Shown piece by piece: positions 1 to 64,000 of a stretch of DNA of 64,000 nt. Every line of letters begins with the position of its first letter. Positions within the stretch are counted from its first letter, which is position 1. The stretch lies in the NCBI GenBank assembly GCA_016125185.1, contig WGMG01000001.1, forward strand, positions 372,001-436,000. The letters are read 5' to 3'. Under the pieces are notes generated by a model. It did no database searches. It had not been told where the DNA came from and worked only from the letters and a program-made list of their open reading frames with translations. The translations under genes and the position numbers were made by a program. This DNA comes from Armatimonadota bacterium. Lineage in GTDB: Bacteria; Armatimonadota; Fimbriimonadia; Fimbriimonadales; Fimbriimonadaceae.

Positions 1-217
1 AATCTCTGCCCGACCCCTACATCCTATCACTGATCTGCTAATTTGAAAACCTCTTCAAAAGGTTTAGCAAAGATTATCAAGCATATTTACTGGGAAAACT
101 AGGTAACTCTACCGAGCGACGATCGGCTCTTCTACCCACCAGTGCCGAATTCATCCTTACAAGCGCAGGGCTAAGTATAAGTTCCTTTTGAATTAACCTT
201 AAACGATTCGCGGCTAA
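1..217. other. No gene recognised
   Basis: AT-rich stretch downstream of the minus-strand peptidase gene. I see no convincing coding frame, hairpin terminator or repeat. The 3' end of a gene lying further left cannot be excluded. Confidence 0.4.
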
Positions 218-898
218 TCAAACTAAGACTTTGGGCTGGATCGGAGTCTCCTCACCAACCTCGACTCGATAGGCCATTGCGGAGGGTCTCGACGACACGA
301 ATTGATAAAGATTTTCGTCGATGTAATGCGCTGCGACTCCATCGTCACAGGCAAATCCAGGGCCCATTTCCCCCTCATCTAGCATCCGTTTGAGCGATGG
401 TCGTCGATCCGATTCCCCGTCATAGTGAGGGCAAAAACTTCCGTTCAGCCAGCCTAGTCCTTTCCAGGGTGCGAGAGGACCCATCGAGTCCGTACTGAAC
501 TCCTCGAACCAGCAGTTGGCTCCGGCGCTGATGCCTGCCAACACCGTACCGTTCTCGTACGCCTTTCGGATGGCCGAATCTAGTCCCCAGTCTTTCCAGA
601 GCAGGAGCAGATTTCGGGTGTTGCCTCCACCGACGTAGATCACGTCCTGGGCCATCATGAAGTCGTCGAAGTCCAGCCGATGCGGCCAAAATAAGCTCAG
701 GTGCGATGCTTCGCATCCAAGGCCTTCAAACGCCTCATAGAACCGGCGTGTGTAGTCTTCGCTATCGGCGCTGGCGGTCGGAATGAAGCAGACCTTCGGC
801 TTGTCGGCTTCCACCAGCGACAGCACGTATCGATCCAAGGCCAGATTGTCCGGCTCCATGCTAAATCCGCCTCCACCCATCGCTACGATATGCCGCAT
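218..898 (-). CDS. Peptidase S51 (peptidase E / cyanophycinase-like)
   Basis: A 226-residue cytoplasmic serine peptidase of the S51 family, whose members cleave Asp-X dipeptides or cyanophycin-like substrates. The nucleophile motif GISAGAN places the catalytic Ser at residue 124. The glycine-rich GGGNT turn lies at 91-95 and a likely catalytic His at 158 in PHYD. The reading frame stays open upstream, but I chose the ATG at 898 because the conserved MRHIVAMGGGG start of the fold begins there and CAAAAT lies 8 nt upstream on the minus strand. No signal peptide. It is divergent from the membrane protein at 953. Family is clear; substrate (dipeptide or cyanophycin) is not. Confidence 0.85.
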   Translation of the reverse strand: MRHIVAMGGGGFSMEPDNLALDRYVLSLVEADKPKVCFIPTASADSEDYTRRFYEAFEGLGCEASHLSLFWPHRLDFDDFMMAQDVIYVGGGNTRNLLLLWKDWGLDSAIRKAYENGTVLAGISAGANCWFEEFSTDSMGPLAPWKGLGWLNGSFCPHYDGESDRRPSLKRMLDEGEMGPGFACDDGVAAHYIDENLYQFVSSRPSAMAYRVEVGEETPIQPKVLV

Positions 899-906
899 AT
901 CCGTCC

Positions 907-912
907 ATTTTG
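907..912 (-). promoter_or_regulatory. Candidate -10 box for S51 peptidase
   Basis: CAAAAT on the minus strand, 8 nt before the ATG at 898, with no ribosome binding site between. Fits the leaderless pattern seen at other genes here. Confidence 0.35.
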
Positions 913-952
913 CCTGAACCTGCCGCCGCTTTCCACCGTATCCTGTAGTGAA

Positions 953-1819
953 ATGAGCGCGCGGTACACGCCGAAAGAAATCCATCCGTCGATTTTCGAG
1001 CAGGTGCTTTCGGTCACCGGCGGGTACATGAGCGGCAACGTAACAGACTCGAAAGTCACGGCCGCCGGCAACAAGCACACCCAGGTTTGGATGGCCGAAT
1101 ACTGGAAGGGCATTTTGCTGTGGCTCGTCCTGATCATCCCCGTCATTGCCATGCTTCCGTGGCTGAAGGAGCATGTGGGCAAACCGGCTGTGCTGGCCGC
1201 CTTTTTCAGTGGAATCATCGCTTGGCTAAGCCTCGGCTATTGGGGCCTCCAGAAGAATCGTGGCCTGCTCACCTGGGAGGAAATCGAAGCGGTTCGATCT
1301 GCCTTGGATCTGAACGAGAATCAGACCCTCTATCTCGACTGCCTGCGGTACATCGAAGAGTGTTCGATCCTCGACAATGAGCAGAAGAAAACGTGGCGCG
1401 CCGCTCTGTACCAAGCGCTGGATCAGGCCGTGACGCTCGAAAAGCTTTCCAGCGAAATGACGCACTCCGCAGGAGGCAAGGATCACGCCGAGTCGCTCGC
1501 CGAAATCGAGCGACTGGAAGCATTAGCAGATCGAAGCTCTGACCCGGTCGCCCAGAAAGCATATACCGAAAGCGCCAATTTGGCCAGGGATCGAATGGCG
1601 AAGTGGGATGGTGTGGCCGTCCAAGCCGAGCGGACCGAGGCGCATCTGGAATTGACTCGCCAAACTCTGCTCAAGACCCGCGACACGCTGAAGAGCCTCA
1701 GCCTGGAACAGCAACGCACGGTCTACGTCGACCTCGAACCGCTACGCGCCAACCTTGGGCGAATTCAGTCGGATGCCTTCGAAATTCAGCGGGCGATTGA
1801 AGAACTCAGGGAAATCTGA
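953..1819 (+). CDS. Membrane protein with C-terminal coiled-coil region
   Basis: Unrecognised protein of about 288 residues. Two hydrophobic helices lie near residues 50-90 (ILLWLVLIIPVIAML and AAFFSGIIAWLSLGYWG). A long charged, helical, Glu/Leu/Arg-rich tail of about 190 residues follows and probably forms coiled coils on one face of the membrane. The frame is open further upstream but overlaps the S51 peptidase antisense, so I place the start at ATG 953; ATG 1028 is the alternative. No clear Shine-Dalgarno sequence at either. No function assigned. Confidence 0.6.
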   Translation: MSARYTPKEIHPSIFEQVLSVTGGYMSGNVTDSKVTAAGNKHTQVWMAEYWKGILLWLVLIIPVIAMLPWLKEHVGKPAVLAAFFSGIIAWLSLGYWGLQKNRGLLTWEEIEAVRSALDLNENQTLYLDCLRYIEECSILDNEQKKTWRAALYQALDQAVTLEKLSSEMTHSAGGKDHAESLAEIERLEALADRSSDPVAQKAYTESANLARDRMAKWDGVAVQAERTEAHLELTRQTLLKTRDTLKSLSLEQQRTVYVDLEPLRANLGRIQSDAFEIQRAIEELREI

Positions 1820-1852
1820 GCCGAGCGCATGAGACCTTGCTCGCTTCACCCG

Positions 1853-2200
1853 CTACTCGGGCTTCTTGCCCGTCTCGCAAGTTACCACCGAGTGAATTCC
1901 GCCACGGGCGCTGAAGTTTCCAACCACGCGCATCCAGCGCGGCTTACACGCCGCCGCCAGTTCGTCCAGCATCTGGTTGATCACCGCTTCGTAGAAAATG
2001 CCCTTGTTGCGAAAGTCGAGGTAGTAGTACTTCAGGCTCTTGAGCTCGATGCACGTCTCGTCAGGGATGTATTCCAGCTCGATGGTGGCAAAGTCCGGCA
2101 GCCCCGTCTTGGGGCAAACGCTCGTGAACTCGGGGTTCACGTGCTTGATCGTGTAGTTGCGGTTCGGATTCGGATTCGGAAAAGTCTCCAGCTCGGCCAT
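1853..2200 (-). CDS. queF: NADPH-dependent 7-cyano-7-deazaguanine reductase (QueF)
   Basis: Reduces preQ0 to preQ1 in queuosine tRNA-modification biosynthesis, in the cytoplasm. At 115 residues it is the short unimodular type. The catalytic Cys29 sits in SVCPKTGLPDF with the conserved Asp36, and the substrate loop ELKSLKYY lies near 52-59. It begins 14 nt after the stop of the secreted-protein gene at 2215 and may be co-transcribed with it; a TAAACT hexamer 11 nt before the ATG could give it its own promoter. No other queuosine genes are nearby and I saw no preQ1 riboswitch in the 14-nt gap. Confidence 0.93.
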   Translation of the reverse strand: MAELETFPNPNPNRNYTIKHVNPEFTSVCPKTGLPDFATIELEYIPDETCIELKSLKYYYLDFRNKGIFYEAVINQMLDELAAACKPRWMRVVGNFSARGGIHSVVTCETGKKPE

Positions 2201-2214
2201 ATCGAACCCATAGT

Positions 2215-4035
2215 TTACTTTGCCACATCGATGAACTGGCTGACCGACTCCGCATCGCTGAATCCGAATCCGATGGTGTACTGATTTCCGGGATATCGCT
2301 TTGGCACCGCCTTTTGAATGACTTGATTGCCCTCACGAAGTTCTCGGCCATAGTCAATCAGGCCGTCAAAGAAGTGAGAGTGGAGCGTGACTCTCATAGA
2401 CCTAAGCTCACTCGGCGCGACACCGGCAGAAACAATTGTCTTTGCCATGCCATAACTGCAAGAACCGGATTCCGAAAGCATCTTTACGATCGTGTCAATG
2501 GCTGCCTGTTGCTGGTCGGTTCCAAGGGTTGCAATGGCGAGGCCATCATCGGCCGAGGCGGCCGCCATTTGGTTGGAAGTTAGCTGGGACAAGAACCGTA
2601 GGGCATCATACGAGTTAGCAACGCCAAAGGCATCAAAGGTTGTTAGAGGATAATCCACTTCTTCATTGGTGAGTTGATCTTCACGAAAACTGCCTGCGAC
2701 CTGAATGAAGAAATTGAGGTCGTGGGGTGTATTCACCGACTCGAATTTTGACCATTGCGCTTCCGAGGCTTCGTGCCGTCGATGAGTCCAATACCGAAAG
2801 TTCCTCGCCAAGAAGAAGCCTGAATCTTCCTTGCAAAACGTCTTGTTGTCCTCGACCAACTTTTGAATGTAGGTCTTCGCGTCAGGATAATTGCGATTCA
2901 GTTGCACCCAATTCGTGGTGCAACTCCGATCGGCTTGAGCGACAACCGGGATTCCTGTCGCAAGGTGAAACCACCGCAAATGATCCCCCAATCTTCGCTT
3001 CATCGAGGACCAAGGAGAGGGCCAAATCTTTGTACTCGCGTCGAGCTTCTGTGGAAATTTCTCGGCGACGTCCTGCACGTGGGTCCAAGGTTCTAAGTCT
3101 TCGTAGAAAGGAAGTTTCTTGAGTGTCCCGGGGACGCCCTCATTAAAGGTCTTTGCCGAGAACACTCCATTCGTATGGCTGGCACCGGGATTGCCCTTCA
3201 TGCCAGGATAGACTCCGTAGGAATTGAAGCTTGCCCGGATGTCGCCGGTAGCCGGACGATATCGCACAATCTCAAAGACCAAAGGCGTCACCTTTCGAGG
3301 ATTCCCATCGGCGTCCGTAATGGTGAAGTAGGAGGATTGGTCTTGATCAGCTGGATCGAGTTTGAGCCCCGGGCCGGGCATGGTGCTTGCGACCAACGGT
3401 TCTCCTTTCCAAAATTGTTCTTTCTGGGCATCGCTGAGCCGCAAAAAGACTCTTCCAAGGCCAGTCATGTAGCCATCGCCGATCGTTCGAGATGCAGCCA
3501 AGTACTGCCTGTTGGCCTCCTCCAACCTTGTGGGATCATTGGCCTTCGTGGCTGCTTCAAGTTCGTTCTCGAAAGGATCCAGGAGCTCGAACTTCCTTCT
3601 CGGTGGGAGCAATCCAAATCGCTTATCAGAATTTGGATCAGGCGGCGTATTCTTGGCGGCATATTCGCAAGCTGAGATCAGCGCTTCGGAGTATTTCTTC
3701 GACAATTCATCTTCAGCCAAGTTGAAGACCTTTTCGTGGTTTGCCTTCGGGATGTCCATTTCCAGCCGGTATCCGTTACCGTCTTGCACCCACTGACAAT
3801 CAAGGACTTTGGCGACCTCGTCCATAACCGATGAAAGCGACTTCTTTTCAACAAAAAGGTCCACCTTTAGGTCCGAAATATTGCGATTGACCTTAAGCGG
3901 GACGTGGGACATCGCCGAGAATTCGTTGCACACGTCCGTGATCTGCACCAGGCTCTTATCGAGATCAACAACCTCTTTCAATCGACTATCGGTAAGAATG
4001 GATGCCTGAACGAGAAGAGCGATAGTCACGATCAT
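2215..4035 (-). CDS. Secreted protein of unknown family, tandem copy A
   Basis: A 606-residue protein with a short N-terminal hydrophobic segment (MIVTIALLVQAS). Residues ~28-95 resemble the STN domain (short N-terminal fold of secretins and TonB receptors): LKVDLFVEKKSL then VLDCQWV and a YRLEMD strand. A second conserved block near 335-375 has WPSPW, RRLGDHLRWFH and GIPVVAQADR. There is no predicted barrel or secretin domain. It is paralogous to the genes at 4137 and 6553 and nearest in sequence to the 4137 copy. It appears less GC-rich than its siblings. Likely exported to the periplasm or cell surface; function unknown. Confidence 0.8.
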   Translation of the reverse strand: MIVTIALLVQASILTDSRLKEVVDLDKSLVQITDVCNEFSAMSHVPLKVNRNISDLKVDLFVEKKSLSSVMDEVAKVLDCQWVQDGNGYRLEMDIPKANHEKVFNLAEDELSKKYSEALISACEYAAKNTPPDPNSDKRFGLLPPRRKFELLDPFENELEAATKANDPTRLEEANRQYLAASRTIGDGYMTGLGRVFLRLSDAQKEQFWKGEPLVASTMPGPGLKLDPADQDQSSYFTITDADGNPRKVTPLVFEIVRYRPATGDIRASFNSYGVYPGMKGNPGASHTNGVFSAKTFNEGVPGTLKKLPFYEDLEPWTHVQDVAEKFPQKLDASTKIWPSPWSSMKRRLGDHLRWFHLATGIPVVAQADRSCTTNWVQLNRNYPDAKTYIQKLVEDNKTFCKEDSGFFLARNFRYWTHRRHEASEAQWSKFESVNTPHDLNFFIQVAGSFREDQLTNEEVDYPLTTFDAFGVANSYDALRFLSQLTSNQMAAASADDGLAIATLGTDQQQAAIDTIVKMLSESGSCSYGMAKTIVSAGVAPSELRSMRVTLHSHFFDGLIDYGRELREGNQVIQKAVPKRYPGNQYTIGFGFSDAESVSQFIDVAK

Positions 4036-4136
4036 GATGTTTGATAATCCGGCTGATGCCGAATGCCCGAAATATTATAGGGGAGAAAACAGTACTTGAC
4101 GAAGTCCCGTAACCAGGGCTTTGGGAAAGTTCCGCG

Positions 4137-5975
4137 TTACTTGGGCTTGAAGAGCGTCAGGAACTGGCCGACGGTTTCCTTCTCGCCCAGGGCAAATGTA
4201 AAGCTAATTTGCGTCGCCGGACGCTTTTCCTGGCTCCGGGCTGAAACAACCGCGTCGCCGTCCTTGATTTCGTCTTGGTAGTCCACATAATCCTTGTGCT
4301 CCGTCTCGGTGACCTTAAAGGTCATCTGCCGGAGGGTGGTGGGCTCCAGGCCGCGCGCGATCAGCGCCTTCGCCATCTCGTACGAGCAACTGCCGTTCTC
4401 GACGATGAGATTCAGGACCGTCGACTGCATGAGTTGAATCTGTACGGGGTCGAGCATGTCCGCCGAAAGCCCGCCTTTGTCGCGGGCGGCGTCCCGCTGC
4501 GACTTCGAGAGCGAAGCGTAAAACTTCAGCGAATCGTAGCCCGTGAGCACACGATCCACGCCCACGGTGTTGACCGGATAGCCGATGAACTCGTTGCCCA
4601 TTTGGTCCCTTCGCAACAGACCGGCGATCTTGACCGCCTCATCGAAAGTCATTGGAACCTTGGCGTCGTGATCCTCGATCCGCCGCCAAGCCGACTCGGA
4701 CGCTTCGTAAGCTCGATGCGACCAGAACCGGAAGTTGCGGGCCACCAGATATCCATTGTCAGCGCGGCAATAGGTGTCGGAGTCAGCCATCATCGCCTTC
4801 AGGTATTCGCCCGCGGTTTTGTAACCCCGCTCGAGGTTGATCCAATTCCAGAGGCAGCTTCGGTCCGCTTGGGCCACAACCGGAATGCCGGTGGCGAGGT
4901 GGAACCACCGCAAGTGGTCGCCTAACCGCCGACGATGGTTGGACCACGGCGAGGGCCAGGATTTCGTCTTGGTGTCGATCGACTGAGGAAAGCCTTTCTC
5001 GACCGCGTCCTGGTCCATCCAGGGCTCCAGGTCTTGGTAGAAAGGCATCTTCTTCAGGAAGTCCGCGATGGGCAGGTTGGAAGACGAGCCGCTGAACGGG
5101 CCGCTCATCTTGGCCGACGAAGCGCCCCCGCCGAACTCCTTGGGGTACGCGGCGTAGACGTTCATGCTGCACCGCAGCATGCCGGACGCGGGGTCGTAGC
5201 GGATGATATCGAAAAGGTCCTGTTCCACCCGGTGTTGTTGGCCGTCAGCCCCGATAAAGGAGGCGTTGATGAGGGTGGTGGAGTCGGACCGATACAGTTT
5301 GTATTGGGAACCGGGAAAGGTGCTCGCCGCCACTGGCTCGCCCTTCCAGAATCGGTCCATCGCTGACCGATCCATCTGAAGCAGGATTCGGCCGATGGCC
5401 GTCGTTTGTGGGTTGCCAGCCGCCGCCGACATCGCGGCGTAATCGTCGTAAGCCCGCTGGGTCGCTGCCGCGTCGGTTCCTTTCTGGGCATCTTCGTATG
5501 CCTTTTGGTAGGGGTTTAGAAGGCGATTTCGATCTTCGGCCGACATCATTCCCATGCCGAGGGGCACGGTCTCGTTCGACGTCGGCGTCGCCTTCGCGCA
5601 CTTTTGGTAGATGTTCAGAGCCGCCAAAATCATCTGCCGGTCCTCGTCCTCCTCAGCTTTGATGAAGTTGCGCTCGCGGTTGGTAGTCGGGATATCCATC
5701 TCCAGCCGGTAGCCAGCCTCCGACGGGGTCCATACGCAGTTGAGGGCCTTCGCCACTTTATCGAGCGTTTCTCGCAAAGGGCGGTTCTCGACGAAGACGT
5801 CGACCTTTAGGTCGGCGATGTGGGAATCAACTTTCAGCGTCACGCCCGACTGCTGTGTGGCCTGGGCGCAGAAGTCGGTGATTTGGGTCAGGCTGTCGTC
5901 AAAGTCGCTCTTGGCGGCCAGTCGGTTGTCGGTCAGAAGCGTGGTTTGAAGAAGGACAGTAAGCGCAAGAACCAT
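4137..5975 (-). CDS. Secreted protein of unknown family, tandem copy B
   Basis: A 612-residue paralogue of copy A. The N-terminal hydrophobic segment MVLALTVLLQTTLL is followed by the STN-like unit (LKVDVFVENRPL, ALNCVWT, YRLEMD) at about 30-96. The middle carries a Tyr/Ala-rich helical region. The conserved block with WPSPW, RRLGDHLRWFH and GIPVVAQADR lies near 340-378, and then a GYLVARNFRFWSHR segment. On the minus strand a TACTAT hexamer lies 13 nt before the start. It is separated by 101 nt from copy A. No catalytic motif is recognised; the repeated STN-like architecture suggests a binding or scaffold role (inference). Confidence 0.8.
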   Translation of the reverse strand: MVLALTVLLQTTLLTDNRLAAKSDFDDSLTQITDFCAQATQQSGVTLKVDSHIADLKVDVFVENRPLRETLDKVAKALNCVWTPSEAGYRLEMDIPTTNRERNFIKAEEDEDRQMILAALNIYQKCAKATPTSNETVPLGMGMMSAEDRNRLLNPYQKAYEDAQKGTDAAATQRAYDDYAAMSAAAGNPQTTAIGRILLQMDRSAMDRFWKGEPVAASTFPGSQYKLYRSDSTTLINASFIGADGQQHRVEQDLFDIIRYDPASGMLRCSMNVYAAYPKEFGGGASSAKMSGPFSGSSSNLPIADFLKKMPFYQDLEPWMDQDAVEKGFPQSIDTKTKSWPSPWSNHRRRLGDHLRWFHLATGIPVVAQADRSCLWNWINLERGYKTAGEYLKAMMADSDTYCRADNGYLVARNFRFWSHRAYEASESAWRRIEDHDAKVPMTFDEAVKIAGLLRRDQMGNEFIGYPVNTVGVDRVLTGYDSLKFYASLSKSQRDAARDKGGLSADMLDPVQIQLMQSTVLNLIVENGSCSYEMAKALIARGLEPTTLRQMTFKVTETEHKDYVDYQDEIKDGDAVVSARSQEKRPATQISFTFALGEKETVGQFLTLFKPK

Positions 5976-6003
5976 TCGGTGAACCCCGATAGTACGACGA
6001 CGT

Positions 6004-6510
6004 TCACGCGAAAAATCTTTCAGAAAATCCGTCGGTTCGGATACTTTCGTAATCGTGCCCGCAGTCGGCCGCCCAAGCGCACCAGAAAATCAGCGGCTCG
6101 TCGCCGGTGTTCACGGTCCGATGGGCAAGGGTTCCGTCGATGTGATACGTGACACCCGGCCGCAGTTTGACCGTGGTCGTCTTCCGCTCATGGTCCATCA
6201 GAACCACCAGCCCTTGGCCCGACACGACGAGGATCAGTTCGCCGTGAGTCGGCTTGGTGTGCCAGTGGCCACGAGTCATGAAGTACTCGCCGCCGACGGT
6301 GCCGGGGTGGAGCGTGGTCGAACCCCAAAGGATCGCCCCTTCGGTGCCGTCCGGCTTGGAAAAGTAGGTCTCCGTCTCGTACAGGGGCGTGGAAGCCATC
6401 GCCTGCGCCGCGTCTCTATCGCCCCAGTATTCGAGAAGGTCGCCGACGGTCCGCGCGGACCGAGAAACCTCTCCGGTCATTGTCCCGGAGAGGATATCGG
6501 TTGTGATCAT
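6004..6510 (-). CDS. pgi: Cupin-type glucose-6-phosphate isomerase
   Basis: Interconverts glucose 6-phosphate and fructose 6-phosphate in the cytoplasm. This is the metal-dependent cupin class first known from archaea, unrelated to the classical bacterial enzyme. The 168-residue length fits a single cupin barrel. Metal ligands can be read as His82 and His84 in GHWHTK, Glu91 in HGELIL and His130 in LAHRTVN. The gene lies between secreted-protein copies B and C on the same strand, 28 nt upstream of B and 42 nt downstream of C. It has its own -10-like TAGAGT 7 nt before the ATG. Nothing links it functionally to the secreted family. Confidence 0.8.
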   Translation of the reverse strand: MITTDILSGTMTGEVSRSARTVGDLLEYWGDRDAAQAMASTPLYETETYFSKPDGTEGAILWGSTTLHPGTVGGEYFMTRGHWHTKPTHGELILVVSGQGLVVLMDHERKTTTVKLRPGVTYHIDGTLAHRTVNTGDEPLIFWCAWAADCGHDYESIRTDGFSERFFA

Positions 6511-6517
6511 GACAGAT

Positions 6518-6523
6518 ACTCTA
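6518..6523 (-). promoter_or_regulatory. Candidate -10 box for cupin isomerase
   Basis: TAGAGT on the minus strand, 7 nt before the ATG at 6510, no Shine-Dalgarno between; leaderless arrangement. Confidence 0.4.
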
Positions 6524-6552
6524 CCGCGCTCTGCGGCTCAGATTTGCGCGGC

Positions 6553-8328
6553 TCAGATCTGCTCGGACATGAAGGTCACGACCTTCTCGCCGTCGTATCC
6601 GAACTCGTAGTGAATCGTTCCGCAGACCTTTTCATTGCCGGGATCGACGACAATCTGCTCGCCGAGGTCCTGCACCGTCACCGGTTGGTTGATCACCTTC
6701 ATCTTCATGGTGCTCATGTGAAATCGCATCGCGTTCAATGACTGCGAATCGTAGCCGTCATAGATGAACGAATCCATGAGCGACTCGCTGACGAACCCTT
6801 GGTCCCCAATACCGTTGACGATTGCGGCTTCAAAAAGGCCCTGTTGCCGTTGGCTCAGTCGATTGAACGACAGTCCGCCTGGCCTGTTGGCCTGGCCAAG
6901 TTCACCATCATCCAGCGTAGCCACCAACTGAAGGGCGGGGAATGTCTGCGCGAATTCACGCCGAGAGAATTGCACGACCACTCCATCACGATCCTGCACC
7001 AGCATGGCTTGCAACGGATTCAATTTCGAGCTAAACGCGACGTATCGATCCATCTTCGACTCGTTGCCTCGCTGTGGGTTTTCGACGATGGCGTAAGTGG
7101 ATTCTGGGATTTCGTTCAGCTCTTTCCGCCAATAAATTCCATCGCGCACGAGCAGGAAGTCGCCGCTTCGGTGGGCATAACCCTTGCAGGCGGCAAGTAA
7201 CGAGGTGAGGTACTGCCCCTCCGTCGCCGAATGGCGATTCTGCCTGACGAAGGGATGCACGGTTCGGTCGGCCATCGCGACCACAGGTACGCCACTCATC
7301 CGGTGGAACCAGCGCAGGTGGTCGCCTAGTCGGTACCGCCCGTTGTCCCACGGCGAATCGAAGTTTGCCTTCTCGGCGCTTTTCTCGTCGATCTTGGTTG
7401 GGAACATGTCGTCGAGCGCGGAAAATTGATCCCACCGCTTCAGACTCGCGGCGAAGCTGAGCCCATCGAGCTCCTTCGGCATGTCGTCGAACGGATAGTG
7501 CCCAGGTGGCTCTCCAGAAATGATCCGCTGGTTCGGCGTGAATGTAAAGTCTTTCTTGCCGATGCGCTTGGTCGCTGGATCGACGCAGGTGAAGAGCACG
7601 TACTTACCGTCCACATTGGGCCGCGATGGGTCGAGGTCGCCCAGGGAGAACGCGAATTTGGCTTTGGTGACCGACGACACAATGAACGGCAGACCGGCCT
7701 TGTAGGCCCGAATGTCGCCCTCCGACATTTGCGAGAATAATCGGGCGAGCTCCAGGTTGGCGGTGCCCGATGCGATCTCTTCGAGCGCACGAACGCGGAT
7801 ATCGAGCGGTTCCAGCTCCGCGTCCGAGGCGTTGTCCGCCCGGGCTTTGGCCAGTTGGGCCTGAGCCTTTTTGAGGTCGCCTTTGTAGAGATTGAATCGG
7901 TCGGGATCGTTGATCCGCTCGTCGGAAGGCGGCACGATTCGCGCAATCTCCCGGTACACCGTAATCATGCGATCGAGGTTTTGGGTCGCGAGCTTGTCTT
8001 CGGCCGAAACGTACTGCCGCGCCTCAGCGTCGGCTTGGTCGTCGCCGACCAGCTGGTAGCCGTCGGCGCCGCGAACCCACTGAAGGTTGCACGCCTCGGC
8101 GACCTTCGCCAGGGTCTGGTTCAGGGGCTCGTCATCGACGAAGACGTCGATCTTGAGGTCCTTGATGGACGGGGAACAGGAAAACTGGATGCCCGATGCC
8201 TTTTCGGCGTTCTGAAGCAGACTCCGAATCGGCATCAGCGGTGCATCGATACTGGTCGGCTTGGTCAACCGAACATCGCTCGAAATGGAGTCCTGCGTCG
8301 CGAGGAGGATCAGCGAAAGGAGGCTCAT
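6553..8328 (-). CDS. Secreted protein of unknown family, tandem copy C
   Basis: A 591-residue, more divergent paralogue of copies A and B. The N-terminus (MSLLSLILLATQDS) is a short export signal. The STN-like unit lies at about 30-95 (LKIDVFVDDEPL, ACNLQWV, YQLVGDD). The middle block is kept in altered form: SPW, YRLGDHLRWFH and GVPVVAMADR near 325-362, followed by GDFLLVRDGIYWRKE. The change from IPVVAQADR to VPVVAMADR and loss of the WP before SPW separate it from A and B. A TATGAT box lies 9 nt before the ATG. It is first of the three in transcription order. Function unknown. Confidence 0.8.
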   Translation of the reverse strand: MSLLSLILLATQDSISSDVRLTKPTSIDAPLMPIRSLLQNAEKASGIQFSCSPSIKDLKIDVFVDDEPLNQTLAKVAEACNLQWVRGADGYQLVGDDQADAEARQYVSAEDKLATQNLDRMITVYREIARIVPPSDERINDPDRFNLYKGDLKKAQAQLAKARADNASDAELEPLDIRVRALEEIASGTANLELARLFSQMSEGDIRAYKAGLPFIVSSVTKAKFAFSLGDLDPSRPNVDGKYVLFTCVDPATKRIGKKDFTFTPNQRIISGEPPGHYPFDDMPKELDGLSFAASLKRWDQFSALDDMFPTKIDEKSAEKANFDSPWDNGRYRLGDHLRWFHRMSGVPVVAMADRTVHPFVRQNRHSATEGQYLTSLLAACKGYAHRSGDFLLVRDGIYWRKELNEIPESTYAIVENPQRGNESKMDRYVAFSSKLNPLQAMLVQDRDGVVVQFSRREFAQTFPALQLVATLDDGELGQANRPGGLSFNRLSQRQQGLFEAAIVNGIGDQGFVSESLMDSFIYDGYDSQSLNAMRFHMSTMKMKVINQPVTVQDLGEQIVVDPGNEKVCGTIHYEFGYDGEKVVTFMSEQI

Positions 8329-8337
8329 CGTATTGCC

Positions 8338-8343
8338 ATCATA
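8338..8343 (-). promoter_or_regulatory. Candidate -10 box for secreted protein copy C
   Basis: TATGAT on the minus strand, 9 nt before the ATG at 8328; no ribosome binding site in the spacer. Confidence 0.45.
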
Positions 8344-8357
8344 CGACGATTTGCCGG

Positions 8358-8400
8358 AAACGATACTGGTATTTTTACCAGTATCGTTTACCTTGGTAAA
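8358..8400. repeat. Double palindrome between lpd and secreted protein C
   Basis: A perfect 14-bp inverted repeat, AAACGATACTGGTA and its complement, encloses a 4-nt TTTT loop (8358-8389). A smaller palindrome, TTTACC-TT-GGTAAA, overlaps its right edge (8387-8400) and directly follows the lpd stop. It may terminate lpd transcription, although the T-run after the stem is only three bases within the stem itself. It may also be an operator for copy C, whose -10 box lies only 14 bp away. Confidence 0.6.
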
Positions 8401-9825
8401 TTACATCTTGTGGATGGCGTGTCCGGCGGCATCCTCGAACGCTTCGATGATTGCCTCGGCCATCGTCGGGTGAGCGTGAATCACGGTCTCCATCGACTCC
8501 AGCGTCGCCTCGTGGACGAGGGCGACCACGCCTTCGTGCAGAAGGTCAGAGACGTGTCCGCCGACCATGTGCAGGCCGAGGACTTCGCCGTACTTCTTCT
8601 CGGCGACGACCTTCACAAAGCCTTCGGTCTCGTTGGCGGCCATCGCCTTGGCGAAGATCGCGAATCGCGAACGGCCCACGACCACGTCGTAGCCCTTCGA
8701 CTTGGCTTCCGACTCGCTCATACCCACGCTGGCAACCTCCGGCGAGGTGTACACCACGTTCGGCACATGTCGATAGTCGACCGTCTTGGGTGAATCCGGC
8801 TTCAAGATGTTGTTGACGGCAGCCAGACCTTCCTGCTGAGCCACGTGGGCAAGCTGGATTCGGCCCGTCACGTCGCCGATCGCATAGATGTTCGGCACGT
8901 GGGTGCGGAGCGTGTCGTCGACGATCTCGACGCCGCGTCGGTGGAGCTTGACACCGATCCCTTCGAGGTTCATGCCCTCGATGTTCGCCTTTCGGCCTAC
9001 GCCGAGCAGGACCACTTGGGTCTCGATGACTTCGGTCTCGGTGCCCTTCTTGATGTGCGCCTTCCAGCCCTTCTTGGTCTTCTCGACCTTGTCGATGGTG
9101 GCGCCGGTGCGAACGTCGATGCCCTGTCGGCTGAGTTGTTTGCCCAACTCGACGCCGAGGTCTTCGTCCATGATGTTGACCAGCGTCGGCATCATTTCGA
9201 CCAGCGTGACCTTGGAGCCGAGGCCGTTGAAAACGTAGGAGAATTCGCAACCGACTGCGCCGCCGCCGAGGACGACCATGCTGTCCGGCACGAACGGAGC
9301 GGAAACCGCGTCATCCGACGTCCAAACGCCGTCTTCGCGGCCGCCTTCCAGACCCGGGACCGGCAGGTGGACTACCGATGAGCCGGTGGCGAGAATGAAA
9401 TTCTTGCCTCGGTACTTGCTCTCGGTTCCGTCCTTGGCCGTCACCGAAATCGTGTTGGCGTCGATGAACTTGGCGAAGCCTTCGACGTGCTTCACGCCGC
9501 GCTTCTTGAACAGCATGCCCACGCCGCCGCGCTCGGCCAGTACGATCTTTTCCTTGCGCTTCATGAAGGCGTCGAAATCCATCTCGGCCTTGTCGATCTT
9601 CTTCAGGCCGAAGCTCTCTGCCTTCTTCGCCTTGTTGAGCATCTCGACGCTGGCGATCATCGCTTTGGAAGGCACGCACCCGACGTTCAGACAGGTTCCG
9701 CCGAGGTACTCCTTCTCAACACAAATGACCGAAGCCCCCATCTGGGCCGCTCGGATTGCCGCGTAATAGCCGCCGGGGCCGGCGCCAATCACGATAATGT
9801 CTGCGTCGAATTGTTCATTTGCCAT
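8401..9825 (-). CDS. lpd: Dihydrolipoamide dehydrogenase (E3)
   Basis: Flavoprotein that reoxidises the lipoyl groups of 2-oxoacid dehydrogenase or glycine-cleavage complexes using NAD+. From the chosen start it has 474 residues, the usual length. The FAD-binding GAGPGG lies at 14-19, the redox disulfide GGTCLNVGC gives Cys45 and Cys50, and the C-terminal catalytic pair is in HAHPTMAE. The frame continues to an ATG at 9966, which would add 47 low-complexity residues; I prefer 9825 because the fold starts there and AGGAG lies 12 nt upstream. No E1 or E2 genes are nearby, so its partner complex is unknown. Confidence 0.93.
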   Translation of the reverse strand: MANEQFDADIIVIGAGPGGYYAAIRAAQMGASVICVEKEYLGGTCLNVGCVPSKAMIASVEMLNKAKKAESFGLKKIDKAEMDFDAFMKRKEKIVLAERGGVGMLFKKRGVKHVEGFAKFIDANTISVTAKDGTESKYRGKNFILATGSSVVHLPVPGLEGGREDGVWTSDDAVSAPFVPDSMVVLGGGAVGCEFSYVFNGLGSKVTLVEMMPTLVNIMDEDLGVELGKQLSRQGIDVRTGATIDKVEKTKKGWKAHIKKGTETEVIETQVVLLGVGRKANIEGMNLEGIGVKLHRRGVEIVDDTLRTHVPNIYAIGDVTGRIQLAHVAQQEGLAAVNNILKPDSPKTVDYRHVPNVVYTSPEVASVGMSESEAKSKGYDVVVGRSRFAIFAKAMAANETEGFVKVVAEKKYGEVLGLHMVGGHVSDLLHEGVVALVHEATLESMETVIHAHPTMAEAIIEAFEDAAGHAIHKM

Positions 9826-10045
9826 AGTTTGCGTTTGCTCCTGCTCTACTGGGATGCCCGAGATCGCCTCGATAATGGAGGGTGCCGGCATCGGCGTTGA
9901 GACGGCCGGACCGTTTGTCAGCTCGCTCGCTGTGTTTTGGGGTGATTCGTCTGTTGGATCACTCATCGAGCACCGAGAGGATGAACTTCGAGTTTACCAG
10001 GTGGCGGGAATGCCCGAATCTGCAAAAAAGCGACAAAAGGGGGTT

Positions 10046-10073
10046 TTGATTTACAGATATATCACGTTAAAAT
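10046..10073 (+). promoter_or_regulatory. Promoter of ABC sugar importer operon
   Basis: TTGATT (10046-10051), a 16-nt spacer and TAAAAT (10068-10073). Transcription should start near 10080, downstream of the ATG at 10072. That supports the ATG at 10093 as the true start. Confidence 0.5.
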
Positions 10074-10092
10074 GGGTTCGCGAAGAACTCCG

Positions 10093-12507
10093 ATGAAGAA
10101 GCTTTTCTCCCGCATCGCCCTGGGCGTGGTTGCCCTGCTTTTGGCGTCCCTTTCGTCAGCGGATGTTACTTTGAGGCTGAGCGTCTGGGACGGCGACAAG
10201 GCTCTGGAAACGATTCGCGGCATCTGCCAGCAGTTCGAGAAGGACAATCCCGGCATCCACGTCAAGCTGGAGAACTACGACTACACGCTTTACCATCAGA
10301 AGATGATCATCACTTACGCGGCGGGCGTGGCTCCCGACGTCGTGATGATGGACGGAAGCCACTACCAGTTCTTGGCTACCCGCCACGCGCTTTTGCCCCT
10401 CAACCAGTTCTTCGCCTCGTCGCCCGGGTTCGACATCAAGGATTACTACAAGCCGATCGTCGATTCCTACACGTTCCACGATCAGCTTTATATCCTGCCG
10501 CGCGACATCGCCCCCATCGGGCTGATGTACTACAACAAGAAGATGTTCAAGGACGCGGGGATTCCGTACCCCGATGGTTCATGGACGTGGGACTTCCACA
10601 TTCGGCCCGAACTGAAGGAGAAGGACTTTCTGTGGGTCTGCCAGCAGTTCGTGAAGAAGGATGATCGGGGCAAATACATCCAGTGGGGCTACGCGCCCAG
10701 CTGGCCGCAGATGCAGGCCGACACCTACGCTCTGCAACTCGGCGCGTATCCTTACGACAACATGGCCGAGCCGACCAAGGTGCTGGCCGACGCTCCCGAC
10801 CGCGTGAAGGCGTTCCAGTTTGCCGCCGATTTTGCCAACGTTCTGCACCTCGAACCGTCGAACCTAGAAGCCAGCGGCTCGCTGATGCTGACGACCCAAC
10901 AGATGTTCGTCCAGCAGAAGATCGCGATGTATCAAAACGGCATCTGGGACGTGCCGAACATGCGCAAGATGCTGAAGCCCGGCACGCCGGAATGGTTCGA
11001 TTGGGACATCTGCCTGGCTCCCGCCTATGCGGGCAAGGACGGGAAGCCGGTCCGCCGCTCGACGACGGGCGGCTCGGGCTACGCCATCATGGCTTCGACC
11101 AAGAACCCGAGCTTGGCTTGGAAACTGACGCGCTACCTGGCTGGGCCAGTGGGCATGACGGCGATGGCCAAGGCGGGCATTGCGCAGCCCGCGATTCGGC
11201 AGTTGGCGCTCACGAAAGGCGTGTGGCTGCCGGGGCCGGATACGCCGCTGGAAGAGCAGTATCCGCGCAATCGAATCGTCACCGACGAAGCCGTCAACTA
11301 CGTCGTGTTCGATGCCACGACCCAGTTCGGCATCTCGGTCAGCGACCGATATAACAAGGGCCTTGAGATTCTGTGGAACGGCCAAACGACGGCGCAAAAA
11401 ATCCTCTCCGAGAACGAGAAGATCGCCCAGCAACGGCTAGACGACCTGCGCAAACAGGAAGCCCTGCCGCCGTTCAATTGGGTGTTGGGCGGGGCTATCG
11501 CCGCCCTGATCGTGCTGAGCATGGTCGCCTTCGTGTACCTGCCCGAAAGGGGCCGACGGCTCACTCGGCTGGAGAAAGGCGAATCCAAGTCCGGCTACAA
11601 ATTCCTCACTCCCTGGATCGTCGGCGCGGTCATCTTCACCCTTGGCCCGATGATTTTGGCCCTGCTGATGTCGTTCGCCGAGTGGGACATCATCGCCCCC
11701 GCCAAGTGGCGCGGCCTCGCCAACTTCCAAGAGATTTTCCAAAGCGATCCATCCTTCTACAAGTCGATGATCATCACGGCGATCTACACGGTCTTCAGCG
11801 TGACCTTCGGCATCATCGGCGCGCTCGGCCTGGCCTTGTTGCTGAACCAGAAGGTGCGCGGCGTGGCGCTGTATCGCACGCTCTACTACATTCCGTCGAT
11901 CACCTCCGGCGTGGCCGGATCGCTGATCTGGATGCGGGTTTTCAACCCCGACAACGGCCTGCTGAACTTCTTGCTGTACGGCCCCCATGGCGATTGGCCG
12001 GTGGGCGTATGGCTCAGCAACTGGATCATGCACGACCCGCATAAGCCGGTCGATTGGCTTCAGACCGAGACGACCGCGATGCCCGCCCTCATCATCATGT
12101 CGGTGTGGGGCATCGGCGGCGGAATGGTCATCTTCCTCGCCGGTCTGCAGGGCATTCCGCAGCACTACTACGAAGCGGCGACCCTCGACGGAGCCGGGAT
12201 CATCGCCCGGTTCAAGTCCGTCACCCTACCGATGCTGACGCCGACGATCTTCTTCAGCGCCATCACAGGCTTGATCGGCGCCTTCCAGGCGTTCACCCAG
12301 GCGTTCGTGATTTCCAACGGCACCGGAGCCCCGAACGACGCCACCCGCTTCTTCGTTCTGCACATCTTCAGCGCCGCCTTCCAGTCCGCGCGCATGGGGT
12401 ACGCCAGCGCCCTCGGGTGGGTGCTGTTCATCATCATCATGGTCATCACGCTCATCCAAATGAAGCTCAGTAGGCGCTGGGTCTACTACGAATCGGAGGC
12501 GAAATAA
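10093..12507 (+). CDS. ABC sugar transporter: binding protein fused to MalF-type permease
   Basis: An 804-residue fusion. A signal peptide (MKKLFSRIALGVVALLLASLSSA) leads into a family-1 extracellular solute-binding domain to about residue 440, with PDVVMMDG and the STTGGSGYAI hinge region. A helical linker and one extra membrane segment (~455-480) follow. The rest is a MalF-like permease with several helices and the EAA loop YYEAATLDGAG, which docks the ATPase. These two parts are normally separate proteins. The stop overlaps the start of the next permease. The start was chosen from the promoter position and the signal peptide. Substrate is probably a carbohydrate; no ATPase gene is adjacent. 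Confidence 0.9.
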   Translation: MKKLFSRIALGVVALLLASLSSADVTLRLSVWDGDKALETIRGICQQFEKDNPGIHVKLENYDYTLYHQKMIITYAAGVAPDVVMMDGSHYQFLATRHALLPLNQFFASSPGFDIKDYYKPIVDSYTFHDQLYILPRDIAPIGLMYYNKKMFKDAGIPYPDGSWTWDFHIRPELKEKDFLWVCQQFVKKDDRGKYIQWGYAPSWPQMQADTYALQLGAYPYDNMAEPTKVLADAPDRVKAFQFAADFANVLHLEPSNLEASGSLMLTTQQMFVQQKIAMYQNGIWDVPNMRKMLKPGTPEWFDWDICLAPAYAGKDGKPVRRSTTGGSGYAIMASTKNPSLAWKLTRYLAGPVGMTAMAKAGIAQPAIRQLALTKGVWLPGPDTPLEEQYPRNRIVTDEAVNYVVFDATTQFGISVSDRYNKGLEILWNGQTTAQKILSENEKIAQQRLDDLRKQEALPPFNWVLGGAIAALIVLSMVAFVYLPERGRRLTRLEKGESKSGYKFLTPWIVGAVIFTLGPMILALLMSFAEWDIIAPAKWRGLANFQEIFQSDPSFYKSMIITAIYTVFSVTFGIIGALGLALLLNQKVRGVALYRTLYYIPSITSGVAGSLIWMRVFNPDNGLLNFLLYGPHGDWPVGVWLSNWIMHDPHKPVDWLQTETTAMPALIIMSVWGIGGGMVIFLAGLQGIPQHYYEAATLDGAGIIARFKSVTLPMLTPTIFFSAITGLIGAFQAFTQAFVISNGTGAPNDATRFFVLHIFSAAFQSARMGYASALGWVLFIIIMVITLIQMKLSRRWVYYESEAK

Positions 12508-13397
12508 TGGCCACCAAGGTTCAAACCTCGTCGCAAGAATGGCACGCCATGGCCAAGCGGGCCGAGAACACGGCTCGGATTCTGCGCTGGCTGTTGTGGG
12601 TGGTGCTCCTCACCGGCATCGTGCTGTCGCTCGCGCCGTTCTACCTGATGATCGCGATGTCGCTGAAGACGCCGGGCGAGATCGCCAGCAGTTCGGTGTG
12701 GTCGTTGCCGCGAGTCCTGCAGTGGGGCAACTACGAAAAGGTCCTCACCAACGCCAACGCGCCGTTCTTCGACTTCCTGCGCAACTCCCTCATCATCTCG
12801 GGGGTCTCGACCATCGGCGTTTTGCTCAGCTCGAGCATGGTGGCGTACGGCTTTGCGCGCCTGAAGTTTCCCGGCCGCGATCGACTCTTCATCCTGCTCC
12901 TCAGCACCATGATGTTGCCCAGCATCGTCACCATGGTCCCGCAGTACGTGCTGTGGAAGTACCTCGGCTGGGTGGATACGTTCTATCCGCTGATCGTGCC
13001 CGCGTTCTTCGGCGGCGGAGCGTATAACGTGTTCCTCCTGCGCCAGTTCCTGATGGGCATTCCGCGCGACATCGACGAAGCCGCCCTGCTGGACGGCGCC
13101 AGCCATTCGCAGATCTTCTGGCAGTTCATGATGCCGAACATGGGCCCCGCGCTGGCGACGGTGGGCATCTTCAACTTCATCTATAACTGGCGCGACTTCC
13201 AGGGCCCGCTGATCATCCTCAATAGCCCCGAACACCAGACACTGGAGCTGGGTTTGCAGACGTACCGCGCGATGAACCAGAACCAGTGGGAACTGCTGAT
13301 GGCCGGCTCGGTGATCGTCATGATCCCGATCATCATCCTGTTCCTGGCGGGGCAGCGGTACTTTGTGAAAGGCATCGTGATGACGGGGATCAAGTAG
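12507..13397 (+). CDS. ABC sugar transporter permease, MalG type
   Basis: Inner-membrane permease of 296 residues, partner of the fused binding protein/permease. Six hydrophobic helices can be traced, starting with LRWLLWVVLLTGIVLSLAPF. The cytoplasmic EAA loop reads IDEAALLDGASHSQIFW, in the usual place about 100 residues before the end. Its ATG shares one base with the preceding stop (TAATG), so translation is coupled. The importer needs an ATPase, presumably encoded elsewhere and shared in the manner of MsmX or UgpC (inference). Confidence 0.92.
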   Translation: MATKVQTSSQEWHAMAKRAENTARILRWLLWVVLLTGIVLSLAPFYLMIAMSLKTPGEIASSSVWSLPRVLQWGNYEKVLTNANAPFFDFLRNSLIISGVSTIGVLLSSSMVAYGFARLKFPGRDRLFILLLSTMMLPSIVTMVPQYVLWKYLGWVDTFYPLIVPAFFGGGAYNVFLLRQFLMGIPRDIDEAALLDGASHSQIFWQFMMPNMGPALATVGIFNFIYNWRDFQGPLIILNSPEHQTLELGLQTYRAMNQNQWELLMAGSVIVMIPIIILFLAGQRYFVKGIVMTGIK

Positions 13398-13460
13398 CGA
13401 TCTGGACTTCTTCGCCGACCAAAAGCGGCTACGCAACGTGGTTCATAATGAGCACACGAA

Positions 13461-14309
13461 TTAAATAGAGGCGACTTTTGCCCCTTCATTAAGGGAAGAA
13501 TTCTCTTCAGAAGAAATTGCAACCGGTTGAGAATCAAGCAAATACATTGCCGTAACCCGATTTTCATCTGCGATAGCTTGAGAATATTTAGATATTGAGT
13601 CGGAACTGTAATCAATCAAAATAAGGAGCAATTTTGCAAGTTGCTCTTGACTACTTGACAGCGAAGACGCTGCAGCGCAAAGAATTTCTAAATGTCCCTC
13701 TCGAAGCTTCTGGTCGGAATTCATCGCACCATGCCGATGTCCAGCATAGGTTTTTCTCATGTCAGCTTCGATTCTCTTCTTTTCGACCTCAAATTCCGCC
13801 AATTTTACCTCCTTGTCATTGGCGTCCTTTTCACGCTGCACCTCTAACTCTTTCAACCTAATTTCGTGCTCAAAAGCTTGCTGTTGACGCTTCGTCTCTT
13901 GCTCTCTGCGATCCTTTATTAGCTCTACCAGTGTTCTCAATGGGCCCAGCGAACCGATAGCAGTAATCCAGCCAGGAGAATTGTAGTGCAGAGATTTCAA
14001 GCGAAGGACTTCGACATTGCGGCTACACTCGAAAATCACGCTTGATATGAGGTGGTCTTGATCCTCCCCAGGGGAAAGGCTCTCCAGTCTTGAAAGCTTT
14101 TGCAGGACTTCGCGCCGTTCGGATTTTGAGATCTGCAGACTATCCTCATTTTGCGAAATTGCTGAGCCAATTAGCGAAATAGCTGACAGACGCGCATAAG
14201 CTTGCTCTAAGTTTGTCAGTAAGCCTTGCAAATCCGACACAGTCCAATATCCATCAATTTCAACCTTAACCTCAGCCGAATCTGGTGTGAAAGAGAGATC
14301 GTAGCCCAT
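13461..14309 (-). CDS. Orphan protein with coiled coil, AT-richer
   Basis: Unrecognised 282-residue protein. The N-terminal ~130 residues form an alpha/beta region ending in YNSPGWITAIGSLGP, followed by a highly charged coiled coil at ~140-195 rich in Glu, Lys, Gln and Arg. The last ~80 residues are helical and Ser-rich. No signal peptide or clear membrane helix. A TAGAAT box lies exactly 6 nt before the ATG, which supports the start. Base composition is lower in GC than neighbouring genes and the usage of rare codons is higher, consistent with transfer. Function unknown. Confidence 0.65.
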   Translation of the reverse strand: MGYDLSFTPDSAEVKVEIDGYWTVSDLQGLLTNLEQAYARLSAISLIGSAISQNEDSLQISKSERREVLQKLSRLESLSPGEDQDHLISSVIFECSRNVEVLRLKSLHYNSPGWITAIGSLGPLRTLVELIKDRREQETKRQQQAFEHEIRLKELEVQREKDANDKEVKLAEFEVEKKRIEADMRKTYAGHRHGAMNSDQKLREGHLEILCAAASSLSSSQEQLAKLLLILIDYSSDSISKYSQAIADENRVTAMYLLDSQPVAISSEENSSLNEGAKVASI

Positions 14310-14315
14310 TATATG

Positions 14316-14321
14316 ATTCTA
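14316..14321 (-). promoter_or_regulatory. Candidate -10 box for orphan coiled-coil gene
   Basis: TAGAAT on the minus strand, 6 nt before the ATG at 14309; leaderless arrangement. Confidence 0.45.
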
Positions 14322-14914
14322 CGACGAAAACCAGCAAACAATCTTCGGGATTTTTGAGGTCAGCAAAATATTTGAGACCGAAACCACAAATCATGTTTCT
14401 GATACGTTGGCTTAGTCTGGGTCCTCATTTCAGACTCGGTTGCTTAGGAGTAGACTCCCGAACTGCACGGTCCAATGAGTTTGAGCCTGCTTCGCATCGA
14501 AAATCGTATTTGTCCTTACCACTCATAATCAACCCTTTTCCTTCCGATGCTATCCTAGCGAGGGATACTCGTTGTCTCCACCGAGATTATGGCCAATACA
14601 ACACAAACGGTGAGCCAACTCCTCCAAGAACCTGAAGCAAAGTATGAAGTTCCATATAGAAAGTATCGGCATTTCCTCTTTTCGTTTTGAGTTAATCGGC
14701 AGAACTGAAATTGGGTCTTCCCGAATATATAGACTGATTCTCTTCAATTCTTTGTGCTGACTGACAATTGCTTTACCCTGAGGTAACAGACTGTTTTCCA
14801 ATGGCTTTTCGAGTAGGGCTAGCCGCTGACGTGGTCGGATTGAGAACGTACGTGTGAGAAGAGGGTTTGAGCCGATTAGTGTAACGTGAGCCGCTCTGCG
14901 GGTAAGACAGACGG
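14322..14914. other. AT-rich intergenic region, no supported gene
   Basis: About 590 bases with only short frames of under 95 codons on both strands and none with a recognisable motif, ribosome binding site or leaderless -10 box. It may be the decayed remnant of transferred DNA. No hairpin or repeat stands out. Confidence 0.4.
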
Positions 14915-15316
14915 ATGGACTTGCGCCTAAAGCATGTGATCGAGGAGTATAGGGCGGGAATCCAAGAGGTTCTTCGGCTCATGGATGCCTCCGGCATGCC
15001 ACGACCCGCCACCCTCGCCGAATGGCTCGTCACCCGAAACGAATGGCAGATGGGTACCTTCGTGGGCGACATTCGGTTCTTTTGCCATGGCTACGGAATC
15101 GCCGTGAACCTCCCGCCCGGCGTGCTGGACTTCGACTTCGGCCTGAACGGCGAGGTCGATGGGGTCAACGTCCACTGGGCGATTCAGTTCGTACAGAAGC
15201 GGCTCGGGGAATTCGGATACTCGTCCGAGAGCGAGCTGAAAGAGGCGTTTGAAGACGCGATCGCAGCGGGCGATCTGGCCAAGGACGACTTGGGCGCCTA
15301 TCGATTGCAAGGGTAG
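14915..15316 (+). CDS. Small cytoplasmic protein, possibly DUF6896-like
   Basis: A 133-residue soluble protein. The centre contains FFCHGYGIAVNLPPG and DFDFGLNGEVDG. A His-Gly-Tyr-Gly motif followed by an Asp-Phe-Asp-Phe-Gly motif resembles what I recall of DUF6896, a family seen among small immunity-like proteins; the assignment is tentative. TAAGAC lies 6 nt before the ATG, and there is no Shine-Dalgarno sequence. It stands alone beside the AT-rich region. If it is an immunity protein, no partner toxin was recognised here. Confidence 0.6.
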   Translation: MDLRLKHVIEEYRAGIQEVLRLMDASGMPRPATLAEWLVTRNEWQMGTFVGDIRFFCHGYGIAVNLPPGVLDFDFGLNGEVDGVNVHWAIQFVQKRLGEFGYSSESELKEAFEDAIAAGDLAKDDLGAYRLQG

Positions 15317-15510
15317 CTTCAAAAGAGATGGTCTACGGTGGCATGCTCAGCCGATCTCTGTGTAGCTGGGAGTCTGAGCATGAAGGAACCAGTCCATGCT
15401 TAGGCTGGCTCGACAGTATTCACACGCAAGGACTCCTTCATCGCCTAAACATGCCAAACACTTTCTTTAGTACTCCCTCCCACCGTCTTCCTCCCGACGC
15501 CAAAACAGGC

Positions 15511-15516
15511 TAAGAT
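15511..15516 (+). promoter_or_regulatory. Candidate -10 box for M1 aminopeptidase
   Basis: TAAGAT, 5 nt before the ATG at 15522. The ~190 bases upstream, back to 15317, show no gene or clear structure. Confidence 0.4.
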
Positions 15517-15521
15517 TAAGA

Positions 15522-17810
15522 ATGCTGTCTTCCCTTGCATTCGGCTACGCCCTGTTGCTGAATCCGGCTGTTCGTCCGCCCCACGAGTACGACCTGCAGG
15601 ATGTGAAGTTCGACCTCTCTCTCGACTTCAAAAATGAGTCGATCAGCGGCTATGTCGCCAACAAGGTCGTCACCACCAAAAACGATGCCACCCTCTGGTT
15701 CGACAAAGGTCCGATGACCGTCACCGGCATTTCGGTGGACGGCGCGCGAACCTACAACGCCAAGGCCGAAGGCGACCACGTCCACGTCAACCTCAAAGGC
15801 GTGGCCAGGGGCAAGACCGTCACCGTCACCATCAAGTACCACGCCGAGCCCGAAGCCGGAATCTACTTCGTCAACGGCAAGCGGGCCTACCCCGCCACCA
15901 CCGACCTGGCCTACACCCAGGGCGAGATGGAAGACAACCACTACTGGATTCCCACCTACGACTACCCGGACGACAAGGCCACCAGCGAAGGCATCATCCG
16001 TGTGCCCAAGGGCATGAGCGTCCTCAGCAACGGCACGCTGATCGACCACAAAGACGTCGGCGCACAATCGGTTTGGCACTGGAAGATGGACCAGCCGATG
16101 TCCACCTATCTGATCAGCCTCGTGGCCGGTTACTACACCGCCGTGCCGGACGGAAATTTCAAAGGCAAGCCCGTCACCATCTGGACGCCCAAGGGCGTGG
16201 AAGATTGGGGCGAAGCGGCCTTCAAGGGCACCGATAACCAGATCGCCATCTACTCCAAGCTGACCGGCGTCGACTTCCCGTGGCAGAAATATGCCCAGTC
16301 GGCCGTGCCCGAGTTCATGTTCGGCGGCATGGAGAACGCAAGCTGTACCACCCAGACCATCAACGCCCTGTTCCCGCCGGATTCCAAGGGCACCCAAAGC
16401 GGCGAGGGGCTCAGCGCCCACGAGCTTGCCCACCAGTGGTTCGGCGACCTCATCACCGCCCACGACTGGTCGCACATCTGGGTGAACGAAGGCTGGGCTA
16501 CCTTCATGCCCCACTTCATCACTCGCGAGCGGCACGGCGAGGACGAGTACCAGATTCAGCGCTACGGCACCTACCAAGGCGCGATGTTCTCGGCTCGGCA
16601 AAACCCGATGGTCCGCACCGACTACACGGTGCCCATGGAGATGTTCGACGGCAACGCCTACCCGGGCGGCGCAACCCGAATGTTCATGCTCATGCGCGAG
16701 CTTGGCGAGGACAAATTCTGGAAGTGCTGTCAGGCCTACCTGAAGGAGTACGCCCACAAGAACGTCACCACCGAGCAGTTCTTCGATAGCTGGGGCAAGA
16801 CCGCGGGCGAGAGCCTGGACGCCTTCCGCAAGCAGTGGTTCTACACCAAAGGCGTTCCGCGCCTGCGCGTCACTCGCCAGGGCGACGACTTCAAGGTCGA
16901 ACAACTGACGCCCGGCTTCACGTTCAGCACCGAGGTTCAGCGCATCGGCGACGACGGCCTTCTGACCGAGAAGGAAGTCGAGTTTAGCGACAAGCAGCCA
17001 ACTCTGATCTCGGTGCAGAACGCCAAGGGCATCATCATCGATCCGGGCGCATGGATCATGTGCGATATCGACTACCCGGACTACGACAAGAGCCTTTGGA
17101 TGACCGCCTGGCACACCGCCGAGAACGCGGCCCAGAAGATGCGCCTGCTGGACAAGTTCGACGCCGATGGCATCGAGACGATCTATAAGGAAGAGAAGAG
17201 CGACGCGGTGAAGCGAGAGCTGATCCCGCATCTGACGGATAAGGCCGAACTGATCAGCCTGCTGGGGAGCAAGGACGAGCGGGAGATCGAGTCTGCCCTC
17301 GATCGGCTCGCCGCCCTCAACGACCCCGCCGCCAAGCCGGAGGCCGAGCGAATCTTCGCCGAAACCGCCAACGAAGCGATGAAGAATAACGCGTACGACA
17401 TTCTGCTTCGCATCAACAACGACGAGAAGACCGCCGAGCTGGGCTGGAACACCACCACCTACAACCTGGGCACCAAAATCGCCGCCCTGCGCTGGTATAG
17501 CTACCACGAGCCCGAGAAGGCGCGGCAGATGGCTCTGGACGCGGTTCGCAACTTTGCGCCGGGTCCGGTCCGCATGGCCGCTATCGGGGTCCTGGGTCAC
17601 GTGAAGGATATTCGCGGCGACCAAGAGGTCTTCGATGTCCTCATTGCGTTGGTCAAAGCCCGGCCCTATGCTCCCATGAGCGCGGCGATCAACGCCCTCG
17701 CCGAGTATGGCGACAAGGCGGCGATCCCCGTCCTGGAATCGCGAAAGAACCACTCTCTGCACTTTGCGCGCGGAGCGGTTGCCAGCGCGATCGCAAGGCT
17801 GAGCCGCTAA
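15522..17810 (+). CDS. M1 family zinc aminopeptidase, probably secreted
   Basis: Removes N-terminal residues from peptides. The 762-residue protein begins with a weak signal-like segment (MLSSLAFGYALLLNPA). The substrate-recognition motif GGMENAS lies just before the zinc site, HELAHQWF, with His300, Glu301 and His304; the third zinc ligand is the Glu in WVNEGWATF. A C-terminal HEAT-like helical region (from ~570) scores small repeats over checkable boundaries in the wording LGSKDEREIESALDRL. It is followed 25 nt later by the dehydrogenase gene in the same direction. The family is certain; export is inferred from the N-terminus only. Confidence 0.92.
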   Translation: MLSSLAFGYALLLNPAVRPPHEYDLQDVKFDLSLDFKNESISGYVANKVVTTKNDATLWFDKGPMTVTGISVDGARTYNAKAEGDHVHVNLKGVARGKTVTVTIKYHAEPEAGIYFVNGKRAYPATTDLAYTQGEMEDNHYWIPTYDYPDDKATSEGIIRVPKGMSVLSNGTLIDHKDVGAQSVWHWKMDQPMSTYLISLVAGYYTAVPDGNFKGKPVTIWTPKGVEDWGEAAFKGTDNQIAIYSKLTGVDFPWQKYAQSAVPEFMFGGMENASCTTQTINALFPPDSKGTQSGEGLSAHELAHQWFGDLITAHDWSHIWVNEGWATFMPHFITRERHGEDEYQIQRYGTYQGAMFSARQNPMVRTDYTVPMEMFDGNAYPGGATRMFMLMRELGEDKFWKCCQAYLKEYAHKNVTTEQFFDSWGKTAGESLDAFRKQWFYTKGVPRLRVTRQGDDFKVEQLTPGFTFSTEVQRIGDDGLLTEKEVEFSDKQPTLISVQNAKGIIIDPGAWIMCDIDYPDYDKSLWMTAWHTAENAAQKMRLLDKFDADGIETIYKEEKSDAVKRELIPHLTDKAELISLLGSKDEREIESALDRLAALNDPAAKPEAERIFAETANEAMKNNAYDILLRINNDEKTAELGWNTTTYNLGTKIAALRWYSYHEPEKARQMALDAVRNFAPGPVRMAAIGVLGHVKDIRGDQEVFDVLIALVKARPYAPMSAAINALAEYGDKAAIPVLESRKNHSLHFARGAVASAIARLSR

Positions 17811-17835
17811 GACCTGCCATAATCAAAAGAGAATC

Positions 17836-18768
17836 ATGGGATTTAAGGTCAGCATCATTGGCGGTGGCGGACGAGTCGGATCGGACGCCGCCTACGCACT
17901 TCAGTTGGGAGGCGTCGTTCGCGAGATGGCGCTCGTCGATGCGAATCCGGACATGGCCGCCGGCGAGGCCCTCGATCTTCGCCACGGCTCTTCGCTGACG
18001 TCGAACATCAAGTTCACGTCGTCGAACGAGTACGGCATCGTCGATGGAAGCGACTGTGTGGTCATCACCGCCGGACTGCGACGCAAACCGGACGAGACGC
18101 GGCTCGACCTCATCAACCGAAACGTCGGCCTCTTCAAGCAAATTCTCGAATCGCTGAAGGGTTGCAAGCTCGCCGCCGGTGCGACCATCCTCGTGGTCTC
18201 GAACCCGGTGGACATCCTGACCCAGCTTGCCGCGAAGACCGGCCTGGTGGCCGATGGCCACGTTCTGGGCCTGGGTACGGTGCTGGACACCGCCCGCTTC
18301 CGCTCGCTCCTGGCCGATGCCTTCGACGTCTCGGCTCCCGACATCAAAGCCTTGGTGCTGGGCGAGCACGGCGACACGATGGTGCCGATCCTGTCTAGCG
18401 CGACCGTTGGCGGCGTGCCGATGACCTCGTATCCGGGCATGACCGAGGCCGCGATCAAGGACGTGTTCGAGTTCACGCGAAAGTCGGGTGCCGAAGTCAT
18501 CCGGTTGAAGGGTGGCGCAGGTCGCGCCGTGGGACTTTCCATCAAGGAAGTCGTCGAGGCGATCGCCCTCGATAAGCACGCGGTTCTGCCCGTCAGCTCG
18601 GTTCAGAGCGGCGCGCTGGGCATCTCCGACATCTCGCTCTCGCTCCCGACCGTGGTCGGACGCCAGGGCGTGGTCAAGGTGATCGAGCCGATCGTGTCGA
18701 GCGAAGAAAAGGACCTTCTGCACAAGTCGGCCGCCTCGCTGAAAGAAATCTGGGCGAGCATCAGCTAA
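17836..18768 (+). CDS. mdh: Malate/lactate dehydrogenase, malate type by active-site Arg
   Basis: NAD-dependent 2-hydroxyacid dehydrogenase of 310 residues. The nucleotide-binding loop is GGGGRVG. Catalytic residues are Asp151 and Arg154 in LDTARFR and His178 in GEHGD. The specificity loop reads LRRKPDETR: Arg83 occupies the position that is Gln in lactate dehydrogenases and Arg in malate dehydrogenases, so malate/oxaloacetate is the likely substrate pair, although the rest of the loop (PDETRLDL) looks lactate-type. A CATAAT box lies 12 nt before the ATG with AGAG between. A strong terminator follows. Confidence 0.85.
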   Translation: MGFKVSIIGGGGRVGSDAAYALQLGGVVREMALVDANPDMAAGEALDLRHGSSLTSNIKFTSSNEYGIVDGSDCVVITAGLRRKPDETRLDLINRNVGLFKQILESLKGCKLAAGATILVVSNPVDILTQLAAKTGLVADGHVLGLGTVLDTARFRSLLADAFDVSAPDIKALVLGEHGDTMVPILSSATVGGVPMTSYPGMTEAAIKDVFEFTRKSGAEVIRLKGGAGRAVGLSIKEVVEAIALDKHAVLPVSSVQSGALGISDISLSLPTVVGRQGVVKVIEPIVSSEEKDLLHKSAASLKEIWASIS

Positions 18769-18785
18769 GGCTTCGGGTTCATTCC

Positions 18786-18820
18786 AAAGTGGCTCACCTT
18801 CAGGGGTGGGCCACTTTTTT
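18786..18820 (+). terminator. Intrinsic terminator after malate dehydrogenase
   Basis: A 13-bp stem, AAAGTGGCTCACC against GGTGGGCCACTTT with one G-U pair, followed by six T residues. Confidence 0.85.
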
Positions 18821-18923
18821 ATTGACTGTACGATTGCGCAAGAAGCGATGATTCCTCAAATTGCCGATCGAACGGATCAGTTGGAAAATTCATATTCTCG
18901 GTAAGGAAATATAAGTTATAGGT

Positions 18924-18929
18924 TATAAT
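18924..18929 (+). promoter_or_regulatory. -10 box of toxin-antitoxin operon
   Basis: Perfect TATAAT, 6 nt before the toxin ATG, inside the near-repeat GTTATAGGTTATAA (18915-18928), which could be the antitoxin operator. No good -35 element is visible. Confidence 0.5.
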
Positions 18930-18935
18930 TAAGGT

Positions 18936-19316
18936 ATGCTTCGCGAGTTCGTACCATTCGACGAGGATGAGATTGAGAAGGAACTCGATGCGCTAGAGAA
19001 GGCATCCATTTCGGACCTTGCGAAGCTCGACTACTGTATGAGACGGTATGAGCAGGTGAACCCAAAAGATGATCCTAGTCCTGCCTTTATCCAATCCTTC
19101 GATGAAGGGTTCTTGGAGCTAAGGCACAAGAAGGGTGAATACAAAGGTCGTTTGCTCTACTACGTGCCCAGGGTGCCGAAAGGTACCGAGGAGTTGGTGA
19201 TGCTCGTGGTCTTTCGCAAGGAGACCCAAAAGACTCCGGCCGCCATGATCAGTCTGGCAGAGAAGCGGATGAAAGCAGATATCGCAAGGCGGAAGAATGA
19301 GGAAGAAGATCAATGA
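18936..19316 (+). CDS. higB: HigB-type toxin (RelE/Gp49-like)
   Basis: Predicted ribosome-dependent mRNA endonuclease, 126 residues. The fold-defining features of the Gp49/HigB family are present: FLELRHKKGEYKGRLLYY, then LVMLVVFRKETQKTP and a C-terminal A-E-K-R helix. The toxin precedes its antitoxin, the gene order typical of higBA. Its stop overlaps the antitoxin start by 4 nt. Transcription is probably leaderless, with autoregulation by the antitoxin through the TTATA-rich promoter. Toxicity is inferred from family. Confidence 0.82.
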   Translation: MLREFVPFDEDEIEKELDALEKASISDLAKLDYCMRRYEQVNPKDDPSPAFIQSFDEGFLELRHKKGEYKGRLLYYVPRVPKGTEELVMLVVFRKETQKTPAAMISLAEKRMKADIARRKNEEEDQ

Positions 19317-19750
19317 CTTACACAGAACGACGGATTGCTAAGAAGATGGCGGAGAATGCGGATTACCGCGCCGCCTTCGAGGAGGAAGAGATGCTCTTGG
19401 CCAAAGAATTGGAACTCCGCCAAGAGCTTATGTCGATGGTCATTGCCATGCGAAAGGCGCAGCATCTGTCGCAACAAGAGCTCGCGGAAAAGTTGAATGT
19501 TTCTCAGGCTCGAGTGAGTCAGATGGAGCGTGGCCGCGAGCCGCTGAGTGTCGACAGCCTTTTGCAGATGATTAAAGCGCTCCACGGGAGCATCGTCATA
19601 CTTACACCTGAAGAAGTCAAGAATTACGGGTTACAAGAGAAAGTTGTGGCGAAGGGTGATCTCTTTAGAAAGGCTCTCGATATGCGAGCGAAGGCCCGAG
19701 GTCGTGCTCAGAAAGCGATGCCAGCCAAAGCCGGCGCTAAAGTGAAGTAG
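19313..19750 (+). CDS. higA: HigA-type antitoxin, XRE helix-turn-helix
   Basis: DNA-binding antitoxin of 145 residues. The helix-turn-helix covers about 42-95: MRKAQHLSQQELAEKLNVSQ and then ARVSQMERG. An unusual N-terminal 40 residues are Glu-rich and helical, and the tail is Lys/Ala-rich and basic. It should neutralise the preceding HigB-like protein and repress the operon. The start overlaps the toxin stop (ATGA), which couples translation. A strong bidirectional terminator lies 49 nt downstream. Confidence 0.85.
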   Translation: MTYTERRIAKKMAENADYRAAFEEEEMLLAKELELRQELMSMVIAMRKAQHLSQQELAEKLNVSQARVSQMERGREPLSVDSLLQMIKALHGSIVILTPEEVKNYGLQEKVVAKGDLFRKALDMRAKARGRAQKAMPAKAGAKVK

Positions 19751-19798
19751 GCGAGTTGTTCGCCAAAAGTGTTATCTGACCCTAATTGGCTTAGACCA

Positions 19799-19841
19799 AA
19801 ATAAGAAAGCCCTTCCGAATTTCGGAAGGGCTTTCTTATTT
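19799..19841. terminator. Bidirectional terminator between higA and an outer-membrane protein gene
   Basis: Near-perfect 21-bp inverted repeat built on AAGAAAGCCCTTCC and its complement, with A-rich and T-rich flanks on both strands. It separates convergent genes. Confidence 0.88.
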
Positions 19842-19857
19842 CGGGTGAACAGCTGGA

Positions 19858-20370
19858 CTAGAAGCGATAGCCGACGTAGAAGCCGATCGTGTTGAACGAG
19901 CCGTTGCTGTTGGACGACGGGGTGAACGTACCGGCGGCCTCAACGAAGGTGTGGTCGCTCACGTTCATGCCGAATCCGCCTCGAGCGGCGAAAACCGTGT
20001 CGGTCGGACCGGTCAGGTCGTTGATGGCGATACCAAGGCCGAAGAAGGCGTAGGTCTGTCGAACCGCATCCTTGTTCTGGTAGATTCGCATGTTGTAGGT
20101 GATCGGGATGACCGAACCCTTGCCGAACGTACCGAAGGACTTCGAGAAGTAGTCGATTGCGAGGTAGTTGTCCGTACCCTTAGCCAGCGACGAAGGGTTT
20201 GCAAACTCCAGCGCTACGCTCGTAAAGTTGTCGTTGATACCGGAAAGCGTGTTGTCGAGCGGGAAGGCCAGGCCGAGTCGCAGGGACACGCCGTTCATGC
20301 CAATTGCCTCTTGGGCATGTGCCCCGGCAGTAATCATCAGCGCAGCAAGCGCAACGAGAGTCGTTTTCAT
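19858..20370 (-). CDS. Small outer-membrane beta-barrel-like protein
   Basis: A 170-residue exported protein. The signal peptide MKTTLVALAALMITAGAHAQ ends at an AHA-Q site. The mature part alternates hydrophobic and polar residues in strands with Gly and aromatic girdles (LRLGLAFPL, YAFFGLGIAI) and ends in FYVGYRF, whose terminal Phe is the usual assembly signal of outer-membrane barrels. The frame extends 17 codons upstream, but the ATG at 20370 begins the signal peptide. Role unknown; a second barrel-like protein lies at 52431 without clear sequence similarity. Confidence 0.75.
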   Translation of the reverse strand: MKTTLVALAALMITAGAHAQEAIGMNGVSLRLGLAFPLDNTLSGINDNFTSVALEFANPSSLAKGTDNYLAIDYFSKSFGTFGKGSVIPITYNMRIYQNKDAVRQTYAFFGLGIAINDLTGPTDTVFAARGGFGMNVSDHTFVEAAGTFTPSSNSNGSFNTIGFYVGYRF

Positions 20371-20481
20371 AACAATATCCGATCGCCTCAAGGAGCAGGC
20401 CCATAAGCCCACCCGCTCCAAGTTATGCCTATTTTAACCTAGTATTCTTGCCGTGTCCAGCACTTTAGGTGAAATCAGGGT

Positions 20482-20487
20482 CAAAAT
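20482..20487 (+). promoter_or_regulatory. Candidate -10 box for isochorismatase-fold hydrolase
   Basis: CAAAAT, 6 nt before the ATG at 20494. Confidence 0.35.
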
Positions 20488-20493
20488 CACACA

Positions 20494-21051
20494 ATGCCAT
20501 CCGCGATTCTAACGCCGGAAAACAGCCTGGTTTTGGTCGTCGATATGCAGTCGAAGTTCCTCGCCCCGATTTTCGAGGCCGAGCGGGTCGAGGCTCGCTG
20601 TCGATTTCTGTGTCAGGTCGCCCAACTGTTCGAGGTTCCGATTCTGGCCACCGAGCAGTATCCGGAGCGGATGGGCGGAACCATCGACTCTCTGCTGCCG
20701 TTTGTGGGCCAGCCGCATCGTAAGATGGAGTTTTCGGCCTTTGGCCAAGAAGAGTTTGGGCAGTTGGTTAAGCTGACGGGCCGGACGAATCTGGTCGTGG
20801 TCGGAATCGAAACCCACATCTGCGTATCGCAGTCGTGCCACCACGCCCTTTCGATGGATCTGACGCCGGTCATCTGCCCCGATGCGGCCTCCTCGCGAAC
20901 CCAGGATCGGCACAAATTGGGAATGGAGCGCCTTCGCGATGCGGGCGTCGTACCCGCCCATACCGAGGCGGTGGCTTACGAGTGGTGTCGCACCGCCGAT
21001 AATCCGAAATTTAGGGACCTTCTGAGCGTTGTAAAGGGCTCCGCTTTCTGA
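20494..21051 (+). CDS. Isochorismatase-family cysteine hydrolase
   Basis: Cytoplasmic hydrolase of 185 residues. The catalytic triad is readable: Asp17 in VVDMQS, Lys78 in HRKMEFS and Cys110 in ETHICVSQ. Length and the C-terminal HTEAVAYEW segment match the single-domain family that includes nicotinamidases and the YcaC-type hydrolases. The substrate cannot be told from sequence. The next gene's GTG lies 14 nt after the stop with its own -10 box. Confidence 0.87.
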   Translation: MPSAILTPENSLVLVVDMQSKFLAPIFEAERVEARCRFLCQVAQLFEVPILATEQYPERMGGTIDSLLPFVGQPHRKMEFSAFGQEEFGQLVKLTGRTNLVVVGIETHICVSQSCHHALSMDLTPVICPDAASSRTQDRHKLGMERLRDAGVVPAHTEAVAYEWCRTADNPKFRDLLSVVKGSAF

Positions 21052-21057
21052 TACTAT
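21052..21057 (+). promoter_or_regulatory. Candidate -10 box for ankyrin-repeat gene
   Basis: TACTAT, directly after the upstream stop codon and 8 nt before the GTG start at 21066. No Shine-Dalgarno sequence. Confidence 0.45.
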
Positions 21058-21065
21058 TTCCTAAA

Positions 21066-21692
21066 GTGGCGTTGATCGAATTGATCCAGCAGGGGCAACC
21101 CGAAGCGGCTTTTGCCTTGTTGGAGCAAAATCCCGAATTGGCGGATGAGGTCGGTGCCGACGGGGTCAGCGCGGCGATGCTGGCTCTGTACTACGGAATG
21201 CGCGACCTGGCTGACCAAATCTCCTCGCAGAAATCGTCCCTTTCGATCTTCGAAGCCGCCGCTTTTGGCCGGATCGTCGCCCTCGAAAAGGGCCTGACCG
21301 ACGCCAACAAGGAATCCTTCAGCTCGGACGGCTTTCAGCCGCTCCATCTTGCTGCCTTCTTTGGTCGCCAAGAGGCCCTGAAGGTGCTGCTCGCAAGCCG
21401 GGTCAAGCTCGACACGCTCAGCGATAACGGCCTCGGCGTGGCCCCGCTGCACTCGGCGCTGGCCAACGGCCACGAAAGCATCGCCCGCGAGTTGGTGTAT
21501 GAAGGTGCCGACGTGAATTTAGCGAGCAAGTCCGACTGGACGCCGCTCCACTATGCGGCGCATCTGGGCAATAAGCCACTCGCCCTGTTCCTGAAGGAGC
21601 ATGGCGCCATCCCCCGCCCGGGGCCGGAAGGCAAAACGCCGAAGGACGTTGCGCTGGAGAAGGGCTTTTCGGAAGTCGCCGAGGTTCTTTGA
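21066..21692 (+). CDS. Ankyrin-repeat protein
   Basis: A 208-residue protein with a GTG start. Typical ankyrin repeats include GFQPLHLAAFFGRQEALKVL, NGLGVAPLHSALANGHESIA and DWTPLHYAAHLGNKPLALFL, spaced about 33 residues; the N-terminal part holds degenerate repeats. It is a protein-interaction scaffold, probably cytoplasmic because no signal peptide is seen. The stop overlaps the TTG start of the next gene by 4 nt, suggesting the two act together or are at least co-expressed. Partner unknown. Confidence 0.85.
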   Translation: MALIELIQQGQPEAAFALLEQNPELADEVGADGVSAAMLALYYGMRDLADQISSQKSSLSIFEAAAFGRIVALEKGLTDANKESFSSDGFQPLHLAAFFGRQEALKVLLASRVKLDTLSDNGLGVAPLHSALANGHESIARELVYEGADVNLASKSDWTPLHYAAHLGNKPLALFLKEHGAIPRPGPEGKTPKDVALEKGFSEVAEVL

Positions 21693-22558
21693 CTCACTCC
21701 GAAGTAGAGGAGATCGTTGCCGAGCTTGAGCATTTCGAGCAAACGAATAACCATGAAGCCATTCGAAATGACGATTCTCCCCAGGGTAGTTATCGTCGAG
21801 AGTTTGCGCACCTTGTCGGCAATGTCTTAATCTACTGCAACGGCTTTGGTTTTCATCCGTGGCCCGCGGTCAGACCATTCTTTGAAACCTATTCGGTTTC
21901 AGTTTTGCCCGACTATCCTGCTTACGAGAAGATGCTGGTAGTCGCCCAAGGGCAAACTAGGAATGCGGCTTCTGGTGCGCCAATTACCGACTCTCAGATA
22001 TTTTCCTTCTTCGACCTTTCGAGAAGATTTGTAAATTTGGCTCTTCACATGCAGACCCAGATTCCCTTTCCAGAGGAGGATAGTCGCTGGGCCAAACACG
22101 CCAAGAAACAACGAAACAGGGCGCAAGAAGGACCGAGGGAGGACTCTGATCCACCGAACATGCCTATTCAGACGCGGACCGATATCGAGAACGCGCTCAA
22201 GGAAATGTACTACTCCACCAGGAACTTGAGTTCAGAAGCCCACGGCCTGGCGGAGTTTTGCGACATCTTGGCATATTTCGGAATGGCGTCGAGCTTCTTG
22301 GGCTACTTACCTCACCCGGCCCTGCAGAAGAAGTGGAAGGATGTATCGCTCGATGACCTGCCAGATGAGCGGGCCATTTATGTGGAGGCTCTCAATAAGG
22401 TCTACCGTTTGTATCGCGACGTCCTTAGTGCGGGCGATGCAACCGACCATCAAATTAACAGAATGTATCGACTCACCTGGCGGACGCGAATTTTCGGCAA
22501 AGAGTGCGGTAAGCGTTTGCGTGCGATAGTGGACGCGGTTAATTGGGAAAGCCGCTAG
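21689..22558 (+). CDS. Hypothetical protein, TTG start, downstream of ankyrin gene
   Basis: Unrecognised 289-residue soluble protein. The first possible codon is a TTG overlapping the ankyrin stop; no ATG occurs in frame until about residue 82, so TTG with translational coupling is the best start. The centre has a charged, Gln/Arg-rich stretch (KHAKKQRNRAQEGPRE) and the C-terminal ~120 residues are helical with many Tyr and Arg residues. No catalytic or binding motif is recognised. Confidence 0.6.
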   Translation: MTHSEVEEIVAELEHFEQTNNHEAIRNDDSPQGSYRREFAHLVGNVLIYCNGFGFHPWPAVRPFFETYSVSVLPDYPAYEKMLVVAQGQTRNAASGAPITDSQIFSFFDLSRRFVNLALHMQTQIPFPEEDSRWAKHAKKQRNRAQEGPREDSDPPNMPIQTRTDIENALKEMYYSTRNLSSEAHGLAEFCDILAYFGMASSFLGYLPHPALQKKWKDVSLDDLPDERAIYVEALNKVYRLYRDVLSAGDATDHQINRMYRLTWRTRIFGKECGKRLRAIVDAVNWESR

Positions 22559-22752
22559 TCGGAGGTTCAAACAAGATGTCTCTCTGGCAAGAGAGACCGG
22601 TAAGGTTCATCCGGCAAGGTAATCCGAAACCGCGAACCGAACCGAGAGAGTCGCTTTGCTAAGCGCCCCTACCAGGTACGGCGATTGAACCGGTGATTGT
22701 TGACCGACTGCCGACCAAGTGATGATTGCTCCGAATCCTGAATCCTGGTTTC
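22559..22752. other. Intergenic region between convergent genes, weak hairpin
   Basis: Contains a 7-bp hairpin, GTCTCTC with GAGAGAC (22578-22597), 20 nt after the upstream stop but with no T-run. It might be a weak terminator. No gene seen. Confidence 0.3.
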
Positions 22753-24300
22753 CTACAATCCCAACCGACTCCACATCCCATCGACCTTCTTCACCACATC
22801 GTCCGCCATCGTGATCAGCTTCGGATACGGCCGCGAGAACCCATTCTCGCCCGGCCATTTGTGCGTGCAATCGAAGCCCATCTTCCCGCCAAACCCCTCA
22901 GCAACCGACGCATGGTCGAGTTGATCGACCGGACCCTTGGAAAGCAGCGTATCCCGCGAAGGATCGCAGTTCGCCCCGATTCGGAACAACACCTCGCCGA
23001 GGTCTTGCACGTTGCAGTCCTCGTCAAACACGAACACGAACTTGGTGAATGCCAGCCCACCCAGCCCCCAAATCGCATTCATCACCTTATAGGCATGGCC
23101 GGGGTACTTCTTCTTGATCGACACGAACGCCATGTTGTGGAAGGTCGCCTCGACCGGCAGGTTCATATCCACGATCTCCGGCACCGTGAGGTTGATCATC
23201 GGTAGGAAAATCCGCTCGACGGCTTTCCCCATCCATCCGTCTTCCATCGGCGGCTGGCCGACGATTGTCGCCGGGTACACGGCCTTCGGCCGCATCGTGA
23301 CTGCCGTCACGTGCAAGACCGGAAAATCTTCCGCGAGCGAGTAGTAGCCGGTATGGTCGCCAAATGGACCTTCTAACCGACGCTCAGCCGGATCGATGTA
23401 ACCCTCGATCACCATTTCCGCATCGGCAGGAACCATGATGTCGACGGTCTTGGCCTTCACCAGCTCGACGTTCTCACGGCGAAGGAACCCAGCGAACAGC
23501 ATCTCGTCGATGCCCGGCGGCAAGGGGGAGATCGCCGAAAACGTATACGCCGGATCGCCTCCCAGCACAACCGCAACTTCGAATTTCTGAAGCCCCTTCT
23601 GGCCTGCGTCCTCCATCTGCCGCATGCCCGTTTTGTGCATCTGCCAGTGCATCCCGCAGGTCGTCTTATCGTGGATTTGCACGCGGTACATGCCGACATT
23701 TCGCTTGCCGGTATTGGGGTCGTGAGTGAACACCAGCGGCAGGGTCACAAACGGCCCGCCGTCCTCCGGCCAGCAGGTCAAAACCGGGAGCTTGTAGAGG
23801 TCGATCTCGTCGCCTTGCCAAACGATCTCCTGGCATCGGCCCGACGAAACCGTCTTCGGCGGAACGTTTTTCATCTCGCCGAGGAGCCACGGCAGTTTCT
23901 TCAGCGTGGCAACGGGACCGGACGGAAGCTCGGGCTTGAGCAAAGCCGCGATCCGCTCGGCGTGCTCCTCAAAGTCGTCGCACGACAGCGCCATGCTCAT
24001 CCGCTTGCGCGTGGCCATCGTGTTGATCGCGACGGGAAAATCGTATTTGCGAACATCGCTGGGCCGAGAGGCAGGGTGAATGGACGGATGCCGCTGAACC
24101 GCGCTGAGAGGATCAGGTGTCGAAACCCGGTGCGAAGGCCCCTGAACGTTCTCGAAAAGCAGGGCCGGACCACCCTTCTTGACCACCCGATCGGTGATCT
24201 CCGTGATCTCCAAATAAGGCGATACCGCTTCCGAAATCCTCTTCAATTCACCCTTGGATTCGAGGACCTCCAAGAAGTGCTGAAAATCGCGGTAGGCCAT
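22753..24300 (-). CDS. ubiD: UbiD-family decarboxylase
   Basis: Prenylated-FMN-dependent reversible decarboxylase of 515 residues; family members act on 3-polyprenyl-4-hydroxybenzoate or on menaquinone and aromatic-acid intermediates. Diagnostic stretches are GGPALLFENVQG, GKRNVGMYRVQI and PEIVDMNLPVE. No ubiX flavin prenyltransferase gene lies nearby, so the cofactor must be supplied from elsewhere. A TAGACT box lies 9 nt before the ATG. Substrate cannot be assigned; menaquinone biosynthesis (futalosine route) is a common role outside Proteobacteria. Confidence 0.9.
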   Translation of the reverse strand: MAYRDFQHFLEVLESKGELKRISEAVSPYLEITEITDRVVKKGGPALLFENVQGPSHRVSTPDPLSAVQRHPSIHPASRPSDVRKYDFPVAINTMATRKRMSMALSCDDFEEHAERIAALLKPELPSGPVATLKKLPWLLGEMKNVPPKTVSSGRCQEIVWQGDEIDLYKLPVLTCWPEDGGPFVTLPLVFTHDPNTGKRNVGMYRVQIHDKTTCGMHWQMHKTGMRQMEDAGQKGLQKFEVAVVLGGDPAYTFSAISPLPPGIDEMLFAGFLRRENVELVKAKTVDIMVPADAEMVIEGYIDPAERRLEGPFGDHTGYYSLAEDFPVLHVTAVTMRPKAVYPATIVGQPPMEDGWMGKAVERIFLPMINLTVPEIVDMNLPVEATFHNMAFVSIKKKYPGHAYKVMNAIWGLGGLAFTKFVFVFDEDCNVQDLGEVLFRIGANCDPSRDTLLSKGPVDQLDHASVAEGFGGKMGFDCTHKWPGENGFSRPYPKLITMADDVVKKVDGMWSRLGL

Positions 24301-24309
24301 TGGCTCTCT

Positions 24310-24315
24310 AGTCTA
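24310..24315 (-). promoter_or_regulatory. Candidate -10 box for ubiD
   Basis: TAGACT on the minus strand, 9 nt before the ATG at 24300. Confidence 0.4.
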
Positions 24316-24346
24316 CGCGGAACTAGTCACGAAAGTGCGAAACCGC

Positions 24347-24352
24347 TACAAT
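24347..24352 (+). promoter_or_regulatory. Candidate -10 box for lipoprotein gene
   Basis: TACAAT, 7 nt before the ATG at 24360. Confidence 0.45.
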
Positions 24353-24359
24353 AGGGCTC

Positions 24360-25271
24360 ATGAAGAAGATGCCGCTCTTATGGCTCCTCATTCTTTCGAT
24401 TTTTGTCGTGGGGTGTGCCCGAACTTCGTCCGAGGTGACGGTGAATGCCGATGGCTCTTGGACCCGGTCGCTGAAGCTGACCGTGGGCAAGGCGATGATG
24501 GAAGAAAACAAGTGGAACGACGTGTTCACTCTGCCGACCGACCCAGCCTGGAAGAAGTCGGAAGAGATTCAGGATCAGGAGAAAACCACCACCCTGACCC
24601 GCGACTTCAAGCTCGGCGACGGGCCGATCACCGACATCATCATCAAAGAGAAGGACGAGACCAAACTCAAGAATTTCGTGATCGTGCGCAAGCTCGACAA
24701 CGGCCAAATCGAGTACTTCGAGAAGATCGTCGACCTGAAGCCGGAGACCGACAAGATGGACAAGGAGATTCAATCCTACATCGACGACCTGAAGGCAGCC
24801 ATGCCCGCTGGTAAAGGCACGGACGACGACTTCAAAGCGATGGGTAAGAAGACGATGACGAAGATCATTCGCCTGATGCTCGGCCCCGATGACCACCTCT
24901 TCGGCACCATGGTGCTCAATCCCGATGGCGCCGCTCGCCGCCTTCGCATGAAGATCGGCCAAGTCGAGGGTCAACTCCTCGAAGAGCAGTTTGGCGACCG
25001 TTTGACCAAGGAAGAACGGGACGATGTCCTCAAGAAGCTCATCGCCAAGCTGGACAGCCGCTCCCTGATGAAGCAGAACAAGCCGGATCAGGAGCAGGCA
25101 AACGACAATCAGAACGACATGGTCGGCATGTCCGTCGCTGTCAAACTTCCCGGCAAAATCGTCTCCACCAACGGTGAGATCGACCCGGTGACGGGCGAAG
25201 TCTTCTGGGATTTCGCGACGCTGTCGGCCAGTACGGACATACTGGAACTTCACGCCATCTGTCAACCATAG
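24360..25271 (+). CDS. Lipoprotein of unknown function
   Basis: A 303-residue lipoprotein. The signal MKKMPLLWLLILSIFVVGC has a VVGC lipobox with the acylated Cys at 19. The mature part is charged and likely beta-rich at the start (VTVNADGSWTRSLKLTV) and helical in the middle, with a Gln/Asn/Asp-rich segment (QEQANDNQND) near 245. It is divergent from ubiD with 59 nt between, and both have leaderless -10 boxes. No domain recognised. Confidence 0.78.
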   Translation: MKKMPLLWLLILSIFVVGCARTSSEVTVNADGSWTRSLKLTVGKAMMEENKWNDVFTLPTDPAWKKSEEIQDQEKTTTLTRDFKLGDGPITDIIIKEKDETKLKNFVIVRKLDNGQIEYFEKIVDLKPETDKMDKEIQSYIDDLKAAMPAGKGTDDDFKAMGKKTMTKIIRLMLGPDDHLFGTMVLNPDGAARRLRMKIGQVEGQLLEEQFGDRLTKEERDDVLKKLIAKLDSRSLMKQNKPDQEQANDNQNDMVGMSVAVKLPGKIVSTNGEIDPVTGEVFWDFATLSASTDILELHAICQP

Positions 25272-25316
25272 CGTTAAGTCCTAGCGGAAGGGAACCTTTA
25301 CCGAATTCGTTCGTTT

Positions 25317-25322
25317 CATAAT
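25317..25322 (+). promoter_or_regulatory. Candidate -10 box for S1/P1 nuclease
   Basis: CATAAT, 6 nt before the ATG at 25329. Confidence 0.45.
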
Positions 25323-25328
25323 TTGGTA

Positions 25329-26267
25329 ATGCGTTCCCTCTCCCTTCTTTTGTGCCTGGTCCCCTCCGTCGTCTTTGCTTGGGGCAGCGACGGCCACATG
25401 CAGATCGCCGACATCGCCTGGACGAAACTCACTCCGACGGCCAAGGCCAAAATCACAACCCTTTTAAACGCAGGAGAGCCCTCTTTTCGAATCCTCAACA
25501 ACGATTCGCGCGATGCGTTTCGCTCAGCCGCGACCTTCTGCGACTACATGAAGTCGCATGAAGACACGATTTACGAAAGCATCATCCCCGCCATGAACTC
25601 CAAGTTCAACCCGAACATCGCGTCGATTGGGCGCGAAGGCGTCCGATGCAAGACGTGGCACTACTACGACGTGCCCATTCGTTATTCTGGCCAGGAACCG
25701 GCCATCGACCCCTCGAACGCAGATGCGGCCCTGAACTTGGCCATCGCCGAACTCTCAAAAATGAACAAAAGCGGCCTGAGCGACCCCAAGATGGCCTGCT
25801 GGTGGCTGTACTGGATCGAGCACGTAACCGGCGATTTGCACCAGCCTCTGCACTGCGTCAGCAGTTACGAATACGAATCAAAGGGCGACGCCGGAGGAAA
25901 CTTCTTCAAGATCAAAAAGCTCGGCGGCGAAGGGACGACTAACCTGCACAGCTTCTGGGATGGCGGCATCGGTCGCGCCATCGGCGAGGAGCGGGAAAAG
26001 GGCAAGGACCCCAATGTCGAGAAGGTGACCGATCGCTGGACCGGCGATTCCTCCCTCCAGCCCCCGGCAGATCAGGTGAAGGACCTCGATCCGATGGATT
26101 GGATCAAGATCGGCTCGCGCGAGGCAGACAAGGTCGTGTACGGCGACCTTAAGCAAGGCGACGCGCCGGATATGAACTACCTCTACCGCATGTCGATCTT
26201 CTGCCGAAAGCAAGCGGTTCTCGGCGGATATCGGCTGGCGGCGGTGCTGAACAAGGCTCTCGGCTAG
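25329..26267 (+). CDS. Secreted S1/P1-type zinc nuclease
   Basis: Cleaves single-stranded nucleic acids with three zinc ions. A 17-residue signal peptide ends at VFA, so the mature protein begins with Trp (WGSDGH). In the P1 family the N-terminal Trp1 and His6 are zinc ligands, and both fall exactly right here. Further ligands are the His in KTWHYYD, the His and Asp in HVTGD, the His in QPLHC, and the His and Asp in LHSFWDGG. At 312 residues it is slightly longer than the plant and fungal enzymes. It probably scavenges nucleotides outside the inner membrane. Confidence 0.9.
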   Translation: MRSLSLLLCLVPSVVFAWGSDGHMQIADIAWTKLTPTAKAKITTLLNAGEPSFRILNNDSRDAFRSAATFCDYMKSHEDTIYESIIPAMNSKFNPNIASIGREGVRCKTWHYYDVPIRYSGQEPAIDPSNADAALNLAIAELSKMNKSGLSDPKMACWWLYWIEHVTGDLHQPLHCVSSYEYESKGDAGGNFFKIKKLGGEGTTNLHSFWDGGIGRAIGEEREKGKDPNVEKVTDRWTGDSSLQPPADQVKDLDPMDWIKIGSREADKVVYGDLKQGDAPDMNYLYRMSIFCRKQAVLGGYRLAAVLNKALG

Positions 26268-26316
26268 CCGAAGGTGCATCTTTTCGGGTTCGCGTGGCGT
26301 AACCTTTAGTCTGGAG

Positions 26317-27282
26317 ATGCGAAAGACCCTTCGGGAACAGATCGACGCGAACAAGCGAGGCAGTCTAGTACTGGTTTGCGTGATGCTCGCTCTGATCACC
26401 GCGCTCGGCACCTGCATCGTCGGCATCTGGCACCCGCGATATTGGTACTACGGAGCGGGCGGTGCGTTTGGCATCGCCCTTTTCGTGGCCTTCGTCGCTC
26501 GGTCGTGGGGTCCGGGCATCATCCTCGGCATTTCCAACACCCGCGAGGCGACGGCGCAGGAGGACCAGATGCTCCGTAACGTCGTCGAAGAGATGGCGAT
26601 TGCCTCCGGCCTTCCCATGCCCAAGATCTATGTGATCAACGACAGTTCGCCCAACGCGTTCGCGACCGGCATGTCGCCGGAGAAGGGCATCGTCTGCGTG
26701 ACCACCGGTCTGCTCTCCAAGCTCAATCGCGAAGAGCTTCAGGGCGTCATGGCCCATGAACTTTCGCACATCCGCAACTACGATGTCCGGTACATGACGA
26801 TGGTCTCAATCCTGGCCGGGATGATCGCCTTGCTGGCGGATTTCCTCCAAACCCAACTTCGCTGGGGTTTCTGGGGCGGACGATCGAGATCGAGCGACAA
26901 CGATAACGACAACAACAATCCGCTCGCCATCGTATTTCTCATCGTCGGTATCATCCTCGCCATCATCTCGCCCATCGCGGGTTGGATGCTCGAAATGGCG
27001 GTGAGCCGCAAGCGCGAGTTCCTCGCCGACGCCAGCGCGGCGGAGATGACCCGCTACCCCGAAGGGCTCATCAGCGCCCTCCAAAAGATTTCCAACGACC
27101 CCGATCCGCTGGAGGCCGCCAACCGCGCCACCCAGCATATGTACATCGTGAATCCCCTCAAGCTGATGGAGGAGCGGGCCGACCTCTTCCGCACCCATCC
27201 ATCCACCGAGGCGCGCATCAACGCGCTGCGGGGTATGGAGCCGTATTACGACAAAGTGCGTAAGTTCGGCGAGATTGAATAG
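26317..27282 (+). CDS. htpX: HtpX-like M48 membrane metalloprotease
   Basis: Zinc protease of the inner membrane that helps clear misfolded membrane proteins. Two N-terminal membrane helices (from ~20 to 75) precede the zinc site HELSHIRN (147-154). Two more hydrophobic segments follow, and the third ligand lies in KREFLADASAAEM. An acidic-Asn run (NDNDNNN) sits in the loop before the third helix. At 321 residues it is slightly longer than E. coli HtpX. A TAACCT hexamer lies 11 nt before the ATG, with GGAG close to the start. Confidence 0.92.
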   Translation: MRKTLREQIDANKRGSLVLVCVMLALITALGTCIVGIWHPRYWYYGAGGAFGIALFVAFVARSWGPGIILGISNTREATAQEDQMLRNVVEEMAIASGLPMPKIYVINDSSPNAFATGMSPEKGIVCVTTGLLSKLNREELQGVMAHELSHIRNYDVRYMTMVSILAGMIALLADFLQTQLRWGFWGGRSRSSDNDNDNNNPLAIVFLIVGIILAIISPIAGWMLEMAVSRKREFLADASAAEMTRYPEGLISALQKISNDPDPLEAANRATQHMYIVNPLKLMEERADLFRTHPSTEARINALRGMEPYYDKVRKFGEIE

Positions 27283-27290
27283 AAAGTCCG

Positions 27291-27296
27291 TACAAT
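27291..27296 (+). promoter_or_regulatory. Candidate -10 box for hypothetical exported protein
   Basis: TACAAT, 9 nt before the GTG at 27306; an ATG overlapping the box at 27295 is out of frame. Confidence 0.4.
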
Positions 27297-27305
27297 GACA
27301 TTGTT

Positions 27306-27860
27306 GTGGTCGCTTTGTTATGCCTCGCACTGCCCCATAGCATCGAAACAGCTTCGGAGCCGATCATGCTGGCTACGGCCTCAACGAGAAATGGAAAGGC
27401 CAAGTTGCTTCTCCGCGAGTTAGGTGATGAGGGCCTTGACCGTAGTCTGGTCCTCCATTTGCCCGGTCCAAATGGGCGGGAAGTAACGTTGGCTCCCGAG
27501 TGTGGCGACAGCGAAAAGGGGGCTATCATCGCTCGCAAAAGCGACTTTCTCGTCGTGGCAATACCGAGCCGGGTCCCCCAGGCTTATGTTGTTTCCCAAA
27601 CTGGACAGGTGAAGCGACTGGAGACCAGCTTTGCGCATGAAGATTGGTTTTGGGTCACTCAGGATCATGGCGTCGTCTTTGAACAAATGAATTACCAGAG
27701 CGGCCCTAGCTTCCTGCGGGTACGGCAATACCAAACCCTCGACCCAAAGACTCTCAAGTTTCGGGTCGTTTCGATTGAGGAAGCGAAGCGAGACAAGATC
27801 GATTCAGCAAGCCTAAGCTCAAGTAAAGAGTCAGCAACGAATTTGCGAAACCTAAAGTAG
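27306..27860 (+). CDS. Hypothetical exported protein
   Basis: A 184-residue protein with a GTG start and a short hydrophobic N-terminus (MVALLCLALPHSIETAS) that could be a signal peptide. The body has beta-strand-like segments resembling a repeat-propeller blade (FLVVAIPSRVPQAYVVSQTG, FWVTQDHGVVFEQ), but too few to assign a propeller. The tail is Ser/Lys-rich. It lies just before the flagellar operon, 55 nt upstream, without visible link to it. Confidence 0.6.
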   Translation: MVALLCLALPHSIETASEPIMLATASTRNGKAKLLLRELGDEGLDRSLVLHLPGPNGREVTLAPECGDSEKGAIIARKSDFLVVAIPSRVPQAYVVSQTGQVKRLETSFAHEDWFWVTQDHGVVFEQMNYQSGPSFLRVRQYQTLDPKTLKFRVVSIEEAKRDKIDSASLSSSKESATNLRNLK

Positions 27861-27915
27861 ATTGCAAAGTTCCAGCCCTAACCAGGAATAAATACCTGCC
27901 GATTCCTATTACGGG

Positions 27916-28650
27916 ATGAACCGAGGAATCTACACCGGGGCACGGGGAATGATGACCACCACGCAGTGGATGGACGTGATTTCCAACAACCTTGCCAACT
28001 CTGGAACCGACGGATACAAGGCCGACACGCTGGCGTTTACCGACGTCATGATGAAGAACCTTTACGCCAACGGCGGAAAGGGCGTCTATCTCGGAAGCAT
28101 CGGCAACGGCCCCGCCGCAACCGCCAACTCCATCGACCGAAGCGTCGGCACGATCCGCACGACGGGCAATGCGCTCGATGTGGCTCTCCGCACGCCGCAG
28201 GGCATGTTTGCGGTTCAGATGAACGGCCAAACCTACTACACCCGCAACGGCTCGTTCAGCCTCGACTCCGCTGGCCACTTGGTCACCAACCAGGGCCTTC
28301 CGGTTCTGGACACCAAAGGCTCCCCGATCACGATCACCGGCAAGGGCAAGGTGATGATCGACGAGCAGGGCCTGGTTCACCAGGGCGATAACGTCGTGGC
28401 CCAGATCGGCATCTACGAATCCGACTTTGCAAAGGCTGGACTCAATCTCTGGACTGCCGGCACGCAGACCCCTCAGCCGGTCGCAAACCCGGAGCTCGCA
28501 ACTAACTCGCTGGAAGCCAGCAACGTCGAGCCCATCCAGGCGATGGTGGACCTCATCAAGGTCCAGCGCTCCTTTGAAGAATCTCAGCGGTCGATCCAAA
28601 CCCAGGACGACATGACCGGAAAGCTCTTCGAAATCTTGAATCGACACTAA
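27916..28650 (+). CDS. flgF: Flagellar rod protein, FlgF-like
   Basis: Axial protein of the proximal rod, secreted by the flagellar export apparatus. The 244-residue protein has the N-terminal signature MDVISNNLANSGTDGYK and the C-terminal heptad helix QAMVDLIKVQRSFEESQRSI, which pack as coiled coils in the rod core, with a middle FlgG-type fold (MFAVQMNGQTYYTRNGSFSL). It opens the operon, just before flgG. Several FlgE/F/G paralogues are alike; I call it FlgF from its length and position. Gram-positive FlhO/FlhP-type naming is an alternative. Confidence 0.85.
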   Translation: MNRGIYTGARGMMTTTQWMDVISNNLANSGTDGYKADTLAFTDVMMKNLYANGGKGVYLGSIGNGPAATANSIDRSVGTIRTTGNALDVALRTPQGMFAVQMNGQTYYTRNGSFSLDSAGHLVTNQGLPVLDTKGSPITITGKGKVMIDEQGLVHQGDNVVAQIGIYESDFAKAGLNLWTAGTQTPQPVANPELATNSLEASNVEPIQAMVDLIKVQRSFEESQRSIQTQDDMTGKLFEILNRH

Positions 28651-28729
28651 TCCCACATCGGGACCCGACCGGCCAAGCAGGATGCGAGGCTATGAATCAG
28701 CACAGGAAGGCAAACCATGAAAAGCCGCC

Positions 28730-29518
28730 ATGTTAAGATCGCTCAATACTTCGGCAACCGGAATGGTTGCGCAACAATTTAACCTGGACGTTATCTCGAA
28801 CAACCTCGCGAACGTCAACACGACTGGTTTCAAACACCAGCGGGCCGAGTTTCACGACTTGGTGTATCAGACGGTTCAATCCGCTGGTACCTCGGTCGGT
28901 CAGAACTTCAAAACGCCGGGTGGCGTTCAGTTCGGTCTTGGTTCGATGGTTTCCGCCACCGCCAACGACCTCTCGCAGGGCGCATCCCTCAGCACCGGTA
29001 ACCCGCTCGACCTCATGATCGTCGGCGAAGGTTACTTCCGCGTGCTCAAGCCGGACGGCAGTTTCGGATACACCCGCGATGGCAGTTTCAAGAAGGACGC
29101 GACCGGTCTGCTGGTAAACAGCAACGGCTACCCGCTCGTCCCCCAGATCACGATTCCCGAGGGAGCGACTCAGGTGAATATTGGTCAGGACGGCACGGTC
29201 GAGGCCATGATTCCGGGCAACTCGACGCCGACACGGCTCGATCAGATTACTTTGGCGATGTTCGCCAACCCCGCCGGTCTCACCCGAGCTGGCGAGAACC
29301 TGTGGGTGGAGAGTGCGGCCAGCGGCGCGCCAAACCTCATTGCCCCCGGCACCGATGGAGCGGGTACGGTCTCCGCCGGGTATCTGGAAGGATCCAACGT
29401 TTCGGTTGTCGAAGAGATGGTTCGAATGATCACTGCGCAACGCGCCTATGAGATCAACTCGAAAGCCATCCAGACCTCAGACGACATGCTGTCGATTCTG
29501 AACACGCTGAAGAGGTAA
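28730..29518 (+). CDS. flgG: Flagellar distal rod protein FlgG
   Basis: Distal rod subunit that passes through the P and L rings. The 262-residue protein, the standard length, carries LDVISNNLANVNTTGFK near the N-terminus and MVRMITAQRAYEINSKAIQ at the C-terminus. The middle domain (YFRVLKPDGSFGYTRDGSF, then GENLW) is the template for the extra module found at the front of the next gene. A 3-nt gap separates the stop from that gene's ATG, so expression is coupled. Confidence 0.93.
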   Translation: MLRSLNTSATGMVAQQFNLDVISNNLANVNTTGFKHQRAEFHDLVYQTVQSAGTSVGQNFKTPGGVQFGLGSMVSATANDLSQGASLSTGNPLDLMIVGEGYFRVLKPDGSFGYTRDGSFKKDATGLLVNSNGYPLVPQITIPEGATQVNIGQDGTVEAMIPGNSTPTRLDQITLAMFANPAGLTRAGENLWVESAASGAPNLIAPGTDGAGTVSAGYLEGSNVSVVEEMVRMITAQRAYEINSKAIQTSDDMLSILNTLKR

Positions 29519-29521
29519 GCC

Positions 29522-30712
29522 ATGATCGGTAGCATTCTCGCACTCATGGTTGGGGGAACGGTCCCCACTGTCACCGTTCGAATCGAAGGCGACGGCTTCT
29601 TCCGCTTCGCCAAAGACAATCAGATGTTTTACGGCCGCGTGGCCCAGCTTTCGGCCACGCCGCAGGGCCTCATGGCCAAAGATGGCTCCTTATTGGTGCC
29701 CCGCCTGGTGGCGCCGGAAGGCACGACCAAGCTGGAAGTCAGCATGGACGGCAACATCACCGCGGTTCTGGCTAACGGAAGCAAGCACCTCGGCCGCTTT
29801 GTCATCGCCATTTTCGAAACCCCGCCGAAGTTCAATCACGTGGGCAACTACGTGACCACCGACTCCCGCCCGACGCTGACCAGCCCGGGTGAATGGATCG
29901 CCGGTGTGATCCGAACGAACGGCACCGCAACAACGGCTCCGATCGACACCAAGACGACCGAGGGAAGCACGACGACGACCACGCCGAAAACGGCTGGTAA
30001 CAACTCCGCGAGCGAAAAGTTTGTGCCGGGAACGACCGAGATCAAGGTCAATCTTCACTCGGAGATCACGTCCGAGCACATCTTGCTCGGCGATATCGCC
30101 ACGATCGAAGGCGACCCGGAAGTCAAAGAGAAGCTGAGCGTGGTCGACTTTGGTCGAGCCCCGATCTACGGCGCAAAGCGGGGCCTCACCGTCCTGCACG
30201 TCCGGGCCAACATTTTGGCCGCCAAGATCGATACCCGAAACATCAAGATCATCTGCCCCGAAGGTGCAACGGTCGAGCGCAAGAGCCAAAAGGTCGAGCC
30301 GACTGCGATCTCCGATGCCGTCGCCAAGGCGATCAAGGTGAAGTTCGGCTTCGAGACCCAGCTTCAAGAGAAGAATCGGCTGACGACCCTCAGCGTTCCC
30401 GATGGAGAGGTGACGATTAGCGTCTCCCAGCTTAACCTGAACAACACCGAAATTAGCGGTATGGTCGATGTCCTCGTGGATGGCAAGTCCGCAGGCACCG
30501 TCCGCATCGGCTACGACCTGCCCGCCCTTTCGATGGTCAAGCGCGGCGATGTGGTTCGCCTTCGCCTGATCTCCAATTTTGCCACCGTCGAGGTCAACGC
30601 CAAGGCGACGACCAACGGCTATCTCGGCCAGAGCATAACCGTCGAAACCGACAACGGCACGACCCACACCGGCACCCTCATCGGCTCCGGAATCGTGGAG
30701 GTGAAACTATGA
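29522..30712 (+). CDS. flgA: FlgG-like module fused to FlgA (P-ring chaperone)
   Basis: A 396-residue protein of two parts. Residues ~15-125 align with the middle domain of the upstream FlgG: EGDGFFRFAKDNQMFYGRVA corresponds to EGYFRVLKPDGSFGYTRDGS, and later LLVPRLVAPEGTTKLEVSMDG to PLVPQITIPEGATQVNIGQDG. A Thr-rich linker (GSTTTTTPKT) follows. Residues ~170-396 match FlgA, the periplasmic chaperone for FlgI, with the SAF-type domain and a terminal GYLGQSITV block. The N-terminus has only a weak hydrophobic start (MIGSILALMVGG). Ordinary FlgA proteins are 130-250 residues and lack the first module. The stop overlaps flgH (ATGA). Confidence 0.85.
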   Translation: MIGSILALMVGGTVPTVTVRIEGDGFFRFAKDNQMFYGRVAQLSATPQGLMAKDGSLLVPRLVAPEGTTKLEVSMDGNITAVLANGSKHLGRFVIAIFETPPKFNHVGNYVTTDSRPTLTSPGEWIAGVIRTNGTATTAPIDTKTTEGSTTTTTPKTAGNNSASEKFVPGTTEIKVNLHSEITSEHILLGDIATIEGDPEVKEKLSVVDFGRAPIYGAKRGLTVLHVRANILAAKIDTRNIKIICPEGATVERKSQKVEPTAISDAVAKAIKVKFGFETQLQEKNRLTTLSVPDGEVTISVSQLNLNNTEISGMVDVLVDGKSAGTVRIGYDLPALSMVKRGDVVRLRLISNFATVEVNAKATTNGYLGQSITVETDNGTTHTGTLIGSGIVEVKL

Positions 30713-31326
30713 AACTGACGTCCATCTTCGCCCTCGCACTGACTTCGGTGGCCTTCGGCCAGCAGGTAGATTCGCAGGACAACTTCGGCTCTCTGACGCC
30801 GAAGAGGTACAACTCGCCGTTCCTGGCTCGAACCGCCCGGCACGTGGGCGATCCGCTGACGGTCATCATCAGCGAGTCGAACATCTCCTCGTACCAGTCG
30901 AACATGCAGAACAACAAGAAGGAGACCGTCACCAACGGCCCGAACAGCGTTCCGCTCGTCGATTGGCTGAAGGTTGGCCTGCTTTCGTCGCTGACCGGCA
31001 GTTCCAGCTCCAGCACGGATCAACAGTTCCAAACCACGGGGCAGAACTCTCAACGCGGCACCATGACGGCCAAGGTTTCCGTCCTCATCAAGCAGATTCT
31101 TCCGAACGGCACGCTGGTGGTCGAAGGGACCCGAGCCGTGAAGTTCGGTCGCGAGACTCAGCATCTAACCCTCAGCGGCATCTGCCGAGTTGATGACATC
31201 CGAACGGACAATACGCTTCTCAGCGAGAACCTCGCCAATGCCGAAATCAAGAGTGAAGGCATCGGAGCGATCTACAAGAAGCAGCGACAAGGCTTCATCT
31301 CGAAGCTCTTGGGGTGGTTGTTCTAA
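30709..31326 (+). CDS. flgH: Flagellar L-ring protein FlgH, without lipobox
   Basis: Forms the outer-membrane L ring around the distal rod, so the cell has an outer membrane. Length is 205 residues. The family core is visible: RHVGDPLTVIISESN, GTMTAKVSVLIKQILPNGTL, VEGTR and TLSGICRVDDI. The N-terminus MKLTSIFALALTSVAFGQQ is a signal peptide but has no Cys at the cleavage site, whereas enterobacterial FlgH is a lipoprotein. Anchoring must therefore differ. The next gene starts directly after the stop. Confidence 0.93.
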   Translation: MKLTSIFALALTSVAFGQQVDSQDNFGSLTPKRYNSPFLARTARHVGDPLTVIISESNISSYQSNMQNNKKETVTNGPNSVPLVDWLKVGLLSSLTGSSSSSTDQQFQTTGQNSQRGTMTAKVSVLIKQILPNGTLVVEGTRAVKFGRETQHLTLSGICRVDDIRTDNTLLSENLANAEIKSEGIGAIYKKQRQGFISKLLGWLF

Positions 31327-32520
31327 ATGAAACTCCTTTCCATCGCAACGCTTTTGCTGACTGCGAGCATGGTTTTTGCCCAGGCTGGACCTCCTTCCGG
31401 TGGCGGCGACACCAAGCCGACACGCATCACGGACGAGATGTCCCGCCGCATGTCCAACATGCGACAGGCCGAAAGCAACGGCATCAGCGTCCGCATTAAG
31501 GACATCGCCCGGTTCCGCGGCATCCGCTCCAACTCCCTCATGGGTATTGGTGTAGTGGTCGGCCTTAAGGGCACTGGCGACACGCGAAAGAACCCGCAGA
31601 GTGCGGCGGCCATCGCCAACTATATGAAGTCGATGGGGCAATCCGTCGATCCGACGCTCATCGAACCGAAGAACTGCGCTCTCGTATTTGTCCGCGCCGA
31701 GCTTCCCCCGTTCGCCACGAACGGCCAAGAACTTGACCTCACGGTCGCATCGGCTGGTGACGCGCTCAGCTTGCAGGGAGGACTCCTCCTTCGCACCGAG
31801 CTGTACGCCGTCGGAGACAACGAAACGGTTTACGCCATCGGCGAAGGCTCCATCAGCATCGGTGGGTACGGCGCTTCGTCGGGTGGCAGCAGCAAGTCGG
31901 TTGGCTTCCTCACCGCGGGCCGAGTCCCCAGCGGCGGCGTGGTCGAGCAAGGCGCGCCGACGAAACTGGTCTACAGCGGCAAGATGTACCTCGAACTGAT
32001 GGATGCCGACCTCACGACGGCTAACCGAGTTCAGGACGAAATCAACAAGAAGTATCCCGAGTTCAACGCCATGGCGGAGAACGGCGGCACCATCGGCGTT
32101 TCGCTCCCGACCACTATGTCTCCGGTTCAGGCGATGTCCAAGCTGGAAGAGCTGAACGTCCTGGTCGACAATGCGGCCGTGGTCGTCATTAACGAAAAGA
32201 CCGGCGCGATCGCCATCGGCGGAAACGTCCGCATCGCTCCCGTCGCCATCGCCAGCGGCTCCATCAGCGTCAAGATCGAGGAATCGACGAGTGTGTCCCA
32301 GCCGAATCCGTTCGCTCAGGGCACGACCACGCCGGTCACGAACCAGAAGGTCTCGGCCGATCAAGGCGAAGCCGACATTGCGGTCATGGCTCCGAATACG
32401 ACCGTCGCCGACCTGGCCCGCATCTTCCAAGAGTTGCGTCTCAAGTCCAGCGACATCATCAATATCCTTCAGATCCTGCGTCAGCAGGGCGCCCTCAAGG
32501 CAAGGCTGGTGATCCAGTGA
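31327..32520 (+). CDS. flgI: Flagellar P-ring protein FlgI
   Basis: Periplasmic P-ring subunit, 397 residues including a signal peptide (MKLLSIATLLLTASMVFAQ). Family markers include ISVRIKDIARFRGIRSNSL, GIGVVVGLKGTGD and VVVINEKTGAIAIGGNVRI. A Gly-Ser-rich insertion (GGYGASSGGSSKS) in the middle is typical. FlgA, two genes upstream, should chaperone it. The stop overlaps the GTG start of flgJ. Confidence 0.95.
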   Translation: MKLLSIATLLLTASMVFAQAGPPSGGGDTKPTRITDEMSRRMSNMRQAESNGISVRIKDIARFRGIRSNSLMGIGVVVGLKGTGDTRKNPQSAAAIANYMKSMGQSVDPTLIEPKNCALVFVRAELPPFATNGQELDLTVASAGDALSLQGGLLLRTELYAVGDNETVYAIGEGSISIGGYGASSGGSSKSVGFLTAGRVPSGGVVEQGAPTKLVYSGKMYLELMDADLTTANRVQDEINKKYPEFNAMAENGGTIGVSLPTTMSPVQAMSKLEELNVLVDNAAVVVINEKTGAIAIGGNVRIAPVAIASGSISVKIEESTSVSQPNPFAQGTTTPVTNQKVSADQGEADIAVMAPNTTVADLARIFQELRLKSSDIINILQILRQQGALKARLVIQ

Positions 32521-32849
32521 TAAACGGAAGCCTCCAGGCTCTCAAGGCGGGTTCGCTCGTCGCCGAAGCCAAAGACGACCTCACGAAGCTGAAGAAGGCG
32601 ACCGACGGTCTGGAAGCCTTCATGTTCAAATCCCTGCTCCAGAGCATGGGTGGCAAGGATGGCCTGTTCAGTTCGAAAATGCCCGGTGGCGATATCTACC
32701 GGGACATGTTCGAAACGAACCTGTCCGACGTGCTCGCCGCCCGCGGAACGCTGAACATCAGCAAGACGATTTACAACAAGGTTGTGCCGGTAGCCCTGGC
32801 TCAAGCCCAACAACGACTGAAAGAATCAACGATCGAGAAAAAAGTATGA
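32517..32849 (+). CDS. flgJ: Flagellar rod-cap protein FlgJ, N-terminal domain only
   Basis: Rod scaffold/cap of 110 residues. It starts with GTG, overlapping the flgI stop. The motif GLEAFMFKSLLQSM and the helix MFETNLSDVLAARGTLNIS are those of the FlgJ rod-binding domain. The muramidase domain found in enterobacterial FlgJ is missing, so peptidoglycan cutting must be done by another enzyme. The stop overlaps the next ATG. Confidence 0.88.
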   Translation: MINGSLQALKAGSLVAEAKDDLTKLKKATDGLEAFMFKSLLQSMGGKDGLFSSKMPGGDIYRDMFETNLSDVLAARGTLNISKTIYNKVVPVALAQAQQRLKESTIEKKV

Positions 32850-33325
32850 AATCCCGACAACTCCTCAATCTGTGGACCGAATGGTTGTCCACCTCCGAGA
32901 CGCTGCTGCGGGCTCTGCATGAGCAGACCGTAGCGGTGACCCTCCGCGACGTACCGCGTGTCGAGAAGCTGCAACCGGAGCTCGACGAGCTGATGGAAAG
33001 CATCCGAACCGTCGACACCCTGGCATTGGCTGAAGCAAAAAGGCTGGCCGAAGAGCTTGGAGCCCCGCTCCAGAGCCTTCGAGGTCTGGTCTCGGTTCTC
33101 GATAAGACCGAGGCGGCTCAAGTCCAACTCACCGCGAACAAAGTCCTATCGGCCTCGCAAAACATCCAGGATGTGGTGCACAAAAACCGAAAATTATTTG
33201 AGAGCGAAATGACCTACATCAATGGAACGCTCACCTTGATCGCTAAGGCCGCCGTCATCGGCAAAGGTCCGTATCGAGGTCGCAAGTCTGGTTCCACGTC
33301 GGTGTTGGTCGACGCCGCTGCATAA
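32846..33325 (+). CDS. flgN: FlgN-like export chaperone
   Basis: Cytoplasmic chaperone for the junction proteins FlgK and FlgL, encoded just downstream. The 159-residue, mostly helical protein has heptad-like leucines (LLNLWTEWLSTSETLLRALH, PLQSLRGLVSVLDKTEAAQV). Identity rests on helical character, size and position between flgJ and flgK, because FlgN is poorly conserved. The start overlaps flgJ by 4 nt, and flgK follows after 12 nt containing AGAGGAGAG. Confidence 0.8.
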   Translation: MKSRQLLNLWTEWLSTSETLLRALHEQTVAVTLRDVPRVEKLQPELDELMESIRTVDTLALAEAKRLAEELGAPLQSLRGLVSVLDKTEAAQVQLTANKVLSASQNIQDVVHKNRKLFESEMTYINGTLTLIAKAAVIGKGPYRGRKSGSTSVLVDAAA

Positions 33326-33337
33326 GAGGAGAGAAGA

Positions 33338-34717
33338 ATGTCTAGTCCGTTTCAAGGCATCGAAACCGCAAGCCGAGCGCTTCGGGCATTCCAGCGCAGT
33401 CTGGATACGACCGGCCACAATATCGCCAACGTCAACTCGACGGGATATTCGCGGCAGACGGTCAGCCTTGCTGCGACTCCGGCTCTAACCGAGTTCGGTG
33501 GCCACGAGTACAGCATCGGCACCGGCGTCAACATTTCGACGATTGCCCGCATTCGCGACTCAATGCTGGAACAGCGACGCCAAACCGCGTTTTCCCAGCA
33601 GGGGCAGGCCGAAAGCTCGCTCGGCAACCTTGAAAAGGTTCAGTCGATGTTCTTGGACGTCCAGGGCAGCGGCATCAGCGACTCGCTCAGCACGTTTTTC
33701 AATTCGTGGTCGGCCCTTGGGTCGGATCCCACGAACGCCGGTAACCTTCTGGCTGTCCAGTCGGCCGGTCGCGACCTCGCCAGTAAGATCAGCTCAACGT
33801 ACAGTCAGTTGAAGGCGCAGGCGACCGACCAAGGCACGCAGGCGTCCCAGACCATCGGCGATATCCAGAACCTGGCCAACAAGATCGCCGACCTCAATGC
33901 CGGTATCCGCAAGGACTTGGCCCGAGGCGGTTCGCCCAACGACATGATGGACGAACGCGACCAAGCCGTCGCCGATCTCTCCAAGCTCGTGAACATCACG
34001 ACCAACACCGCCAGCGATGGCGCGATCGTGGTTTCCGTCGGCGGGTTGTCGCTCGTGGACCAAGTGGGAGCCAAGACCTTCCCTACGACCTTCGATGCCG
34101 CATCGGGAACGGTGTCGGATTCGGTGGGAAGCTGGCCGATCAGCGGTGGCAAGCTGAAGGGCATTTTCGACGCAACCAACCAGGTTAACGGCTATATGGG
34201 CCAGTTGGACAACCTCGCCAACACGCTCCGAACTCAGGTGAATGCCGTCCACATGGCGGGCTATACCGCCAATGGTTCGACTGGCGTCGCCTTCTTCAAC
34301 GATTCGGTGCCGCAAACCGGCGCCATCGACTTCGCGCTCTCTTCGGCGGTCGATTCCAATCCGCAGAACATCGTCGTGGGCACCACGTCAGCCGCGTCCG
34401 ATGGTTCCGCCGCCCTCGCTCTTTCGAATATGCGGGACACCAAGGTCGCTGGCCTCGGCAACCGGACGATGGGCGACTACTACACCAGCCTCATCACGAC
34501 GGTGGGACGCGACGTCAGCGTCGCTCAGAACAACGTCGATACCGCTAACGCGCTTAGCGAACAGGTGGAGGCGCAGGTGCAGGATGTCAGCGGCGTCAAC
34601 CTCGACGACGAGATGTCCGACATGCTGAAGTTCCAACGAAGCTATCAGGCCTCGGCGAAGGTCCTGAGCACGATGGATCAGGTCATGGGTGACCTGATGA
34701 ATATGTTGAACCGCTAA
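33338..34717 (+). CDS. flgK: Hook-associated protein 1 FlgK
   Basis: First hook-filament junction protein, exported through the flagellar channel. The N-terminus has LDTTGHNIANVNSTGYSRQ and the C-terminus VNLDDEMSDMLKFQRSYQAS, both hallmarks of FlgK. At 459 residues it is on the short side, with a compact variable domain. An AGAGGAGAG Shine-Dalgarno sequence lies just upstream. Confidence 0.95.
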   Translation: MSSPFQGIETASRALRAFQRSLDTTGHNIANVNSTGYSRQTVSLAATPALTEFGGHEYSIGTGVNISTIARIRDSMLEQRRQTAFSQQGQAESSLGNLEKVQSMFLDVQGSGISDSLSTFFNSWSALGSDPTNAGNLLAVQSAGRDLASKISSTYSQLKAQATDQGTQASQTIGDIQNLANKIADLNAGIRKDLARGGSPNDMMDERDQAVADLSKLVNITTNTASDGAIVVSVGGLSLVDQVGAKTFPTTFDAASGTVSDSVGSWPISGGKLKGIFDATNQVNGYMGQLDNLANTLRTQVNAVHMAGYTANGSTGVAFFNDSVPQTGAIDFALSSAVDSNPQNIVVGTTSAASDGSAALALSNMRDTKVAGLGNRTMGDYYTSLITTVGRDVSVAQNNVDTANALSEQVEAQVQDVSGVNLDDEMSDMLKFQRSYQASAKVLSTMDQVMGDLMNMLNR

Positions 34718-34761
34718 AGGTTAAGGAATCCAGGAACCGATATTAATACTAGGAGACAAGC

Positions 34762-35652
34762 ATGAACCGAGTTAGCACCTTCTATCAGTTCAGCACGTTG
34801 CAGAGTCAAGTCGCCCGAGCGGGCGAGGCGTACTACGACGCGCAGAAAAAGGTCTCGACCGGCAAGCGAATCAACGTTCTCGGCGATGACCCGACCGGCT
34901 TCGGTTCGGTCGTCTCGATGAAAGGCGTGAAGGCTGGGCTGACCCAGTACTCTGCCAACCTCGATCGGGCGAACAACTGGTACTCCACCACGGAGAACAC
35001 CATGTCGGAGGTCACCACTCTGATGAACCGCGCCAACGCGTTGGCCGTCAGTGGCGCAACCGCGACCACCGGCCAGACCGAGCGCCAGGCAATGGCTTCG
35101 GAAGTCACGTCGATCCGCGATCGACTGCTCCAGCTCGCCAACGCCAAGGACGGAAGCGGGAACTACATTTTCGCTGGCACTGCCACATCCACAACCCCGT
35201 TCTCCCTGAACGGCAATACCATCGCCTACAACGGCGATACCGGCAAAGTGAAGGTCGAAGCGGCCCCGGGGCAGACGATGGATCTGTCTCTTCCTGGGAC
35301 CGATACGTTCTTCCAATCGGCTTACGACCACCTGACGACGATGATCGATGCAATGAACAACAACGACTCATCGACGCTCAGCAACACCTCGCTCACCGAT
35401 GTCCAGGCTGACCTACAAGTGGTCAACATGGCACGGGGCGAAATCGGCAACCGCGTTCGCACGCTGGACGACTATCAGTCGGACCATTCGCGACGCATCG
35501 ACGAACTCACAAAAGGCGTCTCCGATATCGAAGACGTCGATTTGGCACAGGCGATTACGGATTATCAGAGTGCCCAAACGGCTTATCAAGCCGCTCTCCA
35601 GATGGTTAGCCAAGGATCGAAGCTAAGCCTAATGGACTACATCTCAGGCTAA
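34762..35652 (+). CDS. flgL: Hook-associated protein 3 FlgL
   Basis: Second junction protein, between FlgK and the filament. The 296-residue flagellin-like protein starts MNRVSTFYQFSTLQSQ, contains KKVSTGKRINVLGDDPTGF and ends in the helix YQAALQMVSQGSKLSLMDYI. An AGGAGA site precedes the ATG by 7 nt. The stop shares one base with the fliW start. No flagellin gene lies in the window. Confidence 0.94.
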   Translation: MNRVSTFYQFSTLQSQVARAGEAYYDAQKKVSTGKRINVLGDDPTGFGSVVSMKGVKAGLTQYSANLDRANNWYSTTENTMSEVTTLMNRANALAVSGATATTGQTERQAMASEVTSIRDRLLQLANAKDGSGNYIFAGTATSTTPFSLNGNTIAYNGDTGKVKVEAAPGQTMDLSLPGTDTFFQSAYDHLTTMIDAMNNNDSSTLSNTSLTDVQADLQVVNMARGEIGNRVRTLDDYQSDHSRRIDELTKGVSDIEDVDLAQAITDYQSAQTAYQAALQMVSQGSKLSLMDYISG

Positions 35653-36119
35653 TGATAACTATGAATCTCTACGGCACTCGATTCGGAGACATTGATTACG
35701 CGGAAAACGACATCGTCCATTTCTCGGAAGGGATGATCGGGTTCACCGCCTATCAAGACTACATCGTCGTTAATACGAAGGAAGGAAGCCCCTTTAAATG
35801 GCTTCAGTCGGTCGACGAGCCCAAGCTCGCTTTCCTCGTTTCTATGCCCAACTTTTTCGTCGACGAATACTCTCCCGAGATTTGCGATGAGGAGGCTTTC
35901 GCGCTACGGCTGACCCCGGATACTCAGTACTTGGTCCTGGTTACCACGACCATTCCTGCCGGTAAACCCAAGGAAGCAACCGCGAACCTAGCCGCACCCA
36001 TCATCATAAACTTGGAAACTCGTCACGCAAAACAAGTGATTTTGGAAGATCAAGCGTATACTATTCGTTATCCGATCTTCTCGGGCGCGCAAGATGGTGC
36101 CAAATTAGCGGCTGCGTAA
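35652..36119 (+). CDS. fliW: Flagellar assembly factor FliW
   Basis: Cytoplasmic protein that binds CsrA, or free flagellin when filament growth slows, so linking flagellin translation to export. The 155-residue protein has TRFGDIDYAENDIVHFSEGM and GFTAYQDYIV near the N-terminus and a YPI ending typical of the family. It overlaps flgL (TAATG) and lies 36 nt before csrA. An ATG three codons in (35661) is an alternative start. Confidence 0.94.
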   Translation: MITMNLYGTRFGDIDYAENDIVHFSEGMIGFTAYQDYIVVNTKEGSPFKWLQSVDEPKLAFLVSMPNFFVDEYSPEICDEEAFALRLTPDTQYLVLVTTTIPAGKPKEATANLAAPIIINLETRHAKQVILEDQAYTIRYPIFSGAQDGAKLAAA

Positions 36120-36155
36120 TGCTCGAAGTGACCGGATGCCAAGGAGGGCGGACGG

Positions 36156-36362
36156 ATGCTGGTCCTCACCAGGAAAGTTAACCAAACGATCATCATTGGA
36201 GACAACGTCGAGGTTGTGGTGCTCGAAGTGCGCGGCGAACAGGTTCGCCTCGGCATTCGAGCGCCTCGCGACGTCTCCGTCCACCGCAAAGAAATCTACG
36301 AACAAATCGCCGAGGAAAACCGGGGTGCAGCCGACGTCAGGCCCGAAGACCTCCCAGAATAA
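36156..36362 (+). CDS. csrA: Carbon storage regulator CsrA
   Basis: RNA-binding translational repressor of 68 residues. It begins [20 protein letters not shown], the canonical CsrA start, and keeps the binding residues in [26 protein letters not shown] site lies 8 nt before the ATG. Next to fliW, it should repress flagellin mRNA until FliW sequesters it. The 3' end is overlapped by the following membrane-protein gene. Confidence 0.97.
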
Positions 36363-36795
36363 TCAAACGGTTCCGTTCCAGGATCGTCTGTATGTCGCCG
36401 GCAACGCCGGTTTCCTATGCCTCATCGTCGCGGTCCTTTGGACGGCCCTCTTCATTGCCCGTCTTGGGTTCAACGAGAGCATCCTGATCGCCCTCGCCCC
36501 GCCACTCATTGCTACTGGAGCGACCGTGCTCATCGTGGGTTGTAGTCGAAACATGGTGCCGAAGCCCATTCTTTCCAGCCCGGTCCCTATCACCGTTCCT
36601 GTGATCTGGTGCCTGATCTGCTACCTTGCCGTCCTCCTAATCTCCACCCAGGAAACTGGAGCGACCAGTGTGCCCGACGCCCTCTTGCCTGCGATGGAAT
36701 GGAGCCGAATGAGCAACCTTCTCCCGGTGCTGGCTGTCCAGATCGTCTTCTTGGGACTTCTCGCTCTGCTGATTGGGAGGAGACAACCGGTCTAA
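36325..36795 (+). CDS. Small four-helix membrane protein
   Basis: About 156 residues from a GTG inside the csrA 3' end. Four hydrophobic helices can be traced: [52 protein letters not shown] and [20 protein letters not shown] short charged, Gln/Asn-rich cytoplasmic head precedes them. The frame continues further up but is then only antisense-like overlap with csrA. The stop TAA shares its last base with the ribF ATG, so it belongs to the operon. Function unknown. Confidence 0.6.
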
Positions 36796-37706
36796 TGCAG
36801 GTTCATTTCGGCGTCGAGCTTCTCCGTCCCGAGTGGGACAAAGCCGTGGTCTGTATCGGCACGTTCGACGGTGTGCATGTCGGCCACCAGCAGGTCATCG
36901 GAGCCGCCGTTGCCCGGGCGAAAGAGCTGGAAATCCCGGTCATCGTGGTGACTTTCGACCGTCATCCGGCCGTGATCCTCAACCCGTCGAAGGCGCCGAA
37001 GGCGATCGCGTCGCTCAAGATGAACCTCGAACAGCTTCAGGTGCATGGCGTCGGGCTGACCGTCGTACTGCCCTTTAACGCTTGGCTCAGCCGCATGTCG
37101 GCCGACGAGTTCTTCCAATCGATCCTCCTCGACAAACTGAAAGCCGAGGTGGTGGTGGTCGGACATGACTTCGCCATGGGCAACGGTCGGGAAGGTAACA
37201 CTGAGTGGCTCCAGTCTCACATCGAAACCGTCATCGTCCCTCCGTACGAGGTCGGCGGCATCCGGGTTAGCTCCAGCGCCATCCGCGAGTTCGTCGGCAC
37301 GGGCGAACTAGACAAAGCGAACCAACTGCTGGGACGCGGATTCGAGGTCCAAGGCTTTGTCGAGCATGGCCAAAAGCTCGGACGCACGCTCGGCTTCCCC
37401 ACCGCCAACATCGCCCGCAGTTTCGACCAAGTAATGCCGTGCGACGGCGTTTACGCCGCCTGGTTCTTAGTCGATGGCAAGAAGTTCATGGCCGCCCTCG
37501 CTATCGGCACTCGGCCCGCCGTTGGCGGCAAGATCAGGACGATCGAGGCCTATCTTCTCGACTACCCCGGCGACTCCCTATATGGTCAGCACGTCCGGCT
37601 CCGCCTCGAAAAATTCCTTCGTCCCGAAGCCGATTTCACGTCGCTGGACCACCTGAAAGATCAAATCGAGAAAGACGTCGTAGCAGTGCGCCTCTGTTTG
37701 ACGTAA
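36795..37706 (+). CDS. ribF: Bifunctional riboflavin kinase / FAD synthetase RibF
   Basis: Makes FMN and FAD from riboflavin in the cytoplasm. The 303-residue protein has the nucleotidyltransferase domain first (GTFDGVHVGHQQVI with the HxGH motif, then SSSAIREFV) and the riboflavin kinase domain last (RTLGFPTANI, then DGVYAAWF). GGGAGGAGA precedes the ATG, which overlaps the previous stop. Coupling to flagellar genes has no obvious reason. Confidence 0.95.
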   Translation: MQVHFGVELLRPEWDKAVVCIGTFDGVHVGHQQVIGAAVARAKELEIPVIVVTFDRHPAVILNPSKAPKAIASLKMNLEQLQVHGVGLTVVLPFNAWLSRMSADEFFQSILLDKLKAEVVVVGHDFAMGNGREGNTEWLQSHIETVIVPPYEVGGIRVSSSAIREFVGTGELDKANQLLGRGFEVQGFVEHGQKLGRTLGFPTANIARSFDQVMPCDGVYAAWFLVDGKKFMAALAIGTRPAVGGKIRTIEAYLLDYPGDSLYGQHVRLRLEKFLRPEADFTSLDHLKDQIEKDVVAVRLCLT

Positions 37707-37718
37707 GTTTAGGTTAAG

Positions 37719-38219
37719 ATGACCTCCGGAAAGAAAATCCTCGCTTTCACCGGTACCGTAGTACTCCTGCTCGTCGTTGGACGGGTTGGTTTGGGCTTTC
37801 TCAATCAGCCCGACGACAAAACCTTGATCGTCGAAGCCGTCAAGGAAGCGCAGAAAGCCAGCCGCGAAGGGCAACCGGGCGGTGTGCTCGATTTCCTCAG
37901 TCTCGACCTAAAGCTCAATGGCGACGAGACGTCGGGATCGCGGCGAAACATTGCCGACTACGTGAAGAATCAGAAGCCGGATATTGAGTTCACGACCCTC
38001 GAACCGCAGATTTTTGGCGACCAAGCCACCATCGAATCCGATGCCAAAGTGAAGATGGGATTTGGTGGATTTACGCCTGAAGTCACCATCCACGACGCCA
38101 AGATCTACCTCAAGAAGGAGGATGACCGAGAGTGGTTCATCATTCCCAAAAAGTCGTGGAAAATTACGGAAATACGTGCTTCTTTATCCGAACTTCCGTC
38201 CTTGAATTTAGGGTCGTAA
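37719..38219 (+). CDS. Membrane-anchored hypothetical protein
   Basis: A 166-residue protein with one N-terminal membrane helix (ILAFTGTVVLLLVVGRVGLGF) and a soluble domain of alternating helices and strands outside. The domain looks like a small SnoaL/NTF2-type or DUF4440-like cup (KEAQKASREGQPGGVLDFL, then IYLKKEDDREWFIIPKKSWK), but I cannot assign it firmly. TAAGTT lies 9 nt and TAGGTT 3 nt before the ATG. Confidence 0.65.
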   Translation: MTSGKKILAFTGTVVLLLVVGRVGLGFLNQPDDKTLIVEAVKEAQKASREGQPGGVLDFLSLDLKLNGDETSGSRRNIADYVKNQKPDIEFTTLEPQIFGDQATIESDAKVKMGFGGFTPEVTIHDAKIYLKKEDDREWFIIPKKSWKITEIRASLSELPSLNLGS

Positions 38220-38332
38220 AAAAACCTGAAACCATCGGCAGCAAGCATCTGTTCTATGTTTTTGGGTACAACACCCTCGCAACTTTGACGAAGTCAAGAG
38301 CCGTCATCGATTTGCGAAAGACAGGAGGAAAA

Positions 38333-38629
38333 ATGAAAAACACCCTTAAGATTCTCGTCATCAGCGCAATTTTCGGCGCTGCCCTGATCGGTTGCGGTTC
38401 GTCTGAGGAAGGCAACACGACCTCGACGCCTGGCGGCCCTTCGGCTACCAGCTCGTCCACTCCGGACACCAAGCCGGCCGGCGATGCCACGTCTTCGACC
38501 TCGGCTACGTCGTCTGATGCAGGCGCTACGTCCTCGACTCCGGATGCTGGTGGTACGTCCTCGGCTGCTCCGGATGCGGGCGCTACGTCTTCGGCTCCGG
38601 ATGCAAACGCCGGCGCTGCCAACAAGTAA
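38333..38629 (+). CDS. Small lipoprotein with PDAG-TSS repeats
   Basis: A 98-residue lipoprotein. The signal MKNTLKILVISAIFGAALIGC has an LIGC lipobox. The mature part is almost wholly Ala, Ser, Thr, Asp, Gly and Pro and contains imperfect repeats of the type PDAGATSS (from about residue 62 to the end). It is probably an unstructured surface stalk or linker. A perfect AGGAGG lies 3 nt before the AAATG start, unlike the many leaderless genes nearby, so high translation is likely. A strong terminator follows, making a one-gene unit. Confidence 0.82.
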   Translation: MKNTLKILVISAIFGAALIGCGSSEEGNTTSTPGGPSATSSSTPDTKPAGDATSSTSATSSDAGATSSTPDAGGTSSAAPDAGATSSAPDANAGAANK

Positions 38630-38654
38630 TCGCTTTTCGAGCGAATTGCAACAA

Positions 38655-38689
38655 AAAACGTCCTCCCATCGGAGGGCGTTTTTGTTTTT
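38655..38689 (+). terminator. Intrinsic terminator after repeat lipoprotein
   Basis: Stem AAAACGTCCTCC with GGAGGGCGTTTT, CATC loop, then a T-rich tail. One G-U pair. Confidence 0.85.
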
Positions 38690-38713
38690 GGCGGTAGATT
38701 GAGTTCAACAAAC

Positions 38714-39835
38714 ATGCTGGATCCTCGAATTACCAAGCTGGCCGAACTGCTTTGCACTCACTCCTGCCAACTGAACGAGAGCGACACGCTCCTCGTCCAC
38801 GCCTTCGACATCCCCGACGAGGCCGTCGCCGAAGTGGTCCGCGTCGCCCAAAGCAAGGGTGCAAAAGTCGCAGTGCGCTTAGAGAGCAGCCTCGTCCGGC
38901 GACAAATTCTGCACGGACTCACAACCGAAAGCGCCCAATTAATTGCCACCGTCGAAAAGTACGAAATGGAGCAGATGACGGCTTACATCGCCCTGCGCGG
39001 GACCGACAACTACGCCGAACTTAGCGACGTTTCCGGCGATCTCATGAACCTATGGTCGCGCGAATACACCACGCCGGTCGTCTTTGGCGTCCGAGTTCCC
39101 AACACCAAATGGGTCGCTCTCCGATGGCCCAGCCCCGGCATGGCCCAGCAGGCGAACATGAGCACGCCCGGGTTCGAAAAGTTCTACTTTGACGTGTGCA
39201 CGATGGACTACGCCAAGATGGCCACGGCAAGTGCGCCCCTCCAGGACTTGATGGAGCGCACGGACCGAGTGCGGCTAGTCGGTCCGGGCACCGACTGCTC
39301 GTTTAGCATCAAAGGCGTTGGCGCGGTGGCTTGCAGTGGCCGACGGAATATCCCCGACGGCGAGTGCTTTTCCGCTCCGGTCAAGGATTCCGTTAACGGC
39401 GTGGTGCAGTACAACACCGTTTCGCTGTATCAGGGCACCGAGTTCAAAGACATCAAGCTGACGATGAAGGATGGTCAAATCGTTGACGCCGAAGCCGGGC
39501 CCAACACCGAACTTCTGAACAAGATTCTCGACACCGACGCTGGCGCGCGCTACTTTGGCGAGTTCGCCATCGGCTTCAATCCGTACGTTTTGCACCCGAT
39601 GAAGGACACGCTGTTCGACGAGAAGATCGCGGGGAGCTTCCACTTCACGCCCGGCAACTCGTACGACCCGCCCGGAGGCAACGGCAACGTGAGCTCGATC
39701 CACTGGGATATCGTTAATATCCAGCGACCCGAATATGGCGGTGGCGAAATCTGGTTCGATGATGTGATGATCCGCAAGGACGGCTTGTTTGTCCTGCCAG
39801 AGTTAGAAGGATTGAACCCAGATAAGCTGAAGTAA
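38714..39835 (+). CDS. M29-family aminopeptidase (thermophilic aminopeptidase type)
   Basis: Metal-dependent leucyl-type aminopeptidase, 373 residues from the ATG at 38714. The C-terminal metal-site region is clear: FAIGFNPYV, then DEKIAGSFHFTPGNSYD and SSIHWDIVN, where M29 enzymes bind two metal ions through Glu, His and Asp. There is no signal peptide, so it acts in the cytoplasm. A TTG 15 nt upstream is an alternative start. TAGATT lies 13 nt before that ATG. Confidence 0.9.
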   Translation: MLDPRITKLAELLCTHSCQLNESDTLLVHAFDIPDEAVAEVVRVAQSKGAKVAVRLESSLVRRQILHGLTTESAQLIATVEKYEMEQMTAYIALRGTDNYAELSDVSGDLMNLWSREYTTPVVFGVRVPNTKWVALRWPSPGMAQQANMSTPGFEKFYFDVCTMDYAKMATASAPLQDLMERTDRVRLVGPGTDCSFSIKGVGAVACSGRRNIPDGECFSAPVKDSVNGVVQYNTVSLYQGTEFKDIKLTMKDGQIVDAEAGPNTELLNKILDTDAGARYFGEFAIGFNPYVLHPMKDTLFDEKIAGSFHFTPGNSYDPPGGNGNVSSIHWDIVNIQRPEYGGGEIWFDDVMIRKDGLFVLPELEGLNPDKLK

Positions 39836-39859
39836 GAGCAAGTCTTGCCTGGGAGGGTC

Positions 39860-40369
39860 ATGGTCAAGTCCAGAATCAACCCGATTGTTGCCTTTATTAT
39901 CATGGCAATTGGTGTCTTCATTTCTTGGTCTTTCATCAGGCTTTTCATTGGGAATGCTAGATACAACGACATCAGTGATCAGTACATGGATGCGGACGCA
40001 CTCGCGAAGGTATTCAAGGAGTATCCATTGACCCATGACGGTTGCTACCCAGCATTTCGAAACTCTAACGAGGTGCTCGATTGCCTCTCGCCTTTTCTCG
40101 CCAAGGAAGCATCCAAGGTCAGTGACTCCGGGCATCCACGTACGACGATGACTCGACTTGAGTCCATGGCAAGGAAGGCAGTTTGGAACCTTTCACTTTC
40201 GGGGGCAAGGGCAAAGGAGTTCAGTGACGACCGACCGCCATGGGTTTTCTATTTGCCCGCCATTCATTCCAGCAATCGCTTTGTGGTTGGATATGCAGAT
40301 GGAAAGTTCACCAACAAAGCCAGGAGTGAGTTGGATGATGTTTTTCAACGGTCCGTTTGGAATCCGTAG
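39860..40369 (+). CDS. Hypothetical protein with N-terminal membrane anchor
   Basis: A 169-residue protein. Residues ~9-32 form a membrane helix (IVAFIIMAIGVFISWSFIRLF); the remainder is a soluble domain with two Cys residues and a YADGKFTN segment near the end. GGGAGG lies 3 nt before the ATG. Base composition is less GC-rich than the neighbours. No family recognised. It lies beside the REP-associated transposase element and may be transferred DNA. Confidence 0.6.
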   Translation: MVKSRINPIVAFIIMAIGVFISWSFIRLFIGNARYNDISDQYMDADALAKVFKEYPLTHDGCYPAFRNSNEVLDCLSPFLAKEASKVSDSGHPRTTMTRLESMARKAVWNLSLSGARAKEFSDDRPPWVFYLPAIHSSNRFVVGYADGKFTNKARSELDDVFQRSVWNP

Positions 40370-40416
40370 GCGAAGTAATGTGTTGTGTAGGTTGATTTCG
40401 TCTCGACGGTGATCCG

Positions 40417-40505
40417 AAAAGCCCCAACGGGGCGAAACTACCCTTAGCCTTGGGCATCGCCCTAGGAAAAAGATCGACGTAGAAAAGCGGCCTGAAGGGC
40501 CGCGC
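40417..40505. repeat. Left inverted repeat set of REP-associated element
   Basis: Holds the palindromes AAAAGCCCCAACGGGGC (40417-40433), CCCTTAGCCTTGGGC...GCCCTAGG (40441-40465) and GCGGCCTGAAGGGCCGC (40487-40503). Each has an inverted counterpart right of the transposase gene. Confidence 0.85.
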
Positions 40506-40525
40506 TAATACAAAATGAAATCGCG

Positions 40526-40978
40526 ATGCCGCAATCTCTGTCCCAGATCATTGTCCACGTTGTCTTCAGCACCAAGGACCGGACGCCATGGCTCGACGAA
40601 GAAATCCGGCCCGAGGTCTTCGCCTTCCTAACCACGTTGATCAAGAAAAACGGGCACGTCCCGATCATGATCGGTGGACACAAGGACCACGTCCATCTCC
40701 TGTTCGGGCTATCACGAACGCAATCCGTCGCCGATTTGTTGGAAGACATCAAGGTTGCTTCTTCGAAGTGGCTGAAAACAAAAGGGAGCAGCCGGGCGCA
40801 GTTTTCGTGGCAACGCGGCTACGGAGCGTTTGGCGTATCGTATTCCTTGATGGATAGGGCCATCGCCTACATCGCCAACCAAGATTCTCATCATGACGGA
40901 GAGTCGTTCAAAGATGAGTTTCGCCGCCTAATGCAGGAGAACGGAATCGACATCGACGAGCGATATGTGTGGGATTAG
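40526..40978 (+). CDS. REP-associated Y1 transposase (IS200/TnpA-like RAYT)
   Basis: Single-strand DNA transposase of 150 residues that cleaves near REP hairpins. The HUH metal-binding motif is in GGHKDHVHLLFG. The catalytic Tyr is probably in AYIANQDSHH, near residue 113. The N-terminus SLSQIIVHVVFSTKDR matches IS200-like enzymes. It is intact and flanked by matching hairpins. An ATG 12 nt upstream (40514) lies in another frame, so 40526 is the start. Confidence 0.9.
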   Translation: MPQSLSQIIVHVVFSTKDRTPWLDEEIRPEVFAFLTTLIKKNGHVPIMIGGHKDHVHLLFGLSRTQSVADLLEDIKVASSKWLKTKGSSRAQFSWQRGYGAFGVSYSLMDRAIAYIANQDSHHDGESFKDEFRRLMQENGIDIDERYVWD

Positions 40979-40980
40979 CT

Positions 40981-41064
40981 CGGCCCTTCAGGCCGCAAAT
41001 GATGGGCGAACCCCGCCTAGGGCTTCGCCCCAGGCTAAGGGCAATAGCGCCTCTTTTGGGGCTA
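40981..41064. repeat. Right inverted repeat set of REP-associated element
   Basis: Starts 3 nt after the transposase stop with CGGCCCTTCAGGCCGC, then CGCCTAGGGC...GGCTAAGGG (41015-41041) and GCGCCTCTTTTGGGGC; these are the reverse complements, slightly diverged, of the left arm. Confidence 0.85.
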
Positions 41065-41074
41065 ACGGGTGAGC

Positions 41075-41653
41075 CTACGGGTGTCGGTAAATCGCGTAGG
41101 CTCCGCCAACATAGGGGTAGTACCACTGCGGATTGTACGAAGGCGACAAAGTCATGTCGGCTGAATAATCCGGTGAGGCCACTGGCGTCGTCACGTTAGG
41201 CATGTTGGGCACCGGCATCGTCGACGGAGAGGCGTAAGAGGTGCCGACCATCGTCGAAGTTGGCTGAACCCACATCGACGTCGTTACAGTGCTCGACAAG
41301 TTCTTGCCCGACGAATACTGGTCGCCCACCGCGTACAGTTCGACTCGAATCGGATGGTTCGGCGTGACCGAAAAGGTTCTAGAGTAATTGCCGCCGCGTT
41401 CCGACGCATGATAGCTCTCGCTCGCCACCGGTCCTTGGGAATAAGTCGTATCCCACACGACCACTCGCCAGCCGACCGGGTTGGCGGTCGAAGTCGAATA
41501 GCCGCTCCATTGGACGTTCACATAGCCGGTCTCGCTCGACCCATCGACCGAATAGATGAATGAATCGCCCTCGTAAGTGCCCACCCGAACGATCTGCGCG
41601 CTCGAAATCCCAGCCAAAGCCGTCAGGGCGAGCGTAATCAACATTCTCTTCAT
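41075..41653 (-). CDS. Exported hypothetical protein
   Basis: A 192-residue protein from the ATG at 41653, which has AGGAG 6 nt upstream. The signal peptide MKRMLITLALTALAGISSAQ ends at an SSA-Q site. The mature protein has a beta-sandwich-like N-terminal half (VRVGTYEGDSFIYSVDG, VNVQWSGYS, GWRVVVWDTTY) and a Pro/Ser/Thr/Tyr-rich low-complexity tail ending in YPYVGGAYAIYRHP. The frame extends far upstream antisense to ndk; I ignore that part. Function unknown. Confidence 0.72.
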   Translation of the reverse strand: MKRMLITLALTALAGISSAQIVRVGTYEGDSFIYSVDGSSETGYVNVQWSGYSTSTANPVGWRVVVWDTTYSQGPVASESYHASERGGNYSRTFSVTPNHPIRVELYAVGDQYSSGKNLSSTVTTSMWVQPTSTMVGTSYASPSTMPVPNMPNVTTPVASPDYSADMTLSPSYNPQWYYPYVGGAYAIYRHP

Positions 41654-41839
41654 GGTTTCTCCTGAGGGCAGACGTGGGCGTTGCCCAAAGTCCGCCCAAT
41701 CTTCCTGACGCCTTCTCCATAGCGAATCCGACGAAGGGGACCATCGTCCTGGGAGCTTGGTCCCACGAGAGCCCACCATCCCAACTCCCAACTCAAAACT
41801 GCCAACCCAATCACAAAAGGTAAACTTCACCCTTCGAAT

Positions 41840-42250
41840 ATGGAAACCACACTCGTCCTGATCAAGCCTGGCGGCGTGTCTCGCAACCTCATCGGCGAGA
41901 TCACCCGAAGAATCGAAGCCCGAAGCTTGAAAGTCGTAGGACTGAAGCTCATCAATGCCGACCGAGCCACCGTCGAAGAGCACTACGCCGAGCATAAGGA
42001 GCGACCGTTCTTCAAGGACGTCTGCGACTATCTCACCAGCGGCCCCATCGTCGCCATCGCCGTCAGCGGCACCAACGCAGTCAAGGCTATCCGAGCCATG
42101 ATGGGTGCAACCAACCCGCTCGATGCCACTCCTGGCACCGTCCGCGGCGATTTCGCGCTCACCATCGACGATAACCTGACCCACAGCAGCAGCGACCCCG
42201 AGGCCGCCGCTCGAGAACTGCAGCTTTGGTTCCCCGAAGGGACCATCTAA
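41840..42250 (+). CDS. ndk: Nucleoside diphosphate kinase, divergent active site
   Basis: Transfers phosphate from ATP to NDPs through a phospho-His. The 136-residue length is standard. The catalytic His115 lies in NLTHSSSDPEAA. Compared with the usual pattern His-(Gly/Ala)-Ser-Asp-Ser, the Ser and Asp positions are shifted. The loop usually written KPDG reads KPGG (Lys9 kept, Asp replaced). Both changes touch the active site, but the overall fold, from TLVLIKPGG to the C-terminal LWF, is intact. TAAACT lies 13 nt before the ATG. Confidence 0.9.
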   Translation: METTLVLIKPGGVSRNLIGEITRRIEARSLKVVGLKLINADRATVEEHYAEHKERPFFKDVCDYLTSGPIVAIAVSGTNAVKAIRAMMGATNPLDATPGTVRGDFALTIDDNLTHSSSDPEAAARELQLWFPEGTI

Positions 42251-42302
42251 AGAACATCGTCGCGCGTACTAGTTTGTAAGGACGCGAAACGATTTCCTAA
42301 GC

Positions 42303-42375
42303 GGCCCCGTATCCCGAAGAACAACCCGTCTCCGTCACAATAGAAGACAGGTTGGGAAAGGTAACGGGGCCTTTT
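42303..42375 (+). promoter_or_regulatory. Long imperfect hairpin before desaturase gene
   Basis: GGCCCCGT (42303-42310) pairs with ACGGGGCC (42364-42371). Inside, TCCC pairs with GGGA and AACCCGTCT (42323-42331) with AGACAGGTT (42345-42353). Four T residues follow. It could be the ndk terminator or an attenuator/thermosensor in the desaturase leader. Confidence 0.45.
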
Positions 42376-42393
42376 CCAAAGGCTAACCGAACT

Positions 42394-44007
42394 GTGAGTA
42401 GTAACGCTACCGCCTCAAACCGACGATTCGAACAAGGGATCGTTGCCTTCTTTATCCTCATGCCGCCGATCGGAGGACTCGTGGTTCTCTGGCATTCGCT
42501 CCAAGATCTGCCCAAATTTGGCATGACCATCGGCTGGCTGGCCTACCTGATCGCCCTCGTCGGCGCGCATATCAAGTGGGTCCGTCCGAAGTTCCGCCGC
42601 TATCCTTGGGTGGCTTCGTACAAAGAGATCACCGAGCGAAGCAAGCCGCTCAAAGCCAAGCACCCGAAACTGGTGCAGAAGGCGCTCAACCACCGAGTTA
42701 TCCGCTCGCTCTACCGTGTCGGCTTCTTCGTCGCCCTCCTGCCGTTCTTCATCGGCATGTACTCGATTCACCACGAGAAATTCGTGTGGTTCTTCGGCAT
42801 GTGGCTGGTCGCCGGATTCGGCATCACTATCGGCTACCACCGCGTTGGCACCCACCCCAGTTTCAAAACCAGCCCGGTCATGCGGGGCATCTTCTTCGCC
42901 ATGGGCAGCATGGCCATTCAGGGTCCGCCCAGTGAGTGGATGAAGAAGCACAGCAAGCACCACGCCTTCGGCGAAACCACCGCTGACGTGCACACGCCGT
43001 ACGTATTCGAAGAGTCCAAGCGGGCGATCTTCATGGAGCAGTTCAACGGCTTCATGCACTCCTTCGTGATGTGGGCATTCCGAGAGCCGAGTCTGCGCCG
43101 CCCCAAGGGCATGTCCATCGAAGAGTGGAAAACCGATCTTATCTCCCGCTCGCCTGATCCAGCGACCTTCCGCTATCGCGACGAAGACCGCCACCACTGG
43201 GAAGTCCGTAACGAGCAAGGCGAGATCGTCGTCTCCACCGAGACCCTCATCAAAAAGCGATGGGCGCGCTTCGTGGACGTAATCGCGGTCATCGAGCAGG
43301 ATGCCGTCGTCACGTTCATGAGCCATCCGCTCGTATACCTGTCGGTCCTCTTCCTCAGCTTCGCCATTCCCTATTACCTCGGCGGAATCTCCGTCTGGGA
43401 GTCGCTGGCCCGCGCTTGCTTTGTCAACTGGGTCACGTTCTGCGTCAACTCGGTCTGCCATCTCTGGGGCGAAGTCCCGTTCGAAGTGCCAGACAACTCG
43501 CGCAATAACGCCGTCATCGAAATCCTTGCCCTCGGCGAGGGTGGCCACAACACCCACCACAAGTCGGAGCTTTGGGCTCAGCACGGTGTGTTCGGCTGGC
43601 AGTTTGATCCCGGTGCGGTCGTCATCAAGACCCTCACCAAGGTCGGCTTGGCCCACGAACCCAACCTGCCGACCCGTCAGCAGATCGTCAAGGCATGGCT
43701 GAAGTGGCGCACCCGCGAGCCGTGGATGCAGGGGCTTCCGCTCACCACCAACGACCTGATTCAGCACGTGGGCGACGAGCACACGTCGGACGGCTTCCTC
43801 GCCCGAAAGCTTCGCCGCATTCGCAAGTCGGAGTCGCCCGAGCAGGTGGTCGAGCAGATTCTCAAGATCGTCGATCAGGATGTCACCGCCGAGAAGCGGG
43901 GCCAACTGGTGACAGCCTGCGTCGACGCCGGCGGCATCAGCGCCCTCCAGGACGAAGAGTCGGCTAACAAAATGATCGTTACCGTCGTGAAGGCGATGGC
44001 GGTTTGA
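42394..44007 (+). CDS. Membrane fatty-acid desaturase with C-terminal extension
   Basis: Diiron desaturase that introduces a double bond into acyl chains in the inner membrane; about 537 residues. The three His clusters are present: GYHRVGTHPSF, KHHAFGE and GGHNTHHKSE. Helices flank them (FFVALLPFFIGMYSI, FLSFAIPYYLGGISV). Between clusters two and three sits a charged insert (RYRDEDRHHWEVRNEQGEIV), and about 110 soluble residues follow the last cluster, making it much longer than the ~300-residue norm. A GTG at 42394 is chosen; a TTG at 42352 would lie inside the upstream hairpin. Confidence 0.88.
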   Translation: MSSNATASNRRFEQGIVAFFILMPPIGGLVVLWHSLQDLPKFGMTIGWLAYLIALVGAHIKWVRPKFRRYPWVASYKEITERSKPLKAKHPKLVQKALNHRVIRSLYRVGFFVALLPFFIGMYSIHHEKFVWFFGMWLVAGFGITIGYHRVGTHPSFKTSPVMRGIFFAMGSMAIQGPPSEWMKKHSKHHAFGETTADVHTPYVFEESKRAIFMEQFNGFMHSFVMWAFREPSLRRPKGMSIEEWKTDLISRSPDPATFRYRDEDRHHWEVRNEQGEIVVSTETLIKKRWARFVDVIAVIEQDAVVTFMSHPLVYLSVLFLSFAIPYYLGGISVWESLARACFVNWVTFCVNSVCHLWGEVPFEVPDNSRNNAVIEILALGEGGHNTHHKSELWAQHGVFGWQFDPGAVVIKTLTKVGLAHEPNLPTRQQIVKAWLKWRTREPWMQGLPLTTNDLIQHVGDEHTSDGFLARKLRRIRKSESPEQVVEQILKIVDQDVTAEKRGQLVTACVDAGGISALQDEESANKMIVTVVKAMAV

Positions 44008-44021
44008 TGGCCGAAATTCAG

Positions 44022-44027
44022 TAACAT
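44022..44027 (+). promoter_or_regulatory. Candidate -10 box for DinG-like helicase
   Basis: TAACAT, 6 nt before the ATG at 44034. Confidence 0.4.
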
Positions 44028-44033
44028 GGCTTC

Positions 44034-46070
44034 ATGACGGCCCAAGAATTGGTGCAACAGGCGTTCGACCGCCTGGCCCAACGCTCGGGCTTCGAAACCC
44101 GCGAAAACCAGGTTCAACTGTCGCTCCTGCTCTCCGATCTCATCGAGCAGGGAGCGACCGGTCTCTTCGAAGCGCCTACCGGCCTCGGAAAGTCGCTCGC
44201 GACCCTCATTCCCGCTATCGCCAATGCGATCGCCAACGAAAAGCGGACCGTCATCGCGACCTACACCAACGTCCTCGCCGATCAATATTGGCGCAAGGAC
44301 CTCCCGCTCGCCCTCAGCCTCTTCACCGAGATTGTCCCAACCGCCTTCCTCATTGGGCGTCAGCGGTACGTCTGCGTGATGGGCATGGACGAGCACATGC
44401 CACGCGACCTCGATGAGTTCCGCCGTGGTGCCCAAGAGGGCGTGGAAAACGAGTTCCGACGCCTCATTCGCAAGCCGGATCGCGAAATCAACAAGCTCTG
44501 GTCGCAGGTCCAAGTTCCGCCCGTCTGCCCCGCTCGCGCCTGCCCAGCCTATGACGACTGCTTCTATTACCAAGCCCGCAAAAAGCTGGAGAAGGCCAAG
44601 GTCATCATCACCAACCACAGCGTGGTCATTCAGGATGCCGTCAGTTCCGACCCAGAAGCCGAACGTGAAGGGATGCTCTTCAAATACGACTTCCTTATTC
44701 TTGACGAGGCCCACGACTTTCCCTCTGCCGCCATCAATGGCCTCGAATTCGAACTCAGCCAACCCAAACTCGGCGCACTCAACGGCGTCGCTAACCGCTT
44801 GGAGAACCTGGTCTTGCCCCTCGCCCAAGCCCAGCAAGACGAGCGCGACTGGCGTAAGAAAGGCGATGACCTTCGCCATGACCTCCAGATCGCCCAGCGC
44901 GACCTCACGTCGCTAGGGCTCCAGCTTCAGCAGGGCGGCATCGTCGCCGTCACGCCCAGCGAAATCGATGAACATCCGGCGGTCCAGCGCGCCCACGCCA
45001 AACAGCACCTTGAAGAGGTCGAGGCGATCGCCGAGCGGGTCCGAAACGCCTGTGACCGCTACTCCACCGAGGCGATGCTCCGCATCGAACGGTACCGAAC
45101 CGAGAACAAGCACCCCGAAGTCAAAAACATCGTCGATTCCTCGCGCAACTACCTCAGCTATGTTCGCGACTTCGCCGCCGGTGCCCACGAACTCTCTCGC
45201 CCCTCGGGTGCGGCCGTCAGCTACATCGGCAACCCCAGGTCGGAAGTCATCCTCCGCCGCGATTTCATCGACCTTCAGGAGCCGCTGAAAGGGCTGATTT
45301 GGGACCGCGTTCCCTACGCCTGCCTCTCCGCCACACTCCAAGTTGATAACGATTTCGACCACTTCATGCGGGTGACCGGCACCAAACCGATGTTCCAGGA
45401 AGTGCTTCCTTCACCCTTCGACTACTCGGTCCAGTGCGCTCTCTATATGCCCGAGAAAGGCACGATCCCCGACCCGACGTTGAGCCGCCAAGGCGAGGCC
45501 GAGCAACTGTATTACCGCTCTATCGCCTGGGAACTCAGCCAGATCATCGAGACCTGCCAGGGGCGAACTCTCGCCCTGTTCCATTCGCGCAAAGAGATGG
45601 AGGGCGTGCGCTCCTACATGAGCGTGCCCGACGATTTCCCGATCCTCATGCAGGGCCGAACCGGCGTTGCCAACGTCGGCGAGCAGTTCAAACGCAATAT
45701 CTTCGCCTCTCTCTTCGCCCTCCGTTCGTTCTGGACTGGCTTCGACGCTCCCGGAGAAACGTGTAGCGTTGTCGCCCTCGTTCGCATCCCGTTCGAGGTC
45801 CCTGTCGAGCCGTCACAGATCGCCCGAATGGCATATTTGGCCTCGCAGGGCATGGACCCGTTTCAGACCCACACTCTGCCAAACGCAAAAATAATCATGC
45901 GGCAAGGTGCGGGTCGCCTCATTCGTTCCGAAAATGATAAGGGGATTATCGCTTTGCTGGACCCTCGGCTCCAGACGAAGCGGTATGGTGAGCAGATTCT
46001 CGATAACCTGCCCGCGGGCATGCGGCAGTTTAGCGACATCCGCGACGCAGCCGGTTGGATCGGTCTATAG
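44034..46070 (+). CDS. dinG: DinG/XPD-type iron-sulfur DNA helicase
   Basis: Superfamily 2 5'-3' helicase of 678 residues. Walker A is EAPTGLGKS, motif II is DEAHDF, and the C-terminal motif VI region is RQGAGRLIRSE. Four Cys residues between about 112 and 180 (RYVCVMG, then PVCPARACPAYDDC) are placed as in the iron-sulfur cluster domain of XPD and DinG. Probably unwinds R-loops, forks or quadruplex DNA. A glycosyltransferase gene follows after 3 nt, an unexpected operon partner. Confidence 0.88.
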   Translation: MTAQELVQQAFDRLAQRSGFETRENQVQLSLLLSDLIEQGATGLFEAPTGLGKSLATLIPAIANAIANEKRTVIATYTNVLADQYWRKDLPLALSLFTEIVPTAFLIGRQRYVCVMGMDEHMPRDLDEFRRGAQEGVENEFRRLIRKPDREINKLWSQVQVPPVCPARACPAYDDCFYYQARKKLEKAKVIITNHSVVIQDAVSSDPEAEREGMLFKYDFLILDEAHDFPSAAINGLEFELSQPKLGALNGVANRLENLVLPLAQAQQDERDWRKKGDDLRHDLQIAQRDLTSLGLQLQQGGIVAVTPSEIDEHPAVQRAHAKQHLEEVEAIAERVRNACDRYSTEAMLRIERYRTENKHPEVKNIVDSSRNYLSYVRDFAAGAHELSRPSGAAVSYIGNPRSEVILRRDFIDLQEPLKGLIWDRVPYACLSATLQVDNDFDHFMRVTGTKPMFQEVLPSPFDYSVQCALYMPEKGTIPDPTLSRQGEAEQLYYRSIAWELSQIIETCQGRTLALFHSRKEMEGVRSYMSVPDDFPILMQGRTGVANVGEQFKRNIFASLFALRSFWTGFDAPGETCSVVALVRIPFEVPVEPSQIARMAYLASQGMDPFQTHTLPNAKIIMRQGAGRLIRSENDKGIIALLDPRLQTKRYGEQILDNLPAGMRQFSDIRDAAGWIGL

Positions 46071-46073
46071 GGC

Positions 46074-47294
46074 ATGAACGTTATCATCGTCAACGACTAC
46101 GGAATGGTGAATGGAGGCGCCGGAAAGGTTGCCCTCGAATCGGCCGTTGCGCTGACCAGCCACGTTGACAACGTCCACGTCTTCGCCTGCATCGGCGAAG
46201 CCGCCAAAATGTTGAAGCAGGCGCCCAACATGCACCTGTCCCTGCTTCACCAGAGCAAAGTCACCGACCAGCCCTTCTCGAAGTCTGTCGGTGGCGGCCT
46301 GTGGAACAAAGAGGTTGAAGCCGAATTCCCCAAAGTCCTCGACCAATACGATCCCAAAGACACCATCGTCCACGTCCATAGCTGGCGCGATGGCACCACG
46401 CTTTCCTTTATCCCCGAGGTCCTTCGACGCCGCTTCCCACTCGTCTTCACCGCCCACGACTACGGCCTCGCTTGCCCGATCGCGGGATTTTTCGACCACC
46501 GCACCAACACGATCTGCGAGCGCAAAGGCATGTCCGGTCCGTGCCTCCGTGCGAACTGCACGAACACGTCCATTGTCAAGAAGTCCTGGTTCAGCCTCCG
46601 GCATCGTCTCCAAACCCACAAAGCGCTCATTCCTGCCGAACTCCGGCACCTGATCGTGGTCAGCCAGATGAGCGAGGAGATTCTGCGCCCGTACCTGAAC
46701 GATCAGACAAAGACTTACTTCGTGCCGAATCCCATTTCGGTCGAGAAAGGTCCGCGAATCGAAGCCGAGAAGAACCAGACGTACGCCTTCGTGGGCCGCT
46801 TTAGCCCTGAAAAGGGCCCGCTCCTCGCTGCTCGCGCGGCTCATGAAACCGGTGTCCCGATCATTTTCATCGGCACAGGCCCCCTAGCCACCGAAATTCG
46901 CCCCCTTTGTCCTGAGGCCGAACTCGCCGGTTGGCGAAAGCCCGAAGAGGTCCGCCAACTTCTGACCAAAGCCCGAGCCCTCATCTTCCCGTCGGTGTGG
47001 TATGAAGCGCAGGGCATGGTGGTCGATGAGGCTGCCGCAAACGGACTCCCGGCCATCGTTTCCAACGCCACCGCTGCCGTCGAAGCCGTTGATCGTTACC
47101 GCCACGGCTCCGTATTCGAGTCGGGCAATTTAGACGCGCTGGTAAGACGAATCAAGGAGTGCGAGCACGACGAGGTCATCCAGACCTTCAGCCACGCCGG
47201 ATACGAAAGCTACTGGAAGCAACCGCACGACATGGATAACCACTTGCGCCACTTGCTCGAGGTCTACGAAAAAGTGCTGGCCAATCCGTACTAG
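46074..47294 (+). CDS. GT4-type glycosyltransferase
   Basis: Retaining glycosyltransferase with GT-B fold, 406 residues. The N-terminal domain begins with a Gly-rich donor/acceptor loop (DYGMVNGGAGKVAL). The C-terminal domain contains YAFVGRFSPEKGPLLAARA and the sugar-nucleotide motif PSVWYEAQGMVVDEAAANG, whose two Glu residues are typical of GT4. A Cys-rich patch (CERKGMSGPCLRANC) in the middle is seen in some GT4 enzymes. Likely builds an envelope polysaccharide. Its end overlaps the convergent dedA by 4 nt. Confidence 0.85.
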   Translation: MNVIIVNDYGMVNGGAGKVALESAVALTSHVDNVHVFACIGEAAKMLKQAPNMHLSLLHQSKVTDQPFSKSVGGGLWNKEVEAEFPKVLDQYDPKDTIVHVHSWRDGTTLSFIPEVLRRRFPLVFTAHDYGLACPIAGFFDHRTNTICERKGMSGPCLRANCTNTSIVKKSWFSLRHRLQTHKALIPAELRHLIVVSQMSEEILRPYLNDQTKTYFVPNPISVEKGPRIEAEKNQTYAFVGRFSPEKGPLLAARAAHETGVPIIFIGTGPLATEIRPLCPEAELAGWRKPEEVRQLLTKARALIFPSVWYEAQGMVVDEAAANGLPAIVSNATAAVEAVDRYRHGSVFESGNLDALVRRIKECEHDEVIQTFSHAGYESYWKQPHDMDNHLRHLLEVYEKVLANPY

Positions 47295-47989
47295 ATCGCT
47301 TCGTCGGAGCTTTCCACGACGGTCACTTCCGTCACCTCGATGGACAGAACCTGCGCCGCCTTCTTTTTGCGCCGCCGATGCAGGATGTACTCGATAATGA
47401 TCGGCAGGACCGAAATGGCGACCAGTGCGAACACCGCAATCTCGAAGTGCTCTTTCACAAACTGGATTTCGCCCAAAAACATGCCCGAAAACATGCAAAC
47501 GCTCACCCATGCCACGCCACCGATGACGTTGTAGATCATGAAGGCGGGAAACTCCATCGCACCCATGCCCGCCACGAACGGGGCGAACGCCCGAACAACT
47601 GGCACGAATCGCGTAATCACGATCGCTTTGCCACCGTAGTTTTCAAAAAACTCGTGCGTTTTGGCCAAGTTGCCAGGTGAGAAAAACTTGGCTTTGGGGT
47701 TGGCGAAGAGCCGCTTGCCGAAGAATCGTCCCAGCCAATAGTTGATCACGTTTCCGCCCACCGCCGCTCCGCTTAAAAGGAGGAATAGAGCGGGAACATT
47801 GAGCCCCTTCTTTTCATCCGCCGCGATGACGCCAACCGCGAACAGCAAGGTGTCGCCGGGCAGAAAGGGAAAGATGACAACTGCCGTTTCGAGGAAGATC
47901 ACTCCCGCTAGGATTCCGTAGACCCAGATGCCGTATCGGTTGATGAGATCAACCAGGTGGCGGTCGATGTGCTGAAAGAAATCGAACAT
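47291..47989 (-). CDS. DedA-family membrane protein
   Basis: Inner-membrane protein of 232 residues in the DedA/VTT family, which is linked to flipping of undecaprenyl phosphate and to membrane homeostasis. Core motifs are FLPGDTLLFAVG, GNVINYWLGRFFGKRLF and FFENYGGKAIVITRFVPVVR, where the Glu, Asp and Arg residues are functionally important in the family. The C-terminus adds an acidic tail (VTEVTVVESSDEA). TAGGTT lies 9 nt before the ATG. Confidence 0.92.
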   Translation of the reverse strand: MFDFFQHIDRHLVDLINRYGIWVYGILAGVIFLETAVVIFPFLPGDTLLFAVGVIAADEKKGLNVPALFLLLSGAAVGGNVINYWLGRFFGKRLFANPKAKFFSPGNLAKTHEFFENYGGKAIVITRFVPVVRAFAPFVAGMGAMEFPAFMIYNVIGGVAWVSVCMFSGMFLGEIQFVKEHFEIAVFALVAISVLPIIIEYILHRRRKKKAAQVLSIEVTEVTVVESSDEAI

Positions 47990-47998
47990 TCGTGTGGG

Positions 47999-48004
47999 AA
48001 CCTA
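47999..48004 (-). promoter_or_regulatory. Candidate -10 box for dedA-family gene
   Basis: TAGGTT on the minus strand, 9 nt before the ATG at 47989. Confidence 0.35.
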
Positions 48005-48074
48005 ATCGGCTTGAATAGGGTACCCGTATCAACGAAAATGCTCAGGCTTGCGTTTCAAACCCGTGGAAAACAAG

Positions 48075-48080
48075 CAAAAT
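48075..48080 (+). promoter_or_regulatory. Candidate -10 box for gnd
   Basis: CAAAAT, 7 nt before the ATG at 48088. Confidence 0.35.
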
Positions 48081-48087
48081 AGTACTT

Positions 48088-49038
48088 ATGGACGAATTCG
48101 GTGTTGTTGGACTCGGAAGAATGGGCGGCGGCCTTGCTTGGCAGGCCCTCGGCAAGGGTTATAAGGTGGTCGGAATCGACCTCCACGAGCCATTTCCGGA
48201 CGTCGTGGAAAGGGGCATTGTCTTTTCGAAAGACCTTGCCGATCTAAGCCAGTTGAACTCGCCTCGAGTGGTGTTTCTCTACATTCACGCTGGACCCGCG
48301 ATCGACAAAATGATCGACCGACTTTTGCCCGTTTTGGGTGAAGGCGACATCATCGTCGACGGAGGAAATTCGTACTGGGGCGACTCCATTCGCCGCGCCG
48401 AACGCCTGAAAAATTCCGGCATTCACTTTGTCGATCTTGGGACCAGTGGCGGCGTCGAAGGCGCTCGAACTGGTGCCTGCTTCATGGTCGGCGGCCACAA
48501 AGACGCCCTCGACCGACTTGAGCCGATCCTGCTCGACCTCGCACAGCCCGGTGGCTACGTGCGATGCGGCGGACCCGGCTCCGGGCACTTCGTCAAACTC
48601 GTCCACAACGGCATTGAGTTCGGCATGCTCCAAGCCATCGGCGAAGGCATGAACCTCCTCGAAAAGTTCGACCAGGAACTGCCGATCTCCGACGTCCTGA
48701 CCTGCTGGCAAAACGGCTCCGTCATCCGATCCTGGCTGATGGACCTCATGAAACAGCAGTTCGACGAGCAGAAGGGCCTCACCGTTCCTGGCTACATCGA
48801 AGACACCGGCGAAGTGAACTGGCTTATCGGCGACGCCATGCGAATGGAAGTTCCCGTGCCGGTCATCGCCCAGTCGGTGATGCAGCTCTTCACCAGCCGC
48901 GACGACAAGAAGGATTGGGCCAAGGCCATCGCCATGATGCGCCACGGCTTCGGTGGGCACCCGTTCGGACCCAAACCGGAACTTCAGGAAGACCGGCAGG
49001 TCAGCCGCGTCGGAGACATCTGGAAGCCGACCGAATAG
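48088..49038 (+). CDS. gnd: 6-phosphogluconate dehydrogenase, short type
   Basis: Oxidative decarboxylation of 6-phosphogluconate to ribulose 5-phosphate. At 316 residues it is the short (YqeC/GntZ-like) form, about 150 residues less than the E. coli dimer enzyme. The dinucleotide fold starts GVVGLGRMGGG; substrate and catalytic segments are VDGGNSYWGDS, DLGTSGGVEGA and GSGHFVKLVHNGIE, with Lys and Asn of the last one catalytic. The short form often prefers NAD, but this cannot be decided here. It stands 29 nt before dgcA. Confidence 0.92.
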   Translation: MDEFGVVGLGRMGGGLAWQALGKGYKVVGIDLHEPFPDVVERGIVFSKDLADLSQLNSPRVVFLYIHAGPAIDKMIDRLLPVLGEGDIIVDGGNSYWGDSIRRAERLKNSGIHFVDLGTSGGVEGARTGACFMVGGHKDALDRLEPILLDLAQPGGYVRCGGPGSGHFVKLVHNGIEFGMLQAIGEGMNLLEKFDQELPISDVLTCWQNGSVIRSWLMDLMKQQFDEQKGLTVPGYIEDTGEVNWLIGDAMRMEVPVPVIAQSVMQLFTSRDDKKDWAKAIAMMRHGFGGHPFGPKPELQEDRQVSRVGDIWKPTE

Positions 49039-49067
49039 TCGCCGAAGCGGTAGCATAAAGCTTGGGA

Positions 49068-50108
49068 ATGTCGCTTCACTTTCACTCCGAAATCCGAACG
49101 CTTCAAAAGCTTTATCCGTTGACGATCAGCCGCGGAACCATGTCCAGTTCCGACAACCTGTTCGTGACCCTGTCCGATGGCACGCACACCGGCATTGGCG
49201 AGCATGCGCCCGCCACCGGCAAAGCGTGGACCGCCGAACGGGGTCAGACGCAGTTGAAGGACTTCTTCGCCTCCCAAGGCGTTCCCGAGTCGCCCTTTGA
49301 TCTCTGGCAGGCGATGAAGGACGCCGAGATCGACCCGCCCGCGATGGCGGCGCTCGATATTGCGCTTTGGGACCTGCTGGCCAAGCAGGGCGGCCTTCCC
49401 CTTTACCGCCTGCTTGGACTCCCCAAGCGGGCCGTACCCACTAGCGTGACCATCGGCATCAATCCGCCCGAAGTTACTCGTGAGCGAGTGCCCGACATCC
49501 TGCGAACTACCGGTGCAAAGTGCCTCAAGATCAAGCTCGGCTCGCCGGAAGGGCGAGATCATGACAAAGAGCACTTCATGGCCGCCAAGGAATCGTCCGA
49601 CGCGTTCGGAGTGAAGCTCCGCGTCGATGCCAACGGCGGCTGGACGGTCGCCGAAGCGATCGACATGATCGCTTGGCTCGCCGAGCGCGGAGTGGATTAC
49701 GTCGAACAACCCTTGGCCGAGGGCCAAGAGGCGGGCTTGCCCGAAGTTTTTGCTCATCGCAAACTGCCCATCTTTGTGGACGAATCTTGCCGGTTCTCTA
49801 GCGATATCCCCAAGTGGGCCGCCCATGTGGATGGCGTGAACCTCAAGCTGATGAAATGTGGCGGCGTCACCGAAGCCCTTCGCATCGTGGCCACCGCGCA
49901 TGCTCACGGTCTGCAAACCATGATCGGATGTATGAGCGAATCCAGCATCGCCATCGCCGCCGGCGCGGCGATGAGCGCCCTCTTCGACTACATCGACCTC
50001 GACTCTCATCTGAACCTGAATCCCGATCCCGCCAGCGGAGCCGAAATCCACGATGGTTTAGTTCTCCCGAACGAGAAGCCTGGTCACGGAGCCGCCCTGA
50101 ATGATTGA
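49068..50108 (+). CDS. dgcA: Enolase-superfamily racemase, DgcA-like (N-acetyl-D-Glu / Ala-Glu epimerase)
   Basis: A 346-residue enzyme of the muconate-lactonising subgroup. Catalytic and metal residues can be read: the KIKLG lysines, RVDANGGW, VEQPL, VDESC and LKLMKCGG. Alone it would be called L-Ala-D/L-Glu epimerase, which recycles peptidoglycan peptides. The 8-nt overlap with a DUF1611 (DgcN) gene points to DgcA, which racemises N-acetyl-D-glutamate in D-glutamate breakdown. The ATG at 49068 is preceded by TAGCAT 11 nt away. Confidence 0.85.
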   Translation: MSLHFHSEIRTLQKLYPLTISRGTMSSSDNLFVTLSDGTHTGIGEHAPATGKAWTAERGQTQLKDFFASQGVPESPFDLWQAMKDAEIDPPAMAALDIALWDLLAKQGGLPLYRLLGLPKRAVPTSVTIGINPPEVTRERVPDILRTTGAKCLKIKLGSPEGRDHDKEHFMAAKESSDAFGVKLRVDANGGWTVAEAIDMIAWLAERGVDYVEQPLAEGQEAGLPEVFAHRKLPIFVDESCRFSSDIPKWAAHVDGVNLKLMKCGGVTEALRIVATAHAHGLQTMIGCMSESSIAIAAGAAMSALFDYIDLDSHLNLNPDPASGAEIHDGLVLPNEKPGHGAALND

Positions 50109-51129
50109 TCCGTCGGTGCCGCTCGCCATCTATCTGGAGGGCGCGCTGGGCTTGGATATCGGCAAGATGGGCTACGGTATCCTGCGCTACTCGCCAAACC
50201 CGGTTGCCTGCGTCATCGATTCTGTCCATGCGGGCCAGTCGGTTACCGACGTGGTCGGCTCGCCGCGAAATGCGCCCGTCGTTGCGACGTTAGACGAGGC
50301 CATCGCCCTCGGCGCAAAGGCGCTGGTGTTGGGCACGGCCCCTCCCGGCGGACTGATCCCTGCCGAGTGGCGACCGATCATCGCCCAAGCCGTTGCCAAC
50401 GGCCTCAGCATCCTCAACGGCCTGCACGAGGCGCTAGCTCCGCAGTTTCCCAACTTGGCTTCCGGCCAAGTGGTGTGGGATATCAGACAGGAGCCGCCCA
50501 ACCTCAAGCCTGGTTCGGGTGCGGCCCGAACCCTGAACAATCGTCGCATCTTAATGGTGGGGACCGACATGGCCGTCGGCAAGATGACCGCCGGTCTTGA
50601 ACTCCAAAAAGCCGCCATCCAGCGCGGTATTGACGCCGCCTTCCTCGCCACTGGCCAAATCGGCATCACCGTCTCCGGCGCAGGCGTCCCCCTGGATGCG
50701 GTTCGCGTGGACTACGCCTCTGGTGCCATCGAGCAGGAAACCCTGAAATACGCCGACCGCGATTGGGTGATCGTCGAGGGCCAGGGCTCACTGGTACACC
50801 CTGGTTCAACGGCGACGCTCCCGCTCCTGCGGGGATCGATGCCGACCGATCTGATCCTCTGCACCCGCGCTGGTCAAACTCACCTCAAGCGCATCGCCGA
50901 CATTCCGATTCCGCCGTTACCGGAACTGATTCGCTTGTACGAGGACTTGGCCACGGTCTGCGGCACCTTCCCTCGGGCGATGGTCCGCGCCATCGCTGTC
51001 AATTCCTCGCACTTGGACGACGAACAGGCTCAGAAGGAAATTGAAGCCGTTCGCCAACAAACCGGACTGCCCACCGTCGACCCCATTCGGCAGTCCGCCG
51101 ACGCCTTGGTCGAAGCAATCCTAGCCTAA
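50101..51129 (+). CDS. dgcN: DUF1611 protein, DgcN-like D-glutamate N-acetyltransferase
   Basis: A 342-residue protein of the DUF1611 family. An N-terminal Rossmann-like domain (AKALVLGTAPPGG) precedes a P-loop-like domain, GTDMAVGKMTAGLEL at ~158, with a GQGSLVHPG motif near 223. A studied marine DgcN acetylates D-glutamate for its partner DgcA, and the gene pair is co-occurring, as here. The overlapping starts suggest a fixed complex or pathway. Its 3' end overlaps the convergent aminotransferase gene by 9 nt. Confidence 0.85.
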   Translation: MIDPSVPLAIYLEGALGLDIGKMGYGILRYSPNPVACVIDSVHAGQSVTDVVGSPRNAPVVATLDEAIALGAKALVLGTAPPGGLIPAEWRPIIAQAVANGLSILNGLHEALAPQFPNLASGQVVWDIRQEPPNLKPGSGAARTLNNRRILMVGTDMAVGKMTAGLELQKAAIQRGIDAAFLATGQIGITVSGAGVPLDAVRVDYASGAIEQETLKYADRDWVIVEGQGSLVHPGSTATLPLLRGSMPTDLILCTRAGQTHLKRIADIPIPPLPELIRLYEDLATVCGTFPRAMVRAIAVNSSHLDDEQAQKEIEAVRQQTGLPTVDPIRQSADALVEAILA

Positions 51130-52266
51130 CCGCCGGACCGCTTCGACCAGGGTCTCCAGGTCGCGCTGAGTGGTGTAACCCTGCACCGACACGCGCAGGA
51201 CCGTTTCTCCATTGAGTGTAAACGAGGGAATCTCAATCTTGTATTCGTCCATCAGGTACTTGTAGACCTCCGTTCCATCCTTACCAGGGAGCTTCACCGA
51301 AGTCATTTGTTTCTGCATCGAGGAGTCGGTTGGGTACCACGGCCGCACATTCGGCAAGCTTTCCAGTTCGTCCTTCACCCACCGAACCATCTCCTGGCAC
51401 CTCGCCCGCACCGAATCCCAGTCGTGCTCCTTTTGAAACTCGATCGCAGCCGGTACGGTCAGAAATGCCGATGGGTCATGCGTTCCAAAGAACTGAAGCT
51501 CATCCACGTACGGATCTTTGGGTACGTCGGGATTGTTATTGCCCCAGCTCACCACCAGCGGCTCAATGAGGTCTTTCTTGTCGGGCTGGGCGAACAAAAA
51601 GCCGGTTCCCTTGGGCGCGCAAAGCCACTTATGACAATTACCCGTATAGAAGTCGCACGGGAAGTTCGCGAGGTCGAGCGGAACCTGGCTGGGTGCATGA
51701 GCTCCGTCGACGACGACTAGAATCCCTCGTTCGCGAGCCCGTCGTCCTAATTCTTCGGCTGGAAACACGATGCCCGAGGGCGAGGTGATGTGGCTGATGA
51801 AAAGCACCTTTGTGCGGTCCGTCACCTGACTCCAGATCGCCTCCGCGATGTGCTCCAGCGACTCGATTGGGTCGGGAATAGGAGCCGAAACGTACACCGC
51901 CCCGGTCTTCTCGCACACCCTTTGCCATGCTCGCACGCAAGCGCCGTACTCGTGCTCGTTCGAGAGAATTTCGTCGCCCGGCTCTAGCTTCAACGATTTG
52001 GCGATGACGTTCACGCCAAATGTCGCGTTGGTCACCGGAACTACGCAGTCGGTTCGCGCCCCAAGGTACTCCGCCAGAATGGATCGCGTTTCGACCAGCG
52101 CGGGTCTCAGCACACGCGCGAAGAAATGGACCGGTTGCCGCTCAAGGCGCAATTGCCATTCCTGATACTTTTCGAAGACTGGTTTCGGACAAGCGCCGAA
52201 TGACCCGTGATTGAGAAAGACGACGTCCTGTTCTAAAAGGAAAAGGTCCCGAAGCGATTCCGACAC
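51121..52266 (-). CDS. Class V aminotransferase, isopenicillin-N-epimerase-like
   Basis: PLP enzyme of fold type I, 381 residues. The PLP lysine is Lys213 in GNCHKWLCAPKG, and the cofactor-binding Asp187 and His190 lie in VVVDGAHAPSQ. N-terminal LNHGSFGACPKPV is typical of the CefD/ergothioneine-lyase-like group rather than of IscS-type desulfurases. Reaction cannot be told: epimerase, lyase or desulfurase are all possible. It is convergent with dgcN, with a short overlap. Confidence 0.85.
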   Translation of the reverse strand: MSESLRDLFLLEQDVVFLNHGSFGACPKPVFEKYQEWQLRLERQPVHFFARVLRPALVETRSILAEYLGARTDCVVPVTNATFGVNVIAKSLKLEPGDEILSNEHEYGACVRAWQRVCEKTGAVYVSAPIPDPIESLEHIAEAIWSQVTDRTKVLFISHITSPSGIVFPAEELGRRARERGILVVVDGAHAPSQVPLDLANFPCDFYTGNCHKWLCAPKGTGFLFAQPDKKDLIEPLVVSWGNNNPDVPKDPYVDELQFFGTHDPSAFLTVPAAIEFQKEHDWDSVRARCQEMVRWVKDELESLPNVRPWYPTDSSMQKQMTSVKLPGKDGTEVYKYLMDEYKIEIPSFTLNGETVLRVSVQGYTTQRDLETLVEAVRRLG

Positions 52267-52311
52267 AACAGGATGGATTGTATCTGTCCGGCCGCCCTTC
52301 GCGATACGGAC

Positions 52312-52342
52312 AAAAAAGCGGGCGCTGCTCGTAAGCGCGCCC
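52312..52342 (-). terminator. Intrinsic terminator after outer-membrane protein gene
   Basis: On the minus strand, GGGCGC and GCGCCC form a stem with an 11-nt loop, followed by GC and six T residues. It lies 89 nt after the stop of the gene at 52431. Confidence 0.75.
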
Positions 52343-52430
52343 TACTCTGGTCTCACGAACCTCGATTGGACGAGGAACGCACTATGATCCATCGAACCGG
52401 TGAATCAGGGTAACCGCATTTTTACTAGGA

Positions 52431-52958
52431 TTACTGCCGCATCGAAAAGGAAATGTTCCAACCGAGCAGGTTGTGGTACCCCATGCTGAAGTTACTCGTA
52501 TTACTGACCGATGCCTGCAGGCCGACCGACAGACCGGTCCGCCAGGCGTTGTGGTGACCAAACTCGTACAGAAACCCGCTTGACGCCGACCGCCCGACCT
52601 CGGTGATGTCTTCGTAGTAAAGACCCACACCAAAGAACAGGCTCTGCCGCTCGTTGCCGGGAAAGAACAGAAGGTCGGTGCCAAAGCCCGGGCTGGTGCG
52701 ATAGTTACCAAGGAACTGCGTATCATTCGGCGGGGGGCCGTCCGAAAGACTATTGGGATCGAGGTCGATGTCGTTGTAAACCCCGATCTGGACGCCGAGC
52801 GAGTTCATACGCTTGCCGTAATAGGCGGCGCCGCGTCCACGCACCCCGGTACCAATACCAAAAAAGTCCGACGAGTTCTGATAGTACTGGGCCATCGCCA
52901 CTGTCGGCAGCGCGACGGCCAACCCCACCGCAAAGCGGGAAATTAGACGGTATTTCAT
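52431..52958 (-). CDS. Outer-membrane beta-barrel-like protein
   Basis: A 175-residue exported protein with signal peptide MKYRLISRFAVGLAVALPTVAMA, cut before QYY. Alternating aromatic and Gly strands (LGVQIGVYNDIDLD, LFFGVGLYYEDITEVG, WNISFSMRQ) suggest eight or so barrel strands. It ends in Gln rather than the usual aromatic residue, with Phe at the third residue from the end of the penultimate strand. TAGCCT lies 8 nt before the ATG; a GTG two codons up is possible. Confidence 0.7.
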   Translation of the reverse strand: MKYRLISRFAVGLAVALPTVAMAQYYQNSSDFFGIGTGVRGRGAAYYGKRMNSLGVQIGVYNDIDLDPNSLSDGPPPNDTQFLGNYRTSPGFGTDLLFFPGNERQSLFFGVGLYYEDITEVGRSASSGFLYEFGHHNAWRTGLSVGLQASVSNTSNFSMGYHNLLGWNISFSMRQ

Positions 52959-53072
52959 GAGCACTTAGGCTAAAAATCGCGAGATTTATGAAGCCACTTG
53001 AATGACGTCCGACGGGCCTTTTTCCTTACAGATGAAATTTTTTTTGATGGCAGGCACAAATTGTTAGAATTT

Positions 53073-53101
53073 TGTTATAATGGCTGATACACCGGTATAC
53101 C
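53073..53101 (+). promoter_or_regulatory. Extended -10 promoter and operator of lacI-type gene
   Basis: TGT-TATAAT (53073-53081) is an extended -10 element. A partial palindrome centred on ACCGGT (53086-53101, GATAC...ATACC) covers the expected start of transcription. LacI-family operators are palindromes with a central CG, so autorepression is likely. Confidence 0.55.
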
Positions 53102-53121
53102 AACGAAGGTAGGAACCACTT

Positions 53122-54153
53122 ATGGCAGTCACGATGCGCGATGTTGCGGCAAAGGCTGGGGTCACACCCACCGTCGTTTCGCGCGTCCTCCATAACAAGG
53201 CCACTTCGGTCCGAGTCAGCCAAGCCACCGCCGAACGCGTTCGCATGATCGCCAAGGAAATGAACTACCGGGTCAACGTTACGGCCCGTAATTTCCGCGA
53301 CCAGCAGACGATGATGATCGGCATCCTGCACGGGGTCGGTTTCGAACGACAGCCCCTCTCGGAAGGCAGCCGGTACTTCGCCTGTCTCGTCGACGGAATC
53401 ATCGATCGAGCTTTCCATCACGGCTATAGCGTGACGTTCTGCCCGGCGTTGATGGGCGACGATCCTGGGCAGGCGCTTTCGGACGGTCGGTTCGATGGAC
53501 TGATCTGGTACAGCACCGACCTGACGAAGCAGAACGTCGACCTCATCGAAAATTGCCGATCTCCGCTCGTGGTTCTCCACGCCAGCGAATCGGATTTCGA
53601 TGGCAAAGTCGCTTCCGTCATCTGCGACAACTACGACGGCATTTCGCAGGCGGTCGACCATCTCGTGAGCTTGGGCCACGAGAGACTCGGCTTCGTTCTC
53701 GAAAAGAAGGACTCCTTCTCCGAAGCCAAGGTCCGCGCAAACGTCTTCCAGAAAGTGGTGACTGAACGCGGTCTGAGCTACAACGAAGACAGTCTCATCT
53801 ACGCCGAAGAAGACTGGAGCGGCTTGCATGCCAGTCTGCATACCACTGAATGCACGGCACTCGTGTGTTCGAGCGAAACGGTCGCCTCTCACGTCCTTCG
53901 CGTGGCCAAGGAGACTGGGATATCCATCCCCGACGAACTGTCGGTGATCGGCTTCGACTCGACCGAATTCTGCGATGGCCTTTCGCCGAAGCTATCGGCC
54001 ATTCGACAGCCTCTTCGAAGAATGGGATCGGCCGCGGTCGACCTGCTCATTGGAGAGATCAGCCAATTTTCCTCAGAGAAAAAGCACCTCGTCATTCCAT
54101 GTGGATTCGATGTTCGCGAATCTACCACGACCTTAAAAACAACGAAGAAATAA
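53122..54153 (+). CDS. LacI-family transcriptional regulator
   Basis: A 343-residue repressor. The N-terminal helix-turn-helix reads MRDVAAKAGVTPTVVSRVLH, and the hinge region follows at ~45-60. The periplasmic-binding-protein-like sensor domain covers 65-330 (MIGILHGVGF, GLIWYSTD, LSVIGFDSTEFCDGLSP). AAGGTAGGA gives a ribosome binding site, and the leader is about 34 nt. The prepilin gene begins 3 nt after its stop, so regulator and prepilin share a transcript. The ligand is probably a sugar, by family. Confidence 0.9.
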   Translation: MAVTMRDVAAKAGVTPTVVSRVLHNKATSVRVSQATAERVRMIAKEMNYRVNVTARNFRDQQTMMIGILHGVGFERQPLSEGSRYFACLVDGIIDRAFHHGYSVTFCPALMGDDPGQALSDGRFDGLIWYSTDLTKQNVDLIENCRSPLVVLHASESDFDGKVASVICDNYDGISQAVDHLVSLGHERLGFVLEKKDSFSEAKVRANVFQKVVTERGLSYNEDSLIYAEEDWSGLHASLHTTECTALVCSSETVASHVLRVAKETGISIPDELSVIGFDSTEFCDGLSPKLSAIRQPLRRMGSAAVDLLIGEISQFSSEKKHLVIPCGFDVRESTTTLKTTKK

Positions 54154-54155
54154 TC

Positions 54156-55019
54156 ATGAAACGTAGAGGTTTCACACTTATCGAACTGCTTGTCGTTATC
54201 GCGATCATCGCAATCTTGGCGGCGATCCTATTCCCTGTATTTGCTCAAGCGAAAGTCGCCGCTAAAAAGGCCGCCGACATCAGCAACCAAAAGCAGCTGA
54301 CCTTGGGCCATATGATGTATGCGTCGGACAACGACGACTACTTCTGCCGCAACTTTTATGTTCTGACGAACAACGGAGCTTGGGCGGAAGACATCAACTG
54401 GGCAAAGGCCATCCTTCCCTACCTGAAGAGCGGCAAAGCTTCTCTGTACGACACCGCAGGTGGCATTTTCCAGACCCCAGGCACGCCGTACGACCGCGGC
54501 TATGCGGTCCATGACAAGATCATGCCGTCCTGTACGGTCAACGACTGGGGCGCACGACTTTGTGCCGATCCCGGACCCGGTTCCGTCTCGCAAACGCAGA
54601 TCGGCAACCTGACCAGCAAGCTCATCGTCACCACGACTGGTGTTAACCCGACGTGGGGCGACCATGGCGCTCCCGGCTCCAACATGGACTCGTCCTGGTG
54701 GTGGTGGGGCGGTGCCGACGATCACTATGATCCGGGTACCAAGACTTGCGGCAACAACGCATGGCCGCCCGACGTCTACGGCGCCAAAGCTGGCTTCCGC
54801 TGCTACAACAAGGACAATACGGATTGGCCGAACTGGTCGATGCCTCGATTCCGCTTCAACGATGGTGCCAACGTAGGCTACGCCGACGGTCACACCAAGT
54901 TCTCGCGAGTTGAGAACTTCAACTGGTGCACGATGATGTACGTCGACGGCCTGTATCCGTCGGATACGTGGACGTTCGATCCGGGCAACTTCTGCGCTCC
55001 ATTCTCCGCCCTCAAGTAA
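54156..55019 (+). CDS. Type IV prepilin-like (DUF1559/H-X9-DG type) secreted protein
   Basis: A 287-residue pseudopilin. The leader MKRRGFTLIELLVVIAIIAI has the prepilin peptidase site after Gly5, with Glu at mature position 5, and continues as LAAILFPVFAQAK, the form typical of Armatimonadota and Planctomycetes. The globular part is Trp/Gly/Asp-rich (SSWWWWGGADD) and includes NVGYADGHTKF, the H-x9-DG-like motif near its C-terminal end, and several Cys residues. Likely a surface or periplasmic fibre or carbohydrate-binding protein. Confidence 0.85.
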   Translation: MKRRGFTLIELLVVIAIIAILAAILFPVFAQAKVAAKKAADISNQKQLTLGHMMYASDNDDYFCRNFYVLTNNGAWAEDINWAKAILPYLKSGKASLYDTAGGIFQTPGTPYDRGYAVHDKIMPSCTVNDWGARLCADPGPGSVSQTQIGNLTSKLIVTTTGVNPTWGDHGAPGSNMDSSWWWWGGADDHYDPGTKTCGNNAWPPDVYGAKAGFRCYNKDNTDWPNWSMPRFRFNDGANVGYADGHTKFSRVENFNWCTMMYVDGLYPSDTWTFDPGNFCAPFSALK

Positions 55020-55021
55020 GC

Positions 55022-55249
55022 ATGAAGAAAGTCATTCTTGGTCTCATCTCGCTGACGGTTCTGATCGGTTGCAGCACGGGCGATCAGCCCGGACCTGCTG
55101 ATCCGACGGCCGGAAACGTCGAAGCCCAAAAGCAGAAGACGGAAAAAGCCCTTGACAACGTGCCACCGGAATTTCGGGATAAAGCTCGTGCGGCGGCCCA
55201 AGGCTCGCCAGGCATGGGCTATCAGCCGCCCCCCAAAAAGGGGCCATAA
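55022..55249 (+). CDS. Small lipoprotein next to prepilin
   Basis: A 75-residue lipoprotein whose signal MKKVILGLISLTVLIGC ends in an LIGC lipobox. The mature part is Pro/Gln/Lys-rich with a short charged helix (VEAQKQKTEKALDNV) and a basic Pro-rich end (QPPPKKGP). It starts 2 nt after the prepilin stop. A similar lipoprotein sits after the second prepilin at 61339. Role unknown; possibly an accessory of the prepilin-like protein. Confidence 0.75.
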   Translation: MKKVILGLISLTVLIGCSTGDQPGPADPTAGNVEAQKQKTEKALDNVPPEFRDKARAAAQGSPGMGYQPPPKKGP

Positions 55250-55250
55250 T
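55245..55250 (+). promoter_or_regulatory. Candidate -10 box for second lipoprotein
   Basis: CATAAT, overlapping the previous stop codon, 8 nt before the ATG at 55259. Confidence 0.35.
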
Positions 55251-55258
55251 TGGCCGGA

Positions 55259-55693
55259 ATGAAATTTGGCCGCTTACTCGTTGCGCTTTTGGCAACCCAG
55301 GTGATCCTGGGTTGCCAAAACGATGACGAACCTGCCCCTCAACCGATGAAGGTCGACGTACCGACTTCGATGGAAAATCCATCCGAGTTGGTCGGCAACT
55401 GGACCGAAACAAAAGGGCAAAAAGTTAGCCTCAAGGCTGACGGCACGTGCGAACTCATTTCAAAGGTGTCGCTCGGCTCCGACGTCACGCGCGGAGAAGC
55501 GAAAAACTTCGACCAAAAGACGGAGGCCAAGTGGGGCACGAAGGGCGATCAGTTCTTCTTTACCGACATGAAGTCGTCACCTTCGCTCAAGTACGATTGG
55601 AAGTTGGATGGCGATAAGCTCATGCTGAGCACCAACGGTGTAAAGCTCACTTATTCTCGATCGAAAGAAGAGAAGAAAGAAGAAAAGAAATAG
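55259..55693 (+). CDS. Lipoprotein with lipocalin-like small domain
   Basis: A 144-residue lipoprotein. The signal MKFGRLLVALLATQVILGC ends at an ILGC lipobox. After a Pro-rich spacer comes a compact beta-rich domain (ELVGNWTETKGQKVSLKADG, then GDQFFFTDMKSS and GDKLMLSTNGVKLTYS) that resembles small lipocalin-like "G-x-W" sensor domains. The extreme C-terminus is a Lys/Glu run (KEEKKEEKK). A TTG 9 nt upstream is possible, but the ATG fits the signal. A bidirectional terminator follows. Confidence 0.75.
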   Translation: MKFGRLLVALLATQVILGCQNDDEPAPQPMKVDVPTSMENPSELVGNWTETKGQKVSLKADGTCELISKVSLGSDVTRGEAKNFDQKTEAKWGTKGDQFFFTDMKSSPSLKYDWKLDGDKLMLSTNGVKLTYSRSKEEKKEEKK

Positions 55694-55718
55694 GCTTGCC
55701 GAGTTCTCGACAAGCCTA
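55691..55718. terminator. Bidirectional hairpin between convergent lipoprotein and metK genes
   Basis: TAGGCTTGCCGAG pairs with CTCGACAAGCCTA (one mismatch, TT loop). It lies between the + stop at 55693 and the metK stop at 55726. Confidence 0.7.
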
Positions 55719-55725
55719 TTCAGCG

Positions 55726-56868
55726 TTACTTCAGCAGACTCGCCGCTGAAGTCGACTCCCACGGAAATACCGGGTTGCCGAAGTGGCCGTTCTTGGCCGT
55801 CGGAAGGTATTTGGTTTCCAGCAGGTTGAGCGTCTTGATGATGCCCGCCGGCGATAGATCGAAGTTGTCCTTGATGCGCTTGACCACCACATCTGGATCT
55901 TCGGTTTCTGTCCCAAACGTTTCCAGGTTGATGGCCACTGGCTGAGCCACGCCGATCGCGTAGGCAAGCTGAACCACACATCGACTGGCCAATCCGGCCG
56001 CCACGATGTTCTTCGCCAGGAACCGCGACACATACGCCGCCGAACGGTCGACCTTTGTCGGATCTTTGCCGCTGAAAGCCCCGCCGCCGTGAGGGGCCAT
56101 GCCCCCGTACGTGTCCACAATAATCTTTCGACCCGTCAGACCCGTGTCGCCCGCCGGGCCACCGGTGACAAATCGCCCCGTTGGGTTGATGTGGAAGGTA
56201 ATGTCGCTGTTGCGATACTCCTCGTATTCGGCCAAAACCGGCTCGATGATCGACTGCCGAACGCGGTTGCGGATCTCCTCTTGTGGAATCTCATTGCCGA
56301 GCGCGTCGTGATCGTCGTGCTGATGCGAGACCACCACGGTGTCGATGGTCTTCGGAATACCTTCGTTGTCGTAGATGACCGAAACCTGGCTCTTTGCGTC
56401 GGGGCGAAGGCCAAGACCTGGGCTGGACCGTCGCACTTCCACTGCCTTGCGCATGATGGCATGGGCGATGGCGATCGGAAGAGGCATCAGCTCCTTCGTC
56501 TCGTTCGTCGCATAGCCGAACATCATGCCTTGGTCACCAGCTCCACCGGTGTCAACGCCCATCGCGATGTCGTTGGACTGGCCTTGGATCGCGACCAAAA
56601 CGCCGCAATTGTCGCCGTCGAATCCGACGGCGGTGTTGGTGTAGCCGATCGACTTGATGGTGTCGCGAACGACCTCTTGGACGTTGACGTAGGCGTTGGT
56701 CGTCACTTCTCCCGATACCACGGCGACGCCGTGGGCTAGCATGGTTTCGACCGCCACACGAGACTTCGGATCTTGCTTCAGAAACTCGTCGAGAAGGGCG
56801 TCCGAGATCTGGTCAGCGACTTTGTCGGGATGCCCAATGCTGACGCTCTCGGATGTGTAAATCTTCAT
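55726..56868 (-). CDS. metK: S-adenosylmethionine synthetase
   Basis: Makes S-adenosylmethionine from methionine and ATP in the cytoplasm. The 380-residue protein has ESVSIGHPDKVADQISDA at the N-terminus, the GDQGMMFGYA signature, and GGGAFSGKDPTKVDRSAAY near the active site. These include the methionine- and ATP-binding residues of the family. The 5' region is short and I see no SAM riboswitch. Divergent from the PEP-CTERM gene. Confidence 0.97.
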   Translation of the reverse strand: MKIYTSESVSIGHPDKVADQISDALLDEFLKQDPKSRVAVETMLAHGVAVVSGEVTTNAYVNVQEVVRDTIKSIGYTNTAVGFDGDNCGVLVAIQGQSNDIAMGVDTGGAGDQGMMFGYATNETKELMPLPIAIAHAIMRKAVEVRRSSPGLGLRPDAKSQVSVIYDNEGIPKTIDTVVVSHQHDDHDALGNEIPQEEIRNRVRQSIIEPVLAEYEEYRNSDITFHINPTGRFVTGGPAGDTGLTGRKIIVDTYGGMAPHGGGAFSGKDPTKVDRSAAYVSRFLAKNIVAAGLASRCVVQLAYAIGVAQPVAINLETFGTETEDPDVVVKRIKDNFDLSPAGIIKTLNLLETKYLPTAKNGHFGNPVFPWESTSAASLLK

Positions 56869-56939
56869 CGTTCAATGGGAAAGGGTACCCGTTTTGAATT
56901 CAAATCTGCCGGAAGGGTGTGATGGCGGGCCTGATCTGT

Positions 56940-56945
56940 TACAAT
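56940..56945 (+). promoter_or_regulatory. Candidate -10 box for PEP-CTERM gene
   Basis: TACAAT, 6 nt before the ATG at 56952; supports that start over upstream ATGs, which would lie within or before the box. Confidence 0.45.
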
Positions 56946-56951
56946 GGCCGT

Positions 56952-57566
56952 ATGCGTTGGATGACTTGTTTGGGCGTGGTTTTGTGTGGATTTTCGATGG
57001 CTCATGCCGACCTCCTTTCGTATCACTTCGATACCGACAACGAAGGATGGCGACGGGCGGATTTCAACCCTTCAACTCTGGTTCTGACAGACATGGGTGC
57101 CGCTACCTGGAACGCGGGCGGGTACATCGACGCACCGGACTTTTCCAACTGGTCTTTTCACGTCAGCCCTATCCTCTCGGGCGGCTTTGCGAGCGCGTCG
57201 TCGCTGTCGTTCGACTACTCGTCGGACTTCTCCGACGGGCCCTATCCTTTCGTGGTTATGGCGAGCACGACCGGTGCCATCTATCAGACGACGTCCGTGC
57301 CTGCCGATGGAGCATTTCATCACTACTCGTACGACTTCACGCCCGGAACCTGGCTCTACAGCAATGGCGTCGATTTCCGAGCCGCAACCTCGGCCGATAT
57401 ATCGAGCGTGCTCGGCGGTTTGGTGAGAATCGGTATCAACGCTGATCAAGAATCCGGTCCTGACTACACTCGGTTAGATAACGTCGTGCTCGTCCCGGAG
57501 CCAATTTCCTTGCTTGGATTAGGATTCGGTCTAATGGTCTTGGCAGCGCGCCGACGGAAGGCATAG
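56952..57566 (+). CDS. PEP-CTERM sorting-signal protein
   Basis: A 204-residue exported protein. Signal peptide MRWMTCLGVVLCGFSMAHA is followed by a jelly-roll-like, Ser/Asp/aromatic-rich domain (LSYHFDTDNEGWRR, LDNVVL) similar to extracellular carbohydrate- or lipid-binding sandwiches. The C-terminus has the tripartite PEP-CTERM signal: VPEP, a hydrophobic helix (LLGLGFGLMVLAA) and RRRKA. Such proteins are processed by an exosortase and usually accompany extracellular polysaccharide production; no exosortase gene is in the window. Confidence 0.85.
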   Translation: MRWMTCLGVVLCGFSMAHADLLSYHFDTDNEGWRRADFNPSTLVLTDMGAATWNAGGYIDAPDFSNWSFHVSPILSGGFASASSLSFDYSSDFSDGPYPFVVMASTTGAIYQTTSVPADGAFHHYSYDFTPGTWLYSNGVDFRAATSADISSVLGGLVRIGINADQESGPDYTRLDNVVLVPEPISLLGLGFGLMVLAARRRKA

Positions 57567-57588
57567 CCCCTCCGTAGAAAGCCTTGCC

Positions 57589-58077
57589 ATGCTCGAAGTA
57601 TGTCCTGGCCAGGAGTCTGATAAGTCATGGATTGAGGAAGCCTTGATCCGTGAGTGGGATGGCCCAATGATTGAGCGAGCGGGCGAATTTATTGATGCCC
57701 GCACTCTGCCCGCTATCGTCGCCTGGATCGGTGGCCGTCGCGTTGGGCTTGCAACCCTGCTTCATTTGCCCGGTGCAACCGAGATCATGACCATCAACAG
57801 CTTTGAAAAGGGTATGTCGATCGGCACAGAAATGTTGGCCTGGATCGAACGCGATGCCATGGACCGAGGCTCGACGAAAATTGTCGTCTTCACCAGCAAC
57901 GATAATATCGATGCTTTGCGGTTTTACCAACGACGCGGCTTTCGACTGGAAAAGATCTGGCGAGATTCCATCACGGAAGCGAGGAAGGTCAAAACGACGA
58001 TCCCTTTGAAAGGGCACTACGGAATCCCTTGTTGCGACGAGATCGAGCTAACCAAGGACTTGCCGATCCGTGTATAA
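57589..58077 (+). CDS. GNAT-family N-acetyltransferase
   Basis: A 162-residue acetyltransferase. The acetyl-CoA-binding region follows the GNAT pattern with GMSIGTEMLAWIERDAMDRG (the loop and helix) and then IVVFTSNDNIDALRFYQRRG, where the Asn and Tyr are typical. Its acceptor is unknown. It begins 22 nt after the PEP-CTERM stop and could be read through. It ends just before the rsgA leader region. Confidence 0.85.
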   Translation: MLEVCPGQESDKSWIEEALIREWDGPMIERAGEFIDARTLPAIVAWIGGRRVGLATLLHLPGATEIMTINSFEKGMSIGTEMLAWIERDAMDRGSTKIVVFTSNDNIDALRFYQRRGFRLEKIWRDSITEARKVKTTIPLKGHYGIPCCDEIELTKDLPIRV

Positions 58078-58078
58078 T
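58073..58078 (+). promoter_or_regulatory. Candidate -10 box for rsgA leader transcript
   Basis: Perfect TATAAT overlapping the stop of the acetyltransferase gene, 49 nt before a small leader ORF. No convincing -35 element. Confidence 0.4.
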
Positions 58079-58126
58079 CGAGGGGTCCGCTGACGCGGCA
58101 ATCTAACTCAGGAGGTCTCAAGAACA

Positions 58127-58177
58127 ATGTCTGTTATCACCGTCTCTTCACGCTTGAACTCCTGCCTTCTTTCCTAA
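58127..58177 (+). CDS. Possible 16-codon leader peptide upstream of rsgA
   Basis: ATG to TAA encodes MSVITVSSRLNSCLLS. It has a perfect AGGAGG 11 nt upstream, the strongest ribosome site in the area, while rsgA has only a weak GTG start 73 nt further on. CAGGAG at the ribosome site could pair with CTCCTG inside the peptide frame (58159-58164). This may be a translated attenuation leader. Too short for composition tests, so tentative. Confidence 0.4.
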   Translation: MSVITVSSRLNSCLLS

Positions 58178-58249
58178 TCCTGCGTCGGGAGTTCTCTTCG
58201 CCATGCGAGGCGTTCGTGCGCCTCATCGGCCCCAAGAATTCCCAAACCA

Positions 58250-59296
58250 GTGAAAGAAACGATTTCCGCGAAACTCGCCACCCGTCTGTCCTACCTCGAA
58301 CCCGAGCAGTTGGACGGCCTGATTCAACGCGTCAAACAACTCAAAAAGCGCTCCGGCAAACCAAACGAGAGTCTCGACCTATGGGTTGAGCGGGCGATCC
58401 GCAAAGAAGAGCGGACCCTGCAGTCGGCCTGCAATCAACGGCTTGCCGTCGTGACTAGTGTCTTCGCCAACGAGATTGATGTCGAAGTCGATGGCGAGAC
58501 CGTACGAATTCAGCGCGGGACCCATCTGCTGGCTCCTGGCGACGAGGTTCGCATTGGCGAAGCCAGCGGTCGATTGTCGGTCCTCGAACTTCTGCCCCGT
58601 CGGACCAAGCTGTCTCGTCCCGACGTGGACAACGGAAACCTCGAACGTCTGATCGTGGCGAACGTCGACGTGGTGGTCATCGTCGTGTCGGTCGTGACGC
58701 CCCCGCTGCATCCTCGCCTGATAGATCGCTACTTGGTTGCCATTCAAAACGGCGGCGCGAAGCCCGTCATCTGCGTCAACAAAATCGACTTGTTGGAGGA
58801 CCATAGCGAGTTGGAAGTCCTGGAGCCGTATCGAGGCATCGGGCTTCCGGTCTTTGAATGTTCGACCGCCGATGGGAGAGGCATCGACGACCTCCGAAAG
58901 CATCTTCAAGGCCAAACCTTTGCTTTTGTCGGCCACTCGGGCGTCGGGAAGTCGTCATTGGCCAACGCCTTCGCTCCCGAATTGAACCTGAAGACCAAGG
59001 GATTGATGGAAGGATATGGGCGCGGCGCCCACACGACGACGGTTAGCTCCCTGCATCGTCTGGCCAACGGCACGACGCTCATCGACACGCCAGGCATCCG
59101 TTCATTCGGACTCTGGTCGACGAGCCTCGATGAGATCGAGCGATCCTTCCCCGAGTTTGTCGGCATAAGCTGTCGATTCCGAGACTGCTCGCACACCGCC
59201 GAACCCGGATGCGGTGTACTTGAAGCCGTCGAAAACGGCCAGATTTCGTCCGATCGGTACCAAACTTTCTTGCGACTCAAGGAGGAAATCGGCTAA
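58250..59296 (+). CDS. rsgA: Ribosome small-subunit biogenesis GTPase RsgA
   Basis: Circularly permuted GTPase that checks late 30S assembly. The 348-residue protein has an OB fold (~62-115) and the GTPase motifs in permuted order: NKID at 177-180, GHSGVGKSS at 228-236, DTPG at 279-282. The zinc site uses Cys308, Cys313, His315 and Cys321. An N-terminal helical extension of about 60 residues (YLEPEQLDGLIQRVKQLKKR) precedes the OB fold and is not usual. Start is GTG. Confidence 0.94.
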   Translation: MKETISAKLATRLSYLEPEQLDGLIQRVKQLKKRSGKPNESLDLWVERAIRKEERTLQSACNQRLAVVTSVFANEIDVEVDGETVRIQRGTHLLAPGDEVRIGEASGRLSVLELLPRRTKLSRPDVDNGNLERLIVANVDVVVIVVSVVTPPLHPRLIDRYLVAIQNGGAKPVICVNKIDLLEDHSELEVLEPYRGIGLPVFECSTADGRGIDDLRKHLQGQTFAFVGHSGVGKSSLANAFAPELNLKTKGLMEGYGRGAHTTTVSSLHRLANGTTLIDTPGIRSFGLWSTSLDEIERSFPEFVGISCRFRDCSHTAEPGCGVLEAVENGQISSDRYQTFLRLKEEIG

Positions 59297-59319
59297 CGCG
59301 AATTCTTTTTCGAAGAAAA

Positions 59320-59886
59320 TTGCGTATTGGCGAACAAAGCGCGTTCGTGAAACAACTGTACCTACGGAAAAGCTCGTCGACCGCGCGAGATTGTGAGGAG
59401 AACCTGGACGCAGAGGACTTTGCCCTTGTCGCACGGCTGTACGCCGACCACTCGGAGAATCTGCTTCGGTTCTGCTTCCGGCTCTGCGGAGACGCCGATG
59501 GCGCGCAGGACCTTTTGATGGAAACGATTCACGCGGCTCCGGGGGCGATCAAACGCTTCAGTCGACGGAGTTCGGTCAAGACTTGGCTGTATCGCATCGC
59601 CCTGAATAAGTGGCGAGAGGGACGGCGCACTCTCCAGCGCCGCCAAGAGCTTGACCGAGTCCATGCCCCGAAGCAACCGTCAAGGGATCGGGATTTGGTC
59701 ATCGCCATCGAATCCGAACTCGCCAATCTTTCAGAGCCTCTCTTGGAAGCATTCACGCTGGTCAAGATGGAGGGACTTAAGTACCGTGAGGCGGCAAAGA
59801 TTCTGGACGTGCCGATTGGCACCGTGCAATCAAGGGTCCACTCGGCTTGTGAGCAGATGCGCGAGCGCCTACAGGAGGTTTTGTGA
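59320..59886 (+). CDS. ECF sigma factor
   Basis: RNA polymerase sigma factor of the extracytoplasmic-function group, 188 residues from TTG at 59320 (GTG at 59347 is also possible). Region 2 covers about 40-105 (LYADHSENLLRFCFRL, DLLMETI) and region 4 about 130-185 (LLEAFTLVKMEGLKYREAAK, then ILDVPIGTVQSRVHSA). The anti-sigma gene starts within its stop codon (TGATG), with AGGAGGT just upstream. Confidence 0.9.
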   Translation: MRIGEQSAFVKQLYLRKSSSTARDCEENLDAEDFALVARLYADHSENLLRFCFRLCGDADGAQDLLMETIHAAPGAIKRFSRRSSVKTWLYRIALNKWREGRRTLQRRQELDRVHAPKQPSRDRDLVIAIESELANLSEPLLEAFTLVKMEGLKYREAAKILDVPIGTVQSRVHSACEQMRERLQEVL

Positions 59887-60635
59887 TGTCTTGCGACAGA
59901 ATTCGGACTCAGTTGAACGCGCTCATCGATCGTGAACTTGGTTTGGTCGATTGGGTGCGGGTGAAGCTACACCTGCTCCGGTGTGATGAGTGCCGACAAC
60001 ACTTTGACGAGTACCGTCTCGTGAGTCAGGCGGCAAAATGTGTGCGTAGCGTGCCAGGAAGGCGTCGGCTTCGACTCGCACCCGTCTTTGCGGTGGCTGC
60101 CGTCGCCTCTGTCGTCGCCCTCGCCGTGCTTTGGCCCAAGCCAAAAGAACCTCAAGCGCTCGTGTATAACCGGACTTTTCTCACCGGTGGGGCCAAGCCT
60201 CTAGGCGCGATTTACAATGAGGGCAAGTACTTGGTGGTGCGAGACTTTAAGGACGGCGCTCTGTTGGCCACGGCCCCTGGTCATACGAGGAAGGATGCGT
60301 TTTATGCCGTCTCGCAGGCAGGAAACATGCCTTTCAATCAGCCGCTTGAGCGTGTGATCGAGGACAAACCTCCGATCAGTTTGAAGCTGGAGAAGCATGG
60401 ATCTGGGGCCACGATCATCATGGAGGATCACCCTTCCGCAAAGGAAGATGCTCAGATCGTCATCTTCTTTTCGGGCCCGGCGCCGAACCTCAAAGACGTG
60501 GATATTCCTGCCGATCGCCCGGCTCTGTTCGTGAAGATTATCGATCCCGACTTCTTGGCTGACGTGGTTCCCGACCAGCCCGACAAAAAGTTTGTTCCCC
60601 CATCGAACAATAAGCCAGAGACAATCAACCGTTAA
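59886..60635 (+). CDS. Anti-sigma factor with zinc-finger-type N-terminus
   Basis: A 249-residue membrane protein. The N-terminal His-Cys-Cys motif LHLLRCDECRQHF with an upstream Cys (MSCDRI) is the zinc-binding anti-sigma fold that holds an ECF factor in the cytoplasm. One membrane helix follows (LAPVFAVAAVASVVALAVLW, ~62-83). The outer domain of ~165 residues (LVYNRTFLTGGAKPLGAIYN) is presumably the sensor. It is overlapped with the sigma gene, as expected for a sigma/anti-sigma pair. Confidence 0.87.
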   Translation: MSCDRIRTQLNALIDRELGLVDWVRVKLHLLRCDECRQHFDEYRLVSQAAKCVRSVPGRRRLRLAPVFAVAAVASVVALAVLWPKPKEPQALVYNRTFLTGGAKPLGAIYNEGKYLVVRDFKDGALLATAPGHTRKDAFYAVSQAGNMPFNQPLERVIEDKPPISLKLEKHGSGATIIMEDHPSAKEDAQIVIFFSGPAPNLKDVDIPADRPALFVKIIDPDFLADVVPDQPDKKFVPPSNNKPETINR

Positions 60636-60637
60636 GC

Positions 60638-61342
60638 ATGAGGTGCAAAACCAAAGCCTTCACGCTCATCGAACTTTTAGTGGTGATCGCCATTATCGCC
60701 ATTGTGGCGGCGATTCTGTTTCCCGTCTTTGCCCAGGCAAAAGGCGCGAGCAAGAAGACCGCGGCCATGAGCAACCTTAGCCAGATCGCCAAAGGCGTTC
60801 AGCTCTATCTCGGGGACAGCGATGACCACCTTCCACCGCAGCACGAAGCCGTTCCACAATGGCCGGGATTCGATACGCTCCTCATTATTGTCAGCGACAA
60901 CGAGCCGACCTTAGTGGACACCTACGAGCCATATGTGAAGAACAAGGACGTCTGGTTTTCGCCCGAGGACCGACTAGACAAGAAGGGACAAACGAGCTTT
61001 GTTTTCAACGGCCAACTGGTCTATGCATGGAGCATGAGCGCAATACCTCGACCAGCCGAAGCGATCTATATGACAGACCGAAGCGACATTCCTTCGTCCC
61101 TTCCCGGAGGCAAGAACCTCGAAGATTACGCCTGGTGGACGTTCACTCAAAACCTGATCACGTCGGAAAGCCAACTCCCCGGAACGCTTGAGCCGACCAA
61201 AGTGGTGACGAGGATTTCACCCAATCGATACACCGGCAAAGTTGCGCTCTATCAATTCCTCGACTCCCACGTGAAAGCGATGAAGTTCGACCAGACCTGG
61301 GGAGACAAGAGCAAGAACCTCCACTACGCAACCAAACTATGA
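60638..61342 (+). CDS. Type IV prepilin-like secreted protein in sigma-factor operon
   Basis: A 234-residue pseudopilin. The leader ends before KAFTLIELLVVIAIIAI, with the peptidase site preceding Phe (Ala rather than Gly at -1), and continues AAILFPVFAQAK. The globular part includes GVQLYLGDSDDHLPP, a segment typical of DUF1559-like proteins, and ends KVALYQFLDSHVKAM. Starts 2 nt after the anti-sigma stop, so it is part of the sigma operon. Its end overlaps the next lipoprotein by 4 nt. Confidence 0.85.
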   Translation: MRCKTKAFTLIELLVVIAIIAIVAAILFPVFAQAKGASKKTAAMSNLSQIAKGVQLYLGDSDDHLPPQHEAVPQWPGFDTLLIIVSDNEPTLVDTYEPYVKNKDVWFSPEDRLDKKGQTSFVFNGQLVYAWSMSAIPRPAEAIYMTDRSDIPSSLPGGKNLEDYAWWTFTQNLITSESQLPGTLEPTKVVTRISPNRYTGKVALYQFLDSHVKAMKFDQTWGDKSKNLHYATKL

Positions 61343-61578
61343 AAACCCTCCTTTTCCCTTTCGCTGCCCTCCTCATTTGCGGTTGCAACGCCGGTCATGA
61401 CAAATACGACATGGCCACTGATCAAGCGATGCGAAACGGTGCGGCCAAGAAGGCGAACCAGATCGTAATCAACCACGGGTCAACACCAACAATGGGCAAG
61501 ACCGGCGCAAAGCAACCGCTTGGCTCGGTCATCTCCGATGACAATAGCTCGGGTTCCGGCGCGCCGGAACCCCACTAG
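61339..61578 (+). CDS. Small lipoprotein after second prepilin
   Basis: A 79-residue lipoprotein with signal MKTLLFPFAALLICGC and a lipobox of type ICGC. The mature part is polar, with a short helix (MATDQAMRNGAAKKANQIV) and a Ser/Gly/Pro-rich end. It overlaps the prepilin stop (ATGA). No sequence similarity to the lipoprotein at 55022 is evident, but position and size are the same. Role unknown. Confidence 0.75.
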   Translation: MKTLLFPFAALLICGCNAGHDKYDMATDQAMRNGAAKKANQIVINHGSTPTMGKTGAKQPLGSVISDDNSSGSGAPEPH

Positions 61579-61588
61579 AACCTTCCTT

Positions 61589-62047
61589 TTAGTGCATTTC
61601 TTTGTCGCCCAGCATGGTCTGGACGTAGGCGATCTGCCCGAGGTGATAATTGAAATTCCACCTTGGGTAGTCCATCATCTCGAGGACTGTGTGGTCACGT
61701 CCGCCGTTATAAGGGAGCCACTTCGTGTCCTTCAGTCGCTCGTCGGACAGCGTTCCGAACAGTTGCGCCAGCTTCTCAACTCGGGCTAAGCACTCGGTTT
61801 CGTACTCTGCGACGGAGAGCGGTTGGGCAGGGTCGAGGGCGCGGCCGCTGGAGTCGCCTTCTTCTCTATTTTCGATCAGGTCCTGCGCCCAGGTCGGGCA
61901 CATCGCCATCTCCCAACAAAGGCTGATCACGGACCGAGCGCCGTCCGGCTCCCAAGTCAGCTTATCGGCGGGAACGGCCTTGGCATATCGAAAGGCTTCT
62001 TGCGCGGCTGAACGCGTCACATCGGCTAAGTATTCTTGAATCGTCAT
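61589..62047 (-). CDS. DinB-family protein
   Basis: A 152-residue four-helix-bundle protein of the DinB/YfiT type, often metal-dependent thiol transferases or damage-induced proteins. Helix motifs include SVISLCWEMAM, PLSVAEYETECLARVEKLAQ and a C-terminal WNFNYHLGQIAYVQTMLG, which contains the His expected at the third metal position. The first His is not obvious, so metal binding is uncertain. Its promoter carries the inverted repeat at 62063-62084. Confidence 0.8.
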   Translation of the reverse strand: MTIQEYLADVTRSAAQEAFRYAKAVPADKLTWEPDGARSVISLCWEMAMCPTWAQDLIENREEGDSSGRALDPAQPLSVAEYETECLARVEKLAQLFGTLSDERLKDTKWLPYNGGRDHTVLEMMDYPRWNFNYHLGQIAYVQTMLGDKEMH

Positions 62048-62062
62048 TTCTTCACCACTAAA

Positions 62063-62084
62063 ATAGTAGACAAAAATATACTAT
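62063..62084 (-). promoter_or_regulatory. Inverted-repeat operator overlapping dinB-family promoter
   Basis: ATAGTA (62063-62068) and TACTAT (62079-62084) face each other across 10 nt. On the minus strand, TACTAT, the complement of the first half, could be the -10 box, 15 nt before the ATG at 62047. A bound repressor would block polymerase. Confidence 0.5.
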
Positions 62085-62145
62085 CATGCGTGGTAGGTAA
62101 AGTCAACGGGTCCCAGGACAAATGTTCAGAGTCTTAACGATCCAC

Positions 62146-62730
62146 TTAGGTTTGTCTGTGGGCAAGAAGCCACTGAATGGCGATGATGGACTTGGCATCG
62201 ATGATGGTGCCGTTCTTCACCATTTCGTCCGCTTCTGACGTCGGGACGCGGTGGACTCGCAGGTCTTCGCTTTCATGCGCCAGACCGGCGTGGGCGAGAA
62301 CAGTCAGGCCGGTAGGAAACGGGCAATAGAACAAACTCAGCCGCTCCGTGCAAGCACCCGGGGATAGGTAGAAGCTAGCCACTAACTGGATCGACTCGGG
62401 TTCGGCTCCGGTCTCTTCTATCGCCTCTCGCTTGGCGCTTGCCTCCGCGGATTCGCCGTCGTCGATGCGTCCAGCCGGGATTTCGAGTAGTCGGCCCGGG
62501 CCGTTTTCGAAGGCCGATACACGAAACTGCTCGACCAGCACGATCTCGTCGGTTGCAAGATCATGTAAGAGGATGCCGACGCTGTCGCCTCGGTTCAGGA
62601 CCAGGTGTTCGATTGGCTCCGAGAGGGTCCCGTCGAACTTCTTGGCTCGGAAGCGGATCGAAAGCCAGCGGAAGATGCGCTTGTGAAAGACTTCCTTGGT
62701 TTCCAAAATCTCGGCGATCGGTTCGGACAT
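62146..62730 (-). CDS. Nudix hydrolase, ADP-ribose pyrophosphatase type
   Basis: Hydrolyses nucleoside diphosphates linked to another moiety, probably ADP-ribose. The 194-residue protein, from ATG at 62730, has the Nudix box AGRIDDGESAEASAKREAIE then ETGAE, with all Glu ligands present. Gly-Ile-Pro-Ala-Gly before it and the LSPGACTERLSLFY loop are typical of ADP-ribose-type members. On the minus strand GATACT lies 6 nt before the ATG. The frame reaches 62802 upstream, but the ATG at 62730 fits best. Confidence 0.85.
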   Translation of the reverse strand: MSEPIAEILETKEVFHKRIFRWLSIRFRAKKFDGTLSEPIEHLVLNRGDSVGILLHDLATDEIVLVEQFRVSAFENGPGRLLEIPAGRIDDGESAEASAKREAIEETGAEPESIQLVASFYLSPGACTERLSLFYCPFPTGLTVLAHAGLAHESEDLRVHRVPTSEADEMVKNGTIIDAKSIIAIQWLLAHRQT

Positions 62731-62862
62731 TCCTCTAGTATCGCCCGATGGTCCGAAAAAATGGCCCGCCGCGAGGTGGCGGGCCCAAATGAAACTCCTC
62801 ACCCGTCACATTGGGCTAGGAGAGTCGTCATTAGTGGGGTTTTCCTTATGAGGGGGCAAGAT

Positions 62863-63198
62863 CTAAACGGCGTCAACTTTGGCGAGGATTCGGCTCGCTA
62901 CTTCGCCTGGTGGCAAGACTCCCGTGAATGAAGTGAGGGCTCGATTACCCTTCATCAGATAGCAGGTCGGAATACTGCTGATGCCGAAGATTGAAGCGAT
63001 TTCAGGTTCATCGTCGACGTTGAGCTGGGCGATGCGAGCTTTGCCGGCGACGGTCTCGGCCACTTCGGCAAGGATCGGCTTCATGGCTCGACACGGACCG
63101 CACCACGGCGCCCAGAAGTCGATGAGAATGGGGGTTTCGTTATCAAGAACTTCGGACTTAAAGTTGGCCGTAGTGAGCTGAATGATGGGATTTGACAT
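62863..63198 (-). CDS. trxA: Thioredoxin
   Basis: General protein-disulfide reductase of the cytoplasm. From the ATG at 63198 it has 111 residues, the usual length. The active site WCGPC is at 32-36, with the buried Asp in LIDFWAPW and the cis-Pro in SSIPTCYL. Two ATGs upstream (63213 and 63261) would add 5 or 21 residues with no typical thioredoxin features. The dimethyl-substrate partner, thioredoxin reductase, is not in the window. Confidence 0.94.
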   Translation of the reverse strand: MSNPIIQLTTANFKSEVLDNETPILIDFWAPWCGPCRAMKPILAEVAETVAGKARIAQLNVDDEPEIASIFGISSIPTCYLMKGNRALTSFTGVLPPGEVASRILAKVDAV

Positions 63199-63282
63199 GA
63201 CGGATTGTTCCATTAGGAAGGAAGAGGCAGGGTTTTCTATAAATGATTCAAAACGGCACAAAGTGGCACGAATTTTTCAAAA

Positions 63283-63320
63283 TTGAAACTATATCTTACG
63301 ATATGTAGTATCTTAAGATA
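63283..63320 (+). promoter_or_regulatory. Promoter and operators of padR-type gene
   Basis: TTGAAA (63283-63288), 17-nt spacer, TAGTAT (63306-63311), with the ATG 8 nt further at 63320. Two palindromes overlap it: ATATC-TTAC-GATAT (63291-63304) in the spacer and the perfect TATCTTAAGATA (63309-63320) over the -10 box and start. This suggests autorepression of a leaderless message. Confidence 0.7.
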
Positions 63321-64000
63321 TGTTTTACGATAGACATGGTCGTGGAGAGATTCCTTTTGAAGCTATTGGGCCCTGGGCGGCTCGTCTACATCGAGGGCGC
63401 GGCCCTCGGGGACCTCACCACCGTTTCGGCATGCACGGGCCCCATGGGCTTCATCGAGGACGCAAATTCTCCTCGGCCGACCTTCAGATTTTGATCCTCA
63501 CTCTGCTGGACAAAGGACCTTCTTACGGCTACGAGATCATCAAGTCGCTAGAGGAATTGTCCGACGGATACTATGCGCCGAGTCCGGGCATGATCTACCC
63601 GGCGCTCACCTATCTGGAAGAGATCGGGTACGCGGATGTCGCGATGGAAGGGACACGCAAGCGGTACCAAATCACCGACGAAGGTCGTGGGCACCTGGAA
63701 GAAAACCGCGAGCGAGCCGACGAAATCTTCAGCATCCTCGAAAAGATCGGGGCACGCATGGAGGAAGCGAGGCAGGCGTTCGAAGGAGAGCTTGGACCCG
63801 ACGAAGACGAACACTCCCGCCAAAGCGAAGACTTGAAGGCAATGCGCCGTCGCCTGCGCGACTTTCTACGCGGCTACCGCCCGCGAGGTCGCGAGGATGA
63901 GATGCGGCTAGTCGGGACGCTTCAACAGATTCTCCATCAAATCGAACATGGTAAGCCCGAGGCCCCCAAGCCTCCGATGCCGCCGCATCATTTGATGGAG
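63320..64000 (+). CDS. PadR-family transcriptional regulator, cut by window end
   Basis: At least 227 codons, with the frame open at the window end. A His/Gly/Arg-rich N-terminus (HRGRGPRGPHHRFGMHGPHG) of about 50 residues precedes the winged-helix domain: SSADLQILILTLLDKGPSYG, YEIIKSLEELSDGYY and PSPGMIYPALTYLEEIGYAD, then YQITDEG. A long helical C-terminal region follows, ending in a Pro/His-rich segment. The His-rich head resembles metal-binding or linker segments of some PadR proteins. It probably represses its own promoter. Confidence 0.88.
   Translation, partial: MFYDRHGRGEIPFEAIGPWAARLHRGRGPRGPHHRFGMHGPHGLHRGRKFSSADLQILILTLLDKGPSYGYEIIKSLEELSDGYYAPSPGMIYPALTYLEEIGYADVAMEGTRKRYQITDEGRGHLEENRERADEIFSILEKIGARMEEARQAFEGELGPDEDEHSRQSEDLKAMRRRLRDFLRGYRPRGREDEMRLVGTLQQILHQIEHGKPEAPKPPMPPHHLME

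Follow-up and report, generated by a model that had tools for sequence, protein, structure and literature searches.

To our knowledge, STN domains have been described almost exclusively as docking modules at the N-terminus of channels and receptors. The fold occurs as the N0 domain of the secretins PilQ, GspD, InvG and EscC, in the NTSD of PupB and in the STN subdomain of PupR and FecR, which have a cytoplasmic anti-sigma domain, one transmembrane helix and a C-terminal STN domain. DotD and Xanthomonas VirB7 (X-VirB7) are exported to the envelope and carry an STN/N0 domain without having their own channel; both are small lipoproteins with one N0 domain, form part of T4SS core complexes and are encoded in that gene context (matched structures 3ady and 6gyb; PMC2951367, PMC3093366). 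X-VirB7 oligomerizes via its N0 domain (PMC3093366), and the STN-bearing domain of PupR binds the STN domain of PupB (PMC7186176). A survey of more than 8,000 STN proteins is reported to have found the domain always N-terminal to other domains, with PupR as the exception (PMC7186176).

The window analysed here (the whole stretch of 64,000 nucleotides, from an Armatimonadota bacterium) encodes three related proteins, A, B and C, each with two predicted folds of the secretin N0 type (STN1 and STN2); PilQ N0 is the top match in both sequence-profile and Foldseek comparisons. Unlike secretins, A–C have no secretin domain or barrel, carry their two N0 folds ∼250 residues apart and are apparently soluble and exported. 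They share the STN fold with PupB, PupR and FecR (STN2 matches 9cuv and 4m0h) but lack the plug, barrel, transmembrane helix and anti-sigma domain, and one of their STN domains is internal; whereas the STN domain of FecR and PupR is C-terminal, STN1 is N-terminal and follows a signal-like stretch. As exported envelope proteins they resemble DotD and X-VirB7, from which they differ in their length of ∼600 residues, the absence of a lipobox, the presence of two STN domains and a gene context of lpd and queF rather than a T4SS core.

Gene content of the locus

The sequence-only reading had described a tandem triplication of three consecutive minus-strand genes encoding 591–612 residues. The open reading frames bear out the genes, their strand and their sizes; they are not strictly consecutive, however, because a PF06560 gene lies between B and C.

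1853..2200, minus strand: queF-like gene, bordering the conserved slot on its downstream side (PF14489, E = 3.1e-31; 14 bp from copy A)
2215..4035, minus strand: copy A, predicted exported double-STN protein of 606 residues (open reading frame; family profile 673.7 bits)
4137..5975, minus strand: copy B, predicted exported double-STN protein of 612 residues (open reading frame; AlphaFold pLDDT 83.2, pTM 0.80)
6004..6510, minus strand: cupin/archaeal-type phosphoglucose isomerase gene, 168 residues, between B and C (PF06560, E = 9.9e-21)
6553..8328, minus strand: copy C, predicted exported double-STN protein of 591 residues, ancient paralogue of A and B (open reading frame; C clade 100/99 with other lpd-side genes)
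8401..9966, minus strand: lpd-like (dihydrolipoyl dehydrogenase type) gene, bordering the conserved slot on its upstream side (named from its sequence, not from a profile search)

The same-strand gaps in the order lpd, C, phosphoglucose isomerase, B, A and queF are 72, 42, 28, 101 and 14 bp, consistent with a single operon; promoter and terminator scans gave results at chance level only. The phosphoglucose isomerase gene is present as a clean gene at the same position in the locus L037 (76% identity), and a sugar ABC transporter, read from the sequence, adjoins the locus. Copy A (2215–4035) has a GC content of 0.51 and a GC3 of 0.59, compared with a GC3 of 0.75–0.83 in B, C, lpd, queF and the cupin gene, and may be relaxed or of different history. 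Further along the window, a flagellar cluster (27916–35652) contains FlgF/G-like genes, FlgI, FlgK and flagellin, one open reading frame of which (29522–30712) matches both the FlgE/F/G D1 domain and the FlgA chaperone domain.

A and B are 40% identical and C is 25–28% identical to each of them, with homology over the full length; the genome tblastn E-values are 1.9e-152 for B with A and 1.9e-26 for B with C. Judged by these comparisons, the kinship of the three is far above chance. The motifs singled out earlier recur as described: RLGDHLRWFH is invariant across all three, while WPSPW and GIPVVAQADR are found in A and B and are both altered in C (FDSPW and GVPVVAMADR). The short export signal that had been attributed to all three is seen as a hydrophobic N-terminus in A, B and C, without a charged n-region, and a hydrophobic N-terminus is also present in 35 of the 38 rows of the relative set. 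A second transmembrane-like stretch is absent from A–C and from 35 of the 38 rows. From their N-termini, A–C are likely to be exported; a cysteine lipobox was looked for in this region of A–C and none was found.

STN folds and internal repeats

The N-terminal unit had been read as STN-like and the central block as a possible second repeat of the same kind, with structure prediction and comparison with structure databases proposed as the check; both readings are supported, the STN fold being found twice. The segments are as follows, those of A and C being mapped from B.

3757..3972, minus strand: STN1 of copy A, residues 22–93
5697..5912, minus strand: STN1 of copy B, residues 22–93 (model topology; Foldseek match to PilQ N0 with probability 1.00; profile comparison (HH) E = 9.7e-11)
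8044..8259, minus strand: STN1 of copy C, residues 24–95 (weak PF07660 match)
2797..3003, minus strand: STN2 (central block) of copy A, residues 345–413
4731..4937, minus strand: STN2 of copy B, residues 347–415 (profile comparison (HH) E = 1.8e-6; 4m0h match of the model without the N-terminal part)
7138..7341, minus strand: STN2 of copy C, residues 330–397

The reference set for profile comparison consisted of 30 Armatimonadota STN domains recognized by Pfam, against which the N-terminal block gave E = 9.7e-11 and the central block E = 1.8e-6, compared with 0.65 and 0.15 for two control blocks. A whole-family profile produced exactly two significant matches with this set, at residues 31–98 and 350–415. 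The best PDB sequence match of a profile of 19 relatives was the PilQ N-domain (E = 0.011), and single-sequence matches to PF07660 fell below the cut-off (15 bits and E = 0.116 for copy C). At the sequence level, the STN domains of these proteins are detectable by profile–profile comparison only.

The AlphaFold model of copy B, built from nine sequences (pLDDT 83.2, pTM 0.80), is mostly helical with short sheets. In this model STN1 comprises a strand (22–31), a helix (32–43), two strands (46–49 and 57–66), a second helix (67–77) and two further strands (80–85 and 88–93), and the central block comprises a helix (351–362), a strand (366–370), a helix (388–399) and two strands (401–406 and 409–414), with a spacing of elements nearly equal to that of STN1. 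The two β–α–β motifs by which the STN fold is recognized were found at both sites, in the models and in the structure matches. Residues 307–612 of copy B were also folded alone (pLDDT 77), which stops the N-terminal domain from masking the central one. Structure matches of STN1 (Foldseek and VIA) include PilQ N0, which ranks top in Foldseek, MxiD/InvG, EscC and DotD. For STN2 in the truncated model, the VIA matches are 4m0h, the STN domain of a putative anti-sigma factor (Z = 7.0 over 65 residues, 2.1 Å), EscC with Z = 6.3, and 9cuv, the signalling domain of PupB, with Z = 5.3. For structure matches with Z below 8 the tool warns of a possible common arrangement, and such matches are insufficient alone; since they agree here with independent sequence profiles, the identification of two STN/secretin-N0 folds, one in the N-terminal unit and one in the central block, is supported.

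The likeness between the two halves of the protein extends beyond the STN domains. Residues 16–300 and 338–612 align over 173 columns with a score of 37.5, compared with a maximum of 18.5 in 40 column shuffles (0/40). The STN pair alone gives a significant alignment (0/60 shuffles), as does the helix-turn-helix pair alone (E = 2.5e-6, 0/60 shuffles), the members of which align with each other:

5322..5411, minus strand: first helix-turn-helix of copy B, residues 189–218, of LGRxLxxMSxxxxxxFWKGE type
4452..4538, minus strand: second helix-turn-helix of copy B, residues 480–508

Because the halves align with each other, each protein is best read as an internal duplication of a unit in the order STN, helical linker, helix-turn-helix and then strand, the two units being followed by a C-terminal domain. 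This duplication of the whole unit is new here, the sequence-only reading having suggested a second STN-like repeat only. The C-terminal end is, in the model, a helix-plus-β domain. A hotdog-like fold was considered for the C-terminal 120 residues, but the matches are weak (9x86 with Z = 7.0 at 4.4 Å; Foldseek E of 0.26 or higher) and no claim is made. The most conserved positions of the family include Trp319, Arg372, Arg413, Trp418, Glu424 and Glu427, which cluster in sequence around STN2.

Family status, distribution and locus history

Scans of A–C against Pfam, NCBIfam, PADLOC and PHROG gave no significant match, in agreement with the earlier statement that no named family with this architecture is known; neither did 19 diverse relatives match Pfam, nor did any of eight longer relatives rise above the cut-off in Pfam and NCBIfam. 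Likewise, no Pfam match to a secretin domain or to the plug or β-barrel of a TonB-dependent receptor or transducer was found in A–C or the 19 members, as had been claimed, and none to a FecR/PupR-type anti-sigma domain in A–C. Of the two outcomes that would have spoken against the sequence-only reading, a match to a characterized family and a structure without the STN fold, neither was obtained. Isolated weak matches, such as those to DUF7759 and, for a single distant member, to TAF1C, were put down to chance. The viral contigs and plasmids searched contain no relative, Foldseek against viral structures gave weak partial matches only (several to phage tail proteins), and no publication on the family emerged from literature searches. 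The locus had been put forward as a candidate undescribed system: on present evidence it represents a new family and a new architecture on a known fold, but not a new kind of system.

A short-motif scan of the genome contigs recovered two loci only, since exact peptide patterns are lost among such fast-diverging relatives, and a profile search was needed. The family profile matches in 218 of 291 Armatimonadota genomes (E ≤ 1e-3), with near full-length matches in families f1, f3, f19, f26 and f28; distant matches are partial, often covering STN1 and the linker only, or two separate segments of one open reading frame. A second STN domain is also present in longer relatives of 720–760 residues (E = 1.7e-4) and is not clear in another group of ∼630 residues. 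The profile search had been suggested as a way to determine spread, with restriction to Armatimonadota as an outcome that would support a new family; when 397 relatives were searched, including at least 106 from outside the phylum, all matches listed (E ≤ 1e-8) fell within Armatimonadota. There are 16 profile matches in the genome of the window and 26 in G017 (one gene can give two), and other family genes, dispersed over housekeeping loci, are often arranged as tandem pairs or triples. On this profile evidence, A–C are members of a large, fast-changing, unnamed, phylum-wide paralogous family. It is invisible to present annotation libraries, and a profile could annotate many Armatimonadota genes that are now termed hypothetical.

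Both lpd and queF are present in all 20 genomes of the genus. The number of family genes between or next to these two varies: there are three in the window genome and in G011, two in G019, G017, G022 and G024 (one of the G024 genes having a single in-frame TGA), one in G018, G007, G020 and G010, and none in several others. The tree places copy C together with lpd-side genes from L036, L037 and L038 (100/99) and A and B with the queF-side genes (100/100), A being sister to the L036 copy (100/100). By this topology the paralogy of copy C and the A/B pair is ancient, and A and B alone look like the product of a later duplication. A simple local triplication is rejected, given the strongly supported split of C from A/B and the membership of the genes in a large phylum-wide family. 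When the window genome is compared with its two nearest relatives, identity is 83–88% for lpd and 89–95% for queF, compared with 39–53% for the best-matching STN proteins, so that the latter change much faster than their neighbours.

The relative of copy C in L036 (3637–5415) is interrupted by a single in-frame TGA (178 + 396 residues) and is either a pseudogene or an assembly error. In some members of the genus, unrelated open reading frames replace the STN genes of the lpd–queF region (L125, 2289–3443; L127, 2262–3314; L126, 1892–3634), a pattern that would suit a place where genes are gained and lost.

Possible function

By analogy with described N0/STN proteins, A–C might function as soluble periplasmic docking or scaffold proteins made of internally duplicated STN units, with co-encoded paralogues acting as hetero-oligomers; this reading is preferred, tentatively and with rather less than even confidence. 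The proteins would sit in the periplasm, where STN1 and STN2 would bind each other or partner proteins of the envelope, as in secretins, X-VirB7 and the PupB–PupR pair, and paralogues from one gene cluster would assemble together. The same-strand gaps of 14–101 bp and the tandem pairs and triples of other members count in its favour, and fast divergence around a conserved core would fit co-evolving interfaces. Counting against it, the neighbours lpd, queF and phosphoglucose isomerase suggest no envelope pathway, no partner protein was identified, and the export signals of A–C are short and without a charged n-region. A wider proposal, in which duplicated STN units constitute a phylum-specific class of envelope scaffolds whose numerous paralogues in each genome diversify rapidly while their loci stay fixed and form a hetero-oligomeric periplasmic apparatus without counterpart in other phyla, is doubtful. 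If true, a whole phylum with two STN domains per protein, no channel and many paralogues would imply that a docking module founded its own class of envelope proteins.

The conserved residues around STN2 (Trp319, Arg372, Arg413, Trp418, Glu424 and Glu427) could form a ligand-binding or catalytic site instead of a docking surface. In that case A–C would be periplasmic enzymes or ligand-binding proteins with STN1 as an accessory, the arginine, tryptophan and glutamate residues in and after STN2 forming the site at which a sugar or a compound of the cell wall is bound or converted, a possibility with which the phosphoglucose isomerase gene inside the locus and the adjoining sugar ABC transporter agree. 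It is nevertheless considered unlikely, given that no enzyme family is matched in Pfam or NCBIfam, that the hotdog-like enzyme matches of the C-terminal domain are weak and that elsewhere STN domains serve docking.

The closest solved matches include 4m0h and the PupB signalling domain, which would suit a role in cell-surface signalling, with A–C as free-standing STN proteins contacting either an anti-sigma factor of the FecR/PupR type or a TonB transducer, but no sigma, anti-sigma or TonB receptor gene was noticed at ∼20 loci read by eye and the proteins have neither a transmembrane helix nor an anti-sigma domain, making such a role improbable. An accessory of a secretin machine (type IV pilus or T2SS-like) that docks on the secretin N-domains might be suggested by the closeness of STN1 to PilQ N0 and by the large STN-bearing open reading frames in the genome, such as a 930-residue frame at C9; this too seems quite unlikely, as no gene for a pilus or for secretion was noticed next to members of the family and the many paralogues (16 matches in this genome and 26 in G017) make a single-machine role for all unlikely. 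Decaying or selfish tandem duplicates without maintained function, to which the fast divergence (39–53% compared with 84–95% identity for neighbours), the copy number of 0 to 3 and the in-frame stop in the L036 gene could point, are very improbable in view of the long intact frames and the conservation of residues and fold across the phylum.

Separately from the double-STN proteins, an Armatimonadota open reading frame of ∼280 residues (L114; G229:C105:4094-4318) contains two directly adjacent STN domains that both score above the Pfam cut-off.

Follow-up and report, generated by a model that had tools for sequence, protein, structure and literature searches.

Sugar importers normally depend on a receptor that is either freely diffusing or lipid-anchored and that is kept in large excess over the transporter. 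The natural fusion of MalE and MalF studied by Licht and coworkers is reportedly from Bdellovibrio. This natural MalE-MalF fusion has been characterized (Licht et al. 2019, Res Microbiol 170:1-12, as cited in PMC7756565 and PMC9045158), and transport competence has been reported for supercomplexes that contain a MalE-MalF fusion (PMC7756565); the excess of receptor over transporter is given as 30-50-fold for the maltose system of E. coli and the histidine system of Salmonella (values as cited in PMC9045158). OpuA and GlnPQ, whose substrates are glycine betaine and amino acids, likewise have the binding domain tethered to the permease, a short linker being combined with a membrane anchor. In OpuA these are an 11-residue linker and a hydrophobic anchor (PMC11065425); its two identical permease subunits lead to two binding domains per transporter, and GlnPQ carries two tandem binding domains on each permease chain. 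Lastly, shared "multitask" ATPases are established for sugar importers in the case of MsmX of Bacillus subtilis and its homologues (PMC7658222).

Here we describe a fused chain encoded in a 64-kb stretch of DNA of an Armatimonadota bacterium (the window, that is, the whole stretch analyzed). As in the maltose/maltodextrin transporter with the MalE-MalF fusion, a single sugar-binding domain precedes the MalF part of the chain, and this sugar-importer fusion (Licht et al. 2019; PDB 6ffl) is a closer precedent than the amino-acid importers to which the first-pass annotation had likened the chain. The structure 6ffl, the MalE domain of Bdellovibrio bacteriovorus, is among the fold matches of our binding domain and shares its binding-fold superfamily (Z 37.9, rmsd 3.1, 377 residues); however, the two belong to different binding-protein subgroups, with 18% identity between the binding domain and 6ffl, and the fusions described here form several subfamilies over a whole phylum. 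With OpuA and GlnPQ the chain has in common the short linker and the membrane anchor, whereas its families are SBP_bac_1 and the UgpA/MalF type, and a MalF/MalG-type pair would carry one binding domain only. Unlike it, CUT1 importers encoded by separate genes possess a separate binding protein and a MalF without the anchor helix. On the whole, we consider it very probable that the product of the locus is a functional type I sugar ABC importer of the CUT1 group, with an added membrane helix connecting the binding protein to the MalF-type permease and with MalG and the sole UgpC/MalK-type ATPase of the genome as partners. The features of the locus are the following:

10093..10161, + strand: predicted Sec signal peptide, aa 1-23, MKKLFSRIALGVVALLLASLSSA/D, no lipobox (hydropathy; cleavage site read by eye, AlphaFold2 confidence lower over residues 1-20)
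10162..11460, + strand: sugar-binding domain of SBP_bac_1 fold, aa 24-456, including the C-terminal helices 411-428 and 434-456 (Pfam, phmmer, VIA-align)
11461..11478, + strand: short linker from the binding domain to the anchor helix, aa 457-462 (AlphaFold2 secondary structure, extent of the SBP alignments)
11479..11550, + strand: extra membrane-spanning anchor helix, aa 463-486 (hydropathy, AlphaFold2 helix)
11566..12504, + strand: MalF/UgpA-type permease domain, aa 492-804 (Pfam, NCBIfam, AlphaFold2 model)
12172..12231, + strand: EAA (coupling-helix) loop of the fused permease, EAATLDGAGIIARFKSVTLP, aa 694-713 (motif scan)
12507-13397, + strand: MalG/UgpE-type permease of 296 aa, with BPD_transp_1 and an EAA loop

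The frame 10093-12507 (+) is open across 804 codons, an opening expected by chance with a probability of ~3e-13 at the local base composition, and it comprises a signal peptide, a sugar-binding domain, an extra membrane helix and a MalF-type permease; the codon-position GC is coding-like to the left of the junction, to its right and through it. The hydrophobic stretch of the signal peptide covers aa 8-26. An alternative in-frame ATG lies upstream at 10072 and would add seven residues ahead of the signal peptide; the start at 10093 fits the latter better. The family-1 extracellular sugar-binding domain is matched above cut-off by both PF01547 (SBP_bac_1, aa 40-354, E 1e-28) and PF13416, and BPD_transp_1 (PF00528) passes its cut-off at aa 575-795; the NCBIfam models UgpA (aa 502-799), GlcT and MalF also match the permease part, all of them below their own cut-offs. 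Thus, Pfam, hydropathy, motif scan and structural model agree with the initial reading of a binding domain, an extra helix and a complete permease with its EAA loop in one frame. That a single extra membrane helix precedes the permease is borne out by the hydropathy profile (aa 463-481, peak 2.45), and the five Lys/Arg residues that come right after it fit a crossing from outside to inside.

The AlphaFold2 model of the fusion (pLDDT 84.9, pTM 0.81) was built from an input alignment of 50 sequences, 3 of which were fusions, and shows helices at 411-428, 434-456 and 463-486 and, after them, the permease bundle; the placement of the domains in it is no independent evidence for docking. The binding domain, to which the VIA-align comparison was confined (the permease being assessed from sequence and predicted helices), superimposes on solved sugar-binding proteins with Z of 35-41. 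The alignment with 5f7v (Z 41.3, rmsd 2.4, 385 residues) covers model residues 23-453, and that with AbnE (6rjy), an arabino-oligosaccharide protein and the best PDB sequence match of the domain in phmmer, spans residues 24-460. Since the alignments with solved proteins reach residues 450-460, the "helical linker" of the first-pass annotation consists for the most part of the C-terminal portion of the binding fold itself: the helices are present, but the true connector in the model is of about six residues (about aa 457-462). The 11-residue linker of OpuA is reported to give an effective concentration of ~4 mM (PMC11065425), and applying the same formula to a linker of ~6 residues we estimate that the receptor would be at several mM at the docking site.

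A long frame of this kind might be an artefact of annotation or sequencing, in which a missed stop codon or an assembly error joined two genes. Elsewhere than in this phylum the parts are nearly always two adjacent genes and sometimes, as in Sinorhizobium, share a frame in which one stop alone divides them. However, the unbroken frame recurs in independent genomes, including the closed, single-contig genome G007, the junction carries an extra helix that is absent from separate genes, and conservation at the codon level runs through the junction. Indeed, members of the same genus harbor full-length, stop-free copies at 80, 66, 66 and 65% identity, and the closest copy shows a junction without indels, with the coding frame kept and differences mostly at third codon positions. 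Further single-frame copies occur in the order and in the phylum down to ~30% identity, and a phylum-wide sample gave matches in 267 out of 291 genomes, many of them full-length, with frames of ~770-990 aa without stops. The fusion is therefore a single frame, with no lost stop codon. The error scenario retains a negligible probability, and to judge from the genome comparison it can be regarded as already refuted.

The possibility that relatives keep two separate genes, raised initially as a refutation of the fusion, was not borne out either, as relatives maintain the single frame and the apparent splits proved to be breaks away from the junction or contig ends. Three candidate split orthologues were rejected: that of G020 reflects a contig break, that of G145 (L111:2064-4507 (+)) a frameshift within the binding domain, and that of G217 (L135:2716-5211 (-)) an in-frame TAG, also within the binding domain. 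The last two interrupted fusions may be either pseudogenes or sequencing errors.

The MalG-type start overlaps the fusion stop by 1 base (TAATG), with GGAGG upstream, and its EAA loop corresponds to aa 191-210 (13077-13136, motif scan); the two permeases are different from each other, each with BPD_transp_1 and an EAA motif. In most relatives, too, a MalG-type gene comes after the fusion. The divergent upstream neighbor in the window encodes a dihydrolipoyl dehydrogenase, at whose position a related flavoprotein is found in the relative L113, and the direct neighbors of the window fusion are not sugar enzymes. In relatives the fusion sometimes lies beside GH94, PF10091, GH2, GH42 or rhamnosidase-domain genes, and otherwise beside unrelated ones; these carbohydrate-enzyme neighbors are suggestive of a sugar substrate. 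The substrate class would be that of oligosaccharides, and no narrower. With respect to maltodextrins in particular, the best sequence relative is the arabino-oligosaccharide binder AbnE, and the fold matches do not separate ligands. Elsewhere in the window, two proteins of ~600 aa (4137-5975 (-) and 6553-8328 (-)), alike by eye and with a secretin/STN-like-looking N-terminus, matched no family in an NCBIfam search; a small cupin-like gene (6004-6510) sits between them.

According to the model that we propose, the signal peptide would insert the chain, the binding domain would fold in the periplasm, and the anchor helix would return the chain inside, so that the permease would enter the membrane in its normal orientation. 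The partners of the fusion would be the MalG-type product of the overlapping downstream gene and two copies of the UgpC/MalK-type ATPase. Having captured an oligosaccharide, the tethered domain would dock on its own permease pair. High-affinity oligosaccharide import with one tethered receptor per transporter is the most likely function, and a fixed 1:1 ratio with no diffusion of the receptor may reasonably be inferred from the single chain.

The conservation pattern bears on two different roles that the fused domain might play. Identity over the anchor and junction is 46-62%, against 60-83% for the two domains, which makes the tether look more like a spacer than a specific interface. The poor conservation of the linker region, the least conserved part, would also suit a chain that is made in one piece and then cut in the periplasm to release a soluble binding protein, the fusion merely setting the ratio; this is quite unlikely, since an anchor helix would be needless once severed from the receptor and yet is present in nearly all fusions, and the short modelled linker leaves little room for a protease site. 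As for the two domains, their identities are close to each other (binding domain vs. permease, 83% vs. 82% in the closest copy and 64-67% vs. 60-70% in three others). Such comparable conservation argues against the idea that the fused domain is a fixed sensor or accessory not involved in import, with free binding proteins supplying the permease. The genome does encode ten SBP_bac_1 proteins (408-505 aa) besides its three fusions, but those ordinary binding proteins whose surroundings were read adjoin permeases of their own, and the fused permease retains its EAA loop and its MalG partner; we regard a sensor or accessory role as highly improbable. An importer with a tethered receptor remains the preferred reading.

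The statement that no ATPase is present held for the window, as no ABC ATPase above the family cut-off was found within its 64 kb, but not for the genome, which encodes a single ATPase with a MalK OB domain (OB_MalK), C6:33114, unlinked to the fusion; its protein passes the NCBIfam cut-off for UgpC. The genomes of the same family that were tested likewise contain one OB_MalK ATPase each, with the exception of G017, which has two. The putative pairing of fusion and ATPase follows from the presence of one candidate in the genome. On the simplest reading, the importer most likely shares the single UgpC/MalK-type ATPase of the genome, which would be similar to AraNPQ-MsmX, where an ATPase of MsmX type is common to several importers (PMC7658222).

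As for the distribution of the fusion, 73 fused frames were fetched, which represent at least 22 family codes of Armatimonadota and, in addition, two MAGs, L029 (Armatimonadetes) and L043 (Myxococcota). Hydropathy analysis gave exactly one hydrophobic helix at the junction in 71 of the 73, whereas 99 out of 104 separate SBPs lack such a helix behind their binding domain; separate MalF proteins had six predicted helices (86/97). Among the SBP_bac_1 matches listed for 15 relatives, the frames fell into two classes (408-616 aa and 779-989 aa, none between), the long one accounting for about one third of the matches listed. In the genome of the window, 3 out of 13 SBP_bac_1 proteins are fused. Judging from these frames, the fusions make up a large new group, across most of Armatimonadota, of a design that is rare but had been known before; members of the phylum appear to operate sugar importers of the fused and of the ordinary kind in parallel within the same genomes.

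Some variants deserve to be mentioned. The second fusion of this genome has a MalG partner (L002:4579-6327 (-), C1 about 722.6-724.3 kb) of 583 aa, in which about six helices are predicted and a large insert precedes the permease core. A Pfam search of this protein gave BPD_transp_1 alone; long frames (442-754 aa) occupy the MalG position in the relatives L137, L138, L140, L143-L145 and L163-L168. The third, divergent fusion (L001:2422-4827 (+), C1 about 130.4-132.8 kb) adjoins a recA-like gene and is followed by a sulfatase-like gene, with no MalG-type gene beside it. In the fusions L132, L146, L147, L148, L158 and L159 the signal peptide is followed by a lipobox-like cysteine in spite of the membrane anchor; they may be additionally lipid-anchored, or the motif may be a relic.

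Beyond Armatimonadota, the spread was assessed from one scan of a genome collection (six window-protein peptides, biased to close relatives; 80 loci returned) and from a plasmid set. In nearly all non-Armatimonadota loci having both parts, separate and mostly adjacent genes encode the binding protein and MalF, in agreement with the initial claim that the two are normally distinct proteins. The usual order is binding protein, MalF, MalG, as in the homologues of Paenibacillus, Caldilineaceae and Sinorhizobium. Plasmid matches of Sinorhizobium/Ensifer and Enterococcus, which in tblastn extended across the junction in one piece, were rejected as fusions, as stops at the junction make them separate genes; a 788-aa frame of Salipiger (L082) was discarded since it contains no binding domain. 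The single stop within a common frame in Sinorhizobium implies that fusion is a small step. This leaves a single fused frame of a different lineage, L043:3-2072 (+), at a contig edge in the MAG named Deltaproteobacteria (Myxococcota); it falls outside the Armatimonadota fusion clades in the tree and may represent either a binning error or a separate fusion.

The analysis of the phylogenetic tree constructed using the permease domain revealed well-supported fusion clades (99/95 for that of the window, 99/92 for that of the second fusion of the genome and 100/99 for a third clade), with separate permeases branching between them. Constraining the fusions of the phylum to one clade gave an AU p of 0.045, and the bootstrap trees need 4-5 changes of state. 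A single clade of fusions thus seems to lie at the edge of rejection, and these trees would be compatible with a single origin followed by losses as well as with a few origins. The layout of the junction is similar in the alignment across fusion clades. One might speculate that tethering arose more than once in Armatimonadota and was kept as a diderm strategy, with one ATPase shared by fused and free receptors and with tethering itself, rather than a particular sugar, under selection; we hold this to be rather doubtful. For Fimbriimonas ginsengisoli, LPS genes have been reported and a diderm envelope argued (PMC4072686).

The fusion is a member of an established design, and what is new is its scale across Armatimonadota beside importers with free receptors. 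Our literature search, with most subscription papers beyond reach, found no account of these fusions in Armatimonadota. In the genome paper on Fimbriimonas ginsengisoli the numbers given are 28 for binding proteins and 17 for sugar systems, and words starting with "fus" are absent from its text (PMC4072686); annotation counts in these genomes may be affected by the fusions. The coexistence in one phylum of the two layouts, with a single candidate ATPase, would provide natural matched pairs bearing on the value of receptor diffusion and receptor excess.

Follow-up and report, generated by a model that had tools for sequence, protein, structure and literature searches.

The product of the open reading frame at 29522-30712 in the window, the 64,000-nucleotide stretch of an Armatimonadota contig analyzed here, is a FlgA-type P-ring chaperone that carries a complete FlgG D1 domain between its N terminus and its FlgA core. 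This fusion is neither local nor recent: it arose once, in the ancestor of three GTDB families of one order (Fimbriimonadales), was lost at least twice afterwards, and has otherwise been retained by selection across the order. A literature search returned no earlier account of a FlgA-FlgG D1 fusion. Our tentative reading, to which we assign a probability of about 0.42, is that FlgA gained D1 once from flgG and that D1 acts as an address tag, releasing FlgI at the rod. The main study of FlgA found that its D3 domain binds FlgI and described the sorting of FlgI to the rod as unknown (PMC4895218); the fusion names a candidate partner, which is either the rod or FlgI. If true, an address tag would explain in physical terms how FlgI finds the rod in this order.

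The gene lies in a flagellar cluster with the order flgF, flgG, fused flgA, flgH, flgI, a rod-binding FlgJ-like gene, and flgN (assigned by Pfam), followed by FlgK-like, FlgL-like, and FliW-like genes that were named by eye from sequence. The fused gene and its nearest neighbors are as follows.

27916-28650, plus strand: flgF-like proximal rod gene (TIGR02490, E 2.5e-49, slightly below cut-off)
28730-29518, plus strand: flgG, intact, with a D1 homologous to the fused module (TIGR02488, E 1.5e-103)
29522-30712, plus strand: flgA-type gene carrying an inserted D1 domain of FlgG, 396 amino acids (open reading frame, Pfam, AlphaFold model, homologues)
30709-31326, plus strand: flgH, L-ring (PF02107, E 1.8e-36)
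31327-32520, plus strand: flgI, P-ring, the presumed client of the chaperone (PF02119, E 1.5e-101)

In the window the fused reading frame begins in the frame of flgG, one codon past the flgG stop, and the last codons of flgG (AAGAGG) probably provide its ribosome-binding site. Programmed read-through from flgG was rejected, since the frame of the fused gene relative to flgG differs between relatives. An assembly or frameshift artifact was also rejected, given that the fusion is present in 70 genomes of the family, with full-length matches free of internal stops.

The fused protein divides into the following segments.

29522-29566, plus strand: short hydrophobic N terminus without lysine or arginine, residues 1-15 (MIGSILALMVGGTVP), a probable Sec signal peptide (hydrophobic stretch in relatives)
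29567-29914, plus strand: FlgG D1-like domain, residues 16-131 (PF22692, BLASTP to FlgG, VIA-align Z 17.0, dN/dS)
29915-30031, plus strand: Thr-rich linker, about residues 132-170 (low pLDDT, low identity, higher dN/dS)
30032-30286, plus strand: N-terminal domain of the FlgA part, resembling D0 of the Thermotoga protein, residues 171-255 (model matches to 3g74 and 3frn)
30287-30529, plus strand: FlgA D1-like domain, residues 256-336, with no SAF domain (D2) after it (D3 comes next in the model)
30530-30709, plus strand: FlgA D3, which binds FlgI in Salmonella, residues 337-396 (3vjp; C-terminal half of PF13144)

Profile searches place both halves of the protein. Residues 21-81 match PF22692, the D1 domain of FlgE, FlgF, and FlgG, at E 9e-8 and above the Pfam gathering score, and residues 330-394 match the C-terminal half only of PF13144 (ChapFlgA; E 3e-6, 27.6 bits against a cut-off of 23.8). 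The best D1 profile match is the NCBIfam FlgG model (E 6e-10; FlgF, 1e-4), and BLASTP aligns residues 1-143 with the adjacent FlgG over 118 columns at 30% identity (E 1e-12), bearing out the resemblance noted from the sequence. The sequence-only reading had taken the first 110 or so residues as FlgG-like; the block at about 16-131 is indeed homologous, but residues 1-15 are hydrophobic and resemble a signal peptide. It was right that the coiled-coil ends of an axial protein are missing and that a Thr-rich linker joins the FlgG D1 module to FlgA: Pfam finds neither PF00460 nor PF06429, the N- and C-terminal rod segments, in the fusion, whereas the adjacent FlgG has both.

An AlphaFold2 model built on 29 aligned sequences has two confident parts joined by an unstructured linker (mean pLDDT, 86.6; about 90-95 in the D1 and FlgA parts; below 50 at residues 135-139 and 142-169). 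Its pTM of only 0.48 is what a flexible linker between two domains would lead one to expect. The predicted structure of the N-terminal part, on which the sequence-only reading had staked its claim, has the fold of FlgG D1: model residues 16-139 superpose on FlgG 92-222 with Z 17.0 and rmsd 2.0 over 123 residues, and Foldseek agrees on the FlgG match (E about 1e-6 to 1e-4). In a second-look fold search a single domain takes up much of the hit list, so families absent from it carry no meaning. The protein has the entire D1 in common with the Salmonella distal rod protein FlgG (7cbm, 6jf2; Z at most 17.0, rmsd of about 2 over 123 residues). In the FlgA portion, residues 167-256 match 3g74 (Z 9.9), the model from residue 171 onward matches Thermotoga FlgA 3frn (Z 8.7, rmsd 9.8), and residues 337-396 match D3 of Salmonella FlgA (3vjp 139-198; Z 11.7, rmsd 1.3 over 60 residues). 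The protein shares with FlgA of Salmonella (3tee, 3vjp) and Thermotoga (3frn) the D3 fold, the D0- and D1-like domains, adjacency to flgH-flgI, and an occurrence tied to FlgI. It differs from them in the FlgG D1, the short N terminus without basic residues, the missing SAF-type D2, and a score below the cut-off of the NCBIfam flgA_cterm equivalog TIGR03170 (33.9 against 54.65 bits, with model positions 73-136 of 137 matched).

The sequence-only reading had described the C-terminal part as a normal FlgA domain, and here it does not hold. Salmonella FlgA consists of D1, an antifreeze-like D2, and D3, and D2 has been proposed to target peptidoglycan (PMC4895218). In other classes of Armatimonadota the SAF match falls precisely at the gap of about 62 residues in the FlgA of this order, and no SAF match was found among the order's scanned proteins (families f1-f5; loci L053-L067 and L073-L092). 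The first half of TIGR03170, where other FlgA proteins have SAF, is unmatched in the fused protein, SAF itself is not matched there, and the model leaves no residues for such a domain. Families f3 and f5 have neither SAF nor D1. Loss of SAF probably preceded the gain of D1, and the idea that D1 is a required replacement for SAF is not supported, given the two families that lack both.

The survey for the fusion covered genomes and metagenome assemblies of this phylum, plus plasmids; the plasmid search returned only one FlgG. This survey of FlgA architectures, a check that had been proposed from the sequence, located the fusion in three families. It is present in 70 of the 72 FlgA-bearing genomes of the Fimbriimonadaceae; the two unfused ones, G002 and G003, belong to the genus of the fused G001. 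Five of the six such genomes in the sister family f2 have it (exception, G156), as does the single one in family f4, and unfused FlgA occurs in families f3 and f5 and in other classes. FlgI (PF02119) and FlgA share genomes, genome by genome, with two exceptions that are incomplete assemblies (G036 and G058); G007-G009 and others lack both.

Related loci were collected with a query from the FlgI tail. In the D1 tree all 26 fused copies group together (100/98), separate from the 35 FlgG and 8 FlgF sequences, and a single origin follows from this grouping of all sampled fused D1 domains. Recent local duplication of, or gene conversion with, flgG was rejected on the same tree. The FlgI tree, standing in for a species tree, requires three changes; with the fused D1 domains in a single clade, these are most simply read as one gain and two losses. 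The FlgA proteins of G003 (locus L092) and G156 (L058) are without D1, have canonical signal peptides, and are nested inside fused clades, and are secondary losses. Separate flgA genes, which together with a frameshift in the fused gene would have refuted the sequence-only reading, exist in relatives as losses of the domain, and there is no such frameshift. Its suggestion that part of flgG was duplicated and fused to flgA agrees with the D1 tree and the adjacency of flgG: since the best profile is that of FlgG rather than FlgF and flgG lies directly upstream, a partial duplication of the adjacent gene is the likely source.

Strong purifying selection acts on D1, which by identity is the most conserved part of the protein. 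Across five pairs, dN/dS was 0.04-0.13 for D1, 0.03-0.10 for the FlgA part, and 0.10-0.47 for the linker; dS is saturated in the two more divergent pairs, which carry little weight. On average, pairs of sequences were 38% identical in D1, 26-35% in the FlgA domains, and 18% in the linker.

A hydrophobic N-terminal stretch is found in all 29 aligned relatives. Lysine and arginine are absent from positions 2-7 in 26 of the 29 fused proteins; canonical signal peptides occur in a few relatives. The N termini of fused FlgA differ in this from those of FlgH and FlgI encoded in the same operons, and almost every FlgI from the sampled loci has K or R at positions 2-7. From these features the fused chaperone is likely exported to the periplasm by Sec. 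Either D1 was inserted behind an existing signal peptide, or D1 gained a new signal.

The fused D1 has kept its structural glycines and prolines and has lost the FlgG-invariant YTRDG, NPxGL, and GxN positions, a loss expected if D1 stopped packing in the rod lattice. Mean net charge is about -6 in FlgG D1 and about +1 in fused D1, and the fused domain is more positive than the FlgG D1 of the same genome in 26 of 26 cases, which are relatives and not independent events. The fused clade typically has basic residues at positions 28, 34, 92, and 116, which FlgG has less often, 116 being mostly acidic there; R28 is conserved at 96% in the fused clade. The fusion thus differs from FlgG in lacking the Flg_bb_rod and Flg_bbr_C segments and the invariant D1 motifs, in not being acidic, and in its probable export, judged from its N terminus, by Sec rather than by the flagellar type III route.

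The rod surface is strongly acidic, and FlgI Lys63 and Lys95, which face it, have been proposed as the residues through which FlgI first touches the rod (PMC8298488); Salmonella FlgG Asp154 faces the LP ring. With residue mapping verified on Escherichia coli FlgI and FlgG, the acids equivalent to Salmonella FlgG Asp109 and Asp154 are partly retained in fused D1, the latter as D or E in 21 of 26 fused domains versus 14 of 35 FlgG proteins of sampled phylum members. At the FlgI Lys63 equivalent, 24 of 25 fused genomes have a basic residue. The Lys95 equivalent is Leu in the window (FlgI residue 147) and is nonbasic in 8 of 25 fused versus 0 of 14 unfused genomes, counts that ignore kinship.

In the proposed mechanism, the fused chaperone would enter the periplasm through Sec and, by analogy with Salmonella, would hold FlgI with D3. 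Tethered by the flexible linker, the FlgG-like D1 might then bind the acidic FlgG rod weakly as an address tag, and FlgI would be released where the rod crosses peptidoglycan, this last being the least supported step. That a periplasmic chaperone guides P-ring subunits to the rod through a repurposed rod-protein domain, exported by Sec and acting in trans, is a proposal we hold at somewhat under even odds. A neutral-to-basic, tethered D1 would suit weak docking on an acidic rod better than it would suit a copy of the rod surface presented to FlgI, and the charge data weakly favor docking. However, FlgG may be acidic because it serves as a bearing surface, the charge shift of D1 could be mere release from constraint, and without the FlgG contact motifs D1 may bind nothing on the rod. 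The atypical N terminus also counts against docking, as do the two lineages that dropped D1 and kept FlgA and FlgI, which show D1 to be dispensable.

D1 might instead be a decoy for the rod, covering the rod-facing surface of FlgI, blocking early ring closure, and being displaced at the real rod. The known partner of FlgA is FlgI (PMC4895218), and both the basic Lys63 equivalent and the acid at the Asp154 position, commoner in fused D1 than in FlgG, would fit such a contact. We nevertheless consider it unlikely: with its net charge inverted, D1 does not imitate the overall acidic surface of the rod, the Lys95 equivalent is so often nonbasic, and D/G turns are frequent for structural reasons. 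It is about equally doubtful that D1 is a spacer or stabilizing domain without a specific rod partner, perhaps in place of the lost SAF. The absence from the whole order's FlgA of a domain proposed to target peptidoglycan (PMC4895218) speaks for this, as do two losses of D1 with FlgI kept, but f3 and f5 show that D1 is not a required substitute, and residues conserved specifically in the clade, such as R28, suggest more than a spacer. Retention of the FlgG D1 fold would also allow D1 to be an extra subunit in the rod lattice or at its tip, holding FlgA there, a role made very improbable by the missing terminal rod helices and the lost motifs. Least credible of all is a functionless relic, which would sit easily with two losses but hardly with the low dN/dS, the highest conservation of any domain, and retention across three families. 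Genomes G001, with the domain, and G003, without it, are a matched natural pair.

Several other features of these loci were observed. In FlgI of the window's family (f1 loci L073-L092), the signal peptide and the ring core are separated by a variable N-terminal extension of roughly 25-60 residues, about residues 19-54 in the window, which often ends in a conserved E-x-x-G-[VI]-x-V; f3, f5, and other classes have a short extension or none. Most sampled f3 loci (L061-L064, L066, and L067) have no flgG or flgF beside flgA-flgH-flgI; in L065 flgG is adjacent. An open frame of 421 amino acids on the minus strand at 31165-32430, antisense to flgI, is probably a by-product of codon use. At 2215-8328, also on the minus strand, three successive open reading frames of about 600 amino acids each have similar N termini and are perhaps a tandem paralogue family.
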